A stretch of DNA of 64,000 nucleotides from Solirubrobacteraceae bacterium. GTDB taxonomy: Bacteria > Actinomycetota > Thermoleophilia > Solirubrobacterales > Solirubrobacteraceae. A program made the position numbers and the translations under genes. Of this stretch, positions 1 through 64,000 are shown piece after piece; the stretch's first letter is position 1; each line of letters begins with the position of its first letter. The DNA lies in contig JADGPL010000008.1 in NCBI GenBank assembly GCA_017882455.1, positions 78,107-142,106 of the forward strand. The letters are read 5' to 3'. The notes under the pieces are model-generated. The model ran no database searches, was not told the DNA's origin, and saw nothing but the letters and a program-made list of their open reading frames with translations.

Positions 1-19
1 GCCAGCCGGCCGGCGCGGG

Positions 20-1267
20 CTAGCACCCGACCGAATCCAGATCGCTGTGGAGGTCGGCGAGCGCGGCTCGCTGGGACGCGTCCAACGCGCTTCCGGCGCG
101 CAGGAGACGGCGCGCGTGATCGAGGTCATCCGAGCGCCCGAAGGTCAGCGCGGCCTTCACCGAGCCGTCCTTCAGATACCAGTTGGTGAAGGCGCCATCG
201 GCGATCGAGCCGCGCACGATCTCCTCGTCCCACTCGTAGGCCGGGCCCACGTACTCGAGCTCTCCCCAGTCCCCCAGCACTGAGTAGAAGTAGGGCACCT
301 CCTCGTGAGCCACGTCGCGCCCGAGCATGTTCAGGGCGGCGGTCTTGCCGTGGTTGAAGGCGACGTCCCAATGCTCGATCCGCATGGCGGCGCCGCCATG
401 GATCACGGAGTCGTACTCACAGATGTCTCCCGCGGCGAACACCCCGGGCACCGAGCTCTCCAGGCGCGAGGAGCAGCGCACCCCGCCGCGCTCGCCGATC
501 TCGAGGCCCGCCCGCTGCGCAAGCCCCACGTCGGGGGTGACGCCGGCACCGATGATCACCGCGTCGGCGGCAAGCTCTAGGCCGTGCCTGGTGACGACCT
601 TGGCGACGCGACCGTCGCCCTCGAAGCGCTCGAGCTCATCGTGACCGTGGACTCTCACGCCGTGGGACTCGAGCAGGTCCTGGAAGAAGCGCCCGGCCGC
701 CGGCCCGAAGCCCCGTTCGAGCGTGAGCTGCTCCTGCATGACGATCGTGCAGTGCTTGCCCATCATGGTCAGCGAGGCGGCCACCTCGCAGCCGATGTAG
801 GAGCCGCCGATCAGCACGACCTCCTCGGCGTCCTCGACGCCCGCGCGGATCGCGTCGGCGTTGCCGAGTGTGCGCAGATAGTGGATCTGCTCGAGATCGC
901 AGCCGTCGACGTTCAGGCGGCGCACATTTGCGCCGGTGGCGATCAGCGCCCTGTCGAACTCGATCTCCTCCTTGGTGGACAGCTTGGCGATCCGAGCGTC
1001 GAGGTCAAGGCCGGTGACGCTCGTGCGCGTCAGCAGCTCGATGCCCTGCTCGCCCCACCACTCGTTGGGCCTGAAGAGCGGCTGCTCGCGGCTCTCCTCG
1101 CCCCGCAGGTAGCCCTTTGAGCAGTCCGGCCGGTTGTATGGCGGGTCGAGCTCGCGCCCCACCAGCAGCACCTCGCCCTCGGCGCCCTCCTCGCGCAGCC
1201 AGCGAGCGCAGTTGGCCGAAGCGAGGCCTCCGCCGACGAGCAGGAAATCGACCTTGCGGGCGCTCAT
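20..1267 (-). CDS. NAD(P)/FAD-dependent oxidoreductase (ferredoxin reductase/AIF-like)
   Basis: 415 aa ORF; N-terminal FAD-binding VDFLLVGGGLASANCAR; second dinucleotide fold VVLIGGSYIGCEVAASL; GVFAAGDICEY motif. Confidence 0.93.
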   Translation of the reverse strand: MSARKVDFLLVGGGLASANCARWLREEGAEGEVLLVGRELDPPYNRPDCSKGYLRGEESREQPLFRPNEWWGEQGIELLTRTSVTGLDLDARIAKLSTKEEIEFDRALIATGANVRRLNVDGCDLEQIHYLRTLGNADAIRAGVEDAEEVVLIGGSYIGCEVAASLTMMGKHCTIVMQEQLTLERGFGPAAGRFFQDLLESHGVRVHGHDELERFEGDGRVAKVVTRHGLELAADAVIIGAGVTPDVGLAQRAGLEIGERGGVRCSSRLESSVPGVFAAGDICEYDSVIHGGAAMRIEHWDVAFNHGKTAALNMLGRDVAHEEVPYFYSVLGDWGELEYVGPAYEWDEEIVRGSIADGAFTNWYLKDGSVKAALTFGRSDDLDHARRLLRAGSALDASQRAALADLHSDLDSVGC

Positions 1268-1279
1268 TGCAGGCTCACC

Positions 1280-2359
1280 CTACAACCCCGGCGGGTGGCG
1301 AACAGACCAGTGGGCCCAGGTGGGGATGTGGTCGAGGATCCGCCAGCGGGGACCGTCTTCGCGCTGGTTCGGGCCCGTGTCGGTGCCGTCGTGACTCGTA
1401 TCCAGGCGCAATCCGGCGATGACGGCGAAGACATGCGGCGTCGGCTGGGAGGTCGCATAGATGGTCACCCAGCGTCCCGGTCCCGGAGCGCCCCAGTGGA
1501 CGTAGTCCTGAGCCAGGGGATTCTCGGCGAGGATTTCGGAGATCGGACGAACGCCGGAGCGATAGAGCACGTAGTTGATCGTGCTCGAGCAGTCCTCCTG
1601 CGTGGCTCCTCGCGGGTCGGGATGGCCACCCGGGCCGTAGGGAAGGTCCTGCAGCTCGTTCCCCGCGACCACCATCGCCTGGACGGTCGCCGGCACACCT
1701 GCGGGGACGAGCGCGAGGTGACCGTCTCGGGACGCGAGCCCGGCACGCTCTCCTCCGATGAACCGCACCGGGGTCGGGCTTTGACCCGCCAGGCCCACGT
1801 CCGCGCCCCACACGCCCGTGAGCACTCCCTCCCCGCCCGCCGACGCCGGCCCTGCGGAGGCGCCGCGGTACCTGCGCGCCCACTGCTCGACCTCTGCCAC
1901 ATACCAGCCGGCATGGTTGTAGGCGAGGATCGCACGGCCGTAGTCCTGGGGCGCTCCGGACGCGTGCAGGTAGTTGGCAGCCGAGTAGATCGCATCCGCC
2001 GGGTCCCAGCGATCGACCCTGCCGTCGCCGTCGCCGTCCACGCCGTAGAGCTGCCATGTGGAGGCGATGAACTGCATCGGACCGCCCGCCCCGGCCGAGT
2101 TGACTGCGCCCTCTTGGGTACATGCGGGATCAGGGTCGCGACCGTGATCGCACTCGACCTTGCCGATGCCCGCGAGAATCGTCCAATCCAGTCGGTAACG
2201 CGCGGCCGCCTGTCGATACAGACGCAGGTATGTGGGCGGGATATCGCTCAGCGCCTGTGCCGACGCTTCGTAGCCCTGTCCAAGCCGTTCGGCGTTGCCC
2301 ATACCCAGCGACATGCCACCGAGCGCCCCGATCACCGCGAGGCCCATCAGGCCAGCCAT
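1280..2359 (-). CDS. Lytic transglycosylase / peptidoglycan hydrolase with N-terminal TM (VirB1-like T4SS component)
   Basis: ORF 1280..2659; GIGKVECDHGRDPDPACTQEGAVNSAGAGGPMQFIASTWQLYGVDGDGDGRVDRWDPADAIYSAANYL is an SLT domain; upstream part overlaps the previous gene, so a start near 2359 is chosen (uncertain). Confidence 0.85.
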   Translation of the reverse strand: MAGLMGLAVIGALGGMSLGMGNAERLGQGYEASAQALSDIPPTYLRLYRQAAARYRLDWTILAGIGKVECDHGRDPDPACTQEGAVNSAGAGGPMQFIASTWQLYGVDGDGDGRVDRWDPADAIYSAANYLHASGAPQDYGRAILAYNHAGWYVAEVEQWARRYRGASAGPASAGGEGVLTGVWGADVGLAGQSPTPVRFIGGERAGLASRDGHLALVPAGVPATVQAMVVAGNELQDLPYGPGGHPDPRGATQEDCSSTINYVLYRSGVRPISEILAENPLAQDYVHWGAPGPGRWVTIYATSQPTPHVFAVIAGLRLDTSHDGTDTGPNQREDGPRWRILDHIPTWAHWSVRHPPGL

Positions 2360-2477
2360 CGTCAGCGCGATCAAGCCGGCGAGAGCGCTCGCTCGCGGAA
2401 ACCGGCCGCCGCCGGCATTCAGGCCGTGTTCGGCGCTCAGAAGCGACCCTCCATCCGCACACGAGCGCCGCCTCGGT

Positions 2478-4970
2478 TCACGCGCGGCCCGGCCCAAGCT
2501 GGCGTTTGCGTCCCGCCTCGACCTCGCGCGCGTCCCGCATGACACTGGATTCCGGTGCTCTGCCCCTGCGAGGCAGCTCAGGTGGCGGCTGCGACGCCTG
2601 GGACGCATCGGCGTCGCTGGCCGGGCGCGTCGCGCCCGCGGGCGCTCGAGCGTCGGCACCCACTGGTCGCGCCGTCTGATCCCTGCGCGCCGCGAGCCCG
2701 CGGTCGATCGCCAGTCGCGCCTCGCGCCGCTTGCTGGGGTCCAGCTGCTCGTACTGAGTCCGGGTGTATCCCGCGAGCACGGCGAGCGCCGCGTAGTCCC
2801 GGGTCTCCTTCAGGGCCGAGTGGCGCTCGTGAGCGGCCCGCACCGGCGCTGGACCGGCAGCCTGCGGCGTCCGCATCGGATGGCCGGGACCGGAGCGGGG
2901 CCGACCCTCATCGACCGGCAGCCTGCCCTCGGCGGGCTCGCGCAGAGCAGCTGTCCTCTCCTGGCCCTGCTCGATCTCGGCTTCGATGCGGCGCCCACGC
3001 GCCTGCAGTTCGGCAGCACGACGCTTATCGCCGGCGGCCTCTGCTCGTTCGCGCTCCCTGTGGACCCGCCCGAGCTGGATGTGGGACTCAGGGTGCTGCT
3101 CAGCCTCAGACGGGTCGGCGACAGGACCCGAAGAGGGACCATCGGATGTCGGACCGGTCTCGGGCGGCGTTCCTCCCCCACTCGAACCACCGCCTGAATC
3201 GGGCCTCGGCCGTGAGGGCGGCCATTCAACCTCCGGCGGCCTCCGCTTTCTCTCGCGCCTGCGCTCGTTCCAGCGCTCCACCGCGTCCCGCCCGCGCGCG
3301 CCGAGCGTGCTGCCCATCCGCCGTCCGATCGAGGAGCGTTCGACGTGCTCGCGTCCGATCGCCCCCGCAGCCACGCCGAGTGCCTGGTGGCGACGAGCGT
3401 AGGCACCCCACCAGAGCGCTGACATGAGCAGCCATTGCGTCCACCACCCGAGCGCGGTGAGGCTCGCGATCACCCCGATCACAGCGAGCACGGCGCCGAG
3501 CAGAAACGAGAAAAGCAGCTTCGAGACCACCGTCCCGAGCAGCTGAAGACCCCACTTGCGAAACACCGCCCGCCCACCCTCCCCAAACGCGGGAGCCAGG
3601 ACCATCGCCGGGGCGCACAACAGATAGAGCAGGCTGAACAGGGATGCCGCGAGCAGCCGCAGGACGATGAACCCCAGCAGCAGCAGCATCCCCAGCATCC
3701 CCGCCGCAATCAGCAGCAGCCCACCCAGCCGCGCCGGGGTCTGTGCGCCCGTCCGGAACTGGGCCTGTGCGGCGTCCGGACCGTCGCAGTTGGTGGCTTC
3801 GCTGCTCTGGCACATCGTGCGCAGCAGCGAAGAGCTCTCGTTGATCGAGTTTCGCTCAGGCCCGTTGGGCGGTAGCGCGAGGAAGATCGCTCCGTTGCTC
3901 TGAGCTTCGTGGAGCAACTGGGCGCTGCGAGCGAGCGTCCGGGCCGGCCCGCTCCCGGCGGCTATGCACCGGCCCGTGGACACGCTCCCCGGGGCGCAGC
4001 CGACCTGCGCAAGCTCAGCGGCCGCGATCCTGAGACCCGCGTTGCGCAGCTTGGGCTCCAGCCGGGAGGGGTCGCGACACCACTCCACGCTCCCGAACTC
4101 CAGGTAGCACCACGGGCCATCGATGGCCGACGCGAAGATCGTGTCGAGGCTGTCGGCGAAGGTCGCCTCGGCATGCGAGGGAGCGCCCTGTGCCGCGGCC
4201 GCCAGCGTTCCCAGGGCCACCTGGTTGGCCCATGCACCCAGAGCTCCCACGGTGCCAGTGGGATCGCTGATGACCCACAGGCCTCCGACCATCATCGCGG
4301 CCATCAGCAGCACCTCGCCCATCGTCGCAGCGACGCGGCGACGGATCAGGCCGTGGTACAGGGCGAGGACCGATGCGATGGCCAGCGACACCGGCAGCCA
4401 GGGCGCCGTCAGGGCGCTCTCCATCTGACGCAGGCCCCTGCCCAGGCTGCCGGCTGCCGCACTTGGGAGCAGGTCGATCGTGAAGCACCACTCGAGCATG
4501 ACCACGAGCGCGTGGACCGCCCATACGAGCCCCATCCAGATCGGGGCGACCACCACATCCTGGATGGCGCTGGACAGCATCGAACCGACACCGAGCACGC
4601 CGGTGTCGATGTGCACGTCTATGCCGTAGTCGGGCGTCGGCGCGGCCGACGCCACGAAGCCCGAGCTTTCACAGTGCCGTCGGTCCGTCGAGGAGAGGCC
4701 CGCCGCGATGACTCGCGCGCACGAGGGGCTGCCGAGACCGTTGCTCACGAGTGGATCGACCTCTCCCTGGGGTGAGCCGCCTTCCGCTTCGCCTGCTTCG
4801 GAGCCGCCCGCCCCGGCTGAGACGAGCGGCGCACGGCTCGGTGCGCTGGGCGCGCCCGCCTGTGCCCGCGCGCCCGTCTGCGCCCGCGCGCTCGAGGCCG
4901 GCACCGCGACGAAGGCGCCGCCCACGAGCACCGCGGCGATCAGAAGCGCGCCTCGACGACAGGCACGCAC
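2478..4970 (-). CDS. TrbL/VirB6-like multi-pass membrane protein with long charged Pro-rich C-terminal tail
   Basis: ORF 2478..5033; signal-like N-terminus, several hydrophobic segments (LLLIAAGMLGMLLLLGFIVLRLLAASLFSLLYLLCAPAMVLAPAFGEGGRAVFRKWGLQLLG), directly after the VirB4-like gene; GTG at 4970 avoids the long overlap. Confidence 0.8.
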   Translation of the reverse strand: MRACRRGALLIAAVLVGGAFVAVPASSARAQTGARAQAGAPSAPSRAPLVSAGAGGSEAGEAEGGSPQGEVDPLVSNGLGSPSCARVIAAGLSSTDRRHCESSGFVASAAPTPDYGIDVHIDTGVLGVGSMLSSAIQDVVVAPIWMGLVWAVHALVVMLEWCFTIDLLPSAAAGSLGRGLRQMESALTAPWLPVSLAIASVLALYHGLIRRRVAATMGEVLLMAAMMVGGLWVISDPTGTVGALGAWANQVALGTLAAAAQGAPSHAEATFADSLDTIFASAIDGPWCYLEFGSVEWCRDPSRLEPKLRNAGLRIAAAELAQVGCAPGSVSTGRCIAAGSGPARTLARSAQLLHEAQSNGAIFLALPPNGPERNSINESSSLLRTMCQSSEATNCDGPDAAQAQFRTGAQTPARLGGLLLIAAGMLGMLLLLGFIVLRLLAASLFSLLYLLCAPAMVLAPAFGEGGRAVFRKWGLQLLGTVVSKLLFSFLLGAVLAVIGVIASLTALGWWTQWLLMSALWWGAYARRHQALGVAAGAIGREHVERSSIGRRMGSTLGARGRDAVERWNERRRERKRRPPEVEWPPSRPRPDSGGGSSGGGTPPETGPTSDGPSSGPVADPSEAEQHPESHIQLGRVHRERERAEAAGDKRRAAELQARGRRIEAEIEQGQERTAALREPAEGRLPVDEGRPRSGPGHPMRTPQAAGPAPVRAAHERHSALKETRDYAALAVLAGYTRTQYEQLDPSKRREARLAIDRGLAARRDQTARPVGADARAPAGATRPASDADASQASQPPPELPRRGRAPESSVMRDAREVEAGRKRQLGPGRA

Positions 4971-4980
4971 CCCGCCCAAC

Positions 4981-7428
4981 TCAGCCCGCCGGCGTCGTCG
5001 AGAAGGCGCGCAGCAGCGACGGCACGACCACATCGACCTGGATCGCCTCCACGCGTCCCCGGTGGTCGCGAAACAGGCAGCGGCCGGCCTCTAGATCGAG
5101 CAGGCTCTGTCTCATCCTCCTGTCGTCAGGGTCGAGCCCGAGCAACGCGAGCGCACGCCTCGCCTCCGCCTCTGAGCGCATTCCGAACACGAACGTCGCG
5201 CCCAGGAGGTTCTCGAGGGACTCCCGCTCTCCGATCAGCCCGTCGCTGAGGAGCTGGGTGCTGATGATCGGCACGGCGAGCTCCGAGCGTCCCATCCGCT
5301 GGAGCGAGCCGAGCAGCGCCCTGCCGACGGGATCTCCCAGCAGCCTCCATCCCTCATCGAAGGAGAACAGCTTGAGACGATCCCTTTCCGAGCTCATCAG
5401 CTGCATCGCGAACATCGCGATCAGGCGCACGATCTGCTCCCCCACCCGCTCGGCCAGCGAGTACTCCGAGCGCCGTGTCCCTGGCTCGGGACCAGGCAGA
5501 TCCCGAATCGGGAGATAGGTCACCTGCGCGTGCCCGACAGGCGGCAGCTTTACCGCCGGATCTGCGAATCCGAGCTGGGTCAGCCCGGAGCGCGCGTAGA
5601 CCTCCAAGGTCTTGCCGACCTGCGCATCGACGCCCTCCCCCTCCCTCAGCGCACAGACCACCTCCATGCACGTGGGCCGGCGCGACCGCCGGCACACGCG
5701 ATCCACAGCCCCGATCACCGCTGTCTCCCAAGCAGGCTCTGCACGTCCCGGGAGGAGGTCGCGCAGGAACGAGACTGCAGCATCCTGGCTCAGATGCGCC
5801 GGTGCGACCCTCAGGGGGTCGAGCATCCCCCGCAGCGCCGGGTCGGGACGCAGCGTCACACACTCCGCATATGGAGCCACCTCCTCGAGCAGGTGAAAGC
5901 GGTGGTCGCCCTTGGGGTCACAGTCGATCACCCGAGCCCCCTGTAGGAACCCCTCGTACTTGAGCTTCTGCGCGAGAGTCGTCTTGCCCGACCCGAGTGC
6001 GCCCAGGCTCAGGATCGCCGCATTGCGGTTGCTGTCCGAGCCCTCTCTCAGGTTGAACCTGACGGGCCTCCTCGACCCCGAGAGCGTGTGTCCGAGATAG
6101 AAGCCGCTCCTCGACCCCGCAGCGTGCGCTGCGCTCGGCATCATTGCGGCGATCTGCTCAGCGGTCAGCGTGTCGTCGTAGCCGGCGATCCTCGTCCGCT
6201 GGGCTGGGAGGTGCTGGAGGAACAGCTGCAGCTGGTCACCCAGCGGGCGATACAGGTGAATCTCGCCATAGGCCCGCCTGCACAACTCGACTCGCCTCTC
6301 CAGCTCGCTCTCATCCGCAGCGCTCACCGCGATCGCGAGCGTCGCGCGCAACAGCGGCGGTTTGCTCGATGCCTGCAGATAGGCCAGCAGGTCCCTGGCC
6401 TCCTGGGTGCGCTCGTAGCCGAGGTCGGAGATGCCCTGCTCGCCGTCGGACTCCGCTCGCACGATCTGATCGGCATCTTGGATCCGGCGCCGCGCGATTC
6501 GCAGCGCGAGCTCGTTCGGCAGAAAGCGCGCGTTGAGGGACAGATCGATGCCAAACGGAAGGCTCTCGGGTGCCGCGAACATCAGCTCCGCCCGGGTGCT
6601 CGGAAAATGCATCCGCTCGGGCAGTGCTCCCACCACGAGCTGCGCCTGCCAGCTCGTACCGAGCTCAGACGCAATCCGCAGCACACGACCCATCACCTCG
6701 ACATATCCGTCCGTCCAACGCATCACGTCGCCCTCCAGCGGTGAGAGCACCGCGCTGCCGTTGCGCTCGAAGACGAGTGCCCGCGGCTCATGCAGACCGT
6801 CCACCTCCGGTTCGCCGAGGCCCCTGCAGAACGCCCTGCGCACGAGCCACTGCAGCTCCACCCCGCGCGCTTGGCGCACCGGCAGATAGTCGGCGAGGCG
6901 GGCATGGGCCTGATCTGCACGGACTCTCGCCCGCTCGAGCTCGGCGGCGCCCAGCACCCGCCTGTCACGTGTCGAGACTGCTCGCCGCAGGCTCTCCCAC
7001 CACTCTCGTGGATGCTGAGCCGCCGCCCTTGACAGGTATGAGGCGACATCTCGGTCGGGCTCTCGCAGGCTGACCAGCACAAACACAACCGGCTGGGAGC
7101 CACCCAGCTCCGCCATCCGCCGGGCCTGCTGTTCGACGTAGCGGCGTCGCGCCCGACCCTGCTCTCCCTGCCTCACCTCCCCCTCGCCACCCTCATCCGC
7201 GGCACCGGCCGGCCTGTCGCTCCCCCGGGCCGAACGGCTCGCGCGAATGATCTGGACATCGGCTTCGATCGCCTCCAGCGCTCCCACCCACTCGAGCAGG
7301 CGCGCTCGCTTGCCCTCCACGCCCAACCAGGCGTACGTGGCAAGATCGACCACGAAGGCCGCCCAGCCGTCGTCGGGTCCGTGGCCGAACACGCAATTGC
7401 CGTAAACGAACGAGATCGGCGCCTTCAC
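4981..7428 (-). CDS. VirB4/TraC-family T4SS ATPase
   Basis: 815 aa; Walker A GALGSGKTTLAQKL, DCDPKGD motif, Walker B LKLFSFDEGWRLL. Confidence 0.9.
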   Translation of the reverse strand: MKAPISFVYGNCVFGHGPDDGWAAFVVDLATYAWLGVEGKRARLLEWVGALEAIEADVQIIRASRSARGSDRPAGAADEGGEGEVRQGEQGRARRRYVEQQARRMAELGGSQPVVFVLVSLREPDRDVASYLSRAAAQHPREWWESLRRAVSTRDRRVLGAAELERARVRADQAHARLADYLPVRQARGVELQWLVRRAFCRGLGEPEVDGLHEPRALVFERNGSAVLSPLEGDVMRWTDGYVEVMGRVLRIASELGTSWQAQLVVGALPERMHFPSTRAELMFAAPESLPFGIDLSLNARFLPNELALRIARRRIQDADQIVRAESDGEQGISDLGYERTQEARDLLAYLQASSKPPLLRATLAIAVSAADESELERRVELCRRAYGEIHLYRPLGDQLQLFLQHLPAQRTRIAGYDDTLTAEQIAAMMPSAAHAAGSRSGFYLGHTLSGSRRPVRFNLREGSDSNRNAAILSLGALGSGKTTLAQKLKYEGFLQGARVIDCDPKGDHRFHLLEEVAPYAECVTLRPDPALRGMLDPLRVAPAHLSQDAAVSFLRDLLPGRAEPAWETAVIGAVDRVCRRSRRPTCMEVVCALREGEGVDAQVGKTLEVYARSGLTQLGFADPAVKLPPVGHAQVTYLPIRDLPGPEPGTRRSEYSLAERVGEQIVRLIAMFAMQLMSSERDRLKLFSFDEGWRLLGDPVGRALLGSLQRMGRSELAVPIISTQLLSDGLIGERESLENLLGATFVFGMRSEAEARRALALLGLDPDDRRMRQSLLDLEAGRCLFRDHRGRVEAIQVDVVVPSLLRAFSTTPAG

Positions 7429-8060
7429 CGAGGTCCGCTCCGACCGACCCCCGCACGCACGAGCATCCGTGTTCCCGGCCCCAACAGGATGATCTGGCCT
7501 CGATCCAGCGCTCGCCCCCCGGGATGCTGGCTGAGAACGAGCGCAGCGCGCAACCTCGTTGCGGCCAATCCAGAGGGCGTGCGGCGGAGCCCCTTTCCGG
7601 CACGGTCGTGCTCCACCGAGACGCGAACGGCGCCCGGTCCCGTGAAGCGCATCCGTCGCATCCTCGCATCCGAGCCATCCGGCAGCACCAGGATCTCCTC
7701 CGGATACCAGCGCTGTCCGACCGGCTCACACCGGCTGAGCCGCGCCAGCTGACGAGGTTCCAGGCAAAAGCGCAGGAGCGCACCGGCAGCGAGGTGAAAG
7801 GTCCGCCCCTCTATCCGGAGCACGCTCAGCACAGTCGCAGCGGTACCCGGCAAGGCAAGCTCGCGCAGATACCAGGGCAGGGCTCGGATGAGCCCGCCGA
7901 TCAGCGGAAGACGCGCCACCACGACAGCGACCGTGAGGATCGCCCCGAAGTACACGATCCCCCTGACCGGCACCCCGGCAGGATTCAACCGCATCGAGTC
8001 GATGCTGTAGACGCGGCGCTCCAGGTCGAACACGCGCCTGTAGGAGCGGATCTCCATCAC
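7425..8060 (-). CDS. TcpE/PrgI-like conjugation membrane protein
   Basis: 211 aa, two central hydrophobic segments, 4-bp overlaps with both neighbours in the T4SS-like operon. Confidence 0.6.
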   Translation of the reverse strand: MMEIRSYRRVFDLERRVYSIDSMRLNPAGVPVRGIVYFGAILTVAVVVARLPLIGGLIRALPWYLRELALPGTAATVLSVLRIEGRTFHLAAGALLRFCLEPRQLARLSRCEPVGQRWYPEEILVLPDGSDARMRRMRFTGPGAVRVSVEHDRAGKGLRRTPSGLAATRLRAALVLSQHPGGRALDRGQIILLGPGTRMLVRAGVGRSGPR

Positions 8061-8440
8061 GAGGCGCCGAACAGCGAGGTGACGGTGTCACGCAGGAGAT
8101 TCACACCCGCCGGCGTCGCCAGGAGCACCGAGACGATCCCAACCGCGAAGACGCCGGCCGCCTCCTTGAAGTCGCGGCGAAACGCCAGCACGGTCGCCGC
8201 CACCGCAAACGCAAGCCCGATCAGGCTCATCGCCACCGCGCGCCCGGTCGCCCCAGCCTTGGCAGCGGCCGATTCGAGCGACGCGCCTCCCTTTTCACCC
8301 GGACCCGCAGCCACCGCGCCCGACCCACCACCGCTCACCGCCGCCGCAGCGGGCATCGGCGCGGCGCCGACGCCTACAGCCACGAGAGCCGCGCTCGCGA
8401 TCAAGGGGACGATCGTCCGGCCATGCCGCCATCTCTTCAT
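8057..8440 (-). CDS. Small secreted/membrane protein, pilin-like (VirB2-type architecture)
   Basis: 127 aa with signal peptide and two hydrophobic helices (AVAMSLIGLAFAVAATVLAF; AAGVFAVGIVSVLLATPAGVNLL); operon position. Confidence 0.6.
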   Translation of the reverse strand: MKRWRHGRTIVPLIASAALVAVGVGAAPMPAAAAVSGGGSGAVAAGPGEKGGASLESAAAKAGATGRAVAMSLIGLAFAVAATVLAFRRDFKEAAGVFAVGIVSVLLATPAGVNLLRDTVTSLFGAS

Positions 8441-8464
8441 CTGCTCTCCTCCACGTTGGCCTCT

Positions 8465-9325
8465 CTATGCATCCGGATTCATCTGCACCGCGGCCACCTC
8501 CCAGCGGCCCTGCTCACGGGTGACGTCGATTTCGTAGGCGAGCACGTACTGCACGCCGCGTCCGTCATCGGCCTGGACGACAGCGATCACCGAGCTCCCG
8601 TCCGCTGACCAATCCACCCGCTGCACCGCCTCGAGCGTGAGGGCCATCGCGGGAAGCGACACCCGCGCGCCAGGGCTGAGATCGGAGGCGAGCTCCCCGT
8701 CCGCGTCACCCAGGTAGTTGCGAAGCGCGCGCTCGACCACGGTGTCGAGCGCCGGTTCTTCCACTTCTCGAAGGTGTGGCAGCGCATGATCGCCACCGGC
8801 AGCGGGTGCGCCCACGAATGCCGGGTAGCCGGCTACCGCGAGCCCGCCACCGGGCGCTCGCGTCACGCCCACGCTCAGATACAGCAGTCCCGCCGAGTCC
8901 GTCTGCGCCGCCACCGTGTACACGTGCTCTCCCGGGAGCGGCTCGCGGGCCTGCACCACTTCAGCCCACTCCACCTGCTGCTCCCCGGCCGGGGGTAGAC
9001 CGAGTCCCGCGTCCACGTTCATGCCCTCACTCGCGAAGGTTTCAAGCGCCTGTGTGCTCGTCTGGGGCTCCGCCGCATTCCAGCTCAGGTACCGTCGCGC
9101 AAAGAGCACCGCGTAGCCTTCCGCCGCTCGATCCGGGAGTGACGCCGAGAGCGACGGAGCCTCCCGTCGGACGGCCCGCGGCGGGGAGATGGCGAACCGC
9201 GCGCTGGCAGCCAACCCCATCAGCGAGGTCATGCCGATCAGATATCGAGGCAGGTTGCGTGCGAGACGGATCCGCCAAAGCGCCCGTGGAGTGATGGTCA
9301 CCTTCGCCCGAACCGAGCCGTTCAC
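8465..9325 (-). CDS. TcpC/VirB8-like conjugal transfer protein
   Basis: N-terminal TM then two NTF2-like-length segments (AAEGYAVLFARRYLSW...; VVERALRNYLGDADGELASDLSPGA); GTG at 9325 chosen because the upstream part overlaps 9334..9846. Confidence 0.7.
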   Translation of the reverse strand: MNGSVRAKVTITPRALWRIRLARNLPRYLIGMTSLMGLAASARFAISPPRAVRREAPSLSASLPDRAAEGYAVLFARRYLSWNAAEPQTSTQALETFASEGMNVDAGLGLPPAGEQQVEWAEVVQAREPLPGEHVYTVAAQTDSAGLLYLSVGVTRAPGGGLAVAGYPAFVGAPAAGGDHALPHLREVEEPALDTVVERALRNYLGDADGELASDLSPGARVSLPAMALTLEAVQRVDWSADGSSVIAVVQADDGRGVQYVLAYEIDVTREQGRWEVAAVQMNPDA

Positions 9326-9333
9326 GGTGAATC

Positions 9334-9846
9334 TCAGCGCTCGAATCCGAACTCTGGGCGCTGAGCCGCTCGCACCGGAGGTTCGACAGCGACAACCATG
9401 CGCTCGACTCCGCCGCCAGTTGAGATCGCTTCGCGCCAGGGTCGCCTTGGCGCAGCAGCAGAACGGTGTCGCACCGCGGCGCCGCGATCCCGGCGGGTAC
9501 CAGCCTCTGCGCGTCGGCCTGCGCTCGCCACAACGAGACGAGGAACAGATCCAGGTTCTACGCCTGCTCCGTTGCGAGGCCGAGTCACTCTCGCGCTGAG
9601 ATCGCCTGCAACAGCGGTGGCTCGCCTCCTCGCATCTCTCCCCGGAAGCAGCTGCTTCTTTCCCGAGGCCAGAAGTCCACTGGCGATATACGCCGCCCCC
9701 ATCAGCACCAGCGCTCCGCCCGCGAGAGCGATCAGACCGCCACGAGCGCCACGCCCCGCCGCCAGTTCCTGAGCTGCGTCTCTCAGAAACTCCTCCTCGT
9801 CGTATACCCGGTACACCTCTCGAGGTGCACGGCGAAGATATCTCAC
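9334..9846 (-). CDS. Single-TM hypothetical protein of the T4SS-like operon
   Basis: MRYLRRAPREVYRVYDEEEFLRDAAQ... TM ALAGGALVLMGAAYIASGLLASG; stop lies 9 bp before the TcpC-like start. Confidence 0.65.
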   Translation of the reverse strand: MRYLRRAPREVYRVYDEEEFLRDAAQELAAGRGARGGLIALAGGALVLMGAAYIASGLLASGKKQLLPGRDARRRATAVAGDLSARVTRPRNGAGVEPGSVPRLVVASAGRRAEAGTRRDRGAAVRHRSAAAPRRPWREAISTGGGVERMVVAVEPPVRAAQRPEFGFER

Positions 9847-10006
9847 TCACTCTCCTTCGATGCGCGCACGCGGACGACCGAGGTCCGTAGCGGGGAGAAC
9901 TCCGGACCCCGGCCGTCTGCGCGCGATTGGGCTTCACCGCGCAGTCGTCCGTTCGACCAACTGCCGGCGTCCCAGGGGACGGTCCTATGAGTGGGGGGTG
10001 AAATAA

Positions 10007-10669
10007 TCATAGGTCGGTCCCTGTGTGCTGATCCGACGCTCGCGGTAATACCGGGACACCGTCTTCCGCCTGATTCACCAGTAGCCTGAGCCGCCCACGC
10101 GCCCGCTGTGCCACCTTGCGGTACTTCTCGGAGCTCCAGCCGTGAAGTCGACAGAATTCACCGCAGTCCATCTGAAGCGAAACCTGACAGGCGAGCACGA
10201 GCCGCTGCTCCGGGGTGAGCCTGGGCGCCAACGAGTGGAGCAGCTCCAGCTCCTGGCGCAGGATGACGAGCTGCTCGAGCTCGATGCGATCGACGATCAG
10301 GATGCCGTCCCGATCGACGCCGTCCAGCGGCAACGCGCTCTCGAGCGCCGCCTGCATCGGGCTGCGACCCGACAGGGCCCGGCGCCGGTCGTGGATCCGT
10401 GAGATGAAGCGCTGCTCGATGACGTTGGCCAGATGCCGACGGCTCGAGAAGACTCCGCCCCGGCGCGTGTGAGCCACGAGCTCGAGGATCGCCTGGCTGT
10501 AACAGTCTTCGAGATCCTCCCGGCGCAGGCGGCGAGCGTGCACCCGCAGAAGCAGGTCACGACGCGCTCTGGCTACGAGCGCAACCTCCTCAGCGGCATC
10601 TCGACCGCGCGTCCCACCGCGAGCGGCCGCAACCGCGCCTCGTCTTTTTGGCTCGTATCGGGTACACAC
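10007..10669 (-). CDS. Sigma-70-like / RNA polymerase sigma factor-related regulator
   Basis: 220 aa; region-2-like RLRREDLEDCYSQAILELVAHTRRG and region-4-like RLTPEQRLVLACQVSLQMDCGEFCRLHGWSSEKYRKVAQRARGRLR. Confidence 0.65.
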   Translation of the reverse strand: MCTRYEPKRRGAVAAARGGTRGRDAAEEVALVARARRDLLLRVHARRLRREDLEDCYSQAILELVAHTRRGGVFSSRRHLANVIEQRFISRIHDRRRALSGRSPMQAALESALPLDGVDRDGILIVDRIELEQLVILRQELELLHSLAPRLTPEQRLVLACQVSLQMDCGEFCRLHGWSSEKYRKVAQRARGRLRLLVNQAEDGVPVLPRASDQHTGTDL

Positions 10670-10764
10670 ATGACTGTGTCGCCGCTATCCCCCCTCACAC
10701 CCCCCTCCCAATTGCCCGCGCGCCCTCGCCAGTGTCTGTCTGAAACCGGCCCCAGCCAGACCCG

Positions 10765-11715
10765 ATGAGCATCACCGACCGCCTCCACGCGCTCGACCGT
10801 CGCCAGCAGCAGATGCCGCATGTTGGCTTCATCGCGGCCGTGGTCAAGAAGTTCGGCGACGACCAGGCCGGGCAGCTCGCAGCCCTGATCGCCTACTACG
10901 GGTTCGTATCGCTCTTCCCCCTGCTGCTGGTGCTGGTCACCATCCTCGGCTTCGTGCTGCAGGGCGATCCTGGCGAGCAGAAGCGCATCCTCGATGGTGC
11001 CCTCGGGCAGTTCCCGATCGTCAGCGACCAGCTCAAACTGCACTCCCTGACCGGCAGCGGCATCGGGCTCGCGATCGGCGTGGTCGGCTCGCTGCTCGCC
11101 GGCATGGGCATCACCGGCGCCACCCAGAACGCCTTCAACCGCATCTGGAGCGTCCCCTTCAAGGACCGCCCCAACTTTCTCTTCGCCCATCTGCGCGGCC
11201 TCGGGATGCTCGCGATCCTGGGCACCCTCTCGATCGTCTCCACCACCGCAGCCGGCTTCGTCGGGTCGAGCTCCCACGCCGCCCCGGACGTCATCGCCGG
11301 GATCCTCGTCGCCTTCGTCCTCAACCTCGCCCTGTTCATGACCGCCTTCAAGCTCCTCACCGCCGTGGACATCGGCTGGCGGGACCTTCTCCCCGGAGTG
11401 ATCGTGGCCACCGTCTTCTGGCAGCTGCTGCAGCACCTCGGCGGCTACTACATCGATCACGAGCTCAAGCACACCGGGCCGCTCTACGGCGTCTTCGCCC
11501 TCGTGCTCGGGCTGCTCGCCTGGCTCTACCTCGGAGCCCAGCTCACCATCTTCGCCGCCGAGATCAACGTCGTGCGCCTGCATCGGCTGTGGCCGCGGAG
11601 CTTCTTCTCCGAACCGCTGCTCGAGGCCGACAGGCGCGCCCTCACCTCATCCGCCGAGGTCGAGGAGCGCGTCGAGGAGGAGAACGTCGAGGTCAGCTTC
11701 GAGGGGCCCGGGTAG
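10765..11715 (+). CDS. YihY/BrkB family inner membrane protein
   Basis: AALIAYYGFVSLFPLLLVLVTILGFVL and LYGVFALVLGLLAWLYLGAQLTIFAAEINVV are YihY family signatures. Confidence 0.93.
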   Translation: MSITDRLHALDRRQQQMPHVGFIAAVVKKFGDDQAGQLAALIAYYGFVSLFPLLLVLVTILGFVLQGDPGEQKRILDGALGQFPIVSDQLKLHSLTGSGIGLAIGVVGSLLAGMGITGATQNAFNRIWSVPFKDRPNFLFAHLRGLGMLAILGTLSIVSTTAAGFVGSSSHAAPDVIAGILVAFVLNLALFMTAFKLLTAVDIGWRDLLPGVIVATVFWQLLQHLGGYYIDHELKHTGPLYGVFALVLGLLAWLYLGAQLTIFAAEINVVRLHRLWPRSFFSEPLLEADRRALTSSAEVEERVEEENVEVSFEGPG

Positions 11716-12267
11716 AGGCGTCGCGTTTCGGCTCAGCCAGAGTGGTCGCCGGCTCGATCCGTGCCTCGACTGGAGCGGTGCACGATGGCGTTCCGCACCC
11801 GGCGAAGGGCTCGACCCACACGATCGGCCGCGACCAAGATGAAGCTCCGGCCTTCGGGGATGCCGAACCCGGGTGGCGCGATCTCCGAAAACCCATGAGC
11901 CGGCCTTGGTCTCGTTCTGGTCTGAGGGTCGTCAGTTGCCATAAAGCCAGGTTAGCCCGCAAGGCTGATGGTCAACAGAATCACCTCGATCGCACGATCG
12001 CAAGGAGTACGCAGTTCGCGGTGAGCAAGCCCGCCAGCCGGTCGAGCTTCCGTCGATTGGCACGAAGAGGGTGGCTCGATCCAATTGTCCGCCGCACGAT
12101 ATGCCTCAGTCACGTCGACTATTCCCCGACGGCCTCGACCAGCCCGCAGCGCGGTCGGCGGGACGGCGCTCTGGCTCGGGCGCCACGCGCAATTGCATCC
12201 CAAAACTCGATGCCGTTCGGGCGAATATGGCTCTGGAATGCGGATTTCCGGGATGACCCAGAAGTAC

Positions 12268-12296
12268 TTGCACACACAACCACCCCGCGCTATACT
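12268..12296 (+). promoter_or_regulatory. Sigma-A type promoter of lon
   Basis: TTGCAC (12268-12273), 17-bp spacer, TATACT (12291-12296), 38 bp before the ATG at 12334. Confidence 0.8.
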
Positions 12297-12333
12297 AACT
12301 ACACTTTCGTAAGCTCATATGGAGCGATCACTT

Positions 12334-14703
12334 ATGTCATCACCCTCAGAGAAGCCCACCATCCAACCTTCACAGCCCAAGCGCCTGCTGCGGCTGATCC
12401 CGCTCGACGACACCGTCGTCTTCCCCAACATGGGCATCACCCTCACGATCGACGTGGGCGATGACGAGCGCGTCGTGCTCGTTCCCCGTCACGAGAACGA
12501 GTTCCTCGAGGTCGGCACCATCGCCGAGGTCTCAGAGCAGATCCGCCTCCCCGGCGGCGGCCGCGCCGTGGCCATCTCCGGAGAGCACCGCGCCCTGATC
12601 GGCGCCGCCCAGACCGGGCCCACCGGTGAGCTGCGCGTGGAGGTCGACGAGCGCCCCGACGAGGTGCCCGTGGACAAGCGCACACGCGAGCTCGAACGCG
12701 AGTACCGCGCCATCGTCGAGGAGATCCTCGAGCTGCGCGGCGACGACGGACGCATCTCCGCGTTCCTGCGCGCCATCGCCGAGCCCGGCGCGCTGGCCGA
12801 CTCCGCCGGCTACTCCCCCCAGCTCTCCTACGAGCAGAAGGTCGAGCTGCTGCGCACGCTCGACGTGACCGAGCGCCTCGAGCTGGCCGTCAAGCTCCAG
12901 CGCGAGAGCCTGGCCGAGATGCAGGTGCGCAAGCGCATCCGCGAGGATGTCCAGGAGGGCGCCGAGAAGCAGCAGCGCGAGTACTTCCTGCGCAAGCAGA
13001 TGGACTCCATCCGCAAGGAGCTCGGCGAGGACGACGCCTCGGTCGCCGACGAGTACCGCACCAAGATCGAGGACGCCGGCATGCCCGACGAGGTCAAGGA
13101 GCAGGCCCTCAAGGAGCTCGCTCGCCTCGAGCGCATGGGCGAGCAGACCGGCGAGTCCTCCATGATCCGCACCTACCTCGACTGGCTGATCGCCGTGCCC
13201 TGGGGCAAGCGCTCCGAGGAGCACCTCGACCCGGTCGCCGCGCGTGCCGTGCTGGACGCCGACCACGCAGGCCTCGAGGATGTGAAGGACCGCATCACCG
13301 AGTACCTGGCCGTGCGCAAGCTGCGCCAGGACCGCGGGATCGAGGCCGACCCCAAGTCCGGGGCCATTCTCACCCTGATCGGGCCTCCCGGAACCGGCAA
13401 GACCTCGATCGGCGAGTCCATCGCCCGCGCCACCGGACGCGAGTTCGTCCGCATGTCGCTCGGCGGCGTCCGCGACGAGGCCGAGATCCGCGGGCACAGG
13501 CGAACCTACATCGGGGCGCTCCCCGGCCGTCTGGTCAGGGCGCTGCGCGATGCCGGCACCATGAACCCCGTGATCCTGCTCGACGAGGTCGACAAGGTCG
13601 GAGCCGACTGGCGCGGAGACCCATCCGCGGCGCTGCTCGAGGTCCTCGACCCCGCGCAGAACCACTCCTTCCGCGACCACTACCTCGACGTCGAGCTCGA
13701 CCTCAGCCAGGTCATGTTCCTGGCCACCGCCAACGTCGCCGACACGATCCCCGGGCCGCTCCTGGACCGCATGGAGGTGATCCACTTCGACGGCTACACC
13801 TCCGAGGAGAAGCTCGCCATCGCCAAGGGCTACCTGTGGCCGCGCCAGCGCGACCGCAACGGCCTGCGCGAGGACGAGGTCGAGATCTCGGACGACGTGC
13901 TGCGCACCATCATCTCCGAGTACACACGCGAGGCCGGAGTGCGAAGCCTCGAGCGCAACCTCGGGACCGTGCTGCGCAAGACGGCCACCAAGATCGCATC
14001 CGCACAGACGACCAAGGCCAAGGCCAAGGCCAGCGCTGCAAAGCTTCCCGTGGAGATCGACCTGGACGCCGTGCGCGACGCGCTCGGACGCCAGAAGTTC
14101 TTCCAGGAGTCAGCTGCGCGGACAGCCACGCCCGGGGTGGCCACAGGCCTCGCCGTTACGGGCACAGGCGGCGACGTCTTGTTCGTCGAGGCCACCGCCA
14201 TGAAGAGCGGCAGCTCAGGCGGCAACCAGCTGGTGCTCACCGGCCAGCTCGGCGACGTCATGAAGGAGTCCGCCAAGATCGCCCTCTCCTACGTGCGCGG
14301 CCACGCCGAGGAGCTGGGGATCGAGGAGAGCGCGTTCGAGAACCGCGAGTTCCACGTCCACGTCCCCGCCGGAGCCATCCCCAAGGACGGCCCCAGCGCC
14401 GGCGTGACGATGGTCACCGCGCTCGCCTCGCTGCTCACCGGTCGCCCCGTCAAGCACACCGTCGGCATGACCGGAGAGGTCACGCTGCAGGGTCGGGTGC
14501 TGCCGATCGGCGGCCTCAAGCAGAAGGCGCTCGCCGCCCACGCCGCCGGCCTGACCGACGTGATCCTGCCCGAGCGCAACCGAGGCGATCTGGACGACAT
14601 CCCCGAGGAGGTCCGCGAGCAGATGACCTTCCACCCGGTGATGACCGTCCAGGAGGTCCTCGACCGCGCCCTGGAGCCGGCACGCGATGTCGCGCACCTC
14701 TAG
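12334..14703 (+). CDS. lon: Endopeptidase La (Lon protease)
   Basis: Walker A GPPGTGKTSIGESIA, LDEVDK, catalytic PKDGPSAGVTM; ATG at 12334 preferred over 12319 because GGAG lies just upstream. Confidence 0.97.
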   Translation: MSSPSEKPTIQPSQPKRLLRLIPLDDTVVFPNMGITLTIDVGDDERVVLVPRHENEFLEVGTIAEVSEQIRLPGGGRAVAISGEHRALIGAAQTGPTGELRVEVDERPDEVPVDKRTRELEREYRAIVEEILELRGDDGRISAFLRAIAEPGALADSAGYSPQLSYEQKVELLRTLDVTERLELAVKLQRESLAEMQVRKRIREDVQEGAEKQQREYFLRKQMDSIRKELGEDDASVADEYRTKIEDAGMPDEVKEQALKELARLERMGEQTGESSMIRTYLDWLIAVPWGKRSEEHLDPVAARAVLDADHAGLEDVKDRITEYLAVRKLRQDRGIEADPKSGAILTLIGPPGTGKTSIGESIARATGREFVRMSLGGVRDEAEIRGHRRTYIGALPGRLVRALRDAGTMNPVILLDEVDKVGADWRGDPSAALLEVLDPAQNHSFRDHYLDVELDLSQVMFLATANVADTIPGPLLDRMEVIHFDGYTSEEKLAIAKGYLWPRQRDRNGLREDEVEISDDVLRTIISEYTREAGVRSLERNLGTVLRKTATKIASAQTTKAKAKASAAKLPVEIDLDAVRDALGRQKFFQESAARTATPGVATGLAVTGTGGDVLFVEATAMKSGSSGGNQLVLTGQLGDVMKESAKIALSYVRGHAEELGIEESAFENREFHVHVPAGAIPKDGPSAGVTMVTALASLLTGRPVKHTVGMTGEVTLQGRVLPIGGLKQKALAAHAAGLTDVILPERNRGDLDDIPEEVREQMTFHPVMTVQEVLDRALEPARDVAHL

Positions 14704-14722
14704 ACGATGTGAGCCCGTCCCG

Positions 14723-15010
14723 ATGGAGGTTCGCGAGACCGCGGACCTCCTCGAGCGGCGCTGGCAGCTCTCCATCATCTATGCCGCATTGACCGGCGCC
14801 CTGCGCTTCAACGAGTTCGCCGAGGCCGTCGCCGGCATCTCCCCCAGGATGCTCGCCGAGCGCCTGCGCGACCTCGAGGGCGCAGGACTGGTGCAGCGCA
14901 CCGTCATCCCCTCGAGCCCCCCCACGGTCGAGTATCGCCTCACCGTCCGCGGGCGCCGGCTCGGGCCGCTGATCGAGGCCATGCGCGAGTACTCGCGCGA
15001 ACCCGTCTAG
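14723..15010 (+). CDS. HxlR-family winged-helix transcriptional regulator
   Basis: LLERRWQLSIIYAALTGALRFNEFAEAVAGISPRMLAERLRDLEGAGLVQR...VEYRLTVRGRRLGPLIEAM; ORF from 14687, first ATG with sensible homology at 14723. Confidence 0.9.
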   Translation: MEVRETADLLERRWQLSIIYAALTGALRFNEFAEAVAGISPRMLAERLRDLEGAGLVQRTVIPSSPPTVEYRLTVRGRRLGPLIEAMREYSREPV

Positions 15011-15023
15011 ACGCGAACACCGA

Positions 15024-15072
15024 ACACCCGACTCGCGCGCACGCGCGCACGCGCGCGAGTCGTGTGTTTTTT
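15024..15072 (+). terminator. Rho-independent terminator after the HxlR gene
   Basis: CGACTCGCGCGC (15029-15040) / GCGCGCGAGTCG (15051-15062) stem extended by 4 bp across one mismatch, followed by TTTTTT. Confidence 0.85.
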
Positions 15073-15103
15073 GCGTATCCCATCCCGCGCGAACGTACAC
15101 CCA

Positions 15104-16720
15104 CTACTTCCGCGAGGAAGCGTGGGCCGCATGCACCGCGAGCGGCTCCGGGCTGCTCACGCCCACCAGCTGGCCGCCCGCGCACTCCTCCGCGCACACG
15201 TCCACCTGGGGGTTGCGGATTCCCGCCACCCCCACCAGCCCCCCCACCGCCACCAGCGCCGCCGCGATCGCAACGCCCAGATGGAAGCTGTGAAGCGAAG
15301 CCTGCTCGGCCGCCCTGCTCACCAAGTGCGCCTGCCCCGCCGGCAGTCCACGCACGTCGGGACGGCCCAGCGGCAGTCGCTTGGCCGCCGCCATCGCCGC
15401 CCGCGCCGCGCCGCCCAGCCGGGTTCCCGCGAGCCGGCTGTCCAGTGACGAGGTGAAGGCCGAGGCCACCGCCGCGCCCACCGCCGCCGTTCCGAGCAGT
15501 CCCGCAACGCGTGCGATCGCGTTGTTCACGCCCGATGCTATGCCCGCCTCCCTCTCAGAGCCCGCCAGCACCGCCGCCGTCAGCGGCGCCACCGTCATCG
15601 ACAGCCCCAGCGCGAACACCAGCAGGGCGGGCAGCACTTCCGAGACGTAGTCCACCCTCAAGCCGATGCGCTGGAACAGCGCCAGCCCGACGGCCGCCAC
15701 CAGCGGCCCCACACCCATGAACAGGCGCGGGCCGTAGCGGTCGGCCAGCGCCCCGAAGCGGCGCGAGAGCACGAACATCACCACTGTCACCGGCAGCGTC
15801 GCCAAGCCGCTCTTCAGCGGCGTGTAGCCGCCGATCTGCTGCAGGAACAGCACCAGGAAGAAGAACAGGATCGCCAGGCCCGCATACATCGAGAACGTCT
15901 CCACGTTGCCCGCCGAGAAGTTGCGCCGCCGAAACAGGCCCAGTGGAAGCATCGGCTCGCTCGCCCGCGACTCATACGCCGTGAACGCCCCCAGCAGCGC
16001 CGCCCCCGCCGCCAGCGGCCCGTACACCCCCGGACTGGACCACCCCAGCCGCGGCTGCTCGATCAGCGCGAACACCGGACCCGCCAGGCCCGCCGCACAC
16101 AGAACCGCGCCGGTGTAGTCGATCCGCCGCCCGTCGCGCTCCCGCACCGCCCCCGCCGGGATCGCCGTCAGGATCAGCGCCACGCACCCCGCTGCCAGCG
16201 GCACGTTCACGAGGAACACCACCCGCCAAGACGCGATCGCCAGCAGCTCGCCGCCGGCCAGCGGGCCGAGCACGCCCGCGATCGCTCCCCACGCCGTCCA
16301 GCTGCCGATCGCCGGCCCGCGCTCCTCCTCCGGGAAGGTGTTCACGATCGCCGCCAGCGAGCTCGGCACGAGCAGCGCCCCCGCAACGCCCTGCAGCGCC
16401 CTCGCCGCCACCAGCACACCGATGCTCGGCGACAGCGCGCATGCCAGCGAGGCCGTCCCGAAACCGGCCACGCCGACGACGAACACCCGCCGCTCGCCGA
16501 ACAGGTCCCCCAGCGAGCCGCCGATCAGGATCAGCGAGCCGAGCGTCAGCAGATAGCCGTTCACCACCCACTGCTGCGCCGCCATCCCGCCGCCCAGCGC
16601 CCTCTGGATCGTCGGCAGCGCCACGTTCACCACCGTGCCGTCAAGCAGCACGATGCCCGAGCCCAGGATGCATGCGATCAGCGTCAGCCGCTTCACCGAC
16701 GCCTCGTCGCGAGCGCTCAT
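15104..16720 (-). CDS. MFS transporter, DHA2 (EmrB/QacA) family
   Basis: 538 aa; LLDGTVVNVALPTIQRALGGG, QWVVNGYLLTLGSLILIGGSLGDLFGERRVF. Confidence 0.94.
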   Translation of the reverse strand: MSARDEASVKRLTLIACILGSGIVLLDGTVVNVALPTIQRALGGGMAAQQWVVNGYLLTLGSLILIGGSLGDLFGERRVFVVGVAGFGTASLACALSPSIGVLVAARALQGVAGALLVPSSLAAIVNTFPEEERGPAIGSWTAWGAIAGVLGPLAGGELLAIASWRVVFLVNVPLAAGCVALILTAIPAGAVRERDGRRIDYTGAVLCAAGLAGPVFALIEQPRLGWSSPGVYGPLAAGAALLGAFTAYESRASEPMLPLGLFRRRNFSAGNVETFSMYAGLAILFFFLVLFLQQIGGYTPLKSGLATLPVTVVMFVLSRRFGALADRYGPRLFMGVGPLVAAVGLALFQRIGLRVDYVSEVLPALLVFALGLSMTVAPLTAAVLAGSEREAGIASGVNNAIARVAGLLGTAAVGAAVASAFTSSLDSRLAGTRLGGAARAAMAAAKRLPLGRPDVRGLPAGQAHLVSRAAEQASLHSFHLGVAIAAALVAVGGLVGVAGIRNPQVDVCAEECAGGQLVGVSSPEPLAVHAAHASSRK

Positions 16721-16731
16721 CGGCGAGCCGT

Positions 16732-17922
16732 TCAGTCCGATCTGCGCAGCGCCGAAGCGTTCACCTCAGCGATTGTCGTGTAGCCGCTGAGCGCCAGCGT
16801 CAGGTCGAGCTCCGCCAGCAGGCAGCGGATCACATGCTCCACGCCCGCCTGGCCGCCCAGCGCGAGGCCCCACACGAACGGACGGCCCAGGCACACCGCG
16901 TCGGCGCCCAGCGCCAGTGCCTTGAACACATCCGCGCCCGTGCGGATCCCGCTGTCGAACAGCACTGGGAGCCCCTTGCCGACCGCCTCCCGCACCCCCG
17001 GCAGCGCGTCCAGCGCGCCGATCGCGCCGTCCACCTGGCGGCCACCGTGGTTCGACACGATCACTGCGTCCACGCCCGCGTCGATGGCGCGCTGGGCATC
17101 CTCCACGTGGAGGATGCCCTTCAGCACGATCGGCAGCTTCGTCTGCTCGCGCAGCCATGCCAGATCCGCCCACGTGATCGCCGGGTTGGAGAACTGGTGG
17201 GCCCAGTGCCCGATCGCCGGGCCCGGGTCCTCCTCCGGCGTGCGCTCGAGCGCCGCCCTGAACACCGGATCGCTGAAGTAGTTGGCCACCCCCTCGCCCT
17301 GCAGGAACGGCAGATATGCGCCCTGCAGGTCGCGCGGGCGCCAGCCCAGCATCCAGGTGTCGAGCGTGACCACGATCGCTTCATAGCCCGCCTGCGCCGC
17401 CCTGCCCACGAAGCTCTCCGCAAGCGCCCGCTCCTTGGGCCAGTACAGCTGATACCAGCGAGGCGCCGAGCCAGACGCCGCGGCCACGTCCTCCATCGAA
17501 TGGGACGCCGCCGTGCTGAGAATCGCCGCGAGACCGTGCTCCGCCGCCGCCCGCGCCACCGCCAGCTCGCCCTCGGGGTGCACGATCGACTGCACCCCCA
17601 CCGGCGCCGTGAGCACCGGCGCCGCCATCGCCGTGCCGAGGATCGAGCAGCTCAGATCGCGTGAGGAGACGTCCCGCAGCATCCGCGGCACGATCTCCCA
17701 GCGCTCGAAGGCGCGCAGGTTCGCACGCATCGTCTGCTCGGAGCCCGCGCCGCCGGCCACGTAGCCGAACGCTCCCACGCTCAGCACCTCGCGCGCACGC
17801 TCCTCGAGCCCTCCCAGCGAGACCGGCAGCTCAGGCGTCTCGCCGGCCAGGCCACGGCCGTAGATCTCGTACTGGAAGTTCGCGAACAGCTGCTCCTGCG
17901 GGGCGGGCTCTGCGTCTGCCAT
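16732..17922 (-). CDS. FMN-dependent alpha-hydroxy-acid oxidizing protein (lactate 2-monooxygenase-like)
   Basis: FGYVAGGAGSEQTMRANLRAF, WADLAWLREQTKLPIVLKGI, DAVIVSNHGGRQVDGA. Confidence 0.93.
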   Translation of the reverse strand: MADAEPAPQEQLFANFQYEIYGRGLAGETPELPVSLGGLEERAREVLSVGAFGYVAGGAGSEQTMRANLRAFERWEIVPRMLRDVSSRDLSCSILGTAMAAPVLTAPVGVQSIVHPEGELAVARAAAEHGLAAILSTAASHSMEDVAAASGSAPRWYQLYWPKERALAESFVGRAAQAGYEAIVVTLDTWMLGWRPRDLQGAYLPFLQGEGVANYFSDPVFRAALERTPEEDPGPAIGHWAHQFSNPAITWADLAWLREQTKLPIVLKGILHVEDAQRAIDAGVDAVIVSNHGGRQVDGAIGALDALPGVREAVGKGLPVLFDSGIRTGADVFKALALGADAVCLGRPFVWGLALGGQAGVEHVIRCLLAELDLTLALSGYTTIAEVNASALRRSD

Positions 17923-17967
17923 CGCTAGACCCTATCGCCGCCGTCTCGCCGGCAGAGGGCCAGCCGT

Positions 17968-19125
<1,158 letters not shown>

Positions 19126-19253
19126 GGGATGGCATATCGGCCGGCGCTACCACAGTCGGAATCACTTCTCAATCGCCTCGACGAATGGACGGCTCGATCC
19201 TTCGCGAACTCGTCAAAGACCCACTGTGAGCAGGGCTTTCCCGTCCCCGGCGC

Positions 19254-20294
19254 TCAGCCGAGGACGAGCTCGGCGGCCGTGCGCAGCGTCGCAGCGTCGC
19301 CCGAGATCAACAGCGTCGTGACGATCGACTCGCGCCAGCGCTCCAGGTCCTCGCGGATCTTCTCGCGCGGGCCGATCAACGCCAATTCCTCGATCAGGCG
19401 GCGCGGCACCTTCGCCGCCGCCTCCTCCTTGTGCCCCGAGAGGTAGAGCTCGGCTATCTCATCGACCTCCGCCTCATAGCCCATGTGGATCGGCACATTG
19501 GCGTGGAAGTTCGTCCCTTTCGCGCCCATCCCGCCGAAGTACAGGGCATAGAAGGGCCGCAGCGCATCAGCCGCCGCATCGATGTCATCCGAGATGATGA
19601 AGGGAACCGTCGCCGCCACCTCGAAGTCCTCAGGGCCGCGCCGCGCGCCGGGACGGGCGAAACCCTCCTGCAGCGACGGGGTGTACAGGCCCTCGCTGGA
19701 CGGCGAGAAGAACAGCGCAAGCCAGCCGTCGCACAGCTCCGCGCACAGCGCGATGTTCTTCGGGCCCTCCGCCCCGAGATAGATCGGGATGTCCTCGCGC
19801 AGGGGGTGGATCGAGGACTTCAGCGGCTTGCCCAGGCCGGTGCCGTCCGGGAGGGGCAGCTCGTAGTGCGGGCCGGGCGCCTGCAGCGGGCCCCTGCGGG
19901 CCCAGACCTCGCGCAGGATCGCGATGTACTCACGGGTGCGCGCTAGCGGCTTGGCGAAGGGCATGCCATACCAGCCCTCCACCACCTGCGGTCCCGAGAC
20001 ACCCAGGCCAAGGATGAACCTGCCGCCGGAGAGGTGATCGAGCGTCATCGCCGCCATCGCCGTCGCCGTCGGCTGGCGAGCCGACATCTGCACGATCGCC
20101 GTGCCGAGCTTCACCCGCTCGGTCGACGCGCCCCACCATGCAAGCGGCGTCAGGCAGTCCGAGCCGTATGCCTCCGCCGTCCAGATCGAGTCGAAGCCCA
20201 GCCGCTCCGCCTCGGCCACCGCCTCGGCCGCACCGGGGGGCGGGCCGCCCGCCCAGTAGCCGGTGTTCAGACCGAGCTTCAGCTCCCCAGCCAT
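19254..20294 (-). CDS. LLM class F420-dependent oxidoreductase
   Basis: 346 aa; GLNTGYWAGGPPPGAAEAVAEAERLGFDSIWTAEAYGSD, GGRFILGLGVSGPQVVEGWYG. Confidence 0.93.
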   Translation of the reverse strand: MAGELKLGLNTGYWAGGPPPGAAEAVAEAERLGFDSIWTAEAYGSDCLTPLAWWGASTERVKLGTAIVQMSARQPTATAMAAMTLDHLSGGRFILGLGVSGPQVVEGWYGMPFAKPLARTREYIAILREVWARRGPLQAPGPHYELPLPDGTGLGKPLKSSIHPLREDIPIYLGAEGPKNIALCAELCDGWLALFFSPSSEGLYTPSLQEGFARPGARRGPEDFEVAATVPFIISDDIDAAADALRPFYALYFGGMGAKGTNFHANVPIHMGYEAEVDEIAELYLSGHKEEAAAKVPRRLIEELALIGPREKIREDLERWRESIVTTLLISGDAATLRTAAELVLG

Positions 20295-20342
20295 GGACGC
20301 GAGACTACAGGCTCGGCGTGGCGATCCGCGGCCCGGGACGCG

Positions 20343-21020
20343 TCACTCCTGGACGGGATCGATCAGCGCGAGCGTGAAGCCGTCATAGCCCTTGGCTCCG
20401 ACCGTCTGGATCGTCGTCGCGCTCACGTGCGACTCGCGCGCAAGCGCCTGGTGGAAGCGGCGCATCCCCTCCACCCCCGGGTCGCCGCTGTCGGGATCGA
20501 CCAGTGCGCCATCGCGCACCACGTTGTCCACCACGATCGCCCCGCCCGGGCGCGTGAGCTGCAGCGCCTGCTCGAAGTACTCGGGCGTGCGCTCCTTGTC
20601 CGCGTCGATGAACACCAGGTCAAACGACTCGCCGCCCTCGGCGATGAGCTGCTCGAGGGACTCGAGCGCCGGCCCCACCCGCACCTCCACCATTGCCGAG
20701 AGGCCCGCATGCTCGATGCTCGCGCTCGCCACCTCCGCATAGCGCGCATAGAGCTCGATCGTGATCAGACGCCCCCCAGAGGGCAGTGCCCGTGCGAGCC
20801 AGATCGAGCTGTAGCCGCCGAGCGTCCCCAGCTCCAGGATCCTGCTCGCGTGGTGAATTCGTGCGAGCAGGTAGAGCAGCTTGCCCTGAGCGGGGGTCAC
20901 GGCGATCGGCGGCAGACCCGCCGCGGCGCTCGCGCGCAGCGCCGCGTCCAGGGCCTCGTCCGGGCCGATCAGCAGATCCTCGACATAGGCGTCCACGTCG
21001 TTCCAGCGCTGCTCGCTCAT
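20343..21020 (-). CDS. Class I SAM-dependent O-methyltransferase (CCoAMT-like)
   Basis: ILELGTLGGYSSIWLARALPSGGRLITIE, FDLVFIDADKERTPEYFEQAL. Confidence 0.93.
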   Translation of the reverse strand: MSEQRWNDVDAYVEDLLIGPDEALDAALRASAAAGLPPIAVTPAQGKLLYLLARIHHASRILELGTLGGYSSIWLARALPSGGRLITIELYARYAEVASASIEHAGLSAMVEVRVGPALESLEQLIAEGGESFDLVFIDADKERTPEYFEQALQLTRPGGAIVVDNVVRDGALVDPDSGDPGVEGMRRFHQALARESHVSATTIQTVGAKGYDGFTLALIDPVQE

Positions 21021-21685
21021 CGCGACGCCTGCGCCCGCTCGTCCGGGCTCATCAACGCAAGCGGAACCGTCAGGCCGGCCGAGCGACGCACCGTCGCTAT
21101 CCGCCGGCCCGGCTGGACGGCCGTACGGATCTCGCCAGCGCTGTCCCCGAGCGAACGCACCGTCACATCGAGATCCTCCACGAGCAGCGCAAGACCCCAG
21201 AAGCGTGCCGGGCGATGCGGGCCGCCCGCGCGCGCCACGATCTCCGCGGGCTCCTGCACCAGCTCGAGGATCTCCCGGCCGAGCCTGAAGAACGCCTGCC
21301 GCGGCGCGCCCGCCGGGGTCGGCTGCTCGCGCACGCGCCGGAGGTCGAGCCCAGCGGCCTTCAGCGTCTCCACGCTGCGTTCGAAGAAGGGTGTCATCGC
21401 CACCACGTGATCGATCGCGCGCGCGCCGTTTGGATGGGTGCCGGCCTCCTCCTTGCCCTCTGCAGGGGCCGGGCGCTCGGAGGCGGTGGTCGGCAGCCCG
21501 TCGAGCTCGGTGCTGTGGATATCGCGCAGCGACCAGCCCACGATCCCGCGGCCGGACCCGGACCCCGTGAAGCGGATGCGCACCCCGCCCAGCAGGCAGC
21601 TCTCGCCGTCGAGCGCAAAGCCGAGCGCCTCCCAGGCGGCGGGCTCCTCCGCGAGTGTCAGCTCATCGATCGTCGTGGCGCCCAT
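21017..21685 (-). CDS. VOC (glyoxalase-like) family protein
   Basis: 222 aa; IDHVVAMTPFFERSVETLKAAGLDLRRVREQPTPAGAPRQAFFRLG; 4-bp overlap with the methyltransferase. Confidence 0.85.
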   Translation of the reverse strand: MGATTIDELTLAEEPAAWEALGFALDGESCLLGGVRIRFTGSGSGRGIVGWSLRDIHSTELDGLPTTASERPAPAEGKEEAGTHPNGARAIDHVVAMTPFFERSVETLKAAGLDLRRVREQPTPAGAPRQAFFRLGREILELVQEPAEIVARAGGPHRPARFWGLALLVEDLDVTVRSLGDSAGEIRTAVQPGRRIATVRRSAGLTVPLALMSPDERAQASR

Positions 21686-21744
21686 CGCAGCTCAACGTAC
21701 ATCTTCCGCTGGTGAGCGCATCCGCGCAGGCATAAGCTGATCGT

Positions 21745-22026
21745 ATGCAAGATCGCTCATCGCAGCACGAAACACGCCGCTCGGTGCTGGTCGTGATCCG
21801 CTACGTGCTCCCCGGCGTCGTCTCGCTCGCGGGGCTCGTAATCATGGCCATGGGCAGCGAAACCGACCTCGAGGGCGGCGCCAGCATCCTCAGCGCCGGC
21901 CTGGGCATCTACCTCATCAACTGGCTGTTCCGCATCGGCGCCGCCGGCGACCGCGACCGCGACCGCGAGGACGCGGCCCGCGAGTACTTCGACCAGCACG
22001 GCCGCTGGCCCGACGGGCAGCTGTGA
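21745..22026 (+). CDS. Small two-TM membrane protein
   Basis: 93 aa with hydrophobic segments YVLPGVVSLAGLVIMAMG and ILSAGLGIYLINWLFRI; 4-bp overlap with the next ORF. Confidence 0.75.
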   Translation: MQDRSSQHETRRSVLVVIRYVLPGVVSLAGLVIMAMGSETDLEGGASILSAGLGIYLINWLFRIGAAGDRDRDREDAAREYFDQHGRWPDGQL

Positions 22027-23747
22027 CAGGTGAGCATCGCGGACCCCCGGAGTTTCTCCATTCGTCGAAGGTGAAAGCGCACCCAGCGCGGGAGAATCCC
22101 CGGGTGAGCTCAAGGGCACCCACACCGGCCCTTGACGCCCGCGGGGAGGAGGAGGCGATCGACTCCTACCGCCCGCAGGCGCCCTTCCTCGACGAGCTGT
22201 TCGAGCTCGACGGCACGCCGCGCCCAACCGCCAGGGCGCTCGTGGAGGAGCTCAGGCGACTTGGCCCGGCCGGGCTGATCGAGGCGGGCCGTCGGCGCGA
22301 CGCGATCTTCATGCAGCAGGGCATCACCTTCGAGACCAGCGGCGGCGGCGGCGCGACGCACGAACGGCCATTTCCGCTCGACCTCGTGCCACGCGTGCTC
22401 AGCGGCCAGGAATGGCGCGACATCAAGCGCGGCCTGGCCCAGCGCATCCGCGCGCTCAACCACTTCGTCGACGACGTCTACCACGCCCGCGAGATCGTGC
22501 GCGAGGGCCTCGTGCCGTGGCGGCTGGTCGTCTCCTGCTCGCACTTCGCTCGCGCCGTCCACGGCATCCGCCCGCCCGGAGGCGTCTACACGCATGTGGC
22601 CGGCTGCGACCTCGTTCGCCACAGCGACGGCACCTGGAAGGTGATCGAGGACAACGTGCGCATTCCCTCCGGCATCTCCTACGTGCTGGAGAACCGCGCC
22701 GCGATGGCACGCCTCGTGCCCGAGCTGTTCGCCTCCTACCGCGTGCGCCCCGTCGACCACTACCCGCAGCTGCTGCTGCGCGCGCTGCGCTCGGTGGCGC
22801 CATCGGCCGAGAGCGAGGCCACGGTCGTGGTGTGGACCCCCGGCCCGGCCAACCCGGCCTACTTCGAGCACGCCTTCCTCGCCCGCCAGATGGGCGTCGA
22901 GCTGGTCGAGGCATCCGACCTCGTCGTCCGCGACGACGTCCTCTACATGCGCACCACGCGCGGCCTCGAGCGCGCCCACGCCGTCTATCGCCGCCTCGAC
23001 GACGACTTCGTCGACCCGCTCGAGTTCCGCTCCGACTCGCTGCTCGGCGTGCCCGGGCTGGTGCGCGCCTACCGTGCCGGCAGCGTGGCGATCGCCAACG
23101 CGTTCGGTACCGGCGTGGCCGATGACAAGGCGATCTACTGCTTCGTCCCCGACATGATCCGCTTCTACCTGGGGGAGGAGCCGATCCTCGAAAACGTCAA
23201 GACCTATCTACTGTCCGACCCCGAGGTGCTCGAGCACGTGCTCGGGCGCCTCGACCAGCTCGTGATCAAGCCCACAGGCGAGTCCGGCGGGCGCGGTGTG
23301 ATGATCGGACCGCATGCCGAGGAGGCCGAGATCGCGCGCATGCGAGACGTCATCAGCGCCCACCCCGAACGCTGGATCGCGCAGGACGTCGTGCGCCTGT
23401 CCACCGTGCCCACCGTCGGCATCGACGGCGTGCTCGCGCCCCGCCACGTCGACCTGCGCCCGTTCGCCGTCTTCGGCGAGCGCATCGACATCGTGCCCGG
23501 AGGCCTCACGCGCGTCGCCCTCGATGACGGCTCGCTGATCGTCAACTCCTCGCGCGGCGGCGGCTCCAAGGACACGTGGGTGCTCGAGGACGGCGATGAC
23601 GCCGACCGCGCCGGCCCGCCGATCGCCGACACCCAGCCCCCGGCGCTCCCCGACCTGCGCTACGGCGCCTGGACCGGGCAGCAGCAGCAACAACAGCAAT
23701 TGCATCCGCCGTCTCCGCAGGGCCCGCAGCGCAGGAAGACCCTCTGA
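22023..23747 (+). CDS. Circularly permuted type 2 ATP-grasp protein
   Basis: GITFETSGG...RPFPLDLVPRVLSGQEWRDIKRGLAQRIRALNHFVDDVY, VIEDNVRIPSGISYVLENR, VIKPTGESGGRGVMIGP; true start may be downstream of 22023. Confidence 0.93.
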   Translation: MTGEHRGPPEFLHSSKVKAHPARENPRVSSRAPTPALDARGEEEAIDSYRPQAPFLDELFELDGTPRPTARALVEELRRLGPAGLIEAGRRRDAIFMQQGITFETSGGGGATHERPFPLDLVPRVLSGQEWRDIKRGLAQRIRALNHFVDDVYHAREIVREGLVPWRLVVSCSHFARAVHGIRPPGGVYTHVAGCDLVRHSDGTWKVIEDNVRIPSGISYVLENRAAMARLVPELFASYRVRPVDHYPQLLLRALRSVAPSAESEATVVVWTPGPANPAYFEHAFLARQMGVELVEASDLVVRDDVLYMRTTRGLERAHAVYRRLDDDFVDPLEFRSDSLLGVPGLVRAYRAGSVAIANAFGTGVADDKAIYCFVPDMIRFYLGEEPILENVKTYLLSDPEVLEHVLGRLDQLVIKPTGESGGRGVMIGPHAEEAEIARMRDVISAHPERWIAQDVVRLSTVPTVGIDGVLAPRHVDLRPFAVFGERIDIVPGGLTRVALDDGSLIVNSSRGGGSKDTWVLEDGDDADRAGPPIADTQPPALPDLRYGAWTGQQQQQQQLHPPSPQGPQRRKTL

Positions 23748-24682
23748 TGCTCGCGCGGATCGCGCACGAGCTCTACTGGCTGGGGCGCAACCTGGCGCGC
23801 GCCGAGTTCACCGCCCGCGCCGTGGAGGCCGTCTTCCAGGCCGAGCTGCAGGGCACCTCCGACGCCGCGCCCGGCGTCAGCTTCGGCTCGGGCGGACTGC
23901 TGGCGATGTTCGGCGACGTCGATGAAAGCCAGCACTCGAGCCAGGCGCTCGGCCAGCTCACGCTCGACGCCGAGCGCCCTGGCTCGATGCTCGCCTCGAT
24001 CGAGCGCGCGCGCGAGGGCGCGCGCACCGTGCGCGACGTGATCAGCGCCGAGATGTGGGAGGCGATCAACACGACCGCCCTGGGCCTCCGTGGCGGCGGG
24101 CAGCCGGGATGGACCGCGCCCGCCGGCCCCTACCTGGCCTCGCAGTACGTCAAGGAGCGCACCGCGCTGATCTGGGGGGTGTCCAACCGCACGATGCTGC
24201 GCGACGAGGCCAAGTGCTTCCTCGACGCCGGCGGGCTGATCGAGATCTCCGACATGGTCCTGCGCATGCTGCGGATCGCGATGCCGCCCGGGGACAGCGC
24301 ACCGGCCGACGGCCAGGCCCTGATCCTGCTCCAGGCCGTGGGCGGCTTTCACGCCTACCTGCGCGCCGTCACCGCGCCTCCCAACGCCCACCCGGTCGCA
24401 CGCTTCCTGCTGTTCGAGCGCGCCTACCCCGACAGCGTGGCCGCCTGCGTGGACTCGCTCAACGACGTCTTCACGATGGCCGACGCCGGCCCGCGCAACT
24501 CCAAGCCCGTGCTGCGCGTCAGCCGACTGGCCGCCGACCTAGACTTCCAGCGCCGCGCCCTTCCCGACGGAGCCGAGTTGACCGACATCTGCAAACAGAC
24601 CCAGCAGGAGCTCGCGCGCATCGACCAGGACGTGGCCGAGCGATACTTCGCCGGCGCCGCGTCGGCCGGCCTGAGGAGGTGA
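23747..24682 (+). CDS. Alpha-E domain-containing protein
   Basis: MLARIAHELYWLGRNLARAEFTARAVEA; follows the ATP-grasp gene with 1-bp stop/start overlap. Confidence 0.93.
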   Translation: MLARIAHELYWLGRNLARAEFTARAVEAVFQAELQGTSDAAPGVSFGSGGLLAMFGDVDESQHSSQALGQLTLDAERPGSMLASIERAREGARTVRDVISAEMWEAINTTALGLRGGGQPGWTAPAGPYLASQYVKERTALIWGVSNRTMLRDEAKCFLDAGGLIEISDMVLRMLRIAMPPGDSAPADGQALILLQAVGGFHAYLRAVTAPPNAHPVARFLLFERAYPDSVAACVDSLNDVFTMADAGPRNSKPVLRVSRLAADLDFQRRALPDGAELTDICKQTQQELARIDQDVAERYFAGAASAGLRR

Positions 24683-24689
24683 GCCGCCC

Positions 24690-25565
24690 GTGCACTTCGC
24701 GATCCGCTTCCTCACCGAATATCACTACGACGCACCGGTCACCGACAACCTGAACGCCCTGCGGGTGCGCCCCGCCACGACCTCCACGCAACGCTGCGAC
24801 GAGTTCCACACCCGCATCGAGCCCGAGGCGCGCGTCAGCCGCCACCTCGACTACTTCGGCACCGAGGTGATCGAGTTCGGCATCCCCACCAGCCACGAGC
24901 AGCTCACCATCGACGTTCGCGCGCGGGTCGTCACCTCGGCGCCACCCGATCCGCCCGAGGGCTCGTGGGACGGGCTGCTCACCCCCGCCTACTTCGACGC
25001 CGCCGGCGAGTTCGCCCTGCCCTGGCAGGACCAGCCCTCGATCGCCGGCCTCGAGAGCCTGCACGACGCGCTCGAGGCAGAGTGCCCGCTGGAGACCCTC
25101 GAAACGCTGTGCGAGCTGATTCCCGACCGCTTCGAGTACCGGCCCGGGGCGACCTACGTGGGCTCGACCGTGAGCGACCTGCTCGACATGGGCGCGGGCG
25201 TCTGCCAGGACTTCGTGCACCTCTCCCTCGTGCTCCTGCGCCGCCGCGGAATCGCCGCGCGCTACGTCTCCGGCTACCTGTGGGCCGCCCCCCACGACGA
25301 GGGCGCCGACTCGATGGAGCTCGACACCCACGCCTGGCTCGAGGCGCTGCTGCCGTGCAGCGACGGCCGTGGAGAGCCGGTTTGGGTGAGCGCCGACCCC
25401 ACCAACCGCGGACTCGCCGGCGAGGCGCACGTGAAGATCGGTCATGGCCGCTTCTACTCCGACGTGCCTCCGGTCAAGGGGCTCTACATGGGCGGCGCCA
25501 CCTCCCAGCTCGAGGCCGCCGTGACCATGTCGCGACTGGACCCGCAGACGAGCGCGCGCGCCTGA
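24690..25565 (+). CDS. Transglutaminase-like family protein
   Basis: GAGVCQDFVHLSLVLLRRRGIAARYVSGYL, DTHAWLEALLP, DPTN catalytic triad context. Confidence 0.94.
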   Translation: MHFAIRFLTEYHYDAPVTDNLNALRVRPATTSTQRCDEFHTRIEPEARVSRHLDYFGTEVIEFGIPTSHEQLTIDVRARVVTSAPPDPPEGSWDGLLTPAYFDAAGEFALPWQDQPSIAGLESLHDALEAECPLETLETLCELIPDRFEYRPGATYVGSTVSDLLDMGAGVCQDFVHLSLVLLRRRGIAARYVSGYLWAAPHDEGADSMELDTHAWLEALLPCSDGRGEPVWVSADPTNRGLAGEAHVKIGHGRFYSDVPPVKGLYMGGATSQLEAAVTMSRLDPQTSARA

Positions 25566-25572
25566 GCCGCGC

Positions 25573-26574
25573 TCAGCCGTGGTAGCGGGCGATCACTTCG
25601 GTGAACGCGTAGGGCTGCTGGGCGATCCCGCTGCAGGAGTCCGAGCTGCCTTCCCCGGGCGCGCAGGGACGGTCGCGGTTGAGCGACCAGAAGGCGAGGC
25701 GCCCGAGGTGGCGCAGCTGGGCGAAGGACAGCATCGTGTCGAAGTCTTCGAGGCTCACCGTCTCCGAGGCTTCATCGGTTTCCCCGTTCATCGACGAGAT
25801 GCCAGCGTGCTCGTAGGCCGTGGCCGCCGAGATCGGATAGGCGGAGACGAGGTCCTGCACGAGCCCTTCCACGGCCCTGGTGGAGGCGTGGCCCATGTCC
25901 GTGAGCGCGGGACCGAAGTCGAACGGCATCAGCGTCCAGACCGTGGGCTGAAAGCCGATCACGGCGGCGTCCGCTATCAGGCTCCTGCCGTCCCTGTCCG
26001 GGCCGGATTCTTCGGTCCCGACCGTGATCGAGATCTCCAGTCCCGGGTTGGCCCGCTGCACGCTCGCGAGCGCTTCCACGACCCGTTTGCGGACCTTCTT
26101 GCTGGTGAGCTCGCCATGCTCGATGTCGACGTCGATCGCCTTCAGCGAGTAGGCGTCGATCACCTTCTGGTAGGCCCCCGCCAACGCCGAGACGCTCTTG
26201 CACGAGTTGCCGAGCTTCTTTCCGCTCCAGCCGCCGAAGGAGACGACCACGTCCCCGCCCGCCGCACGGATGCTTTCGATCGCCGCCTGGTCGGATCCGC
26301 CCAGCAGCGGCCGCGTGCCATCCCATGTCGGGTTGCACGCCCCGTGGGAGAGGATGAAGGCCAGCGTCAGGTCCTTGATCCCCGTGTTGGCCAGCACCGA
26401 GGCCGGCGGCTGCGGATTGCCCCAGCCCAGGTACTCATACGGCGCCGCCAGCTCGACCGGCTGCGTGGCGGCCGTGGCGAGCGACACGCCCGAGCTGAGC
26501 GCGCCGCACATCAGGCCGAGCGCGGCCCACGCCAAGCCTGCACGGGCCATCGGCCGAGACCCCCTCCCCACCAT
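25573..26574 (-). CDS. Secreted GH18 chitinase-like protein
   Basis: Signal peptide; YLGWGNPQPP, GGDVVVSFGGWSGKKLGNSC, LKAIDVDIEHGE; GH18-type fold, catalytic DxxDxDxE degenerate. Confidence 0.8.
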   Translation of the reverse strand: MVGRGSRPMARAGLAWAALGLMCGALSSGVSLATAATQPVELAAPYEYLGWGNPQPPASVLANTGIKDLTLAFILSHGACNPTWDGTRPLLGGSDQAAIESIRAAGGDVVVSFGGWSGKKLGNSCKSVSALAGAYQKVIDAYSLKAIDVDIEHGELTSKKVRKRVVEALASVQRANPGLEISITVGTEESGPDRDGRSLIADAAVIGFQPTVWTLMPFDFGPALTDMGHASTRAVEGLVQDLVSAYPISAATAYEHAGISSMNGETDEASETVSLEDFDTMLSFAQLRHLGRLAFWSLNRDRPCAPGEGSSDSCSGIAQQPYAFTEVIARYHG

Positions 26575-26705
26575 TGGCTGCAGGATACACGCGCCAGCTT
26601 TGCCGTCTTGTGTCTTTCGACTGGCTGGCGATGCCACCGTGGCGCCCGCTCTCGGGCGGCAGCGAGCGGCCGTGAACAGGTTCCAGGCGAGGACGCCCAG
26701 GCGCC

Positions 26706-27179
26706 TCAGGCGCGCGCCGCGGGCAGGGTGTAGACGAGCCATGGCTCGCGCACCCCGCCGACGCGGTCATAGACGGCTTGGGCGCGGCGATTGTCGGGCG
26801 CCGTCTGCCATTCGAGCCTGACCGCTTTGCGGTCGCCACAGCGCTGCAGGCATTCCTCGATCAGGCGCCGCGCCAGGCCCGAGCCGCGCGCGGCAGGGAT
26901 GACATAGAGGTCGTTCATGATCCCGATCCGGGCCGCCTCGGTCGTGTCCCAGCTCCAGAAGATCGTGGCGAAGCCCACCGCCTCGCCGCGCTCGTCGCGC
27001 GCGATCAGCTGCATCCCCTCCAGATCGGGGTCGGCCAGCAGCGAGCGGGAGAGCGCGAGCAGCTGCTCATCGCCGGGCGCCGTGTCGTAGAAGTCGCAGT
27101 AGGCGCGCATCAGCACCAGCAGGTCCGCCACGTCCTCGGCGGCGGCCGTCGCGATCGTGAGATCATCGAGAGATGGCAC
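26706..27179 (-). CDS. GNAT family N-acetyltransferase
   Basis: IMNDLYVIPAARGSGLARRLIEECLQRC acetyl-CoA binding motif. Confidence 0.92.
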   Translation of the reverse strand: MPSLDDLTIATAAAEDVADLLVLMRAYCDFYDTAPGDEQLLALSRSLLADPDLEGMQLIARDERGEAVGFATIFWSWDTTEAARIGIMNDLYVIPAARGSGLARRLIEECLQRCGDRKAVRLEWQTAPDNRRAQAVYDRVGGVREPWLVYTLPAARA

Positions 27180-27309
27180 CGCACGAGGATGCTAACTCAG
27201 GGCTGGCGGCGCGTGAGCGCATGCCCGGCGCCGCCTCCCGCGCCCACCGCAGCCCGCCGCGCCTCCGGCGGCCACCGCGGCGGCCACGGCGGCGGAGGGC
27301 GTCAACGGC

Positions 27310-27660
27310 TCAGCCTGAAGGCGTCTCGCGACTCAGCGCGAACGGGCTGCCCTCGCTGTCCTTGCAGATCGCCCAACGCTCGCCGGGATGCACAACGGTG
27401 CCTCCCAGCGCTGTGACCTGCTCGAGCGTCGCCGGAATGTCCGCCACCGCGAAGTAGGGCAGCGAGAAGGAGTCGCCCGGACCGCGACCGCGCTGATGCA
27501 CACCGAGGGCCGGCGACCCGGCCGGGGTCTGCCAGCCTTCGCCGTCAGCAGCCTCGCGCGCCTGCAGCTCCACACCGAGAACGCCGCTCCAGAAGCGCAG
27601 CGCACGCTCGGGATCGTCGGCAGGGAACTCGATCAGCGAAAACGCGGACACCCCATGCAC
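27310..27660 (-). CDS. VOC family protein
   Basis: IEFPADDPERALRFWSGVLGVELQ; C-terminal WAICKDSEGSPFALS. Confidence 0.88.
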   Translation of the reverse strand: MHGVSAFSLIEFPADDPERALRFWSGVLGVELQAREAADGEGWQTPAGSPALGVHQRGRGPGDSFSLPYFAVADIPATLEQVTALGGTVVHPGERWAICKDSEGSPFALSRETPSG

Positions 27661-27682
27661 GATAACGCTCGGAGCCCGCCAT

Positions 27683-28636
27683 CTAACCTCGCCTGTAGCC
27701 GAGCAGCGCGAAGCTCTCGAGGGCGCCGTCCACGCCAGTCTCGGCGGCGTCCACGCGGCTCATCGCTTCGCGATGTTCCTGAACGCCTCCTGTCCTGGCG
27801 TCGCTCGCGAGCGCACCGTAGGCTTCATGCGCCTTCAGCAGCGCGGTCACCAGCGCGGTTGCGGCGGCGCTGGCCGCCACCGGCGGTTCGAGGCGACCGA
27901 GAGCTGCGGCAGCGGCCGAGAAGCTACCGGCGAGGCTCGCGGCCAGCGAGCTCACGGCTGCGAGCGAGGCGGCGTGGGCCATCTCCCCCCTGAGCGCCAG
28001 GCGTTCGCGCTCGAGCGCACCGATCGCCGCGCTCAGCGCCTGGGTATAGCCGGCATCCGGCGCCAGGTCATACTCCGATTGGCCCAACAGCGAGAACTGG
28101 GCCACGATCTGTGCACACTGCTTCAGGTAGGAGGCCGCCGTCGGGGTTGCGTAGCAGGCAAGGACCGTGGGGCCGGCGCTGTTGCGGTTGGGAACCACGA
28201 ACAGCTCGAGCGTTCTGGCGTAGCCCGCGACGCTCATCCGGCTGTAGCCGTATGCCTGGCCGCCCACGAAGTTCAGTACTTCAGTGTGGGGAACTCCGTG
28301 TATGAGTGACAGGAAGCCGGCTGGAAGCGGGCCCGGTTCCCCGGAGGGAAGCTGTCCGGCGATCAGTCCCGCACTGCCGGCCTGGCCGGTCGGCGCGAGC
28401 AGGACCGGTTCGGCGATCGCGAGCCCGGGGATCGCAGCGGCGCCAGCCGTCCTGCTCCAGTCGGCGGGGTATTCGAGCAGCACGCTCGCGACCGAGACGA
28501 CGCGTGTTCGCCGGCCGAAGGCGGCACCAGTGCTCGTGGTGGCGCGGTGAGAGCCGGCAAGGTACCCCAGGATCGCCATCGCGATCAGGAGCGGCACCCC
28601 CACGATGATCAGGTTTCGTGAAGACGACGGGTACAC
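27683..28636 (-). CDS. Membrane-anchored hypothetical protein
   Basis: N-terminal TM LIIVGVPLLIAMAILGYLAG, extracytoplasmic C-terminus with Ala-rich helical part. Confidence 0.7.
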   Translation of the reverse strand: MYPSSSRNLIIVGVPLLIAMAILGYLAGSHRATTSTGAAFGRRTRVVSVASVLLEYPADWSRTAGAAAIPGLAIAEPVLLAPTGQAGSAGLIAGQLPSGEPGPLPAGFLSLIHGVPHTEVLNFVGGQAYGYSRMSVAGYARTLELFVVPNRNSAGPTVLACYATPTAASYLKQCAQIVAQFSLLGQSEYDLAPDAGYTQALSAAIGALERERLALRGEMAHAASLAAVSSLAASLAGSFSAAAAALGRLEPPVAASAAATALVTALLKAHEAYGALASDARTGGVQEHREAMSRVDAAETGVDGALESFALLGYRRG

Positions 28637-28639
28637 AGC

Positions 28640-29215
28640 TCAACCGGAGCTGTCGAACGAGGTGCCCCGGCCATGCTGGGACTTTTCACTCCCGCCGGCG
28701 CCACCCGAGCCGCCCTTGGGGGCGGACGGGGCCGCGGCTTTGGAGGGGGCCGGCTTGGCTGCTGGCGCCGGCGCCGGCGCGGGAGCGGGCGCGGGGGCCC
28801 TCGGGGGTGATGCCACGACGGTGGGGGCGCTCCCTTCGGTGACAGCGCCGGACGGAGCCGTCGGCACGCTCGCCTGCACAGGCGCAGCGGCGGTCACGGC
28901 CGAGCTGACGGCGGGAGCGGGCGGACCCGTGACGGCCACGCGTATGGGCACACGCGCCGGCGCGACGGATTCCAGGCCGATCGGGGGAGCGCTACCGAGA
29001 CTGGCCGGGATCGCCACGCCTGCTGATTCTGCGACGATGCTGGTCGAGCTCTGTTCGCTTGGTGCGGCGCCAGGCGTGGCGGCACGCCCGAGGGCGAAGA
29101 ACCCGGCGAACAGCGCGGCAGAGGTGCAGGCGAGGACGATCACGCCACGGCGATCGATGTCCGAGCGGAGGCTCCGCAGATGGATCCAGCGTCGCGCTGC
29201 TCGCACCGTGCTCAT
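28640..29215 (-). CDS. Membrane-anchored protein with Ala/Pro-rich linker
   Basis: MSTVRAARRWIHLRSLRSDIDRRGVIVLACTSAALFAGFFALG...APAPAPAPAPAPAAKPAPSK; ATGA overlap with the upstream stop at 29212. Confidence 0.75.
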   Translation of the reverse strand: MSTVRAARRWIHLRSLRSDIDRRGVIVLACTSAALFAGFFALGRAATPGAAPSEQSSTSIVAESAGVAIPASLGSAPPIGLESVAPARVPIRVAVTGPPAPAVSSAVTAAAPVQASVPTAPSGAVTEGSAPTVVASPPRAPAPAPAPAPAPAAKPAPSKAAAPSAPKGGSGGAGGSEKSQHGRGTSFDSSG

Positions 29216-32082
29216 GAGCTGGGGCACGTCATCGGCTTGATTCCCGACGAGCTCAGACAGGTATCTACGCGTGCCGGGAGCTTGCCGCGACGCACGGTGA
29301 AGCGCGTGTACTTGCCGATCTGCCCGGCTTTGAAGATCCTCACTTCGAGGACGGCTCCGGCCCGCAGCCAGCGCTCGAAGCGTCCGAAGGAGACCAGCAC
29401 GGTCCCCCCCTTGGCCTTGTTCTTTGCGGCCACCACCAGGCTCTGCGTCTTCGGCGGACAGCCATGGCCGTGGCAGGTAACGCTGACCCTCGCTCCCACC
29501 GGCGCCAACACCGTGAACAGCGCGATCCTGACCCCAGAGGACTTGGCCGAGCCGGCGATCCGCACCACCGGGAAGGGCTGCATCAGGGTGATCGGCTGCG
29601 AGGCGACGGTGATCGTCTCCGAGACTTCGCTCGAGAGGCCGCTTGCGTCGGTCACCCGCAGTCGCACCACGTGCGACCCCGCCGTCGCGAAGGACGTGCT
29701 CAGCACGTGCTGCCCCGCGACCAGCGCCCCCCCGGGCAGGAGCGACCAGGCGTAGGTGGTGATCGGGCTGCCCGCGTCGCTCGAGGTGGACACGAGCGAG
29801 ACGGCTTCGCCAACGTGCGGCGAGGCCGGGAACCACTGGAAGGAGGCGACAGGAGGCGGGGACGGCGGGGGCGGTGGCGGCGGGATGACAGTGAAGCTCA
29901 CAGGTGTGCTGTAGCCGATGTTGCCGACGTCATCCCGTTGTTCGGCGCGTGCCGTATAGGTGCCCGGGCTCAGACCCCCGAATGTGCCCGACCAGGTTCC
30001 GCCCGTGGCCTGCACCGTGATTGCCTCCAGCGGGGCTGCGCCCGTGGTCGTGGCACCGGGGAACAACTGGATGGTCACCGACGAGGAGTCGCCTTCGGCC
30101 GTGCCGGCGCTACCGCTGACGAACTCGGAGGAGCGTTCGGTCGAGCTGCCGTCGGCAGGCGCCGCCAGTGTGACCTTCGGAGCGTCGCCGTCGACGGTGA
30201 ACGTCAATGGAGTGCTGAAGCCGGGCTGTCCGAGGGGATCTTCGTCGCCCTGTTCGGCCTGGGCGGTGTAGGTCCCGTCCGGCAGAGCGGTCAACTGCTC
30301 GCTCCAGCCTGAGCCGCTCAGAGGAGCTTCGAGGGTCCTCGCGGGGGTGCCGATTGCGCTCGTGCCGCTGTAGAGCCTGAGGATGACCGATTGCGCATCT
30401 TCTACCCCTGTGGCACCTGTCCCGTTGAACAGCGTCGTGGGGCTCGTGGTGAAGCTGGAGCCGCGCATAAGACCGCCTGACATATGGAGCGTCACTTCGG
30501 GGGAGTTGGTTTCGATGGCGAATGTGACGGTGCTGGTACCGCTGTTCCCGGCTTCGTCTGACTGTTCGGCCACCGCCGTGTAGATGCCATCACTCAAGGC
30601 GGGACCGGTCGAGCCGGTTGTCCATTTCGAGCCGCTGGGCGTGACGGTCGGGAGGGTCTCGCTCGGCGTCCCGGAAGCAGATGCGCCTGCATAGATCTTC
30701 AGCGTCACAGACTGGTGGTCGCCGACCGCATGACCGGCCAGCCCGGAGAAGGTTGGCCGCGCAAGGTGTAGGACGGCGCCGTTTGATGGCGCGGCCATTG
30801 AGATAGTAGGTGGCGTCGTATCTACCGTAAAGGTTTCAACTGCGCTCGTGCCCATATTGCCTGCCGTGTCTTCCTGCGCGGCCTGCACCGTGTATGTACC
30901 GTCTTCAAGCGCGATGGGTGTGTATTCCCATTTCGCTCCGCTGACCGCGACCTTCGCGGACCCTACGAGCTTGGCTCCCTGGTAGATCGTGACGTCGACC
31001 GACGGTCGATCCACTTCCAGTGCTCCCGCGGCACCCGAGAACGTCGGCGTCGAGCTCTTCGTCCAAGCAGGGAGCGAGTTGAGCGACACCACGGGCGCTT
31101 GTGTGTCCACGGTGAAGGTGACCGGCGCGCTCTTGCCCGTGTTGCCCGCTTGGTCTTTCTGAACCGCCTGTGAGGTGTAGGTGCCGTCGGCGAGTTTGGT
31201 GGCCGTGAACGACCAGCTCGCCGAGCTCACGGGCTCCGTCCCGGATTGCACGACCGAGCCGGTGACTCCCGTGCCCTCGTAGATGGTCACAGAGACGGAC
31301 GGCGCATCGCCGGCGAGTTCGCCCGCGGCGCCCGTGAGCGCGGGCGTCGAGTCCTTCGTCGGTGAGACCACGGGTTCGATCGAGACGACCGGCGCGGTGG
31401 TGTCCACGGTGAAGGTGACCGGCGCGCTTTCGCCGACGTTCCCGGCTTCATCACGCTGGAGTGCCTGCGCGGTGTAGGTGCCGTCGGCGAGATGGGGTGC
31501 CGGGTAGGACCACGCCCCCCCGCTCACCGGCGCGGTCGAAGTGGCCGCGACCGTGCCCCCGACCGAGCCGCCGTCGTAGATCGTCACGGCGACGGTCGAG
31601 CTGTCGCCGGGGAGCTCGCCCGCCGATCCGGTCAAGGTGGGCGAGGATTCGTTGGTGGGCGATGTCACGAGATCGAGCGATACGACGGGCTTGGTCGTAT
31701 CGACGGTGAACGCGACGGAGCCGCTGCCCGTTTCCGCGCCGTTGGTCTGTTCCACGACCGCCGTGTACTGACCGTCGGAGAGGCTCGATGCGGCGCTCGC
31801 TTCCCAGGATTCCCCTACGGGCGCGATCACGAGCGGAGTCTGCACGGGCGAGACCTGAGTGTCGGTGCCTGCGTAGATCGCGAGCGTGACCGAATCCAGG
31901 GTGTCGCTCGTCGTCCCGGCAAACACGGTCGTGGCGTCACGGGTCGAGCCGTTCGCCGAGGGCTGGGTGATCGTCAGGGACGGCGGCGCGGCCATGGCCG
32001 GCGCCTGCGCGACGCCCAGGAGCAGCCCCAGGGCGAGGCACGCCGCCGTGAGTGCTCGCGCAACTTGTCTTCCAGCCGTCAT
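29212..32082 (-). CDS. Secreted Ig-like/Big repeat protein with PKD-like domain
   Basis: Signal peptide MTAGRQVARALTAACLALGLLLGVAQAPAMA; seven ~100-aa units with DGTYTAQAxQxDxAGNxGxSxPVTFTVDTTxP; then Pro-rich linker and PKD-like domain; start at 32082 inside ORF 29212..32592. Confidence 0.88.
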   Translation of the reverse strand: MTAGRQVARALTAACLALGLLLGVAQAPAMAAPPSLTITQPSANGSTRDATTVFAGTTSDTLDSVTLAIYAGTDTQVSPVQTPLVIAPVGESWEASAASSLSDGQYTAVVEQTNGAETGSGSVAFTVDTTKPVVSLDLVTSPTNESSPTLTGSAGELPGDSSTVAVTIYDGGSVGGTVAATSTAPVSGGAWSYPAPHLADGTYTAQALQRDEAGNVGESAPVTFTVDTTAPVVSIEPVVSPTKDSTPALTGAAGELAGDAPSVSVTIYEGTGVTGSVVQSGTEPVSSASWSFTATKLADGTYTSQAVQKDQAGNTGKSAPVTFTVDTQAPVVSLNSLPAWTKSSTPTFSGAAGALEVDRPSVDVTIYQGAKLVGSAKVAVSGAKWEYTPIALEDGTYTVQAAQEDTAGNMGTSAVETFTVDTTPPTISMAAPSNGAVLHLARPTFSGLAGHAVGDHQSVTLKIYAGASASGTPSETLPTVTPSGSKWTTGSTGPALSDGIYTAVAEQSDEAGNSGTSTVTFAIETNSPEVTLHMSGGLMRGSSFTTSPTTLFNGTGATGVEDAQSVILRLYSGTSAIGTPARTLEAPLSGSGWSEQLTALPDGTYTAQAEQGDEDPLGQPGFSTPLTFTVDGDAPKVTLAAPADGSSTERSSEFVSGSAGTAEGDSSSVTIQLFPGATTTGAAPLEAITVQATGGTWSGTFGGLSPGTYTARAEQRDDVGNIGYSTPVSFTVIPPPPPPPSPPPVASFQWFPASPHVGEAVSLVSTSSDAGSPITTYAWSLLPGGALVAGQHVLSTSFATAGSHVVRLRVTDASGLSSEVSETITVASQPITLMQPFPVVRIAGSAKSSGVRIALFTVLAPVGARVSVTCHGHGCPPKTQSLVVAAKNKAKGGTVLVSFGRFERWLRAGAVLEVRIFKAGQIGKYTRFTVRRGKLPARVDTCLSSSGIKPMTCPSS
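29885..31990 (-). repeat. Tandem Ig-like domain repeats encoded in the large secreted protein (seven units)
   Basis: Recurring FTVDT.(A/K)PVVSL...G.AGEL.GD..SV.VTIY.G...DGTYT.QA.Q.D.AGN in the translation; boundaries approximate. Confidence 0.8.
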
Positions 32083-32328
32083 TGAGAGATGCCGCTCCAA
32101 ACTCCGTTGTCTCGACCAGGCCCCGCCAAACCGCGGCAGACGGCGGCGGGCTTGCGCCTCGATTCCGCCGCAGCGAATGATATGGGGAATTGCTGGGGAT
32201 TTGGGAGCTTTGATCGAGAGAGGGGATGTTCCCGCGAACCCGCGACGACGACGCCTCGCTCCCAAAACGGGATTCCACATCGTAAAATCCCCGATCCAGC
32301 GGCTGGGCAGGCGATACTCCGAGCGACG

Positions 32329-33108
32329 ATGAGCGTTCTCGCGAGCCTGTTCCCGATAGGCCATATCTACGACCTGGTGGTCGCCGACGACCATCGCCAG
32401 CATGCCTTCGTCTGTCTCACCGCATTGCTGATCTCCTTCTTCCTGATCCGCACCAGCGCTCGGATGACCAGAGCCTTCACCTGGTGGCCGGGCGGTGTCG
32501 AAACCGGCGACGGCGTGCATCTGCACCATTTCGTGTGGGGCATCTTCCTGATGCTGGGAAGCGGCTTTGCCGGAATCGGCCTGCATCTGCACGAGCCATG
32601 GGGAGGCATCGACGCGGCCATCTTCGGAGTCGGGGCGGGTCTGACCCTCGACGAGTTCGCTCTGTGGACGCGCCTCGAAGACGTCTACTGGAGCGAGCAG
32701 GGACGCTCCTCGCTCGAGGCCGTGACGATCGTGAGCGTGGTTGGCTCGCTCGTGGTGATCGGAGTGCAGCCGTTCGACCTCGACGCTCCCGCTTCCGCCA
32801 TCACGGTGAGCTCAGCGATCGGCATATCGCTGCTCGTCGCGGTCACCGCCTTCCTCAAGGGGCGCATCCTGCTGGGGACCGTCGGCCTGTTCATCCTGCC
32901 CGTGGGACTGCTCGGCGCCATCCGCATCGCCCATCCCAGCTCACCGTGGGCCCGCCGGCGCTATCCGGCTGGGAGCCGGCGCCTCGTGACCGCCGAGAGG
33001 CGCTTCGATGACCCGACCCGCCGGGGCGCGAGGCTGCGCCGTCGGCTGGCAGACCTCGTCGGCGGTCGCCCGAGCGATCTGGACGCAAGCCAATCCGGGC
33101 GGTCATGA
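32329..33108 (+). CDS. Multi-pass integral membrane protein
   Basis: MSVLASLFPIGHIYDLVVADDHRQHAFVCLTALLISFFLIRT...; several TM segments; start inside ORF 32089..33108. Confidence 0.85.
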   Translation: MSVLASLFPIGHIYDLVVADDHRQHAFVCLTALLISFFLIRTSARMTRAFTWWPGGVETGDGVHLHHFVWGIFLMLGSGFAGIGLHLHEPWGGIDAAIFGVGAGLTLDEFALWTRLEDVYWSEQGRSSLEAVTIVSVVGSLVVIGVQPFDLDAPASAITVSSAIGISLLVAVTAFLKGRILLGTVGLFILPVGLLGAIRIAHPSSPWARRRYPAGSRRLVTAERRFDDPTRRGARLRRRLADLVGGRPSDLDASQSGRS

Positions 33109-33124
33109 CCGAGCTGAGCCCCCG

Positions 33125-34287
33125 CTAGCCCAGCCGGGCAACACCGTCGGGAAGTGCCCTGCGGACACGCTGCGGCTGCTCGGCGCCCAGCGCCTCGGCG
33201 ACCACGCGGTGGTACTCCTCGCCCTCGAGCAGGAACGAGTCGTGTCCCCAGGGCGAGGCGATCTCGACGTGGCGCGCCTCGACACCGCCGGCGCTCAGCG
33301 AGCGCACCAGATGGCGAGAATGCTCGCTGCCGAAGCGCCAGTCGCTGTCGAAGGAGACGGCGAGGAAGCGCGTGCTCACGCGCGCGAGGTCGAGCGTCGG
33401 GTCGGCAAAGGGATCGAAGTAGTCCATCAGCCGGGTCAGGTAGAGGTAGCTCAGCGCGTCGAAGCGCTCGACGAAGCTCTCGCCCTGGTGATCGAGATAG
33501 TGCTCGACCTCGAAGTCGCTTCCCATGGTCATCTGGGCCCCAGGCCCGCCACGGCGACGGCGGTCGAACTTTCGGCGCATCGACTCGGCCGACAGGTAGG
33601 TGACGTGCCCGAGCCTACGGGCGACCGACAGCCCGTGCCGGGGACGCGATGGTCCGTCGAGATAATCGCCGCCGTGGAACTCCGGATCCCCCATGATCGC
33701 GGCACGGGCCACGGCCGTGAGCGCGATGTTCTGAGCGCTCAGGCGCGCGCTCGCGCAGACGAGCACTGCCCGCTCGATCTCCTCCGGGTGGTCGAGTGCC
33801 CACTGCAGCACCTGCATGCCACCGAGCGAGCCCCCGATGGCGGCGTGCAGGCGGGCGATTCCCAGGTGGCGCAGCAGCGCGCGATGCACGGCGAGGAGGT
33901 CACGCACGCTCAACAGCGGGAAGCGCAGCCCGTAGGCGCGTCCGGTGCGCGGATCGACGCTCGCCGGTCCGGTGGTGCCCGAGCAGCCGCCGAGCAGGTT
34001 GGCACAGACGACGAAATAGCGCTCGGTGTCAAGCGGACGCCCGGGACCGATGATCGTGTCCCACCATCCGCGCTGCGCGGGGTCGCCGTGGTGCCCCGCC
34101 GCGTGCGCGTCACCGCTGAGCGCGTGGCAGACGAACACGGCGTTGCCCCCGGCGGCGTCGAGCGTGCCGTAGGTCTCATAGGCCACCTCCACGGGCGCGA
34201 GCGCCGCCCCCGACTGGAGCCTGAGCGGGCCGTCCTCCGCGAAGAGCACGACCCGCCGGGTCTCCACGCGGCCGAGACCGCCCGCGG

Positions 34288-34291
<4 letters not shown>
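33125..34291 (-). CDS. metX: Homoserine O-acetyltransferase
   Basis: [44 protein letters not shown] nucleophile elbow, WGHDSFLLE; start at 34291 with ATGA overlap to metY stop. Confidence 0.95.
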
Positions 34292-35589
<1,298 letters not shown>

Positions 35590-35669
35590 GTTGTGCTCCT
35601 CGGTTAGCCGTGGCTCAAAAGTCCACTTAGCTTATCGATTTTAGTGAGATTTGCCCGGTTCTCTTGCGC

Positions 35670-36545
35670 TCAGGCCGCGGGCGCGTGGCGCGGCTCGGCG
35701 CGGACCTCGAATCCGGTGAGCGTGAGCGGGCCGAACGACGTGATCAGCGCGACGTCGACGGCGTCGCGGCCGCGCCCGACCACGACCCGCCCCACGCGGG
35801 GAGTGTTGTTGCGGGCGTCGAAGGTGTGCCAATGGCCGTCCAGATAGACCTCGAACCAGGCCGCGAAATCCATCGCTTCCGGGGGTACCGGAACTCCGAT
35901 GTTGGGGATGTAGCCGAACACATACCGCGCCGGGATGTTCAGCGCCCGGCAGAACGTGATGGCCAGGTGGGCGAAATCGCGGCAGACCCCCTGGCCGGCC
36001 CGGTAGGCGTCGGCGGCGGTGGTCCAGGGGTTGGAGGCGCCGGGCACGAACTCGAGCTGGTCGTGCACGTAGTCGACGATCGCCTGCACGCGCCCCCACC
36101 CCGGCGCCAGAGCGCCGAAGCGCTGCCAGGCCTCATGGCCGAGCTCGTCCGGCAGGCAGAAGCGACTCGGCATCACGTAGCCCAAAACATCGTCGGGCAG
36201 CGAGCCGACCGGCGTCTCGGCGGCCCCGAGGTCGATCCAGTCGTCGGGAAGCGAGAGCCGGACGTGCGCCTCGTAGTCGATCTGAGAGGCACCGGCCTCG
36301 AGCTGGAATCGCTCGCAGCGGTTGCCATAGAGGTCGAGGTAGCCGTGGTGCTCAGAGCGCGTGTCCCAGCGCTCGCCGCCGATCGCCACGCCGTACTGCT
36401 GGACCGGAGCCACCTGCAGGACCGCCGATGCCGGCTGGCCGGACTCCACCCCGAAGCGACAGCCGACCGTCAGCTCGAGCGGCTGAGTGGCGCCGGCCGA
36501 AGGAAGCGGGGATGGGCCCGGATCGCTCATCTGGTCTGTGAGCAT
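35670..36545 (-). CDS. Transglutaminase-like family protein (second copy in window)
   Basis: GQGVCRDFAHLAITFCRALNIPARYVFGYI, DFAAWFEVYLDGHWHTFDARNN. Confidence 0.93.
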   Translation of the reverse strand: MLTDQMSDPGPSPLPSAGATQPLELTVGCRFGVESGQPASAVLQVAPVQQYGVAIGGERWDTRSEHHGYLDLYGNRCERFQLEAGASQIDYEAHVRLSLPDDWIDLGAAETPVGSLPDDVLGYVMPSRFCLPDELGHEAWQRFGALAPGWGRVQAIVDYVHDQLEFVPGASNPWTTAADAYRAGQGVCRDFAHLAITFCRALNIPARYVFGYIPNIGVPVPPEAMDFAAWFEVYLDGHWHTFDARNNTPRVGRVVVGRGRDAVDVALITSFGPLTLTGFEVRAEPRHAPAA

Positions 36546-36578
36546 GCCACGTGGACGCCGTACTACCCGCCCGTGCCC

Positions 36579-37709
36579 TCAGTGCGACTCGGCGCGGACC
36601 ACGACCCGTCCCAGGCCGATCACCTCCATCTCGCTCTGCGGCACGCAGACGGCGAGCTGCTCGGCCTCGTTGCGCAGGGTTCGGCGCAGCGTCACGAACG
36701 CCGCGCCGCCGACAACAGCCGGGACCCACAGGGCGATCGCGCGGTATGCCAACACAGCGCCGGCGGCCGAGGTGAGCGACACGTGATACAGCGCGAGGGT
36801 GCCCACGAGACCGGCATCGACGCCGCCGATGCCCCCGGGTACGGGAATCAGGCCGCCGAGCTCGCCGATCAGATACGCGAGCGAGAGAATCGCCAGCGAC
36901 GGCGCCCCGCCGAGCGCATGGAAGGTGGCCCACAGGATCAGCACGTCGAAGACCAGGTAGGCGAGGAGGCCGAGCACCAGCAGGAGGTTGCCCTCGCGCA
37001 GCAGCGTCACGGCCTCCTGCACTCCGTCGGCGACCGCGGTCAGGCCCTTCCACAGCGCGCGCACGCGCCGCGAGGGTTCGTGCCCGGCGCCCTCCTTCAG
37101 GCGCACCCCCCAGCGCTCCGCCACGCGGCCGGCCAGCAGCGCGGCGACGATCGCGCCGGCCGCCACGACGGCGGGCGCGGCCGTGAGCAGGAGGTTGCCC
37201 TCACCGCCGAGCACACCCACGGCGAGGGCAAGACCGAGGAGGATCACGCCGACGACGTTGGGCACGCTCGTGAGCAGGAAGAAGGCGACGGTGCGCCGCG
37301 CGATCTCGCGGCCCGCCATTCCGCCCCGTTTGAGCGCCCACGCGCCCAGCGCGAGCCCCCCCGCCCCACCCGTCGGGAAGAGCGCGTTGGCGCCCAGCTC
37401 GGACATCCCGATCTGGTAGCTGACGCGCCAGCTCATGCGCCTGCAGAAGATCATCCGAAAGACGACCACGTAGCCGAGACCCGAGAGCAGCTTCAGCCCG
37501 ACCCCGAGGACGAGCCAGCCGGGTTGGGCGTGCGTGAGGCGCGAGCGCAGAGTGCCGAGCCCCGGCAACAGGGCCACGAGGGCGAGGACCACGGCGAGAA
37601 GACCGAGGGCGAACAGCAGGCGCGAGCGCAGCCGTCGGCGGCTGAGCTCCTCCGGTACCTCGAGCTCGCTCGGTGCGATGTGAGAGGGCTCCTGCAGCTG
37701 GCGCTCCAC
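36579..37709 (-). CDS. Lysylphosphatidylglycerol synthase TM / YbhN-like membrane protein
   Basis: LGANALFPTGGAGGLALGAWALKRGGM, ELGGLIPVPGGIGGVDAGLVGTLALYHV; GTG start at 37709. Confidence 0.9.
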   Translation of the reverse strand: MERQLQEPSHIAPSELEVPEELSRRRLRSRLLFALGLLAVVLALVALLPGLGTLRSRLTHAQPGWLVLGVGLKLLSGLGYVVVFRMIFCRRMSWRVSYQIGMSELGANALFPTGGAGGLALGAWALKRGGMAGREIARRTVAFFLLTSVPNVVGVILLGLALAVGVLGGEGNLLLTAAPAVVAAGAIVAALLAGRVAERWGVRLKEGAGHEPSRRVRALWKGLTAVADGVQEAVTLLREGNLLLVLGLLAYLVFDVLILWATFHALGGAPSLAILSLAYLIGELGGLIPVPGGIGGVDAGLVGTLALYHVSLTSAAGAVLAYRAIALWVPAVVGGAAFVTLRRTLRNEAEQLAVCVPQSEMEVIGLGRVVVRAESH

Positions 37710-37770
37710 CGGCCCATCGTTACAACTTTCCGGCCTCCTCCAAGATCGACCACCTGGAAGAATGGCAAGG

Positions 37771-38574
37771 ATGGCGTTGCCGCTCGAGATCAGCCAAAAG
37801 CAGTACGAGAAGGAGCTGCTGCGCCTGCAGACCGAGCTGGTCCTCATGCAGGAGTGGATCGTCGCCGAAGGCAGGCGCCTGATCGTGGTCTTCGAGGGAC
37901 GCGACACCGCGGGCAAGGACGGGGTGATCAAGCGCATCGTCGCCTACCTGAACCCGCGCACCTGCCGGATCGTGGCCGTCCCCACGCCGAGCGAGCGCGA
38001 GCGGAGCGAGTGGTACTTCCAGCGCTACGTCGCGCACCTGCCCGCGGCCGGCGAGATCGTGCTGTTCGACCGCAGCTGGTACAACCGCGCCGGGGTGGAG
38101 CGAGTGATGGGCTTCTGCACCGAGGCCGAGTACGAGGAGTTCCTGCGCTTCTGCCCCGAGTTCGAGCAGGCGCTCGTGAACGACGGGATCATGCTCGTGA
38201 AGTACTGGCTCTCGGTCAGCGACCGCGAGCAGGAGCGGCGCTTCGATAACCGGCTCACCGATCCCCGCAAGCGCTGGAAGTTCAGCCCGATCGACCTGCA
38301 GGCGCGCGCCCGCTGGGTGGACTACGCACAGGCCAAGGACGTGATGTTCGAGCGCACGGACAGCGAGTCGAGCCCGTGGTACGTGGTGGAGGCAGACGAC
38401 AAGCGCACAGCTCGCCTGAACCTGATCAGCCACCTGCTCTCGATCGTTCCCTACGAGCATCTCGACAAGGCCAAGACGGTGAAGCTACCCCCACGCCAAA
38501 GTCGCAAGTACGAGCGGCCGTCGCGGCTCACCGAACGGCTGGTACCGACGCGCTACCAGGTCGATGAACACTAG
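37771..38574 (+). CDS. ppk2: Polyphosphate kinase 2
   Basis: LIVVFEGRDTAGKDGVIKRI Walker A, GEIVLFDRSWYNRAGVERVMGFC, SPWYVVEADDKRTARLN. Confidence 0.96.
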   Translation: MALPLEISQKQYEKELLRLQTELVLMQEWIVAEGRRLIVVFEGRDTAGKDGVIKRIVAYLNPRTCRIVAVPTPSERERSEWYFQRYVAHLPAAGEIVLFDRSWYNRAGVERVMGFCTEAEYEEFLRFCPEFEQALVNDGIMLVKYWLSVSDREQERRFDNRLTDPRKRWKFSPIDLQARARWVDYAQAKDVMFERTDSESSPWYVVEADDKRTARLNLISHLLSIVPYEHLDKAKTVKLPPRQSRKYERPSRLTERLVPTRYQVDEH

Positions 38575-38613
38575 CTCGCCGACGGGCGAACGCCAGCACC
38601 TGCCCCGCTCCCG

Positions 38614-39006
38614 CTAGCGCACGACCCGCAGGGTGGCCTGCATGCCGAGCTTCGCGTGTTCGGGGAGCGAGCACCACAGGCGATAGATCCCGGGCTTCAT
38701 CCGCACCACGCCGTCCCAGCGCCTTCCGGGCGTGAGTTCGGGCGTCGTGACTTCGCCGCGGGAGCCCAGCGCGACGAGCCGCAGATCGTGCGGATCCATG
38801 CCGCGGTCGATCGCCTCGAGGCTGACCGGTCCGGCCTTGACCACGCCGCGGGAGAGGATCAGGCGGTACTCGACCTGGATCACCTGCAGGTGCGAGCTGG
38901 CGGCGGCCGCGCGAGCCGCGCCCGCGTTGGAGCGTCCCGGCGCGCTCGCGGCGATCGCGAGCCCATAGGCTGCGGCGAGGAGGCCACCCAGCATCGCGAT
39001 GCGCAC
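38614..39006 (-). CDS. Cupredoxin-domain secreted protein
   Basis: N-terminal TM/signal; MDPHDLRL and GIYRLWCSLPEHAKLGMQ carry His, Cys, His, Met copper ligands; GTG at 39006. Confidence 0.87.
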   Translation of the reverse strand: MRIAMLGGLLAAAYGLAIAASAPGRSNAGAARAAAASSHLQVIQVEYRLILSRGVVKAGPVSLEAIDRGMDPHDLRLVALGSRGEVTTPELTPGRRWDGVVRMKPGIYRLWCSLPEHAKLGMQATLRVVR

Positions 39007-39011
39007 CCGTC

Positions 39012-40424
39012 TCAACGAACGACCTGCGCGCGCGGCAGCCCCGTGGCGCCGGGGATGATCTGAGCTGCTTCCTGGCCCAGCCACTGCTCCAGCAGCGAGC
39101 AGTAAAGACCGCGGAAGTCAGAGGTGGCGCGCACGTTGCCCAACGAGTCCAGGCCGCCGGCCAGGCCCGGCCACTCGCCGATCATCGTGCCGGCGGCCCG
39201 GGTTCCCATCACGAACGCGCAGCCCGCCGCGCCGTGATCGGTGCCGCCCGAGGCGTTCTCCTGCGGACGGCGCCCGAACTCCGACCACACGAGCGTGAGC
39301 ACTCGATCGGCGAGCCCCCGCGCCTCGAGATCGCGCTGGAATGCGTAGAGCGTCCTGGCCGCCTCGTCCAGGCCGGTGTTGAGAGCGGTCACCTGACTGT
39401 CGTGGGTGTCGAAGACCGATTCGGTCGAGATGCTCACGCATTTCATCGGCAGCCCCGCACCCAGCATCTGTGCGATTCCCGCCATGCGCGCGGGGAACCG
39501 GTCCGAGCCGCTGGGGTAGCCGGCGGGTAGCGCCGGGGCGCCGCCTTCAGAGCTCGGCTGGAAGGGCAGCAGCTGGCGCCGCAGCGTGCTCGACATCAGC
39601 GCCGCCTGGCCCGACTGCGCCATCGCCTGATCGCCCGAGCGGGCACCGAGCTGCCCGAGGGCGTCGAAGTAGTCGTACATGATCGTCTGCGGCGGCCCCC
39701 AGACGCCGCGCGCGTAGAAGGAGTAGGAGGAGGGTGTGTCGATCGTGGCCACGGGCATGCGCGCGGTTGCCAGCGCGGGCTGCAGCGCCTCGTCGAGGCA
39801 CAGCCCCTGAAGCGGGTTGTCGGCGCTGCCCACCAGATCGAGATAGCGGCCCATCCAGCCGGTGAGCAGCTCGGCCTGGGTGGCGCCGACCTCCCAGAAG
39901 TGCCGGCTCGTGAAGTGCGACTGGTCGGGGTCGGTGTAGCCGACGGCGGGCAGCACGCTGAGCTTGCCCTCCGCGTGCAGCTGGGCCAACGGAGTGGCCA
40001 CCGGATGCCAGTGCAGGCGCGGGTCCTCGGTGAACGCCGGCCCGGCGCCTTCGGGCAGCGCGAGCACCGGGCGGTACTTGGTGTAGAGAGGATCGCCCAC
40101 CGGATACAGGACCGACATCGAGTCGATCCCTCCCTGCAGGTACACGCTCACCAGCACAGGCTGTGCGGGAGCGGCGGCGGCGCGAGCGATCCCTTCCTCG
40201 AAGGTGGACGGGTCGAGCACGCGCCCGGCGCCGTATACCGACAGCGCGAGCCCGGCCGAGGCGAGCAGGAAGCCCCGCCTGGAGAGGCCCGTACCGGCCG
40301 GCGTCGGCATCCCCGGCTCGATCGCCGGCAGCCCCCGCCCCGCCTGGGCGGCGGCGTGACGGAGCAGCTCGGCGCGGTTGAAGCCCTGGCAGGCACAGGA
40401 GCGTGAGGGGTTGGGCGCGCTCAT
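39012..40424 (-). CDS. DUF1501 domain-containing protein (Tat-exported)
   Basis: LSRRGFLLASAGLALSVYGAG Tat signal; VYLQGGIDSMSVLYPVGD, VLTLVWSEFGRRPQENASGGTDHGAAGCAFVMG. Confidence 0.95.
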   Translation of the reverse strand: MSAPNPSRSCACQGFNRAELLRHAAAQAGRGLPAIEPGMPTPAGTGLSRRGFLLASAGLALSVYGAGRVLDPSTFEEGIARAAAAPAQPVLVSVYLQGGIDSMSVLYPVGDPLYTKYRPVLALPEGAGPAFTEDPRLHWHPVATPLAQLHAEGKLSVLPAVGYTDPDQSHFTSRHFWEVGATQAELLTGWMGRYLDLVGSADNPLQGLCLDEALQPALATARMPVATIDTPSSYSFYARGVWGPPQTIMYDYFDALGQLGARSGDQAMAQSGQAALMSSTLRRQLLPFQPSSEGGAPALPAGYPSGSDRFPARMAGIAQMLGAGLPMKCVSISTESVFDTHDSQVTALNTGLDEAARTLYAFQRDLEARGLADRVLTLVWSEFGRRPQENASGGTDHGAAGCAFVMGTRAAGTMIGEWPGLAGGLDSLGNVRATSDFRGLYCSLLEQWLGQEAAQIIPGATGLPRAQVVR

Positions 40425-40425
40425 C

Positions 40426-41829
40426 TCAGCTCGTCTGGTAGTCGGGGGTGGCCACGACCAGGGCGCGCAACGCGTTGACGGCGAGGACCGGGTACTGCTC
40501 GCGCTCCCACGATGCGCTCGCGGCGTCCACGGCCGCCGCCTTCGCGTAGGAGGCGAGCGCGCGGCGGGTGGCCGGGCTGACGCTTGGATCCCCCCAGAAG
40601 GAAAGCGCCTGCCTGGTGAGCGCCTGCGGATCGACCGGCGCCGGCTTCTTCGTGGCGGCCGTCTTGAGCTCGCGCTTTTCGTCGATCACGCCCGCGGCCA
40701 GGTTGAAGCGCGCGAGCCACGTTCCCGTGTTCAGCCAGCGGCCTTCTTCCCACCCGGCGACGTTGGGCGGGTAGAAAGGGGTCTGCCCGATCAGGCTCGA
40801 CTCCCAGGCCCAGGCGTCGGTGTCGATGTAGCGACCGATGCCGCGCAGCATCCCGGCGAGCTGCACGATCGGAGGCTTGACCATGCGCGGCCCGGCCTGC
40901 ACGAGAGGATGCATCAGCATCGCCTCCACGAGCGGGCGGATCTGCTTGCCGGTCGCCGCGTACATGCGCTCGGCTGCGCGCAGATCGCGCCTCGACAGGG
41001 GCTCGGGGCAGAGGTAGGACCACAGCTTCGTGACGAAATGGCGCGGGTGGTCGGGATGTTCGAGGACGAGGCGCACGCTGTCGCGCCATCCGAAGCGCCC
41101 CCGCTGGCCGTAGATCGTCTTGACGCCGGCGTCGTGCTGGGTGGCGTCGAAGTGGAAGTCCTGCGGCTGTCCTGTGGCCGGGTTCCACGTGTAGGCCCAG
41201 CCGGTCAGCGCTCGGGCATGTTCGCGCACGTCGCGCTCGCTGTAGCCATTGCCGGCCCCGAGCGTGAACAGCTCCTGCATCTCGCGCGCGTAGTTCTCGT
41301 TGGGCGCTTCCTTGGTGCTGCCGGCGCCCGAGAGCCAGATCAGCATCGCCGGATCGATCGTCATCGCGGTCAACATCTGCGGAAAGCTCGACAGCGACAG
41401 CGAGCGCTGGGTCTGGTTCTGGGCGATCATCAGCCGCTGAGAGTCCACGAGCTCGTTGCTCGTCGCAAACCAGTCGTGCCAGATCAGCGTCATGCGCTCG
41501 ATCAGGGGAGCGCGACTGCGCACCATGCGATCGAGCCACCAGAGCACGTCGTTGCCCCACACGTCATACGGCGCGATCGGCTGGCCGTTCTGGAGCGTGG
41601 GAGCAGGTCCGTGCAGGGTGCGCTGCGCGGGGCGGGTCAGCGACAGCACAGCCGCGCGCATGCCGTTCTTCGCGAGCGCGGCCGCCTGCCCCGGTTTGGG
41701 ACCGAACCCGGCGCGCCACAGCAGGCGCTCGGCCTGCTCGACGCCGAACCTTCCCGAGTACACGGGCAGCGGGTCGTTGACGGGCCCGGAGCGGCGAACG
41801 CGCGGGCGCCGCGTACTGGTTTGGGGCAT
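40426..41829 (-). CDS. DUF1800 domain-containing protein
   Basis: AERLLWRAGFGPKPGQ, LIERMTLIWHDWFATSNELV, YAREMQELFTLGAGNGYSERDVREHARALTGW. Confidence 0.95.
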   Translation of the reverse strand: MPQTSTRRPRVRRSGPVNDPLPVYSGRFGVEQAERLLWRAGFGPKPGQAAALAKNGMRAAVLSLTRPAQRTLHGPAPTLQNGQPIAPYDVWGNDVLWWLDRMVRSRAPLIERMTLIWHDWFATSNELVDSQRLMIAQNQTQRSLSLSSFPQMLTAMTIDPAMLIWLSGAGSTKEAPNENYAREMQELFTLGAGNGYSERDVREHARALTGWAYTWNPATGQPQDFHFDATQHDAGVKTIYGQRGRFGWRDSVRLVLEHPDHPRHFVTKLWSYLCPEPLSRRDLRAAERMYAATGKQIRPLVEAMLMHPLVQAGPRMVKPPIVQLAGMLRGIGRYIDTDAWAWESSLIGQTPFYPPNVAGWEEGRWLNTGTWLARFNLAAGVIDEKRELKTAATKKPAPVDPQALTRQALSFWGDPSVSPATRRALASYAKAAAVDAASASWEREQYPVLAVNALRALVVATPDYQTS

Positions 41830-41941
41830 CCTCTGAATGCTCGGCTAGTCGCGAGGTCCGGTCAATCGGTAATCCGTCTAGACGGTGTTCGCGCACATCC
41901 GCTGGATTCCCTGCCTGCGCGCCATGCAATCCGCGCTTCAG

Positions 41942-42568
41942 CTACTCCTCGGGGAGGGCGTGGTGGCCGGGCCAGCTCTGATACGGGATCCGCGTGATCT
42001 CGCGCACCCTCCCGATCTCGCTCCACTGATCGCGACCGAGACGTGCCAGCGGCTGCAGCCGCTCGATCGCCGGATGCCCGCCCTCGAGCACCTCCTCGGC
42101 GATGGCCGCCGCGACGACACGGCCGAGCACCACGGTGGAGACGCCGATGGTCGAGGTGTCGTGCAGGACGCACTCGAGCGCCACGGGCGAGCCGGCGACC
42201 CGCGGAGGGCTCACGCGCAGGCTGGGCTCACGCTCGATCCCGACGGCGTCGAACTCGCTCTGATCGGGAGGGAAGGCGGTGGCGGACGCGTTGATCTGCT
42301 CGAACATCCACCGTGGAGCGAGGTTGACGACGAACTCGCCTGTGGCCTGCACGTTGTTGAGCGAGTCCTTGCGCCCGACCGAAGTGAACTGGACGACGGG
42401 AGGGTCGATCGCCGCGACCGTGAAGAACGAGTGGGGCGCGAGGTTGTCCACCCCGCCGGCCGAGCGCGAGGAGACCCAGGCGATCGGACGCGGGACGACC
42501 ACGGCGGTGAGCAGTTTGTAGAAGGCCGAGACGCCGAGCTCGTCCGGGTCGATGTCCACGCGAGCCAT
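41942..42568 (-). CDS. Flavin reductase-like (FMN-binding split barrel) protein
   Basis: YKLLTAVVVPRPIAWVSSRSAGGVDNLAPHSFFTVAAIDPPVVQFTSVGRKDSLNNVQATGEFVVNL. Confidence 0.93.
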   Translation of the reverse strand: MARVDIDPDELGVSAFYKLLTAVVVPRPIAWVSSRSAGGVDNLAPHSFFTVAAIDPPVVQFTSVGRKDSLNNVQATGEFVVNLAPRWMFEQINASATAFPPDQSEFDAVGIEREPSLRVSPPRVAGSPVALECVLHDTSTIGVSTVVLGRVVAAAIAEEVLEGGHPAIERLQPLARLGRDQWSEIGRVREITRIPYQSWPGHHALPEE

Positions 42569-42626
42569 CGCCTGGACCTTAGCGCCCGCTCCCGGAGGCG
42601 CCGCCGGGCCTTCCTAACCTCTCTGT

Positions 42627-43871
42627 GTGCACAGCAGCGAGACCGCCACCCAGACCCCCCGGCCCATGCCCAGACGGCTGGTGGCGCTGATGGCGTTCGC
42701 GTGCGGAGCGGCGGTGGCGAACATCTACTACGCCCAGCCGCTGCTCAGCACGATCGCCCACGACTTCGCCGTCTCCGACGGCACCGCCGGCCTGCTCGTC
42801 ACGGCCTCGCAGGTGGGCTATGCGGTGGGACTGGTGCTGCTCGTCCCGCTCGGCGACCTGTTGGAGCGCCGCCGCCTGATCGTGCGAATACTGTTCGTCA
42901 CCGCGCTCGCACTGGCGGCCACGGCAGCGAGCCCCGACTTCGTGCTCCTCGCCGGCGCGCTGGTCGTGGTCGGCGTGACCTCGGTCGTGGCGCAGATCCT
43001 GGTGCCGCTGGCGAGCACGCTCGCCGCCGAGGAGGAACGCGGCAAGGTGGTCGGCAACGTCATGAGCGGGCTGCTGGTCGGCATCCTGGTTGCGCGGACC
43101 GCCAGCGGGATCATCTCCGCGGCCGGAGGCTGGCGGCTCGTGTTCGCGCTCTCGGCGGGACTGATGCTGGCGCTCGCGGCGGTGCTGCGCGGCGCCCTGC
43201 CCGAGGTCCGGCCCACCACCGACGTCTCCTATCCGGGGTTGCTGCGCTCGGTTGGGCACCTCGTCGCCGAGCAGCCAACGCTGCGGATGCGCATGCTCTA
43301 CGGCACGCTCGGCATGGGGCAGTTCAGCGTCCTGTGGACCACGATCGCGTTCCTGCTGGCCGGATCGCCCTACCACTACGGCGACGCCACGATCGGCCTC
43401 TTCGGACTCGTGGGCCTCGTCGGGGCGCTGGCCGCGCAGGCGGCGGGACGCATGGCCGATCGCGGGCACCACCATCGCTCCACCGGAGTGTTCTTCTTCG
43501 CAATGCTGATCTCCTGGGCTCTGATCGCAACCGGGAAGAGCTCGCTGGCCGCGCTGATCATCGGCATCACGCTCCTGGACTTCGGCATCCAGGGCGCCCA
43601 GATCACCAACCAGAGCGTCATCTACTCGCTCGTGCCCTCGGCTCGCAGTCGCCTGACGACCGCGTACATGACATCCGTGTTCGCATCGGCGGCCATCTGC
43701 TCGGCGCTCGCCTCGGCGATCTACGACACCGGCGGCTGGCGTGGGGTCGCGGCGCTCGGCGGGGGACTGGCCGCACTTGGCTTGCTCCTGTGGCTCGCCG
43801 AGCAGTGGCTGGCGCGGCGCCGCGCTGGGGTCATTTGGGAGCGACGATCGCCACCGCTGCCTCCGGGGTGA
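42627..43871 (+). CDS. MFS transporter
   Basis: ANIYYAQPLLSTIAHDFAVSDGTAGLLVTASQVGYAVGLVLLVPLGDLLERRRLI. Confidence 0.93.
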   Translation: MHSSETATQTPRPMPRRLVALMAFACGAAVANIYYAQPLLSTIAHDFAVSDGTAGLLVTASQVGYAVGLVLLVPLGDLLERRRLIVRILFVTALALAATAASPDFVLLAGALVVVGVTSVVAQILVPLASTLAAEEERGKVVGNVMSGLLVGILVARTASGIISAAGGWRLVFALSAGLMLALAAVLRGALPEVRPTTDVSYPGLLRSVGHLVAEQPTLRMRMLYGTLGMGQFSVLWTTIAFLLAGSPYHYGDATIGLFGLVGLVGALAAQAAGRMADRGHHHRSTGVFFFAMLISWALIATGKSSLAALIIGITLLDFGIQGAQITNQSVIYSLVPSARSRLTTAYMTSVFASAAICSALASAIYDTGGWRGVAALGGGLAALGLLLWLAEQWLARRRAGVIWERRSPPLPPG

Positions 43872-44640
43872 GCACGCGGAAGCTGAAGGACTGCTCCATG
43901 TAGAGCGTGACCGTGTCGAGGTCGTGCGTGAGATAGCCCACGGAGAGGTCCTGGCCGGATTCGAAGGCGAAGTCCCCCCCGCGCATGCTCATCACGACCG
44001 CGCCTTTGACGCCAGGAGCCCACACGATCGGCCCCTGGAGGATCTTGCGCACGTGGTCGAGGAGCGGATAGCCGCCGTGCTCGGAGGTCTCGACCACGCG
44101 CGTGTAGTCCTCGCGCCCGAGGGCGATGCCGTAGGGACCGCCGATGCCATTGCGAAGGAGCAGCTCGACGGCGCGGGCGACGTGGGATGGATAGCCGTCG
44201 AAGCTCCGTCCCCGTCCGATCGGCTTGTGGGGCGAGCTCTTGGCGATCCCCTCCACCCCGGCCTTCGGCCACGAGTGGAACACGGCAACGTTCTCGGCCT
44301 CGACCATTCGCTGCGCGGCCCCATCGAGATCCTCGAAGTCCACATCCTCGGCACCACGGTCTCCCGCGCGGAGCTCCTCGCGCGTGACCGAGAAGCGCGA
44401 GCGCAGCTCCAACAGCGGCAGGACCACGCGGCGGCTCGCCTCCACGCCGGGCAACTCGCTCACGTCGGCGCCCTCGACGCGGCCGAGGTTGGTGGCCGAG
44501 TGCTCCCAGCCGCGCGGACCGGCGAAATCCACGAGGCGACGGGCGGCGAGGCCGGGGAGCAGCCGCTCGCGGGCCTCCTCGTCGATGAGCTTCCAGCCCT
44601 CCGGCGTGATGGGCGCGTGCTCGCGCAGCAGGTGACTCAC
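43831..44640 (-). CDS. Family 1 encapsulin nanocompartment shell protein
   Basis: 269 aa; LLREHAPITPEGWKLIDEEARERLLPGLAARRLVDFAGPRGWEHSATNLGRV, GPYGIALGREDYTRVVETSEHGGYPLLDHVRKIL, SFSFRVLTPEAAVAI. Confidence 0.95.
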   Translation of the reverse strand: MSHLLREHAPITPEGWKLIDEEARERLLPGLAARRLVDFAGPRGWEHSATNLGRVEGADVSELPGVEASRRVVLPLLELRSRFSVTREELRAGDRGAEDVDFEDLDGAAQRMVEAENVAVFHSWPKAGVEGIAKSSPHKPIGRGRSFDGYPSHVARAVELLLRNGIGGPYGIALGREDYTRVVETSEHGGYPLLDHVRKILQGPIVWAPGVKGAVVMSMRGGDFAFESGQDLSVGYLTHDLDTVTLYMEQSFSFRVLTPEAAVAIVAPK

Positions 44641-45035
44641 AGCCCCTCCCCTCTCAGGCTCCCGATCCCCAGCGATCCGCTGTCGGCGAGCGGCTCGAGC
44701 TCGCTCGTCTCACCCTCCTCATCGCCGGCAGCGGCCTCGGCGGCCTCGCCGTGCTCGACGATGTCGCCGTCCTGGAAGAGCACCCCGCGAGCGATCTCCC
44801 GCCACTTGGGCGTTCGCCTGAGGAGGAACTCGAGGTCCATGCTGAAGTGCTTGTACTCCTCGCCAACGGCGTCTGCCATCACCGCCCGCGCTTCCGGATC
44901 GCGCTCGACGGCCAGGCGCTGCTGATACCAGCCGATGGCCTCGGCCTCCTCGGTCAGGGAGGCGCACAACCGAGCGAACGTGCGCGTCTGCTCGGGCAGC
45001 TCCTGCGGCGGCTCGTGGTACTGGTCGAAGCCCAT
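44637..45035 (-). CDS. Encapsulated ferritin-like cargo protein with C-terminal targeting peptide
   Basis: MGFDQYHEPPQELPEQTRTFARLCASLTEEAEAIGWYQQRLAVERDPEARAVMADAVGEEYKHFSMDLEFLLR...SGSLGIGSLRGEGL; AGGAGG RBS upstream; ATGA overlap with the encapsulin gene. Confidence 0.95.
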   Translation of the reverse strand: MGFDQYHEPPQELPEQTRTFARLCASLTEEAEAIGWYQQRLAVERDPEARAVMADAVGEEYKHFSMDLEFLLRRTPKWREIARGVLFQDGDIVEHGEAAEAAAGDEEGETSELEPLADSGSLGIGSLRGEGL

Positions 45036-45227
45036 CGGTTTCCTCCTGTGCGGACATGGTGGCGCGCTACGGGAGAGAGACGCCCGCAAACGCTCCTGCG
45101 GAACCATCGCGCACGCTACACCCTCTCCGGCATCGCGGCTTCCCGGCGATTCGGCGCGCTAGCGTCTTCCGAGCGATGAGCATCGAGCGCGAACGCGAGA
45201 GCTTCGGACGCCGACGGGCGGCTGGGC

Positions 45228-45857
45228 GTGGCTGAGCGCCCTCATGGCGCCCCGGCGCCGGCGACCGACACGGAGATCGTGGGCGCCGACTGGTACGGCG
45301 CGGACCTCGCCGCCCAAAGCCACGAGCGGGTGGCGTTCAGCGAAGTAGACATGATCGAGTCCTCGAGCAGGGGCGCGACGTTCTCGGAATGCGCGTTCAG
45401 GGAGTGTCGCTTCAATGCCTCCCGGCACCGCGACTCGGCGTTCCTGAACTGCAGGTTCGTGCGCTGCACGTTCTTCGACGCGAGCTTCGTGGACTGCAAG
45501 CTCGTGGGGAGCATGTTCGACCGCTGCGAGTTTGGCGTCTTCACGTGCGAGGGCGGGGACTGGTCGTTCGTGGGCCTAGCGGGCGCGGACCTGCGCCGTG
45601 CGCGCTTCAGCGGCGTGCGCATGCGCGAGGCCGATCTCACGGGAGCCCGCTGCGCCGGGGCGCTTCTGCACGAGGTCGATCTCTCAGGAGCATGGCTTCA
45701 CCGCGTCGACTTCTCCGGCGCCGACCTGCGCGGATCGGACATCTCCGCGCTCGCTCCCGCGACGGTGGAGCTTCGCGGCACGATCGTGGATCCCGATCAG
45801 ACGATGGTGATCGCGGCCGCGCTCGGCCTCGACGTGCGATCCGAGGATCGCTCCTAG
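45228..45857 (+). CDS. Pentapeptide-repeat protein
   Basis: Repeated A(D/N)LxxA-type units: SFVGLAGADLRRARFSGVRMREADLTGARCAGALLHEVDLSGAWLHRVDFSGADLRGSDIS. Confidence 0.88.
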   Translation: MAERPHGAPAPATDTEIVGADWYGADLAAQSHERVAFSEVDMIESSSRGATFSECAFRECRFNASRHRDSAFLNCRFVRCTFFDASFVDCKLVGSMFDRCEFGVFTCEGGDWSFVGLAGADLRRARFSGVRMREADLTGARCAGALLHEVDLSGAWLHRVDFSGADLRGSDISALAPATVELRGTIVDPDQTMVIAAALGLDVRSEDRS

Positions 45858-47074
45858 GTGAGCTGGAACTCGCCGTCGCGGTAGATCACGCGCTCGCCGC
45901 CGCCGCGCAGCGTGGCGGTGACGGTGCGGTCGGTCGTCGAAACGACGTCCGTGTGCACGGTCGAGTCGTTGAAGCCGAGCTCCGCCCACTGTTCCGGAGT
46001 CAGCTCGCTCGGGTCTCCGTCGTAGGCGTCCTGATAGGCCCGACCGACGGCGATGTGGGTGTTGCCGAAGGCACCGCCGACGTTCTCGTCGTAGAGCGTG
46101 TGAGCCATGAAGCGCGTGATCCGCGAGAGGCGGCGATCGGTCAGCGAGAACTCCCCGATCCGGTCGGCGCCCTCGGTCGCGACCATCTCGGTCAGGACGC
46201 GCTCGTTCTCCTCGGCGCTCGCCTCGGTGACGCGCCCACCGGCGAAGGTGAGACGAACGCCCTTGACGAGGTTGCCGTAGCGATACAGCGGCTGGTTGCA
46301 GTAGATCCAGCCCTCGGTTGCGCGCCAGTCGGGGCTCGTGAAGATCTCGAAGCTCGGGATGTTCCGTCCGCGGCCGCCGAGCCAGCGCCGGTGCTCGCCG
46401 AGGCCGATCCACAGGTCGGCGTCCTCGCCCTCGACGTGCAGGCGCTCGATCTCCAGTGCGTCGAGCTGCTCGCGCGTGCGGTCCAACCGCTGGCCGACCT
46501 CGCGCCAGCGCTCCAGCGGATCCTCGGCGTCGAGGAAGCACGCGTGCACGATCTGCTCCCAATACTCCTCCTCGGACATGTCCGCCTCGCGGGCCATGGC
46601 GGGGGTTCCGTAGAGGCCCAGCGTCCAGCTGAAGGCGCCAGCGTTCTCCTTCTCCCCCCGCCAGTCGAGCAGCTGGCGCATCGACTTTCCGCGACGCATG
46701 ATCTTCGCCGGGTCGACCTTGTCGAGGGCGTGGGGATCGCTCTCGGCGATGACCGAGACCTGATGGTCCATCTCGTCGACGAGACCGCGCATGTAGCTCG
46801 CAGGAAAGCGATCCAGCTGAGCGTCGCTTGCCAGCTCGTAGAAGTCGCGCGAGAGGTTGAAGGCCTCGTCGTCGTCGGGCTGGTAGCCACCGATCACGTG
46901 GCCGCCGGCGCGCCAGACGGCCTTGTTGAGCTCGACGTATAGCGCCTTGGCGCTCTCGGGCGCCACCACCCGGACGACCTCGCCCGGCTGCACGCCGCGG
47001 CCGCCGCCGAGGGCGAAGTTGACGAGGACCGAGGCGTAGCGCTCGAGGATCACGGGCGATGGGGTGTAGGTCAT
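45854..47074 (-). CDS. Aminopeptidase, M29 (thermophilic metalloprotease) family
   Basis: 406 aa; GVQPGEVVRVVAPESAKALYVELNKAVWRAGGHV; VGRAYQDAYDG; FNDSTVHTDVV. Confidence 0.9.
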   Translation of the reverse strand: MTYTPSPVILERYASVLVNFALGGGRGVQPGEVVRVVAPESAKALYVELNKAVWRAGGHVIGGYQPDDDEAFNLSRDFYELASDAQLDRFPASYMRGLVDEMDHQVSVIAESDPHALDKVDPAKIMRRGKSMRQLLDWRGEKENAGAFSWTLGLYGTPAMAREADMSEEEYWEQIVHACFLDAEDPLERWREVGQRLDRTREQLDALEIERLHVEGEDADLWIGLGEHRRWLGGRGRNIPSFEIFTSPDWRATEGWIYCNQPLYRYGNLVKGVRLTFAGGRVTEASAEENERVLTEMVATEGADRIGEFSLTDRRLSRITRFMAHTLYDENVGGAFGNTHIAVGRAYQDAYDGDPSELTPEQWAELGFNDSTVHTDVVSTTDRTVTATLRGGGERVIYRDGEFQLT

Positions 47075-47139
47075 GCCTGGACCTTAGTGGGCCCGCCCGC
47101 CATCCTCGGGGCGATGTTTCCCTGGCTATGACCGGCGCG

Positions 47140-48030
47140 CTACTGCAGAGCCACGGGCGGAGTGGAGGCGCTGCGCGACGCGCCGATCGAGGCGGCCATC
47201 ACCAGCGCGATGCCGATCAGGGCGCGAGGACCGAGCGCCTGACCCAGCACCAGGAAGCCGGCGAGCGCGGCGACGGCGGGCTCGAGGCTCATCAGGACCC
47301 CGAAGGTCGGGGGCGCGATGCGCCTGAGCGCCTCGAGCTCGAAGGAGTAGGGGATCACCGAGGAGAGGATCCCGACCGCCGCACCGAGCGCAAGCGAGGA
47401 CGGCTCGAGCAGATGCGCGCCGCCTGCGACGATCCCGAACGGCAACGCGACCACGGCCGCCGGGACCATCGCAAGCGCCAGCCCCGTGGAGCCCTCGAAG
47501 GCCCGCCCGAGCCGGGCGTTGAGCACGATGTAGCTGCCCCATAGGCAGCCGGCGGTGAGCGCGAAGGCGATCCCCAGGCCATCCAGGCCGTGTCCTCCGA
47601 CATGGGTCAGGGCGAGGATGCCCGCGAGCGCCAGCGCCACCCACAGCAGGTCCACGGACCGGCGTGAGCCCGCAAGCGCCACGGCGAGCGGCCCGACGAA
47701 CTCCACCGCCACGGCGATCCCCAGCGGTATCCGCGCGAGCGCCTCATAGAAGGTGAGGTTCATGGCGGCCAGGACGAGCCCGAAGACGCCCGCGAGCGCC
47801 AGCTCCTGACGGCTGCGTCCGCGCAGCGCCGGGCGCCAGAGCAGCCCGAGCACGATCGCGGCGGAGAGCAGGCGCAGGAACACGGTCCCCGCGGGTCCCA
47901 GCCTCTCAAACAGCGTGGCCGCGAGCGAGGACCCGAACTGCACCGAGGCGATCGCGCCCACGACGAGGCCTCCCGACGGTGCGCGGGCGAGCGGGCCTGC
48001 GCCCGTGGACCTGCTTGCGTCATGAGCCAT
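47140..48030 (-). CDS. EamA/RhtA-family exporter
   Basis: IASVQFGSSLAATLFERLGPAGTVFLRLLSAAIVL; APPTFGVLMSLEPAVAALAGFLVLGQ; ATG at 48030. Confidence 0.92.
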   Translation of the reverse strand: MAHDASRSTGAGPLARAPSGGLVVGAIASVQFGSSLAATLFERLGPAGTVFLRLLSAAIVLGLLWRPALRGRSRQELALAGVFGLVLAAMNLTFYEALARIPLGIAVAVEFVGPLAVALAGSRRSVDLLWVALALAGILALTHVGGHGLDGLGIAFALTAGCLWGSYIVLNARLGRAFEGSTGLALAMVPAAVVALPFGIVAGGAHLLEPSSLALGAAVGILSSVIPYSFELEALRRIAPPTFGVLMSLEPAVAALAGFLVLGQALGPRALIGIALVMAASIGASRSASTPPVALQ

Positions 48031-48106
48031 TCGCAGGCTCCTCTCCGTGCCTGGCCGTCCGAAGCGAGCAGGGTACAATCACGACGATCGGGGGTAGCCA
48101 ACAGAC

Positions 48107-48667
48107 ATGCTGAGCGTCGAGCAGATCGAGGAGTGGCTGGGCCAGGAAGTGCTGGACGCAGACGGCGAACGGCTGGGCAAGCTCGACGAGGTCTTCTACT
48201 CGACGCGCTCCGGCGAGGCGGTGTTCGCTTCGGTCAAGAGCGGGCTGCTGGGCCGGCACTCCGACACGGTTCCCCTGGCGGGCGCCTCGGTCGGGCGTGA
48301 CTACGTGCGTCTCGCCTACACCGCCGAGCAGATCGGCAGCGTGAGCTCGGAGGTGGGCGGGCAGGACAGCCTCGGGCGTGAGGACGCCCGCCGTCTCGGT
48401 GAGCTCTATGGCATCGAGGTGGCCCCGGAAGATGACTTCGAGGGCGCGAGCGCGATCAACCAGCGCCGCGTGCAAGCCGACGAGGCTCGCAGGCAGGCCG
48501 AGGAGCTCGAGGCGGAGGCCCATCGCCGCGCGGCCGATGCCGAGAACGCTCGCGGCACGGCCACGGAGGCCGGCGAGGAAGCAGCCCAGAAGGCCGAGCG
48601 TGCCGAGCAGGCGCGCGCCGACGCAGAGCAGGCTCGCGCCGAGGCCGAGCGACTGCCGCCGGCGTAG
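48107..48667 (+). CDS. PRC-barrel domain protein with Ala/Glu-rich helical tail
   Basis: EEWLGQEVLDADGERLGKLDEVFYSTRSGEAVFASVKSGLLGRHSDTVPLAGASVGRDYVRLAYT. Confidence 0.87.
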   Translation: MLSVEQIEEWLGQEVLDADGERLGKLDEVFYSTRSGEAVFASVKSGLLGRHSDTVPLAGASVGRDYVRLAYTAEQIGSVSSEVGGQDSLGREDARRLGELYGIEVAPEDDFEGASAINQRRVQADEARRQAEELEAEAHRRAADAENARGTATEAGEEAAQKAERAEQARADAEQARAEAERLPPA

Positions 48668-48754
48668 CGCGCTCGAGCCCGATCCGGACAGACCTGCATC
48701 CCTGTCCGAATCCGTCCGAAAAAGCGTGCCCGACTGCCCCATGATGGCTCGCAG

Positions 48755-50143
48755 ATGACCGGCTTCTCGGCTGTGCTGACGACGGGGATCTACTGCCGGC
48801 CCGGGTGCGCGGCGCGTCCGAATCCTCGCAACGTGCGCGAGTTCTCGACGGCGGCCGCAGCGGAGGCCGCCGGATTCCGGGCGTGCCTGCGCTGCCGTCC
48901 ATACCGCGGCGAGGCGCCCCTGGTCGCCTCGGCCCCCGAGCTCGTCTGCCGATCTGTGCGGCTGGTGCTCGACGGGGCGCTCGACGGCCAGACAGAGCAG
49001 CACCTGGGCTCGCGCCTCGGGATCTCACCGCGCCACCTGCGACGGCTGTTCGCCGAGCATCTCGGCGTCACCCCCGACCATCTGGCAAGGTCACGCCGGG
49101 CGCACTTCGCGCGGCGGCTGCTCGACGACACCGATCTCACGATCACCGAGATCGCGTTCGCATCCGGGTTCGGCAGCGTGCGCCAATTCAATCGCGCCTG
49201 CATGGACATCTTTCGCGAGCCTCCGCGCGCGCTGCGGGCGAGGCGCCGGAACGCCGACCGGCTCGTGGCCGACGGCGGCCTGACGCTGCGACTGCCGTGC
49301 TCGGACGAGCTCGACTGGGATCTGATGCTCGGCTACTTCCAGGCCCGCGCGATTGCGGGCGTGGAGCACGTCAACGCGGGCACCTATCGACGAACCGTGG
49401 CGATCGAGGGCAACCCGGGCGTCATCGAGCTCTCGCGGGGCGCTTCCGGAGATCTCCTGCTGCGGGTGCACCTACCGCATTGGGAGGGACTGATCCACGT
49501 GGCTGAGCGCGCCCGGCGCATCTTCAACCTCGACGCCGACGTGGCGGCCGCTACGAGCCTGCTCGGCGACAGCGCGATCCTCGGCCCGCTGCTGCGTGCC
49601 CGGCCTGGGCTGCGCCCGCCGGGCACCTGGGACCCGTTCGAGAGCGGGGTCAGAGCGATCATCGGCCAGCAGGTGAGCGTGGCGGGTGCGAACACGATCA
49701 TCGGCCGACTGGTGCAGCGACACGGCACCGCCGTCCCGGGACTGAGGCAACTGGGCCTCACGCATCTCTTCCCCACTCCGGCGATGCTCGCGACGACGGA
49801 TCTGGATGGCATCGGCCTGACCGGGAGCCGCGCCCGCGCGGTCAAAGCGTTCGCGCGCGCTGTGGCCGAGGAGCGGATTGCGCTGGACGGGAGCGCCTCG
49901 TCAGCCGAGCTCCTGGCCTCGATCGTGGCCACTCCGGGACTTGGTCCGTGGACCGCTCAGTACATCGCCCTGCGTCTGGGTGAGCCCGACGCATTCCCGG
50001 CGACTGACCTCGGGATCAGACGGGCCCTCGAACGCCTGACCGGGCGTCCGGTCGATGGCCGCAGGGCCGAGGAGCTCGCCGAGCAGTGGCGCCCTCACCG
50101 CGCCGATGCGGCGACCCATCTGTGGTTGGCCGGCGGAGCCTGA
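48755..50143 (+). CDS. Ada/AlkA-type fusion: Ada Cys-rich domain + AraC HTH + 3-methyladenine DNA glycosylase
   Basis: LTTGIYCRPGCAARPNPRNVREFSTAAAAEAAGFRACLRCRPY; DLTITEIAFASGFGSVRQFNRACMDIF; GLGPWTAQYIALRLGEPDAFPATDLGIRRAL. Confidence 0.93.
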   Translation: MTGFSAVLTTGIYCRPGCAARPNPRNVREFSTAAAAEAAGFRACLRCRPYRGEAPLVASAPELVCRSVRLVLDGALDGQTEQHLGSRLGISPRHLRRLFAEHLGVTPDHLARSRRAHFARRLLDDTDLTITEIAFASGFGSVRQFNRACMDIFREPPRALRARRRNADRLVADGGLTLRLPCSDELDWDLMLGYFQARAIAGVEHVNAGTYRRTVAIEGNPGVIELSRGASGDLLLRVHLPHWEGLIHVAERARRIFNLDADVAAATSLLGDSAILGPLLRARPGLRPPGTWDPFESGVRAIIGQQVSVAGANTIIGRLVQRHGTAVPGLRQLGLTHLFPTPAMLATTDLDGIGLTGSRARAVKAFARAVAEERIALDGSASSAELLASIVATPGLGPWTAQYIALRLGEPDAFPATDLGIRRALERLTGRPVDGRRAEELAEQWRPHRADAATHLWLAGGA

Positions 50144-50163
50144 GGACCGGTACGCCCGCACCG

Positions 50164-50542
50164 CTATCCCGCGGCCTCACCCACCAGCTGCTCGAGCAGG
50201 CCGGCCATCTGCTCGAGGACCGCCACGTGCTCCTTGACCTCATAGATCGCGCCGAGCTCGCGCGGGTCCCTTGTAGCCGAGCATCACGCGCTCGCCCTCG
50301 CGCCACAGCAGGATTCGGAGCGGAAGCTCGATCCCGATCTTGGAATCGCTCTGCATCAGCGGCGTGCCGCCGCGCGGACTTCCGAACAGCAGGACCTCCT
50401 CGTCCGCCAGCTCCATGCCCACCTCCCGCGCCCCGGCAGCATGGTCGATCCGAGCGAACATCGTGAGGCTGTGGCCCTCGATGGCCTGTACGAGAGCGTT
50501 CCTGGTCTCCGGATAGCTGCGGGAGCTCGTCCTTACGATCAT
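50164..50542 (-). pseudogene. DUF302-family protein interrupted by a +1 frameshift
   Basis: ORF 50240..50542 reads ...ERVMLGYKGPARARRDL*; removing one G in GGGACCC (50264-50270) gives GYKDPRELGAIYEVKEHVAVLEQMAGLLEQLVGEAAG* ending at 50164. Confidence 0.8.
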
Positions 50543-50607
50543 GCTCGCCGGCCTCCCTTCTCTTCAGATGGGCGCGGCCGGCCTCCGCGCTCGGCGAGGG
50601 GTCGCGC

Positions 50608-50979
50608 CTAGCTGACCTGCAGTATCGAGAGCACGTTACCGGCCGGATCGGTGAACCATGCGATCAGCGGCCCTCCTCCGCGAAAGATGCCCTTGCCGTC
50701 CTGGTCAAAACCGTCGTAGCGCTCGAAGCTCACGCCGCGAGCGGCGAGCACGTCGACCGAGCTCTCGATGTCTGCGACCGGGAAGTTGAGGATCGTGTAA
50801 TCGGCCGGCTTGTGGCCCGGCTTGGGGTAGACGAGCGTGTCGCGCTCACCGGCCAGGTGCAGCGTCAACAGCCCGTTCTCCTCGGAGGTCCTGATGCCGA
50901 GGGTCTCGCCGTAGAACTCGCGGGCACTCCCCACATCGTCAACGGCGAACCCGCTGAAGGCTTTGGTCTCAGCGAACAT
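50608..50979 (-). CDS. VOC family protein
   Basis: MFAETKAFSGFAVDDVGSAREFYGETLGIRTSEENGLLTLHL...GPLIAWFTDPAGNVLSILQVS; start inside ORF 50608..51579. Confidence 0.9.
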   Translation of the reverse strand: MFAETKAFSGFAVDDVGSAREFYGETLGIRTSEENGLLTLHLAGERDTLVYPKPGHKPADYTILNFPVADIESSVDVLAARGVSFERYDGFDQDGKGIFRGGGPLIAWFTDPAGNVLSILQVS

Positions 50980-51163
50980 GACAGCTCCTCTCTGTGGCGA
51001 GATCCTCGCCTGTGGCGTCGGTCGCCGGCGGGTGCCCGCGCGGCGTGTGTGTTGTTGATGACCTTGCGCCGCGCAGAAACTAATCGGTCGTGTACTCCAC
51101 GCCCACGGCGCGCGCGTGAAAGCCGATGAGTCTTGACGCATCGGACGGTCCTTACTTGGGCCG

Positions 51164-51463
51164 ATGACCCTTCCCCCACCGCGGATCGTGGTCGTTACGA
51201 TCCGGCCGCCCCTGTGGCGCTCGGACCTGCCAGGACTCGTGCGGCGCACCTGCGCGGTGCTCGCGTCCGCCGGTGAGGTTCCCATCGACTTGGTTTGCTG
51301 CGACGCGGCGGCTGTGGAGGCCGACGGCGTGGCGGTTGACGCCCTGGCCCAACTGGCGCTTGCGGCGCGACGTAGGGGATGCGCGGCGAGGCTCAGCGGA
51401 GCTTCGGCGGAGCTCGTGGATCTGGTGCGCTTCGCGGGGCTGGCCGAGGTGTTGGGGTGCTGA
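51164..51463 (+). CDS. STAS-domain protein
   Basis: IDLVCCDAAAVEADGVAVDALAQLALAARRRGCAARLSGASAELVDLVRFAGLAEVLG. Confidence 0.75.
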   Translation: MTLPPPRIVVVTIRPPLWRSDLPGLVRRTCAVLASAGEVPIDLVCCDAAAVEADGVAVDALAQLALAARRRGCAARLSGASAELVDLVRFAGLAEVLGC

Positions 51464-51464
51464 G

Positions 51465-52454
51465 CTACGCCTCCAGGCGCGATGGCAGGCCGAAGAGCGG
51501 GAAGATCGTGTCGGTGGCCAGGAAGAAGGTGAACTCGAGGACCCGGCCGTCTGCGACCTCGAGCACCTGCAGCGCCCACGGGTCATAGCCCGAGCCGGTC
51601 TCGCTCGGCTTGTACTGCCCGAAGGCGGGCGAGCCGTTGGCGGGGACGGTCGGGATCACGCGCGATCCACGACAACCGGCGCCCCTGCCCACCCACCAGC
51701 CGAGGATGTCCCGACGCCCGCGCATCCACAGCTCATAGGGCGGCATCGACTGCGTGGCATCCTCGTGAATCAGCGCGGTGAGCGCATCCATGTCGTAGCG
51801 CTGGAAGGCATCGACATAGCGGCTCAGCAGCTCACGGTCGTGTTCGCTCAGTGCGCCGCGCCCCGCATCGGCGACCTCTGCGCTGTCGAGCGTCGCCCGG
51901 GCGCGCTGGAGGGCGCTGTTGACCGCAGCGACGCTCGTCTCGAGCAGTTCGGCGACCTCAGCGGCCTTCCAGTGCAGGACCTCGCAGAGGATCAGCGCAG
52001 CCCGCTGGCGCGGCGGCAGATGCTGGAGCGCGGCCACGAAGGCCAACCGGATCGTCTCGCGCGACTCAGCGACTGCGGCAGGGTCGCCCTCGGGCACTAC
52101 GCGCCCGTCCGGGACGGGCTCGATCCAGGTCACCTCCGGCAGGATCTCTCCGATCGGACCGTCCGGCGAGCGCGACTCGCCGAGGTCCATCGGCCGGGCG
52201 CGACGCTCCCGGCCACTGAGCGTGTCCAGGCAGACGTTGGTGGCGATTCGATACAGCCACGAGCGCAGCGAGGCACGCCCCTCGAAGCGCTCGCGCGCGC
52301 GCCAGGCGCGCAACAGCGTTTCCTGCACGGCGTCCTCGGCCTCGAACGGCGAGCCGAGCATCCTGCAGCAGTAGGCGGTCAGCTCGCGACGGTAGCGCTC
52401 GAGGTCGCTGAAGGACCCCTCGGTGGCAAGTGTCGAACCCTCCACGGGATGCAT
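51465..52454 (-). CDS. ECF-type RNA polymerase sigma factor with C-terminal SnoaL-like domain
   Basis: YRRELTAYCCRMLGSPFEAEDAVQETLLRAWRARERFEGRASLRSWLYRIATNVCLD; LPPRQRAALILCEVLHWKAAEVAELLETSVAAVNSALQRARATL; C-terminal YVDAFQRYDMDALTALIHEDATQSMPP. Confidence 0.95.
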   Translation of the reverse strand: MHPVEGSTLATEGSFSDLERYRRELTAYCCRMLGSPFEAEDAVQETLLRAWRARERFEGRASLRSWLYRIATNVCLDTLSGRERRARPMDLGESRSPDGPIGEILPEVTWIEPVPDGRVVPEGDPAAVAESRETIRLAFVAALQHLPPRQRAALILCEVLHWKAAEVAELLETSVAAVNSALQRARATLDSAEVADAGRGALSEHDRELLSRYVDAFQRYDMDALTALIHEDATQSMPPYELWMRGRRDILGWWVGRGAGCRGSRVIPTVPANGSPAFGQYKPSETGSGYDPWALQVLEVADGRVLEFTFFLATDTIFPLFGLPSRLEA

Positions 52455-52660
52455 CCTACGACCTCGCCGATGAGTTCAGCACCGGTGTCCCGTCTGTATG
52501 GCGAGTGCCCACAAGCCGCAACATGGCCTCGGGCACCCCGGCCAAATCGAACGAGAGGATCGGGGGGCAGAATCGTTGTGAGCGAGTTCGAGCTGCGACC
52601 GCACCGAGCCCGGCCGGCCGCCGTTGTCGGGACCGATCGAAGACGAAGAGAGCGCGTGCT

Positions 52661-54592
52661 CTAGCCCGCGCCGGCGAGCGCCCTCAGCAGCGCCTTCTCA
52701 TCGGCTGGCGCGCCGCCGGTGGGAACTGGCGCGGGATTGCCGAACCCGGGAACGACGGTGACGGTCGCCGGGGCGCCGGTCGAACGCTCGATGCGCAGCA
52801 ACGCAGTCCCGCTTTCGCCCACGATCTCTCGCCCGACGGCGATGGCCCTCGCAACCTTGGTGACGGGCAGATGGCATGCCGCGAGGAACTGTCTGGTCTC
52901 ATCCCGCTCCAGAGCATCTGCGTCGACTTCGATCTCCTCCACGTGTACGGGCGGCCGGGCGACCCCGGCCTGGGGCGCGATGATGCAGGCGACCATGTCG
53001 TCGGGGGTGGCTTCGGCCTCGGCGCGCACCCGGTCCAGCAGCCCGGCGGCGCCAGCACGGGGACCGAGCTCGGCGATGATCTCACCAAGGCGCTCGTGTC
53101 CAATCAGCCCCTCCTGCGCGCGAGCCTCGAGCAGCCCGTCGCTGAAGAGGCAGACGCGGGCGCCGACCGGCAGCGAGATGGTCGTCTGGCGGCGCCCGGT
53201 GGGCACGTCCCAGCCTACGGGCGGCGAGCAGCACAGCGTGAGCGGCTCGGGGGCCTCGCAACCGACTGCTATCGGTGGAGGATGACCGGCGCTCGCATAG
53301 GTGAACGTGGCGCTGGAGGCGTCGTATAGCCCGACGAGGACGGTTGCGTAGTGCGCAGCGGCCGCGTCGGCGAGCACGCTGCCGGCGAGCGCGATGGCGC
53401 TGCGCGGCTCCAGGCCGGCCTGGATGTAGGCGCGCAGCGTGTAGCGAGTGAGCGCTGCCTGGGTGAGGGCGCTGTGCCCGTGCCCCGCAACGTCGCCGAG
53501 GATCACGGCGACCTTGCCCGACTCGAGAACGAAGAGGTCATAGAAGTCGCCGCCGGCCGCGGGGCCGTCCGCCGGACGGTAGGCGACAGACACCGCCAGA
53601 TCTCCCAGACGCTCCGGGATGACGGGCACGAGAGTCGCCTGCATGACGCCGACGTCCCGCAGCAGCGCGGCGCGCTGGCGCTCGAGGCGCCTGGCACGCA
53701 GCGAGGCCAGCCGTGAGCGAATTCCCAACCCGAGGGCCACGAGCGCCAGCAGGAGGATGATCGGCTTGCTCCAGTCGGGTACGGGCACCGGGAACGGAAT
53801 CTGTCGGCCGAGGGCATCGAGTGGATTCGACGCTGCGGCGGTGGCGTGCGAGCGGCGAGGCTTGGACGAGGCGCCGGGAGTGGCGCTCGCCAAGAGCAGG
53901 GCCTTCGACGGACCGGCCGCGACGGCCGCCTGGGCGGAGCGCCGGAGGAGCGGATGGGATCGTGCCCGTGAGCGTCCTTGTGAGCGCGGCGCCGCTGAGG
54001 CGCTCCCCTGGCCACCGGCCGAAGGCGTCGTCGGCCAACCAGAGCCTGCTGGCGGAGAGCCGGCGCCGCCAGGGCCAGACGTGGCGGCGCTTGCCTTGCC
54101 CCCGCCGCCCGTCGACGTCGGCGCTTCGGTTGGCGCGGATGGGTGGCTGGGGCTCGTGACGGGGGTGCTGCTCGTCGGAGCCGACGGTGTCTGCACCGGG
54201 GGTGTCGCGGGTGCTTCCAGTTTCGGGATGGCCGGCACTTCGACCTTGGGCACTTCGATCCTGGGCACCGAGGGCAGTTCGACTTTCGCGACCCCCGGCA
54301 CTTCCACTCGCGGTTGCGGCGAGGCTTCGACCTTCAGGAGCGGCGGCACTTCCAGGTTCAGGCCCAAGGGCGCGCGAACGGAGAGCACGGCCGCGGAGCC
54401 AGACGTCTGAGGCGTGGAGAGCAACGCGAGCTCTAGGGGCACCGCCGCAGCGGCGGCAGACCCCGAGAACCCGCAGAGGGCCGCAACCGAGAGCAACAGC
54501 GCGAGCCTCATGAGACCTATGCCCTTGTGCAGACCGAGACGCATCGGCGGTTGCTCGCTCCTCCCGTGGGATCCGCTTGGGGACATGATCAC
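52661..54592 (-). CDS. Secreted/membrane PP2C-type (SpoIIE) serine phosphatase
   Basis: Signal-like N-terminus, Pro-rich linker, TM PIILLLALVALGLGIRS; YRPADGPAAGGDFYDLFVLESGKVAVILGDVAGHGHSALTQAAL; true start may be ~54544. Confidence 0.9.
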   Translation of the reverse strand: MIMSPSGSHGRSEQPPMRLGLHKGIGLMRLALLLSVAALCGFSGSAAAAAVPLELALLSTPQTSGSAAVLSVRAPLGLNLEVPPLLKVEASPQPRVEVPGVAKVELPSVPRIEVPKVEVPAIPKLEAPATPPVQTPSAPTSSTPVTSPSHPSAPTEAPTSTGGGGKASAATSGPGGAGSPPAGSGWPTTPSAGGQGSASAAPRSQGRSRARSHPLLRRSAQAAVAAGPSKALLLASATPGASSKPRRSHATAAASNPLDALGRQIPFPVPVPDWSKPIILLLALVALGLGIRSRLASLRARRLERQRAALLRDVGVMQATLVPVIPERLGDLAVSVAYRPADGPAAGGDFYDLFVLESGKVAVILGDVAGHGHSALTQAALTRYTLRAYIQAGLEPRSAIALAGSVLADAAAAHYATVLVGLYDASSATFTYASAGHPPPIAVGCEAPEPLTLCCSPPVGWDVPTGRRQTTISLPVGARVCLFSDGLLEARAQEGLIGHERLGEIIAELGPRAGAAGLLDRVRAEAEATPDDMVACIIAPQAGVARPPVHVEEIEVDADALERDETRQFLAACHLPVTKVARAIAVGREIVGESGTALLRIERSTGAPATVTVVPGFGNPAPVPTGGAPADEKALLRALAGAG

Positions 54593-54652
54593 ACAAGGAT
54601 CCCGGGAAACGGGCGGTATCAGCGCATGCTCAGGAGTTGGCGCAGCGACTCT

Positions 54653-55849
54653 TCAGCCACGAGAAGCGCCCTGCTGAGGCTGCTCCAACTTGTCATAGCC
54701 CCAGAGAGCCACGAGATCACGGCCTAGGTACTCGCTCAGTGCGACGACCTCGGGCTTGAAGCGCCGGCGCAATTCGAGCACCAGGTCCTCATCGAGAGAC
54801 TTGGGCTTGTCGTAGAAGAGCCGGTTGCGAAGCGCCACCGCCGAGGAGCGACTCAGTGGCAGGAGCCTCTTGATCGCACTCGAAGAAGCAGCGGGGCCGG
54901 CAGACTGGCCGTCCGCGACCGCCTGCGAAGCGCCATTCGCATTCGCGCGACCGTGATCGAGCGCCTCGTGTGGATCGCGCCCGATCAACTCCTCCGCCGT
55001 GTCAAACCCCAGAGACTTGGCGATTCGGTGGACGAGCGCGTACAAGCGGGGTGCGCGTATCCGGACCGACGGGTGGACCTCCCCCCCGCGCACCGGCACG
55101 GTGTCGTCCACGCCCAGGAAGCGCCATATGTCGCGAATGACCGCCTCGTTGTCCCGGCGATAGTCGTCATAGATGATCACCATGATCTGCTCGGGCGGAA
55201 ACACCTCTTGATAGCGGCGCAGCTGCTCGACGTACCGCACGTAGTCCGAGTAGGCAAAGCCGGCGTCATCGCCGCTTTCCCGCACTTGGCCGGTGGTGTC
55301 CTCGAGGGCGAGCGCCATTCCGGGGTCGTTCGTCGTCACGCTGCGATTCCGCGCACGCTGTAGATGGAACGAGTGCAGGAAGCTCACCGGCTCCCTCAGC
55401 ACGGCGATGATGCGCGCGTCCGGCCGCAGCTCCGCTATGCGCCGGGCGGCGGCGCGAGAGACGAGGTAGGAAGGCGTAGCCTCGCCAACGCGCTGGCCGG
55501 GCTCAGCCCGGTCAAACAGCGACAGATACTGCTCGAGCGTCGTCGGATATGTACTCAGTTCCTGCGTGCGAGGGTGCAGCTCTGGCGCGAAGAACCGTGT
55601 CTCCTTGAGCTGGGGCATGAAGATCTGCGGATGACGTCTGAGGAACTCGTAGAGCGCCGTGGTACCGCACTTGGGATGACCGACGATGAAGAAGTCGGGA
55701 AGTCCCTTGTCCAGTACCGGAACGGCGGACGATGTCTCAGGCGAAGGCATTACGCGCAACTCGAGCCCCGGATCATTCGGTCCGTCGAGTCCCTCAAGCC
55801 CGTCATCCGAGCGATGCTCAGCAGATCCATACCCCTCCACCGTACCCAA
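54653..55849 (-). CDS. Sulfotransferase family protein
   Basis: LPDFFIVGHPKCGTTALYEFLRRHPQIFMPQLKETRFFA (PAPS loop), AVLREPVSFLHSFHLQRARN; start could be nearer 55750. Confidence 0.92.
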   Translation of the reverse strand: MGTVEGYGSAEHRSDDGLEGLDGPNDPGLELRVMPSPETSSAVPVLDKGLPDFFIVGHPKCGTTALYEFLRRHPQIFMPQLKETRFFAPELHPRTQELSTYPTTLEQYLSLFDRAEPGQRVGEATPSYLVSRAAARRIAELRPDARIIAVLREPVSFLHSFHLQRARNRSVTTNDPGMALALEDTTGQVRESGDDAGFAYSDYVRYVEQLRRYQEVFPPEQIMVIIYDDYRRDNEAVIRDIWRFLGVDDTVPVRGGEVHPSVRIRAPRLYALVHRIAKSLGFDTAEELIGRDPHEALDHGRANANGASQAVADGQSAGPAASSSAIKRLLPLSRSSAVALRNRLFYDKPKSLDEDLVLELRRRFKPEVVALSEYLGRDLVALWGYDKLEQPQQGASRG

Positions 55850-55959
55850 CCTCCCTAAACGTACGGTGAGTGAATTGTTAATGCTTGTTCACCGTTTAGG
55901 TGCGGTTAATACTTGTTCACCTCCACCGTGAGGTACACTGACACTGCGAGACAGCATAG

Positions 55960-57066
55960 CCCCGCATCGGCGGTTCAGTTCGACAGCTCGCCCGCTGCCG
56001 TCCGGGTCGGTGATGGTCGCGAAGCGCACAGCGTCGCCGATCGTCTCGACGGGACCGGCGACTATCCCGCAATTTGCGAGCTCGGCCAAGAAGGCCTCGT
56101 CAGGCCATGGCGCCGACAGTAGCGGCGCTCTGGCGGACGGCCGCCTTGGAGGCGTCGCGCTCTGTCGTTCGGCCCGTGAGCTCGGCCACCAGGAGGCGAC
56201 GCCCGGCGATCCAGGCAATGACGGCATGCGCCCCAGCGCCGGCGAGCACGGCGTTGCGCAGCACTCCTGTGCCGAGCGTTCGCGGCGGGCTGAACGAGGC
56301 TCCAGCCGACCGAACGGAGTAGACGAGTCGCTCGCGGTCGAATCGCCCTCTCCCCACGCAACGATCGCGCTGTCGGTCGTTGCCGCTGCCACCGGGTACT
56401 GCGAGACCGTGCTCGGCGGACTCAGCTCCTCGGGCGCGGAGAAGCTCCCGTTCGCCTGTTCGCCGGCCACCTCGAGCGAGCCGGTCACCGGCGACTCGGC
56501 CTGCGCCGAGGCGTCTCTGCCGACCGTCCACGCAGCCACAGGACCCCCGTCGGCCGGCAGCGCGACCACCGGACCGCTGTAGGAGTCGATGCTCGGTGGC
56601 GGGTTGGGCACCTCCGCGGCCGTCTGCGGCGCGGCGAAGGACAGGCCTGTGCCGAGCCTTGCGACTTGCAGGAGCCACGGCAGCGTTCCCCCGACGCCGT
56701 ATCCGACGGCGACACCGCCGGGTCCCGCGAACACGCTATCCCCGCTGCCTTCCGAGGAGGGGATCGACTGCTCGGTGCCGGCTGAGAGGACCTGCGGCGC
56801 GTCGAAGGTCTGGGCTCCAGCCGGGAGGACCGCGGCAGCGACCTGAGCGTTTGCGGGACTGGGCCCGAGCACCAGCGGCGTCTGATAGCTCACTGCCACG
56901 TCTCCCGCAGCATCCGCCGCAGCTCCGCCCAGGTTCGCGTAGTAGGCGAGTGCGAGGGTGCGCTCGGCGGGCCAGGAGCAGCGACGGCCTGGCTATCAAA
57001 CACGGCAACCGAGAGCACCGCCATGGTGACCGCGACACTGATCGCGAACACTCGCGTCGAGGGCAT
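55960..57066 (-). pseudogene. Decayed secreted repeat/propeller-like gene with two frame changes, followed by a VOC C-terminal remnant
   Basis: Signal peptide MPSTRVFAISVAVTMAVLSVAVFDSQAVAAP in one frame, body ERTLALAYYANLGGAAADAAGDVAVSYQTPLVLG... in a second, RERLVYSVRSAGASFSPPRTLGTGVLRNAVLAG in a third; then AFLAELANCGIVAGPVETIGDAVRFATITDPDGSG. Confidence 0.65.
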
Positions 57067-57162
57067 CAAAGGCGACTCTACTCCCCAGGAGGTCCCCTCT
57101 GGCTTGCGCAGTCAGCCGTTCCGCGGCGGGACTCCACACCTGGGTCGTTGCGAAGTCGAGCG

Positions 57163-58404
57163 TCAGAGACCGACCGAGACACGCGGGACACGGGAGGCGA
57201 CCACATCGAGGATGCGCTCGATGCATGGGTCATGCCACCCCTCTTCGAGCGCCTCGTCGCGCAGGAGCGGGGCCTGGATGGCGACTCGCTCACTCAGACG
57301 GCGACACTCGCGCGCAAAGGCCGTCGCGTTCAGCGAGAAGTCGTCGGCTAGGTCGGCGAACTGGATCGAGGTGATCAAGTCGGGGTCGAGCTCGTCGCCG
57401 ATGCTCAGAGCCAGCCGCGTGTCGAGCTCCGGGTAGGCGGCCGTGCAGACGATGTCATACAGCGGCGCCGGGTGCACGCCGTCCTCGCCGTGGATCAGCG
57501 AGATGTTCTTGGCGTGGGCGTCGGCGTTGCCCACGAGGCAGTGAAAGACCGCCGCCTGGGCGCCCGCGAGACGATCGAGGCCCGGTGAGGGCGAGTGCTC
57601 GTCCAGCAGCTCGGCGAGAGCGACGTAGGAGGGGAGCCTCCAACCCTCCTTCTGATACTTGAAGTCGGGGGTAAGACCGAGCGCCTGGCAGAGATCCTCC
57701 TGGTGCACGCGCGTAGGCGGGAAGCTCGAGAGCTCGCGATCGAAGCGCTGCACGACCAGGCACGGACGATCCGCGAGTTCGATCAGCTGCACCTCCGCGA
57801 CAGAGAGGCCGCAGCGCGCGGCCAGGCGCATGCAGAAGTACTCGTTGGTCGCGAGACCCGGGTAGTCGCCGTCGGGCGGCTCGGGCTTGAGTATGTGGGT
57901 GCTGGGCATGCCGTCCAGCGGCTTGCCGAAGACACCTGCTTCGTCGCGCAGGAGCACGGCCTTGTTCTGCACGCCGGCGAGGCTGAGGCGCAGACGCTCA
58001 TCCTCGGCATGCATTCCGAGCGGATGGCGCGGGAGTTCTTCGATCAGTGCGTCGAGCTCGTTGTCGTCGAGCCAGCGCACCGAGAGAGTCTCTGACATGC
58101 GCTTGGCCTCGAGGATCTGGAGCGCGCCCGCGCAGTCGCGGCCGAGCTCTGAGAGCAGGCCGTAGGAGTCGCTGGCGGCGAGCTTGAGCTGGCCTGCGAT
58201 CCGCTCGCGCACCGCACCCTCGGGCAGCAGGGCCTCGAAGAAGGGGCGGCTCTGAGCCGGGGTGAAGGCCTCCCCGGAGGTCGGCAGCGAGAGCGAGATC
58301 GCGCGCGCGGCGTTGCTGTACTGAAAGAAGTACTCGCGCGAGCGCTCGTCGACGCGCTGCAATTTGCCGACCTCCTCGCGTCCCCAGTAGACGCCAAGGC
58401 TCAT
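57163..58404 (-). CDS. hipA: HipA-family serine/threonine kinase toxin
   Basis: LSLPTSGEAFTPAQSRPFFEALLPEGAVRERIA, LSLAGVQNKAVLL, GMPSTHILKP, CLVVQRFDR, LVGNADAHAKNISL. Confidence 0.95.
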   Translation of the reverse strand: MSLGVYWGREEVGKLQRVDERSREYFFQYSNAARAISLSLPTSGEAFTPAQSRPFFEALLPEGAVRERIAGQLKLAASDSYGLLSELGRDCAGALQILEAKRMSETLSVRWLDDNELDALIEELPRHPLGMHAEDERLRLSLAGVQNKAVLLRDEAGVFGKPLDGMPSTHILKPEPPDGDYPGLATNEYFCMRLAARCGLSVAEVQLIELADRPCLVVQRFDRELSSFPPTRVHQEDLCQALGLTPDFKYQKEGWRLPSYVALAELLDEHSPSPGLDRLAGAQAAVFHCLVGNADAHAKNISLIHGEDGVHPAPLYDIVCTAAYPELDTRLALSIGDELDPDLITSIQFADLADDFSLNATAFARECRRLSERVAIQAPLLRDEALEEGWHDPCIERILDVVASRVPRVSVGL

Positions 58405-58625
58405 CCGCCGCTCCGGCGGCGCACCTCGAGCTCCAGGCCCAGCGCGCTGAGAATTCGCGTGAGGACGTCGAGGCGGACCGTCGGCTCACCGTTCTCGACG
58501 CGGTGGATCGAACGCACCGCGACGTTTGCGACCAGGGCAAGCTTGGCTTGATCCATGCCCTGGCGACGGCGTGCCTCGCGGACGCTTCGTCCGATTCGCT
58601 GGGATGTCGACTCCTCAGAGGTCAT
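58401..58625 (-). CDS. hipB: HipB-like XRE antitoxin
   Basis: RIGRSVREARRRQGMDQAKLALVANVAVRSIHRVENGEPTVRLDVLTRILSALGLELEV; 4-bp overlap with hipA. Confidence 0.93.
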   Translation of the reverse strand: MTSEESTSQRIGRSVREARRRQGMDQAKLALVANVAVRSIHRVENGEPTVRLDVLTRILSALGLELEVRRRSGG

Positions 58626-58643
58626 CTGCGTGATCGCGCAGAT
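58624..58643 (-). promoter_or_regulatory. Candidate HipB operator O1, overlapping the hipB start codon
   Basis: ATCTGCG-TGATCG-CGCAGAT perfect inverted arms; 16-mer TGCGTGATCGCGCAGA repeated at 58725. Confidence 0.7.
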
Positions 58644-58721
58644 TGTACTTCGTTTCGTAGGTTTTGCTCAGAATATGTGCGATCGTGCCGATTTCCTTGC
58701 ATAGCAGCAAGCAGACGTGTG

Positions 58722-58741
58722 ATTTGCGTGATCGCGCAGAC
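58722..58741 (-). promoter_or_regulatory. Candidate HipB operator O2
   Basis: ATTTGCGTGATCGCGCAGAC, same 16-mer as O1, 98 bp upstream. Confidence 0.65.
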
Positions 58742-58877
58742 GAAGGTGGGCCGAGCCTCAACTCGCCGCAGTGGCGAGCCAGGGCAACTCCGGTACCCAC
58801 CGATTGTGCGATATCGATTTGCTTGGCCGATTCCGGGATCTTTCGTGCCTGTTCGCCCGCCTTCGCAGACAAAAGCA

Positions 58878-58906
58878 TCGGGGAGACAGGATTTGAACCT
58901 GCGACC
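58878..58906 (-). other. Orphan tRNA 3' end (tRNA-Pro-like), candidate attachment-site remnant
   Basis: Minus strand GGTCGCAGGTTCAAATCCTGTCTCCCCGA: T-arm GCAGG-TTCAAAT-CCTGT, acceptor strand CTCCCCG, discriminator A; no matching CGGGGAG 5' half or anticodon arm upstream. Confidence 0.65.
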
Positions 58907-59037
58907 GCCCGGCCCCAGCCTGACCGTTTCAGCGTCGCTCGGTGCTCTGAGCCCGTGTTTACTGGCTTTCGGTGCGTCTGAGTGCTCCTGAGTTGCGCTC
59001 ACTTTGGACCCCAAATTGGACCCCACACCCATAAGTC

Positions 59038-59065
59038 TTGACTTCTACAAGCTTCTGCTTATACT
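59038..59065 (+). promoter_or_regulatory. Promoter of the HigBA-like module (predicted leaderless)
   Basis: TTGACT (59038-59043), 16-bp spacer, TATACT (59060-59065), GTG start at 59072. Confidence 0.7.
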
Positions 59066-59071
59066 AACAAG

Positions 59072-59429
59072 GTGTGGGAAGTCGAGTACACCGACACGTT
59101 CGGGTCGTGGTGGCACGAGCTCAGCGACGACCAGCAGGAGCGCGTCGCTGCCGCCGTCAGCCTGCTCGAGCAAGGCGGCCCAGCGCTGGGAAGGGCCGCT
59201 GGTGGACTCCATCAAAGGCTCGCGCCACCCCAACATGAAGGAGCTTCGCCCCCGCGGTGGGCACATGCGCGTGTTGTTCGCTTTCGACCCGCGCCGCATG
59301 GCCATCCTCCTGATAGGCGGAGACAAGAGCCACAAATGGAGCAGCTGGTACGCAGAGGCGATCCCCACAGCAGACGAGCTATACGACGAACACCTCCAAG
59401 AGCTTCGTGACGAAGGAGCAATCCCATGA
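59072..59429 (+). pseudogene. RelE/HigB (Gp49-like) toxin, split by a single-base frameshift
   Basis: MWEVEYTDTFGSWWHELSDDQQERVAAAVSLLEQGGPALGR in one frame continues as PLVDSIKGSRHPNMKELRPRGGHMRVLFAFDPRRMAILLIGGDKSHKWSSWYAEAIPTADELYDEHLQ in another; change at GGG 59193-59195. Confidence 0.8.
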
Positions 59430-59842
59430 GCACCACCAAGCCAACAAGAAAGCCCAAACGCTTCGACGAGCTACGCAAGCCAATCCAGAGCGACCCCGCA
59501 CGCAGCGCCAGAGTCGAGGAGCACAAGGCAGCCATGCTCGGCGAACTCCGACGCAAGCTCGACCTCACCCAGGCAGTCGTCGCCGACCGGCTAGACGTCA
59601 CACAGGAGAACGTGTCCCAAATCGAGCGCGGCGAGGCCGACGTGCGCCTCTCCACCCTCAGCCGCTACGTAGAGGCACTCGGCGGGCGCCTAGAGATACG
59701 CGCCACCTTTCCGGAGGAGACCGTGGCACTCACTCTGGGGCAAGCAGCCTCCCTCCGGCGTCGGAGGGGCAAGGCGCGAAACTCCGAAACCAAACGCAAG
59801 GCCGCAAAAGCTACCGACGCTGAGGCAGCAAGCCACGCCTAG
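59426..59842 (+). CDS. HigA-like XRE antitoxin
   Basis: LRRKLDLTQAVVADRLDVTQENVSQIERGEADVRLSTLSRYVEALGGRLEIRATFP; 4-bp overlap with the toxin stop. Confidence 0.92.
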   Translation: MSTTKPTRKPKRFDELRKPIQSDPARSARVEEHKAAMLGELRRKLDLTQAVVADRLDVTQENVSQIERGEADVRLSTLSRYVEALGGRLEIRATFPEETVALTLGQAASLRRRRGKARNSETKRKAAKATDAEAASHA

Positions 59843-59998
59843 CCGAACGCGCACGACGGAGGGAGGCCGCTTGTGTCGTGCATGAGAGCCGCCAGTCGTG
59901 TCTCGTCTACGGGGCGAAGGACGCGGCGAGGAGGGCGCTCTTGCGTGCGCGTCGATTTGCGTGGCGCTGATTGAACCTCATCTTCGCCGCCGTTCGCC

Positions 59999-60568
59999 CT
60001 ACCGCTTGACGCCGTAGTGCCTACGGGCGAGGGCGACACAGCGCGAGCGGCGGCTCCGGCTCTTCACGCTGTGGCACTTCTTGATCGCTCTCGCGAGCAG
60101 TTCAGAGCGCGTCGGCGGGATGCTCAGCAGGGTGCTGGCAACCGCGTCCGGAGCAACGCTGTCGTCGCCTCCGGTATAGAGATAGGCGCATATGCGGTAG
60201 GTGTGTGCGCCCGCCGCAGGCACGAAGCTCGTCTGCAAGCTGAAGCTGAACGTGGGATTTTGGACGATCTCAAGCGTGGTGATGAATCCGCTGCCGCTGG
60301 AGCGCTGGCGCGCGTCGGCGGCGGTCGGAGCGCAGGCGGCAGTGTTGGGTTCGTAGTAGTCGAACAGCTCATTGCTGGCTTCGGGTGCCGCAGGATTCGT
60401 GTAGCCGGAGTTGGTAAGTGTCACGGTCGCGCCGCGCACCGTCGGGTTCGGTTCGGCCGTGACAGCGATGCTCGACGCCGAAGCGGTCCCAGCGCTCGCG
60501 ATGCACGCGGCGGTCGCGATCAGCACGGTCCACCGGAGCTTTGCCCGACCCATGGGGTGTGATGTCAT
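59999..60568 (-). CDS. Secreted hypothetical protein
   Basis: MTSHPMGRAKLRWTVLIATAACIASAGTASASSIAVTAEPNPTVRGATVTL; signal peptide then beta-rich domain; start inside ORF 59999..60793. Confidence 0.75.
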   Translation of the reverse strand: MTSHPMGRAKLRWTVLIATAACIASAGTASASSIAVTAEPNPTVRGATVTLTNSGYTNPAAPEASNELFDYYEPNTAACAPTAADARQRSSGSGFITTLEIVQNPTFSFSLQTSFVPAAGAHTYRICAYLYTGGDDSVAPDAVASTLLSIPPTRSELLARAIKKCHSVKSRSRRSRCVALARRHYGVKR

Positions 60569-60793
60569 CAGGTCCCTCTCGTTCCTCCCTGGCTGTGGTT
60601 GAAGCTGGCTTGTGCGGCTGACCTCGCCGGTACAGCGGCGCTGATCCGCTGAGCGAGAGCTCCGACAGCCGGCACTACTTTCTTCCCGGGTTGTCATCCG
60701 AGTGAATTCTGAGTTGACGCTCGGCCGGTCGGTGGCGCGGCGGTCATGGATCGGCGCACCGCGACGATGGCGAACGGTGCTTCGTGATGCCAT

Positions 60794-61189
60794 CTACTGG
60801 ACCGCTGTGGCATCGATCTCAACAAGTAGGTCGGGAAATGCAAGCCGCGTGACGCCGAGCAGCGTCGCCGGCGGCGTCACGCCGGCGCTCGCGAGCCGCT
60901 CCGCGAGGATGCCGTAGTGGGGGAACAGCGCGTCGACGTCGGTGGTGTAGATGGTCAGGCGCACAACGTCAGCCAGACTCATTCCACCGCCGGCTAGCAC
61001 GGCGTCGAGGTTCTCAAGGGCGAGCGTCAGCTGGGCGGCCATGTCGCCCGAGTGAGCAGGGGCGCCCTCCGCGTCGGTTGCCGTCTGGCCGGCGCACACG
61101 AGCATCCGCTTCGCCTCTTCGATGACCTCGGCTTGGTTGTAGGCGTACTGGAGCGACCAGGGCCATGGGTTGACTGCGGTGCGTTGCAT
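60794..61189 (-). CDS. RidA/YjgF family protein
   Basis: MLVCAGQTATDAEGAPAHSGDMAAQLTLALENLDAVLAGGGMSLADVVRLTIYTTDVDAL...PPATLLGVTRLAFPDLLVEIDATAV. Confidence 0.93.
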   Translation of the reverse strand: MQRTAVNPWPWSLQYAYNQAEVIEEAKRMLVCAGQTATDAEGAPAHSGDMAAQLTLALENLDAVLAGGGMSLADVVRLTIYTTDVDALFPHYGILAERLASAGVTPPATLLGVTRLAFPDLLVEIDATAVQ

Positions 61190-61271
61190 TGCGGGTGTCC
61201 TTGCTGGTGAGTGGTTGGTTGAGACTGATCGTGAATCTGCTCGTGCCGATGGTCTGGGACGGGCACCTCGA

Positions 61272-61781
61272 TCAGGCGCTGCCCTCGATCGACGGCGCGG
61301 GCACGACATGCACGCCCGCACGAATGAGCTCCTCGACCATCTTTGAGACGTCAGGTACCGAGTCTCCCAAGGGCTGGTCCCCGACCTTCTCGACGGGCTC
61401 GCCGAGCGCCTCGAAGAATGCCTCGAGCGCGGCGGGGCTGTGCATGATGAGCATCCGCGACATGGTGCCTGTCGGGTTGCGGAAGGTGTGGGGAACCCAT
61501 GCCGGCAGCACGACGGACGTCCCAGGGCCCGCAACGATCGTCTCCAGCTCGCCATCGGCGATGCGCTGGAACTCATACTCACCGTCCAGCACGTAGAAGA
61601 ACTCCGCCCAATGGTGGACATGCAGCGGCGGGCCGAAGCCCGGCGTAGTGGCAATCTCGAACAGGCAGTATTGCCCGCCCATCTCCCCGCCGCTCGCCTT
61701 CATCGTCACGTAGTCCCCGCCACCCACCAACAGGGTGCGTCCCTCGCCGGGCCCACGCACGATCACCTTTCCCTGAGACAT
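61272..61781 (-). CDS. Cupin domain protein
   Basis: TPGFGPPLHVHHWAEFFYVLDGEYEFQRIADGELETIVAGPGTSVVLPAWVPHTFRNP. Confidence 0.93.
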   Translation of the reverse strand: MSQGKVIVRGPGEGRTLLVGGGDYVTMKASGGEMGGQYCLFEIATTPGFGPPLHVHHWAEFFYVLDGEYEFQRIADGELETIVAGPGTSVVLPAWVPHTFRNPTGTMSRMLIMHSPAALEAFFEALGEPVEKVGDQPLGDSVPDVSKMVEELIRAGVHVVPAPSIEGSA

Positions 61782-61791
61782 CTGGTTCTCC

Positions 61792-62502
61792 TCACGATCG
61801 AGTCTCGTTGCCAAGGTTGGCGCCGGCGGCCTCGTTTCGCCGGCGAAGATCATCGATCAGCACCCCAAGCGCCCAATCCATTGCGGTGGCGATCTGCGCG
61901 CCGCTGAGTCCGTACTCCTCTCGCATGGTTACCCAGGCGAGCATGTTCACGAGGTAGCCGAACAGCGCTTCTGCCTCTCGCCGCTCCTCTTGGGAGAGGT
62001 TGTCCGTCACCTCGCCCAGTGCGCGGCCCAGGCTTTCAAGCCGACGCTCCCGCCGCGCCGAGCGCACCGAGTTACCGGCGCGTGAGACGGCCATCGCCCG
62101 CACAAGCTTCGGGTGCTCGTCGAAGGCCACCAGGTTCTCCCGGTAATCGGCGGCCAACTCAGCGACCGTTTCGGGCATGAGCGACGCTCCGAACAGATGC
62201 GCGCTGATCCATTCAGCCGCCTCTGTGATCAGATCCTCGCGTGAAGCGAAGTGCCGGTAGACGGTGCGTACCGACACGCCGGCGGAGCGAGCCACGTTGG
62301 GCACAGTGATCTCCGAAGCCTCGCCACTCTCCAGCTGATCGGCGACCGAGCGAAGGATGATCTCGCGGGTGAGCTGCTGCTGTTGGTCACGCAAGCTGCT
62401 CTCCGGGACGGACGCACCGTCGGACAGATCCTCGTTCCGCGCGTCGTCGACGCTGGATCGCGGAGCGAGCTCCCCGGGAGAATTGTGACTGGTCCGTGTC
62501 AT
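61792..62502 (-). CDS. TetR/AcrR family transcriptional regulator
   Basis: QQLTREIILRSVADQLESGEASEITVPNVARSAGVSVRTVYRHFASREDLITEA HTH; ATG at 62502 preferred over 62529 because the latter is inside the promoter. Confidence 0.92.
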   Translation of the reverse strand: MTRTSHNSPGELAPRSSVDDARNEDLSDGASVPESSLRDQQQQLTREIILRSVADQLESGEASEITVPNVARSAGVSVRTVYRHFASREDLITEAAEWISAHLFGASLMPETVAELAADYRENLVAFDEHPKLVRAMAVSRAGNSVRSARRERRLESLGRALGEVTDNLSQEERREAEALFGYLVNMLAWVTMREEYGLSGAQIATAMDWALGVLIDDLRRRNEAAGANLGNETRS

Positions 62503-62533
62503 GCTGGCACGAGCATGCCATAAAGGCACGTGC

Positions 62534-62548
62534 GTGTCAAATTGACAC
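62534..62548. promoter_or_regulatory. Candidate TetR autoregulatory operator
   Basis: Perfect 15-bp palindrome GTGTCAAATTGACAC covering a minus-strand -35 TTGACA with CATGCT 17 bp downstream. Confidence 0.7.
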
Positions 62549-62817
62549 CATCATGCCTAGCGGGCCGCGACACCGTGTCTCGCTGGTCTGCGGAACACGC
62601 CGGGCAGGTGTCCTCGTCGGCGAGCCGCGCATGCACCCGTGCAGGGTTCGGACGCGTCGCGATCTCCCCGTCCCACCAAAGGGGCGACTGCCCGTGGTTG
62701 GACTTACCTGGTCACAACTCAGTCGCATCCTGAAGAGGCTTGTCACGTGAAGAGCAGCCTCGCCGCTCAACCCTCTGTAGCATGACCGGGAATCAGCCTA
62801 TGCAGGCGCTTCTCGAA

Positions 62818-62850
62818 TGGCGAGACCCGGACTCGAACCGGGGACACCCC
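62818..62850 (-). other. Second orphan tRNA 3' end, candidate attachment-site remnant
   Basis: Minus strand GGGGTGTCCCCGGTTCGAGTCCGGGTCTCGCCA: T-arm CCCGG-TTCGAGT-CCGGG, acceptor strand TCTCGCC, discriminator A; no 5' half found upstream. Confidence 0.6.
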
Positions 62851-63000
62851 AATTTTCAGGACGCGGAGATTGACGGAGAAGGGCTGGAAAGACCTGTAAA
62901 ATTGGCGAGTATCATCGGCCCGCTGGCACACAACTTCTTTCCCGACGCCATCAAGCGCCAGGCTCGGTGCTGGCACAGCAGCGTCGCTGTCCGGTCGGAT

Positions 63001-63630
63001 TCAAGCGGAGTCGCGGATGCCAACGACATCGTGACGCCAAAATGTCTCTGCGTATACCACCGTGCCCGTCATCCACGGCTCGTAGGCCGGGAGTGTGATC
63101 ACCTGAAATGCGGCGTCGGGAATCCGCAATGAAGGCTTGCGGAACCCGAGCTGCACCGCCGGCATGAAGTCAAAGCGGGGGTAGTAGACAGGGCTGCCCT
63201 CCAGAAATACGGCTGGCACGCCACGGTCGGCCATTACCACCAGACCGCGACTGACGAGGGCGGCGCCAACCCCCTGGCGCTGATGACTGGGTGTCACGCC
63301 CTAGGGGCTGAGCAGTTGTACTGGGACGAGGCGCGATGGAGCGTCCAGCAGGCTGACGGTAAACATCACATGACCCACAACGCGCCCGTCGTATTCGGCG
63401 ACCAGCGACAAGCCATCGCCAGCTGTGACCGTGGCCCGTAGGTCATCGACCAGAGCGCCTACTACACGGCCCTCGTCACCGAACGCCTGTCGGTGCACAT
63501 TCCGCACCGCCTGCGCGTCCGTAGGCCGTTCCTCTCGCACCTCCACCCGGCAGATGCTAGAGCCGCCCCCCGTCTTTGACGCGAACCGTGGCCGTGTCAT
63601 GGTGATCGCGCCGTGGACGACGGCTGGCAA
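63001..63630 (-). pseudogene. GNAT family N-acetyltransferase interrupted by an in-frame amber codon
   Basis: ORFs 63301..63630 and 63001..63297 share one frame: VEVREERPTDAQAVRNVHRQAFGDEGRVVGALVDDLRA...VPVQLLSP-TAG-GVTPSHQRQGVGAALVSRGL. Confidence 0.82.
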
Positions 63631-63687
63631 GCACGCGACTTCTCACGCCCCCTCGTCCGGTGGGGACGCCGAAGTCGAGGTGGTGCT

Positions 63688-64000
63688 TCAGTTCCCCGGA
63701 GCGCGCCCTGACGCGATCAGCACAGAGCCAGAGAAGACGACTTGGTCCCCGTCGCGATGTGAGGCTTGGGCTCCGGCGTTCATCGCGCGCTGGGCGATCT
63801 GCTCGCGGGCATCTGGCTCCATCGCGGCGAGGGCGGTCGCGAGGGGGCCGGCCAGTTGCGGCACACGCTCCCACCACGCCTGAACGGACGCGGCGTGCAT
63901 CGGCGTCTCGACGGTCTGGACGTGCACGTCGATGAGGCCGCCCTCTTCCAGCACGGATGCCAACAGCGCCGCGTCATCGAGTGAGAACGGTCCGCGTATG
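63688..64000 (-). CDS. SAM-dependent methyltransferase, C-terminal part (continues beyond window)
   Basis: Open frame runs off the edge: GPFSLDDAALLASVLEEGGLIDVHVQTVETPMHAASVQAWWERVPQLAGPLATALAAMEPDAREQI. Confidence 0.6.
   Translation of the reverse strand, partial: IRGPFSLDDAALLASVLEEGGLIDVHVQTVETPMHAASVQAWWERVPQLAGPLATALAAMEPDAREQIAQRAMNAGAQASHRDGDQVVFSGSVLIASGRAPGN

What the first reader, a model, noticed from the sequence alone, without database searches (positions are those of the whole stretch)
1280..10669. Compact T4SS/conjugation-like operon lacking relaxase and coupling protein
Seen: seven minus-strand genes, several with 4-bp overlaps, encode in order a sigma-like regulator, a 1-TM protein, a TcpC/VirB8-like protein, a pilin-like small protein, a TcpE/PrgI-like protein, a VirB4-like ATPase, a TrbL/VirB6-like protein and a lytic transglycosylase. 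Known: these are core parts of single-membrane T4SSs. No relaxase, VirD4/TcpA coupling ATPase, integrase or att site is visible at either flank; ordinary metabolic genes flank it. Inference: a domesticated T4SS (DNA uptake, protein export or surface apparatus), or an ICE whose DNA-processing genes are elsewhere.
Basis: partly seen in the sequence, partly recalled or inferred. Interest (0 to 1): 0.8.

Follow-up and report, generated by a model that had tools for sequence, protein, structure and literature searches.

The report
Fixed, split chromosomal conjugation machine
A soil bacterium and nearly all its genus-mates carry a conjugation-type DNA-transfer machine that has stopped behaving like a mobile element: its channel genes and its DNA-handling genes sit at two separate fixed places in the chromosome, and the channel operon contains a previously uncatalogued, strongly structured RNA-like element.

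Summary
The operon is real. Window 1280-10669 (minus strand) encodes sigma-like, 1-TM, TcpC/VirB8, small membrane protein, TcpE, TcpF/VirB4, VirB6 and lytic transglycosylase, in the gene order of the pCW3 tcp region. Locally it has no relaxase, coupling protein, integrase or att site. "Lacking relaxase and coupling protein" is wrong for the genome. A second locus beside hrcA-dnaJ (another contig) encodes a VirD4-type coupling ATPase, a second coupling-type ATPase fused to a MOB_C-family (Replic_Relax) domain, an SSB, and a small winged-helix PD-(D/E)XK protein with intact catalytic residues. Both loci occupy the same chromosomal places in most of the 24 genus genomes and in sister genera. They diverge in step with housekeeping genes, are under purifying selection, and the channel operon has been lost by internal deletion rather than excision. 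In more distant relatives each half of the second locus lies next to the channel operon. Best reading: a vertically inherited, immobilised conjugation system, most likely donating chromosomal DNA; the substrate is unproven. New within the operon: a ~150-nt structured element (41 pairs, 15 with compensatory double changes, sense-strand G-U bias), absent from Rfam, single-copy and confined to this genus, with a weak trace in one sister genus.

The parts
10007..10669 (-). sigma-70-like regulator, first gene of the operon
   Evidence: NCBIfam TIGR02937 1.7e-4, below cutoff; conserved in place in 14 genomes
9870..10021 (-). structured non-coding element (three hairpin domains, C-rich loop) between sigma and the rest of the operon; its first stem overlaps the end of the sigma gene
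   Evidence: 41 pairs, 96.1% of cells paired, 15 pairs with double changes, 0/500 shuffles; fold z = -5.6; G-U 42 vs A-C 6; no Rfam match; found in G155, outside the training set
9334..9846 (-). 1-TM protein, N-terminus REVYRVYDEEEFL
   Evidence: sequence; same N-terminal motif encoded at the same place in other genomes
8465..9313 (-). TcpC/VirB8-like protein; the long ORF runs to 9937, conservation starts at ~9313
   Evidence: Pfam TpcC 5.3e-6; AlphaFold model (pLDDT 75) matches pCW3 TcpC 3UB1 at 1.4e-10 and ICESt3 OrfG at 2e-7
8057..8440 (-). small membrane protein, position of TcpD / pilin-like
   Evidence: conserved in synteny; no family match
7425..8060 (-). TcpE-like membrane protein
   Evidence: Pfam TcpE 3.7e-4, below cutoff; conserved in synteny
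4981..7428 (-). VirB4/TcpF ATPase with intact Walker A and B
   Evidence: motifs invariant in the alignment except a truncated frame in G154; dN/dS 0.23
2478..5033 (-). VirB6/TcpH-like polytopic membrane protein
   Evidence: NCBIfam CD3337/EF1877 5.9e-9
1280..2659 (-). lytic transglycosylase with a C-terminal NlpC/P60-like stretch (invariant DCSS and H)
   Evidence: SLT_2 1.9e-14; PDB MltB-type matches about 1e-10; invariant residues
20..1267 (-). flanking FAD oxidoreductase, the constant neighbour on one side (not part of the machine)
10765..11715 (+). flanking BrkB-family membrane protein, the constant neighbour on the other side (not part of the machine)

Best explanation
It is the channel half of an ancient conjugation system that has been immobilised in the chromosome of one Solirubrobacteraceae genus and its closest sister genera. 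The window operon (locus A) builds the pore: VirB4 motor, VirB6, VirB8/TcpC, TcpE, a small membrane subunit and a wall hydrolase. Locus B, beside hrcA-dnaJ on another contig, supplies DNA handling: a VirD4 coupling ATPase, a coupling-type ATPase fused to a MOB_C-like domain, a small winged-helix PD-(D/E)XK protein that is the best relaxase candidate, and an SSB. Inferred mechanism: the small PD-(D/E)XK protein nicks chromosomal DNA, VirD4 (with or without the fused ATPase) feeds the strand to the VirB4/VirB6/TcpC channel, the hydrolase opens the wall, and the DNA leaves the cell. Shown: parts, intact motifs, fixed position, vertical descent, selection, and linkage of both halves in relatives. 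Inferred: that A and B work together here, that DNA is the substrate, and that the structured element is an RNA controlling the operon.
For: Fixed site A: BrkB - sigma - TcpC - small protein - TcpE - VirB4 - VirB6 - transglycosylase - FAD oxidoreductase in the same order wherever contigs reach; VirB4 found in 19 of 24 genus genomes and in genera g4 and g18, forming one clade (support 0.85) that excludes the other Solirubrobacterales VirB4s. Fixed site B beside hrcA-dnaJ; TraG-MOB_C fusion at >=59% identity in 19 of 24 genus genomes. Distances correlate with unlinked housekeeping genes: VirB4-HrcA r=0.75, TraG-FADox r=0.89, VirB4-TraG r=0.58. dN/dS of VirB4 0.23 against DnaJ 0.22 and HrcA 0.25. 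Loss by internal deletion: in G151 the start of sigma is joined in frame to the end of the transglycosylase between the same neighbours; in G158 the middle of the operon is missing. A-B link: VirD4, small PD-(D/E)XK protein and SSB lie next to the channel genes in G027, and the TraG-MOB_C fusion lies next to them in G085 and G087. MOB_C: PF13814 match 6e-13; PF13814 equals MobC relaxase (PMC5357655) and MOBC belongs to the PD-(D/E)XK superfamily (PMC12857230). The small protein keeps D, E-x-E and K in 17 of 18 sequences.
Against: No nicking, transfer or expression data exist. The small protein has no Pfam match of its own and aligns to the fused MOB_C domain only at 69% hhalign probability. 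The fused domain lost the PD aspartate in 9 of 18 genomes, so it is probably not a working nuclease in all. Retention is not strictly coupled: G158 keeps B without A, and G155 (92% complete) keeps A with no close B match. The side of locus B away from hrcA-dnaJ varies between genomes, with transposase- and integrase-like ORFs in some. All genomes are draft MAGs.
Confidence: 0.6

Rival explanations
1. A domesticated protein-export or surface apparatus: the T4SS moves effector or surface proteins and locus B is only partly connected with it.
For: No classical HUH or Rep_trans relaxase (PF03432, PF02486) in the genome. Half of the fused MOB_C domains have lost the PD aspartate. T4CPs can recruit proteins, and many ICE-derived T4SSs are thought to be domesticated into protein transport (PMC3158045).
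Against: Locus B keeps an SSB and a PD-(D/E)XK protein with intact catalytic residues beside VirD4; the same set lies with the channel genes in relatives. No candidate effector gene is conserved beside either locus.
Confidence: 0.2
2. An ordinary ICE, or fragments of a recently scattered one.
For: All parts are of conjugative origin, and related mobile elements with TraG and MOB_C genes exist in the same genome, each with a recombinase nearby.
Against: Same chromosomal sites across the genus, one VirB4 clade, no integrase at A, deletion scars rather than clean empty sites.
Confidence: 0.08
3. A decaying relic under no selection.
For: Deleted in G151 and G158; no close locus B match in G155.
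Against: Full-length frames with intact motifs at 59-80% identity in most genomes; dN/dS like DnaJ; covarying structured element.
Confidence: 0.07
4. A DNA-uptake machine, like the ComB system of Helicobacter.
For: A T4SS with no local relaxase or coupling protein.
Against: ComEC is not found in this genome (95% complete); conserved coupling ATPases point to export.
Confidence: 0.05

Closest known systems
tcp conjugation region of Clostridium perfringens pCW3 (with Tn916, ICEBs1 and ICESt3 relatives; MPF_FA class)
   Same: Gene order tcpC-D-E-F-H-G (order recalled from the literature); TcpF and TcpE homologies; TcpC fold closest to pCW3 TcpC; wall hydrolase at the end
   Different: Chromosomal and fixed; no integrase; no TcpA or TcpM at the locus; coupling and MOB_C proteins at a second fixed locus; structured element inside the operon
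MOB_C relaxases (TraX of pAD1, MobC of CloDF13; Pfam Replic_Relax)
   Same: Winged-helix plus PD-(D/E)XK layout; PF13814 match
   Different: One copy is fused to a coupling-type ATPase and often lacks the PD aspartate; the small copy scores in no Pfam family
Gonococcal genetic island T4SS (chromosomal DNA secretion)
   Same: Chromosomal T4SS thought to donate chromosomal DNA
   Different: GGI is a horizontally acquired island with a MOBH relaxase; here both loci are vertically inherited and unlinked. Comparison from general knowledge and PMC12857230
Transjugation of Thermus thermophilus (TdtA ATPase and NurA nuclease) and mycobacterial distributive conjugal transfer
   Same: Host-borne ATPase and nuclease, or chromosomal loci, that move chromosomal DNA between cells (PMC5365140)
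   Different: Those work without a T4SS; TdtA lies in an active ICE
6C RNA of Actinobacteria
   Same: C-rich hairpin loops
   Different: No Rfam match even at E <= 1; different architecture; analogy only, from memory

Membership tests
Tcp/Tn916-type single-membrane T4SS (MPF_FA) | VirB4/TcpF ATPase with intact ATPase motifs | tested here: met
Tcp/Tn916-type single-membrane T4SS (MPF_FA) | VirB8-like TcpC with two NTF2-like domains | tested here: met
   Pfam at its threshold; fold match 3UB1 1.4e-10
Tcp/Tn916-type single-membrane T4SS (MPF_FA) | VirB6/TcpH-like membrane protein | tested here: inconclusive
   NCBIfam CD3337/EF1877 5.9e-9 but below curated cutoff
Tcp/Tn916-type single-membrane T4SS (MPF_FA) | TcpE | tested here: inconclusive
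   3.7e-4, below cutoff; position fits
Tcp/Tn916-type single-membrane T4SS (MPF_FA) | Peptidoglycan hydrolase | tested here: met
   SLT_2 1.9e-14. The NlpC/P60-like C-terminus could not be confirmed because the model had low confidence
Integrative and conjugative element | Integrase and att sites at the element | tested here: not met
   None seen in 38 kb upstream or beside the operon; constant neighbours. att repeats were judged from synteny, not by a dedicated search
Integrative and conjugative element | Relaxase and coupling protein in the same element | tested here: not met
   They lie on another contig, at a second fixed locus
Integrative and conjugative element | Patchy presence with clean empty sites | tested here: not met
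   Genus-wide presence; deletion scars in G151 and G158
MOB_C relaxase | PF13814 match | tested here: met
   Fused protein 6e-13; the small protein has no match
MOB_C relaxase | PD-(D/E)XK catalytic residues conserved | tested here: inconclusive
   Met in the small protein (17 of 18), not met in half of the fused domains
MOB_C relaxase | Nicking at an oriT | not testable with these tools
   Needs biochemistry; no oriT was identified
VirD4-type coupling protein | TrwB/TraG-type NTPase with Walker A and B | tested here: met
   PF10412 4.6e-8 and PF12696 1.5e-5, both over cutoff; PDB DotL 7.3e-9 and TrwB 3.7e-4; motifs
ComB-like DNA uptake | ComEC partner | tested here: not met
   PF03772 absent in this genome while found in 10 of 14 control genomes
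Known RNA family (Rfam 15) | Covariance-model match | tested here: not met
   0 matches up to E = 1

The most novel reading that the evidence does not exclude
A whole uncultured soil genus keeps, by vertical descent, a host-owned conjugation machine split over two chromosomal loci that donates its own chromosomal DNA, using a new PD-(D/E)XK relaxase type and a coupling ATPase fused to a MOB_C domain, with its channel operon controlled by a new structured RNA.
Probability: 0.3. Interest if true: 0.85.

Novelty: new variant of a known kind. Interest (0 to 1): 0.62.

Why it matters
Conjugation systems are normally carried by elements that move themselves. A complete set that is fixed, split over two loci, vertically inherited and held by selection as strong as on chaperone genes suggests the host itself profits from exporting DNA (or protein) through it, a rare and directly testable case of owned conjugation. 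T4SS and coupling proteins were found to be surprisingly rare in Actinobacteria although relaxases are common (PMC3158045); here is a lineage where the channel is a genus-level trait. The element at 9870-10021 is a candidate new RNA family with strong covariation, and gives a handle on how such a machine is kept silent or switched on.

Tried and rejected
HUH relaxase PF03432 and Rep_trans PF02486: none in the genome. oriT: I compared intergenic stretches across genomes and found a single-copy palindrome in locus B but nothing that identifies a nic site; the palindrome does not occur in the window, so it does not tie A to B. I considered the structured element as an oriT or single-strand DNA hairpin; the G-U excess on the sense strand favours RNA, and single-copy position does not decide. 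6C RNA was considered and no Rfam match was found. PDB sequence searches with the VirB4 and TraG-MOB_C profiles gave nothing useful. The hydrolase model was too poor for a fold search. Plasmid relatives of VirB4 are all below 30% identity among those listed, and of TraG-MOB_C partial only. Papers on Solirubrobacter or Thermoleophilia and T4SS or conjugation gave nothing on point.

Full report
OBSERVATION. The operon exists as described. The minus-strand ORFs between 1280 and 10669 encode, from the 5' end of the operon, a sigma-like protein, a 1-TM protein, TcpC/VirB8, a small membrane protein, TcpE, VirB4/TcpF, VirB6 and a lytic transglycosylase. VirB4 (AAA_10 1.7e-44; TcpF 1.1e-55) and the hydrolase (SLT_2 1.9e-14) are secure. 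TcpC sits exactly at its Pfam threshold, but its predicted fold (pLDDT 75) has pCW3 TcpC 3UB1 as best PDB match (1.4e-10), then VirB8-like OrfG of ICESt3. TcpE, VirB6 and sigma are below curated cutoffs and rest also on gene order, which is that of the tcp region of pCW3 (recalled). The sequence read upstream of the window on the same contig (38 of 78 kb) holds housekeeping genes.

THE MISSING GENES ARE ELSEWHERE. The window is G000:C44:78107-142106 in a 3.31-Mb, 51-contig, 95%-complete genome. TraG-D_C finds a coupling protein on contig C27. Around it (locus B, L010 about 2.0-11.0 kb) lie: a 1168-aa protein with a P-loop ATPase and a C-terminal Replic_Relax domain (6e-13); a conserved ~313-aa protein; an OmpR-type regulator; a 530-aa VirD4-type ATPase (TrwB_AAD_bind 4.6e-8; PDB DotL and TrwB); a ~244-aa winged-helix protein; an SSB; then hrcA and dnaJ. 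Replic_Relax PF13814 corresponds to the MobC relaxase family (PMC5357655), and MOBC relaxases belong to the PD-(D/E)XK nuclease superfamily (PMC12857230). In the 1168-aa fusion the PD aspartate is missing in 9 of 18 genomes. In the ~244-aa protein the D, E-x-E and K of a PD-(D/E)XK site are kept in 17 of 18 sequences, including distant G027. Profile comparison aligns the two proteins over winged helix and active-site region at 69% probability. The small protein is therefore the better relaxase candidate; this is an inference. HUH (PF03432) and Rep_trans (PF02486) relaxases are absent from the genome.

BOTH LOCI ARE FIXED. VirB4 relatives occur in 19 of 24 genomes of the genus; G161 carries other operon genes at a contig end. 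Wherever contigs reach, the operon lies between the BrkB gene and the FAD oxidoreductase gene in the same order. Its VirB4s form one clade with sister genera g4 and g18 (support 0.85), while a second VirB4 from a genus member (G156:C96) falls elsewhere. Locus B is next to hrcA-dnaJ in the genus and in g4 and g18, with local inversions in some (G165, G147) and a variable outer side. Protein distances of locus A and B genes correlate with each other and with unlinked housekeeping genes. VirB4 dN/dS (0.23) equals that of DnaJ (0.22) and HrcA (0.25) by the same rough method. In G151 the start of sigma is joined in frame to the end of the hydrolase between unchanged neighbours; G158 has lost the middle of the operon. 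These are deletions, not excisions, and show that the operon was there before.

A AND B BELONG TOGETHER, PROBABLY. In G027 the VirD4, small PD-(D/E)XK and SSB genes sit next to the channel genes, and in G085 and G087 the TraG-MOB_C fusion sits next to them. Within the genus the link is loose: G158 keeps B without A, and G155 keeps A with no close B match, though these are draft genomes. As an internal contrast, the same genome has three other MOB_C systems, each with a recombinase gene nearby: an ICE-like T4SS on C31, and elements with serine recombinases on C45 and C7 (identified by sequence appearance, not by a family search).

A STRUCTURED ELEMENT IN THE OPERON. Between sigma and the 1-TM gene, 12 genomes share a ~150-nt non-coding block. 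RNAalifold gives three hairpin domains; 15 of 41 pairs have changes on both sides. Against controls: 96.1% of cells paired (shuffles 90.2%), 29 double-change cells (shuffles 7.8), 0/500 shuffles reach any measure, and slid structures drop to about 40% paired. The window copy folds at z = -5.6. G-U pairs outnumber A-C 42 to 6, which points to RNA of the operon's own strand. A covariance model finds the G155 copy, which was not in the training set, at 100.9 bits, a weaker copy in G167 and a faint one in sister genus g4. It is single-copy in the genome and was not found in 58 sampled genomes of the family other than three of this genus; one genus member, G153, also scored none. Rfam has no match. 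Function: most likely a cis-acting leader or intercistronic RNA; an origin-of-transfer role is less likely but not excluded.

MECHANISM. Likely sequence of events: regulators release the operon; the small PD-(D/E)XK protein nicks DNA; coupling ATPases deliver a strand to the VirB4/VirB6/TcpC channel; the hydrolase opens the wall; SSB protects the DNA. Only the parts, their motifs, their fixed positions and their selection are shown. Substrate and recipient are inferred. ComEC is absent from this genome, which argues against an uptake role and against a recipient relying on ComEC of the same strain.

VERDICT. The system is a new variant of a known kind: a Tcp-type T4SS turned into a split, vertically inherited chromosomal trait, with a new structured element. 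Named relatives in public genomes are soil MAGs labelled Solirubrobacteraceae, Solirubrobacterales or Actinobacteria.

Noticed in passing
G000:C31:140703-143100 (L008 8614-11044); also G156:C116 and G151:C117: A second T4SS whose VirB4 is split into two adjacent genes, N-terminal domain and ATPase domain, the same way in three genomes.
   Followed up: partly
L010:6013-6038 (locus B): Near-perfect palindrome TCCGAGAnCCCCTTAAGGGGnTCTCGGA, single copy in the genome, in the same intergenic spot in several other genus genomes, upstream of a conserved ~313-aa protein of unknown function. Operator or transfer origin unknown.
   Followed up: partly
G000:C45 (L163 4759-10851) and G000:C7 (L164 9751-15231): Two elements with serine-recombinase-like, TraG-like, Replic_Relax and DNA methyltransferase genes; no channel operon was seen in the stretches read, so they may borrow a T4SS in trans.
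   Followed up: partly
whole genome G000: No ComEC (PF03772) match in a 95%-complete genome although it was found in 10 of 14 control genomes.
   Followed up: no
G134:C1:978385, G135:C1:2356428 and other genomes of genus g17: VirD4-like ATPase at about 40% identity in 28 of 28 g17 genomes, with no VirB4 match in that genus; an orphan coupling-type ATPase of unknown role.
   Followed up: partly
L138:4862-5335 (G151): In-frame chimera of the start of sigma and the end of the transglycosylase left by the operon deletion.
   Followed up: yes
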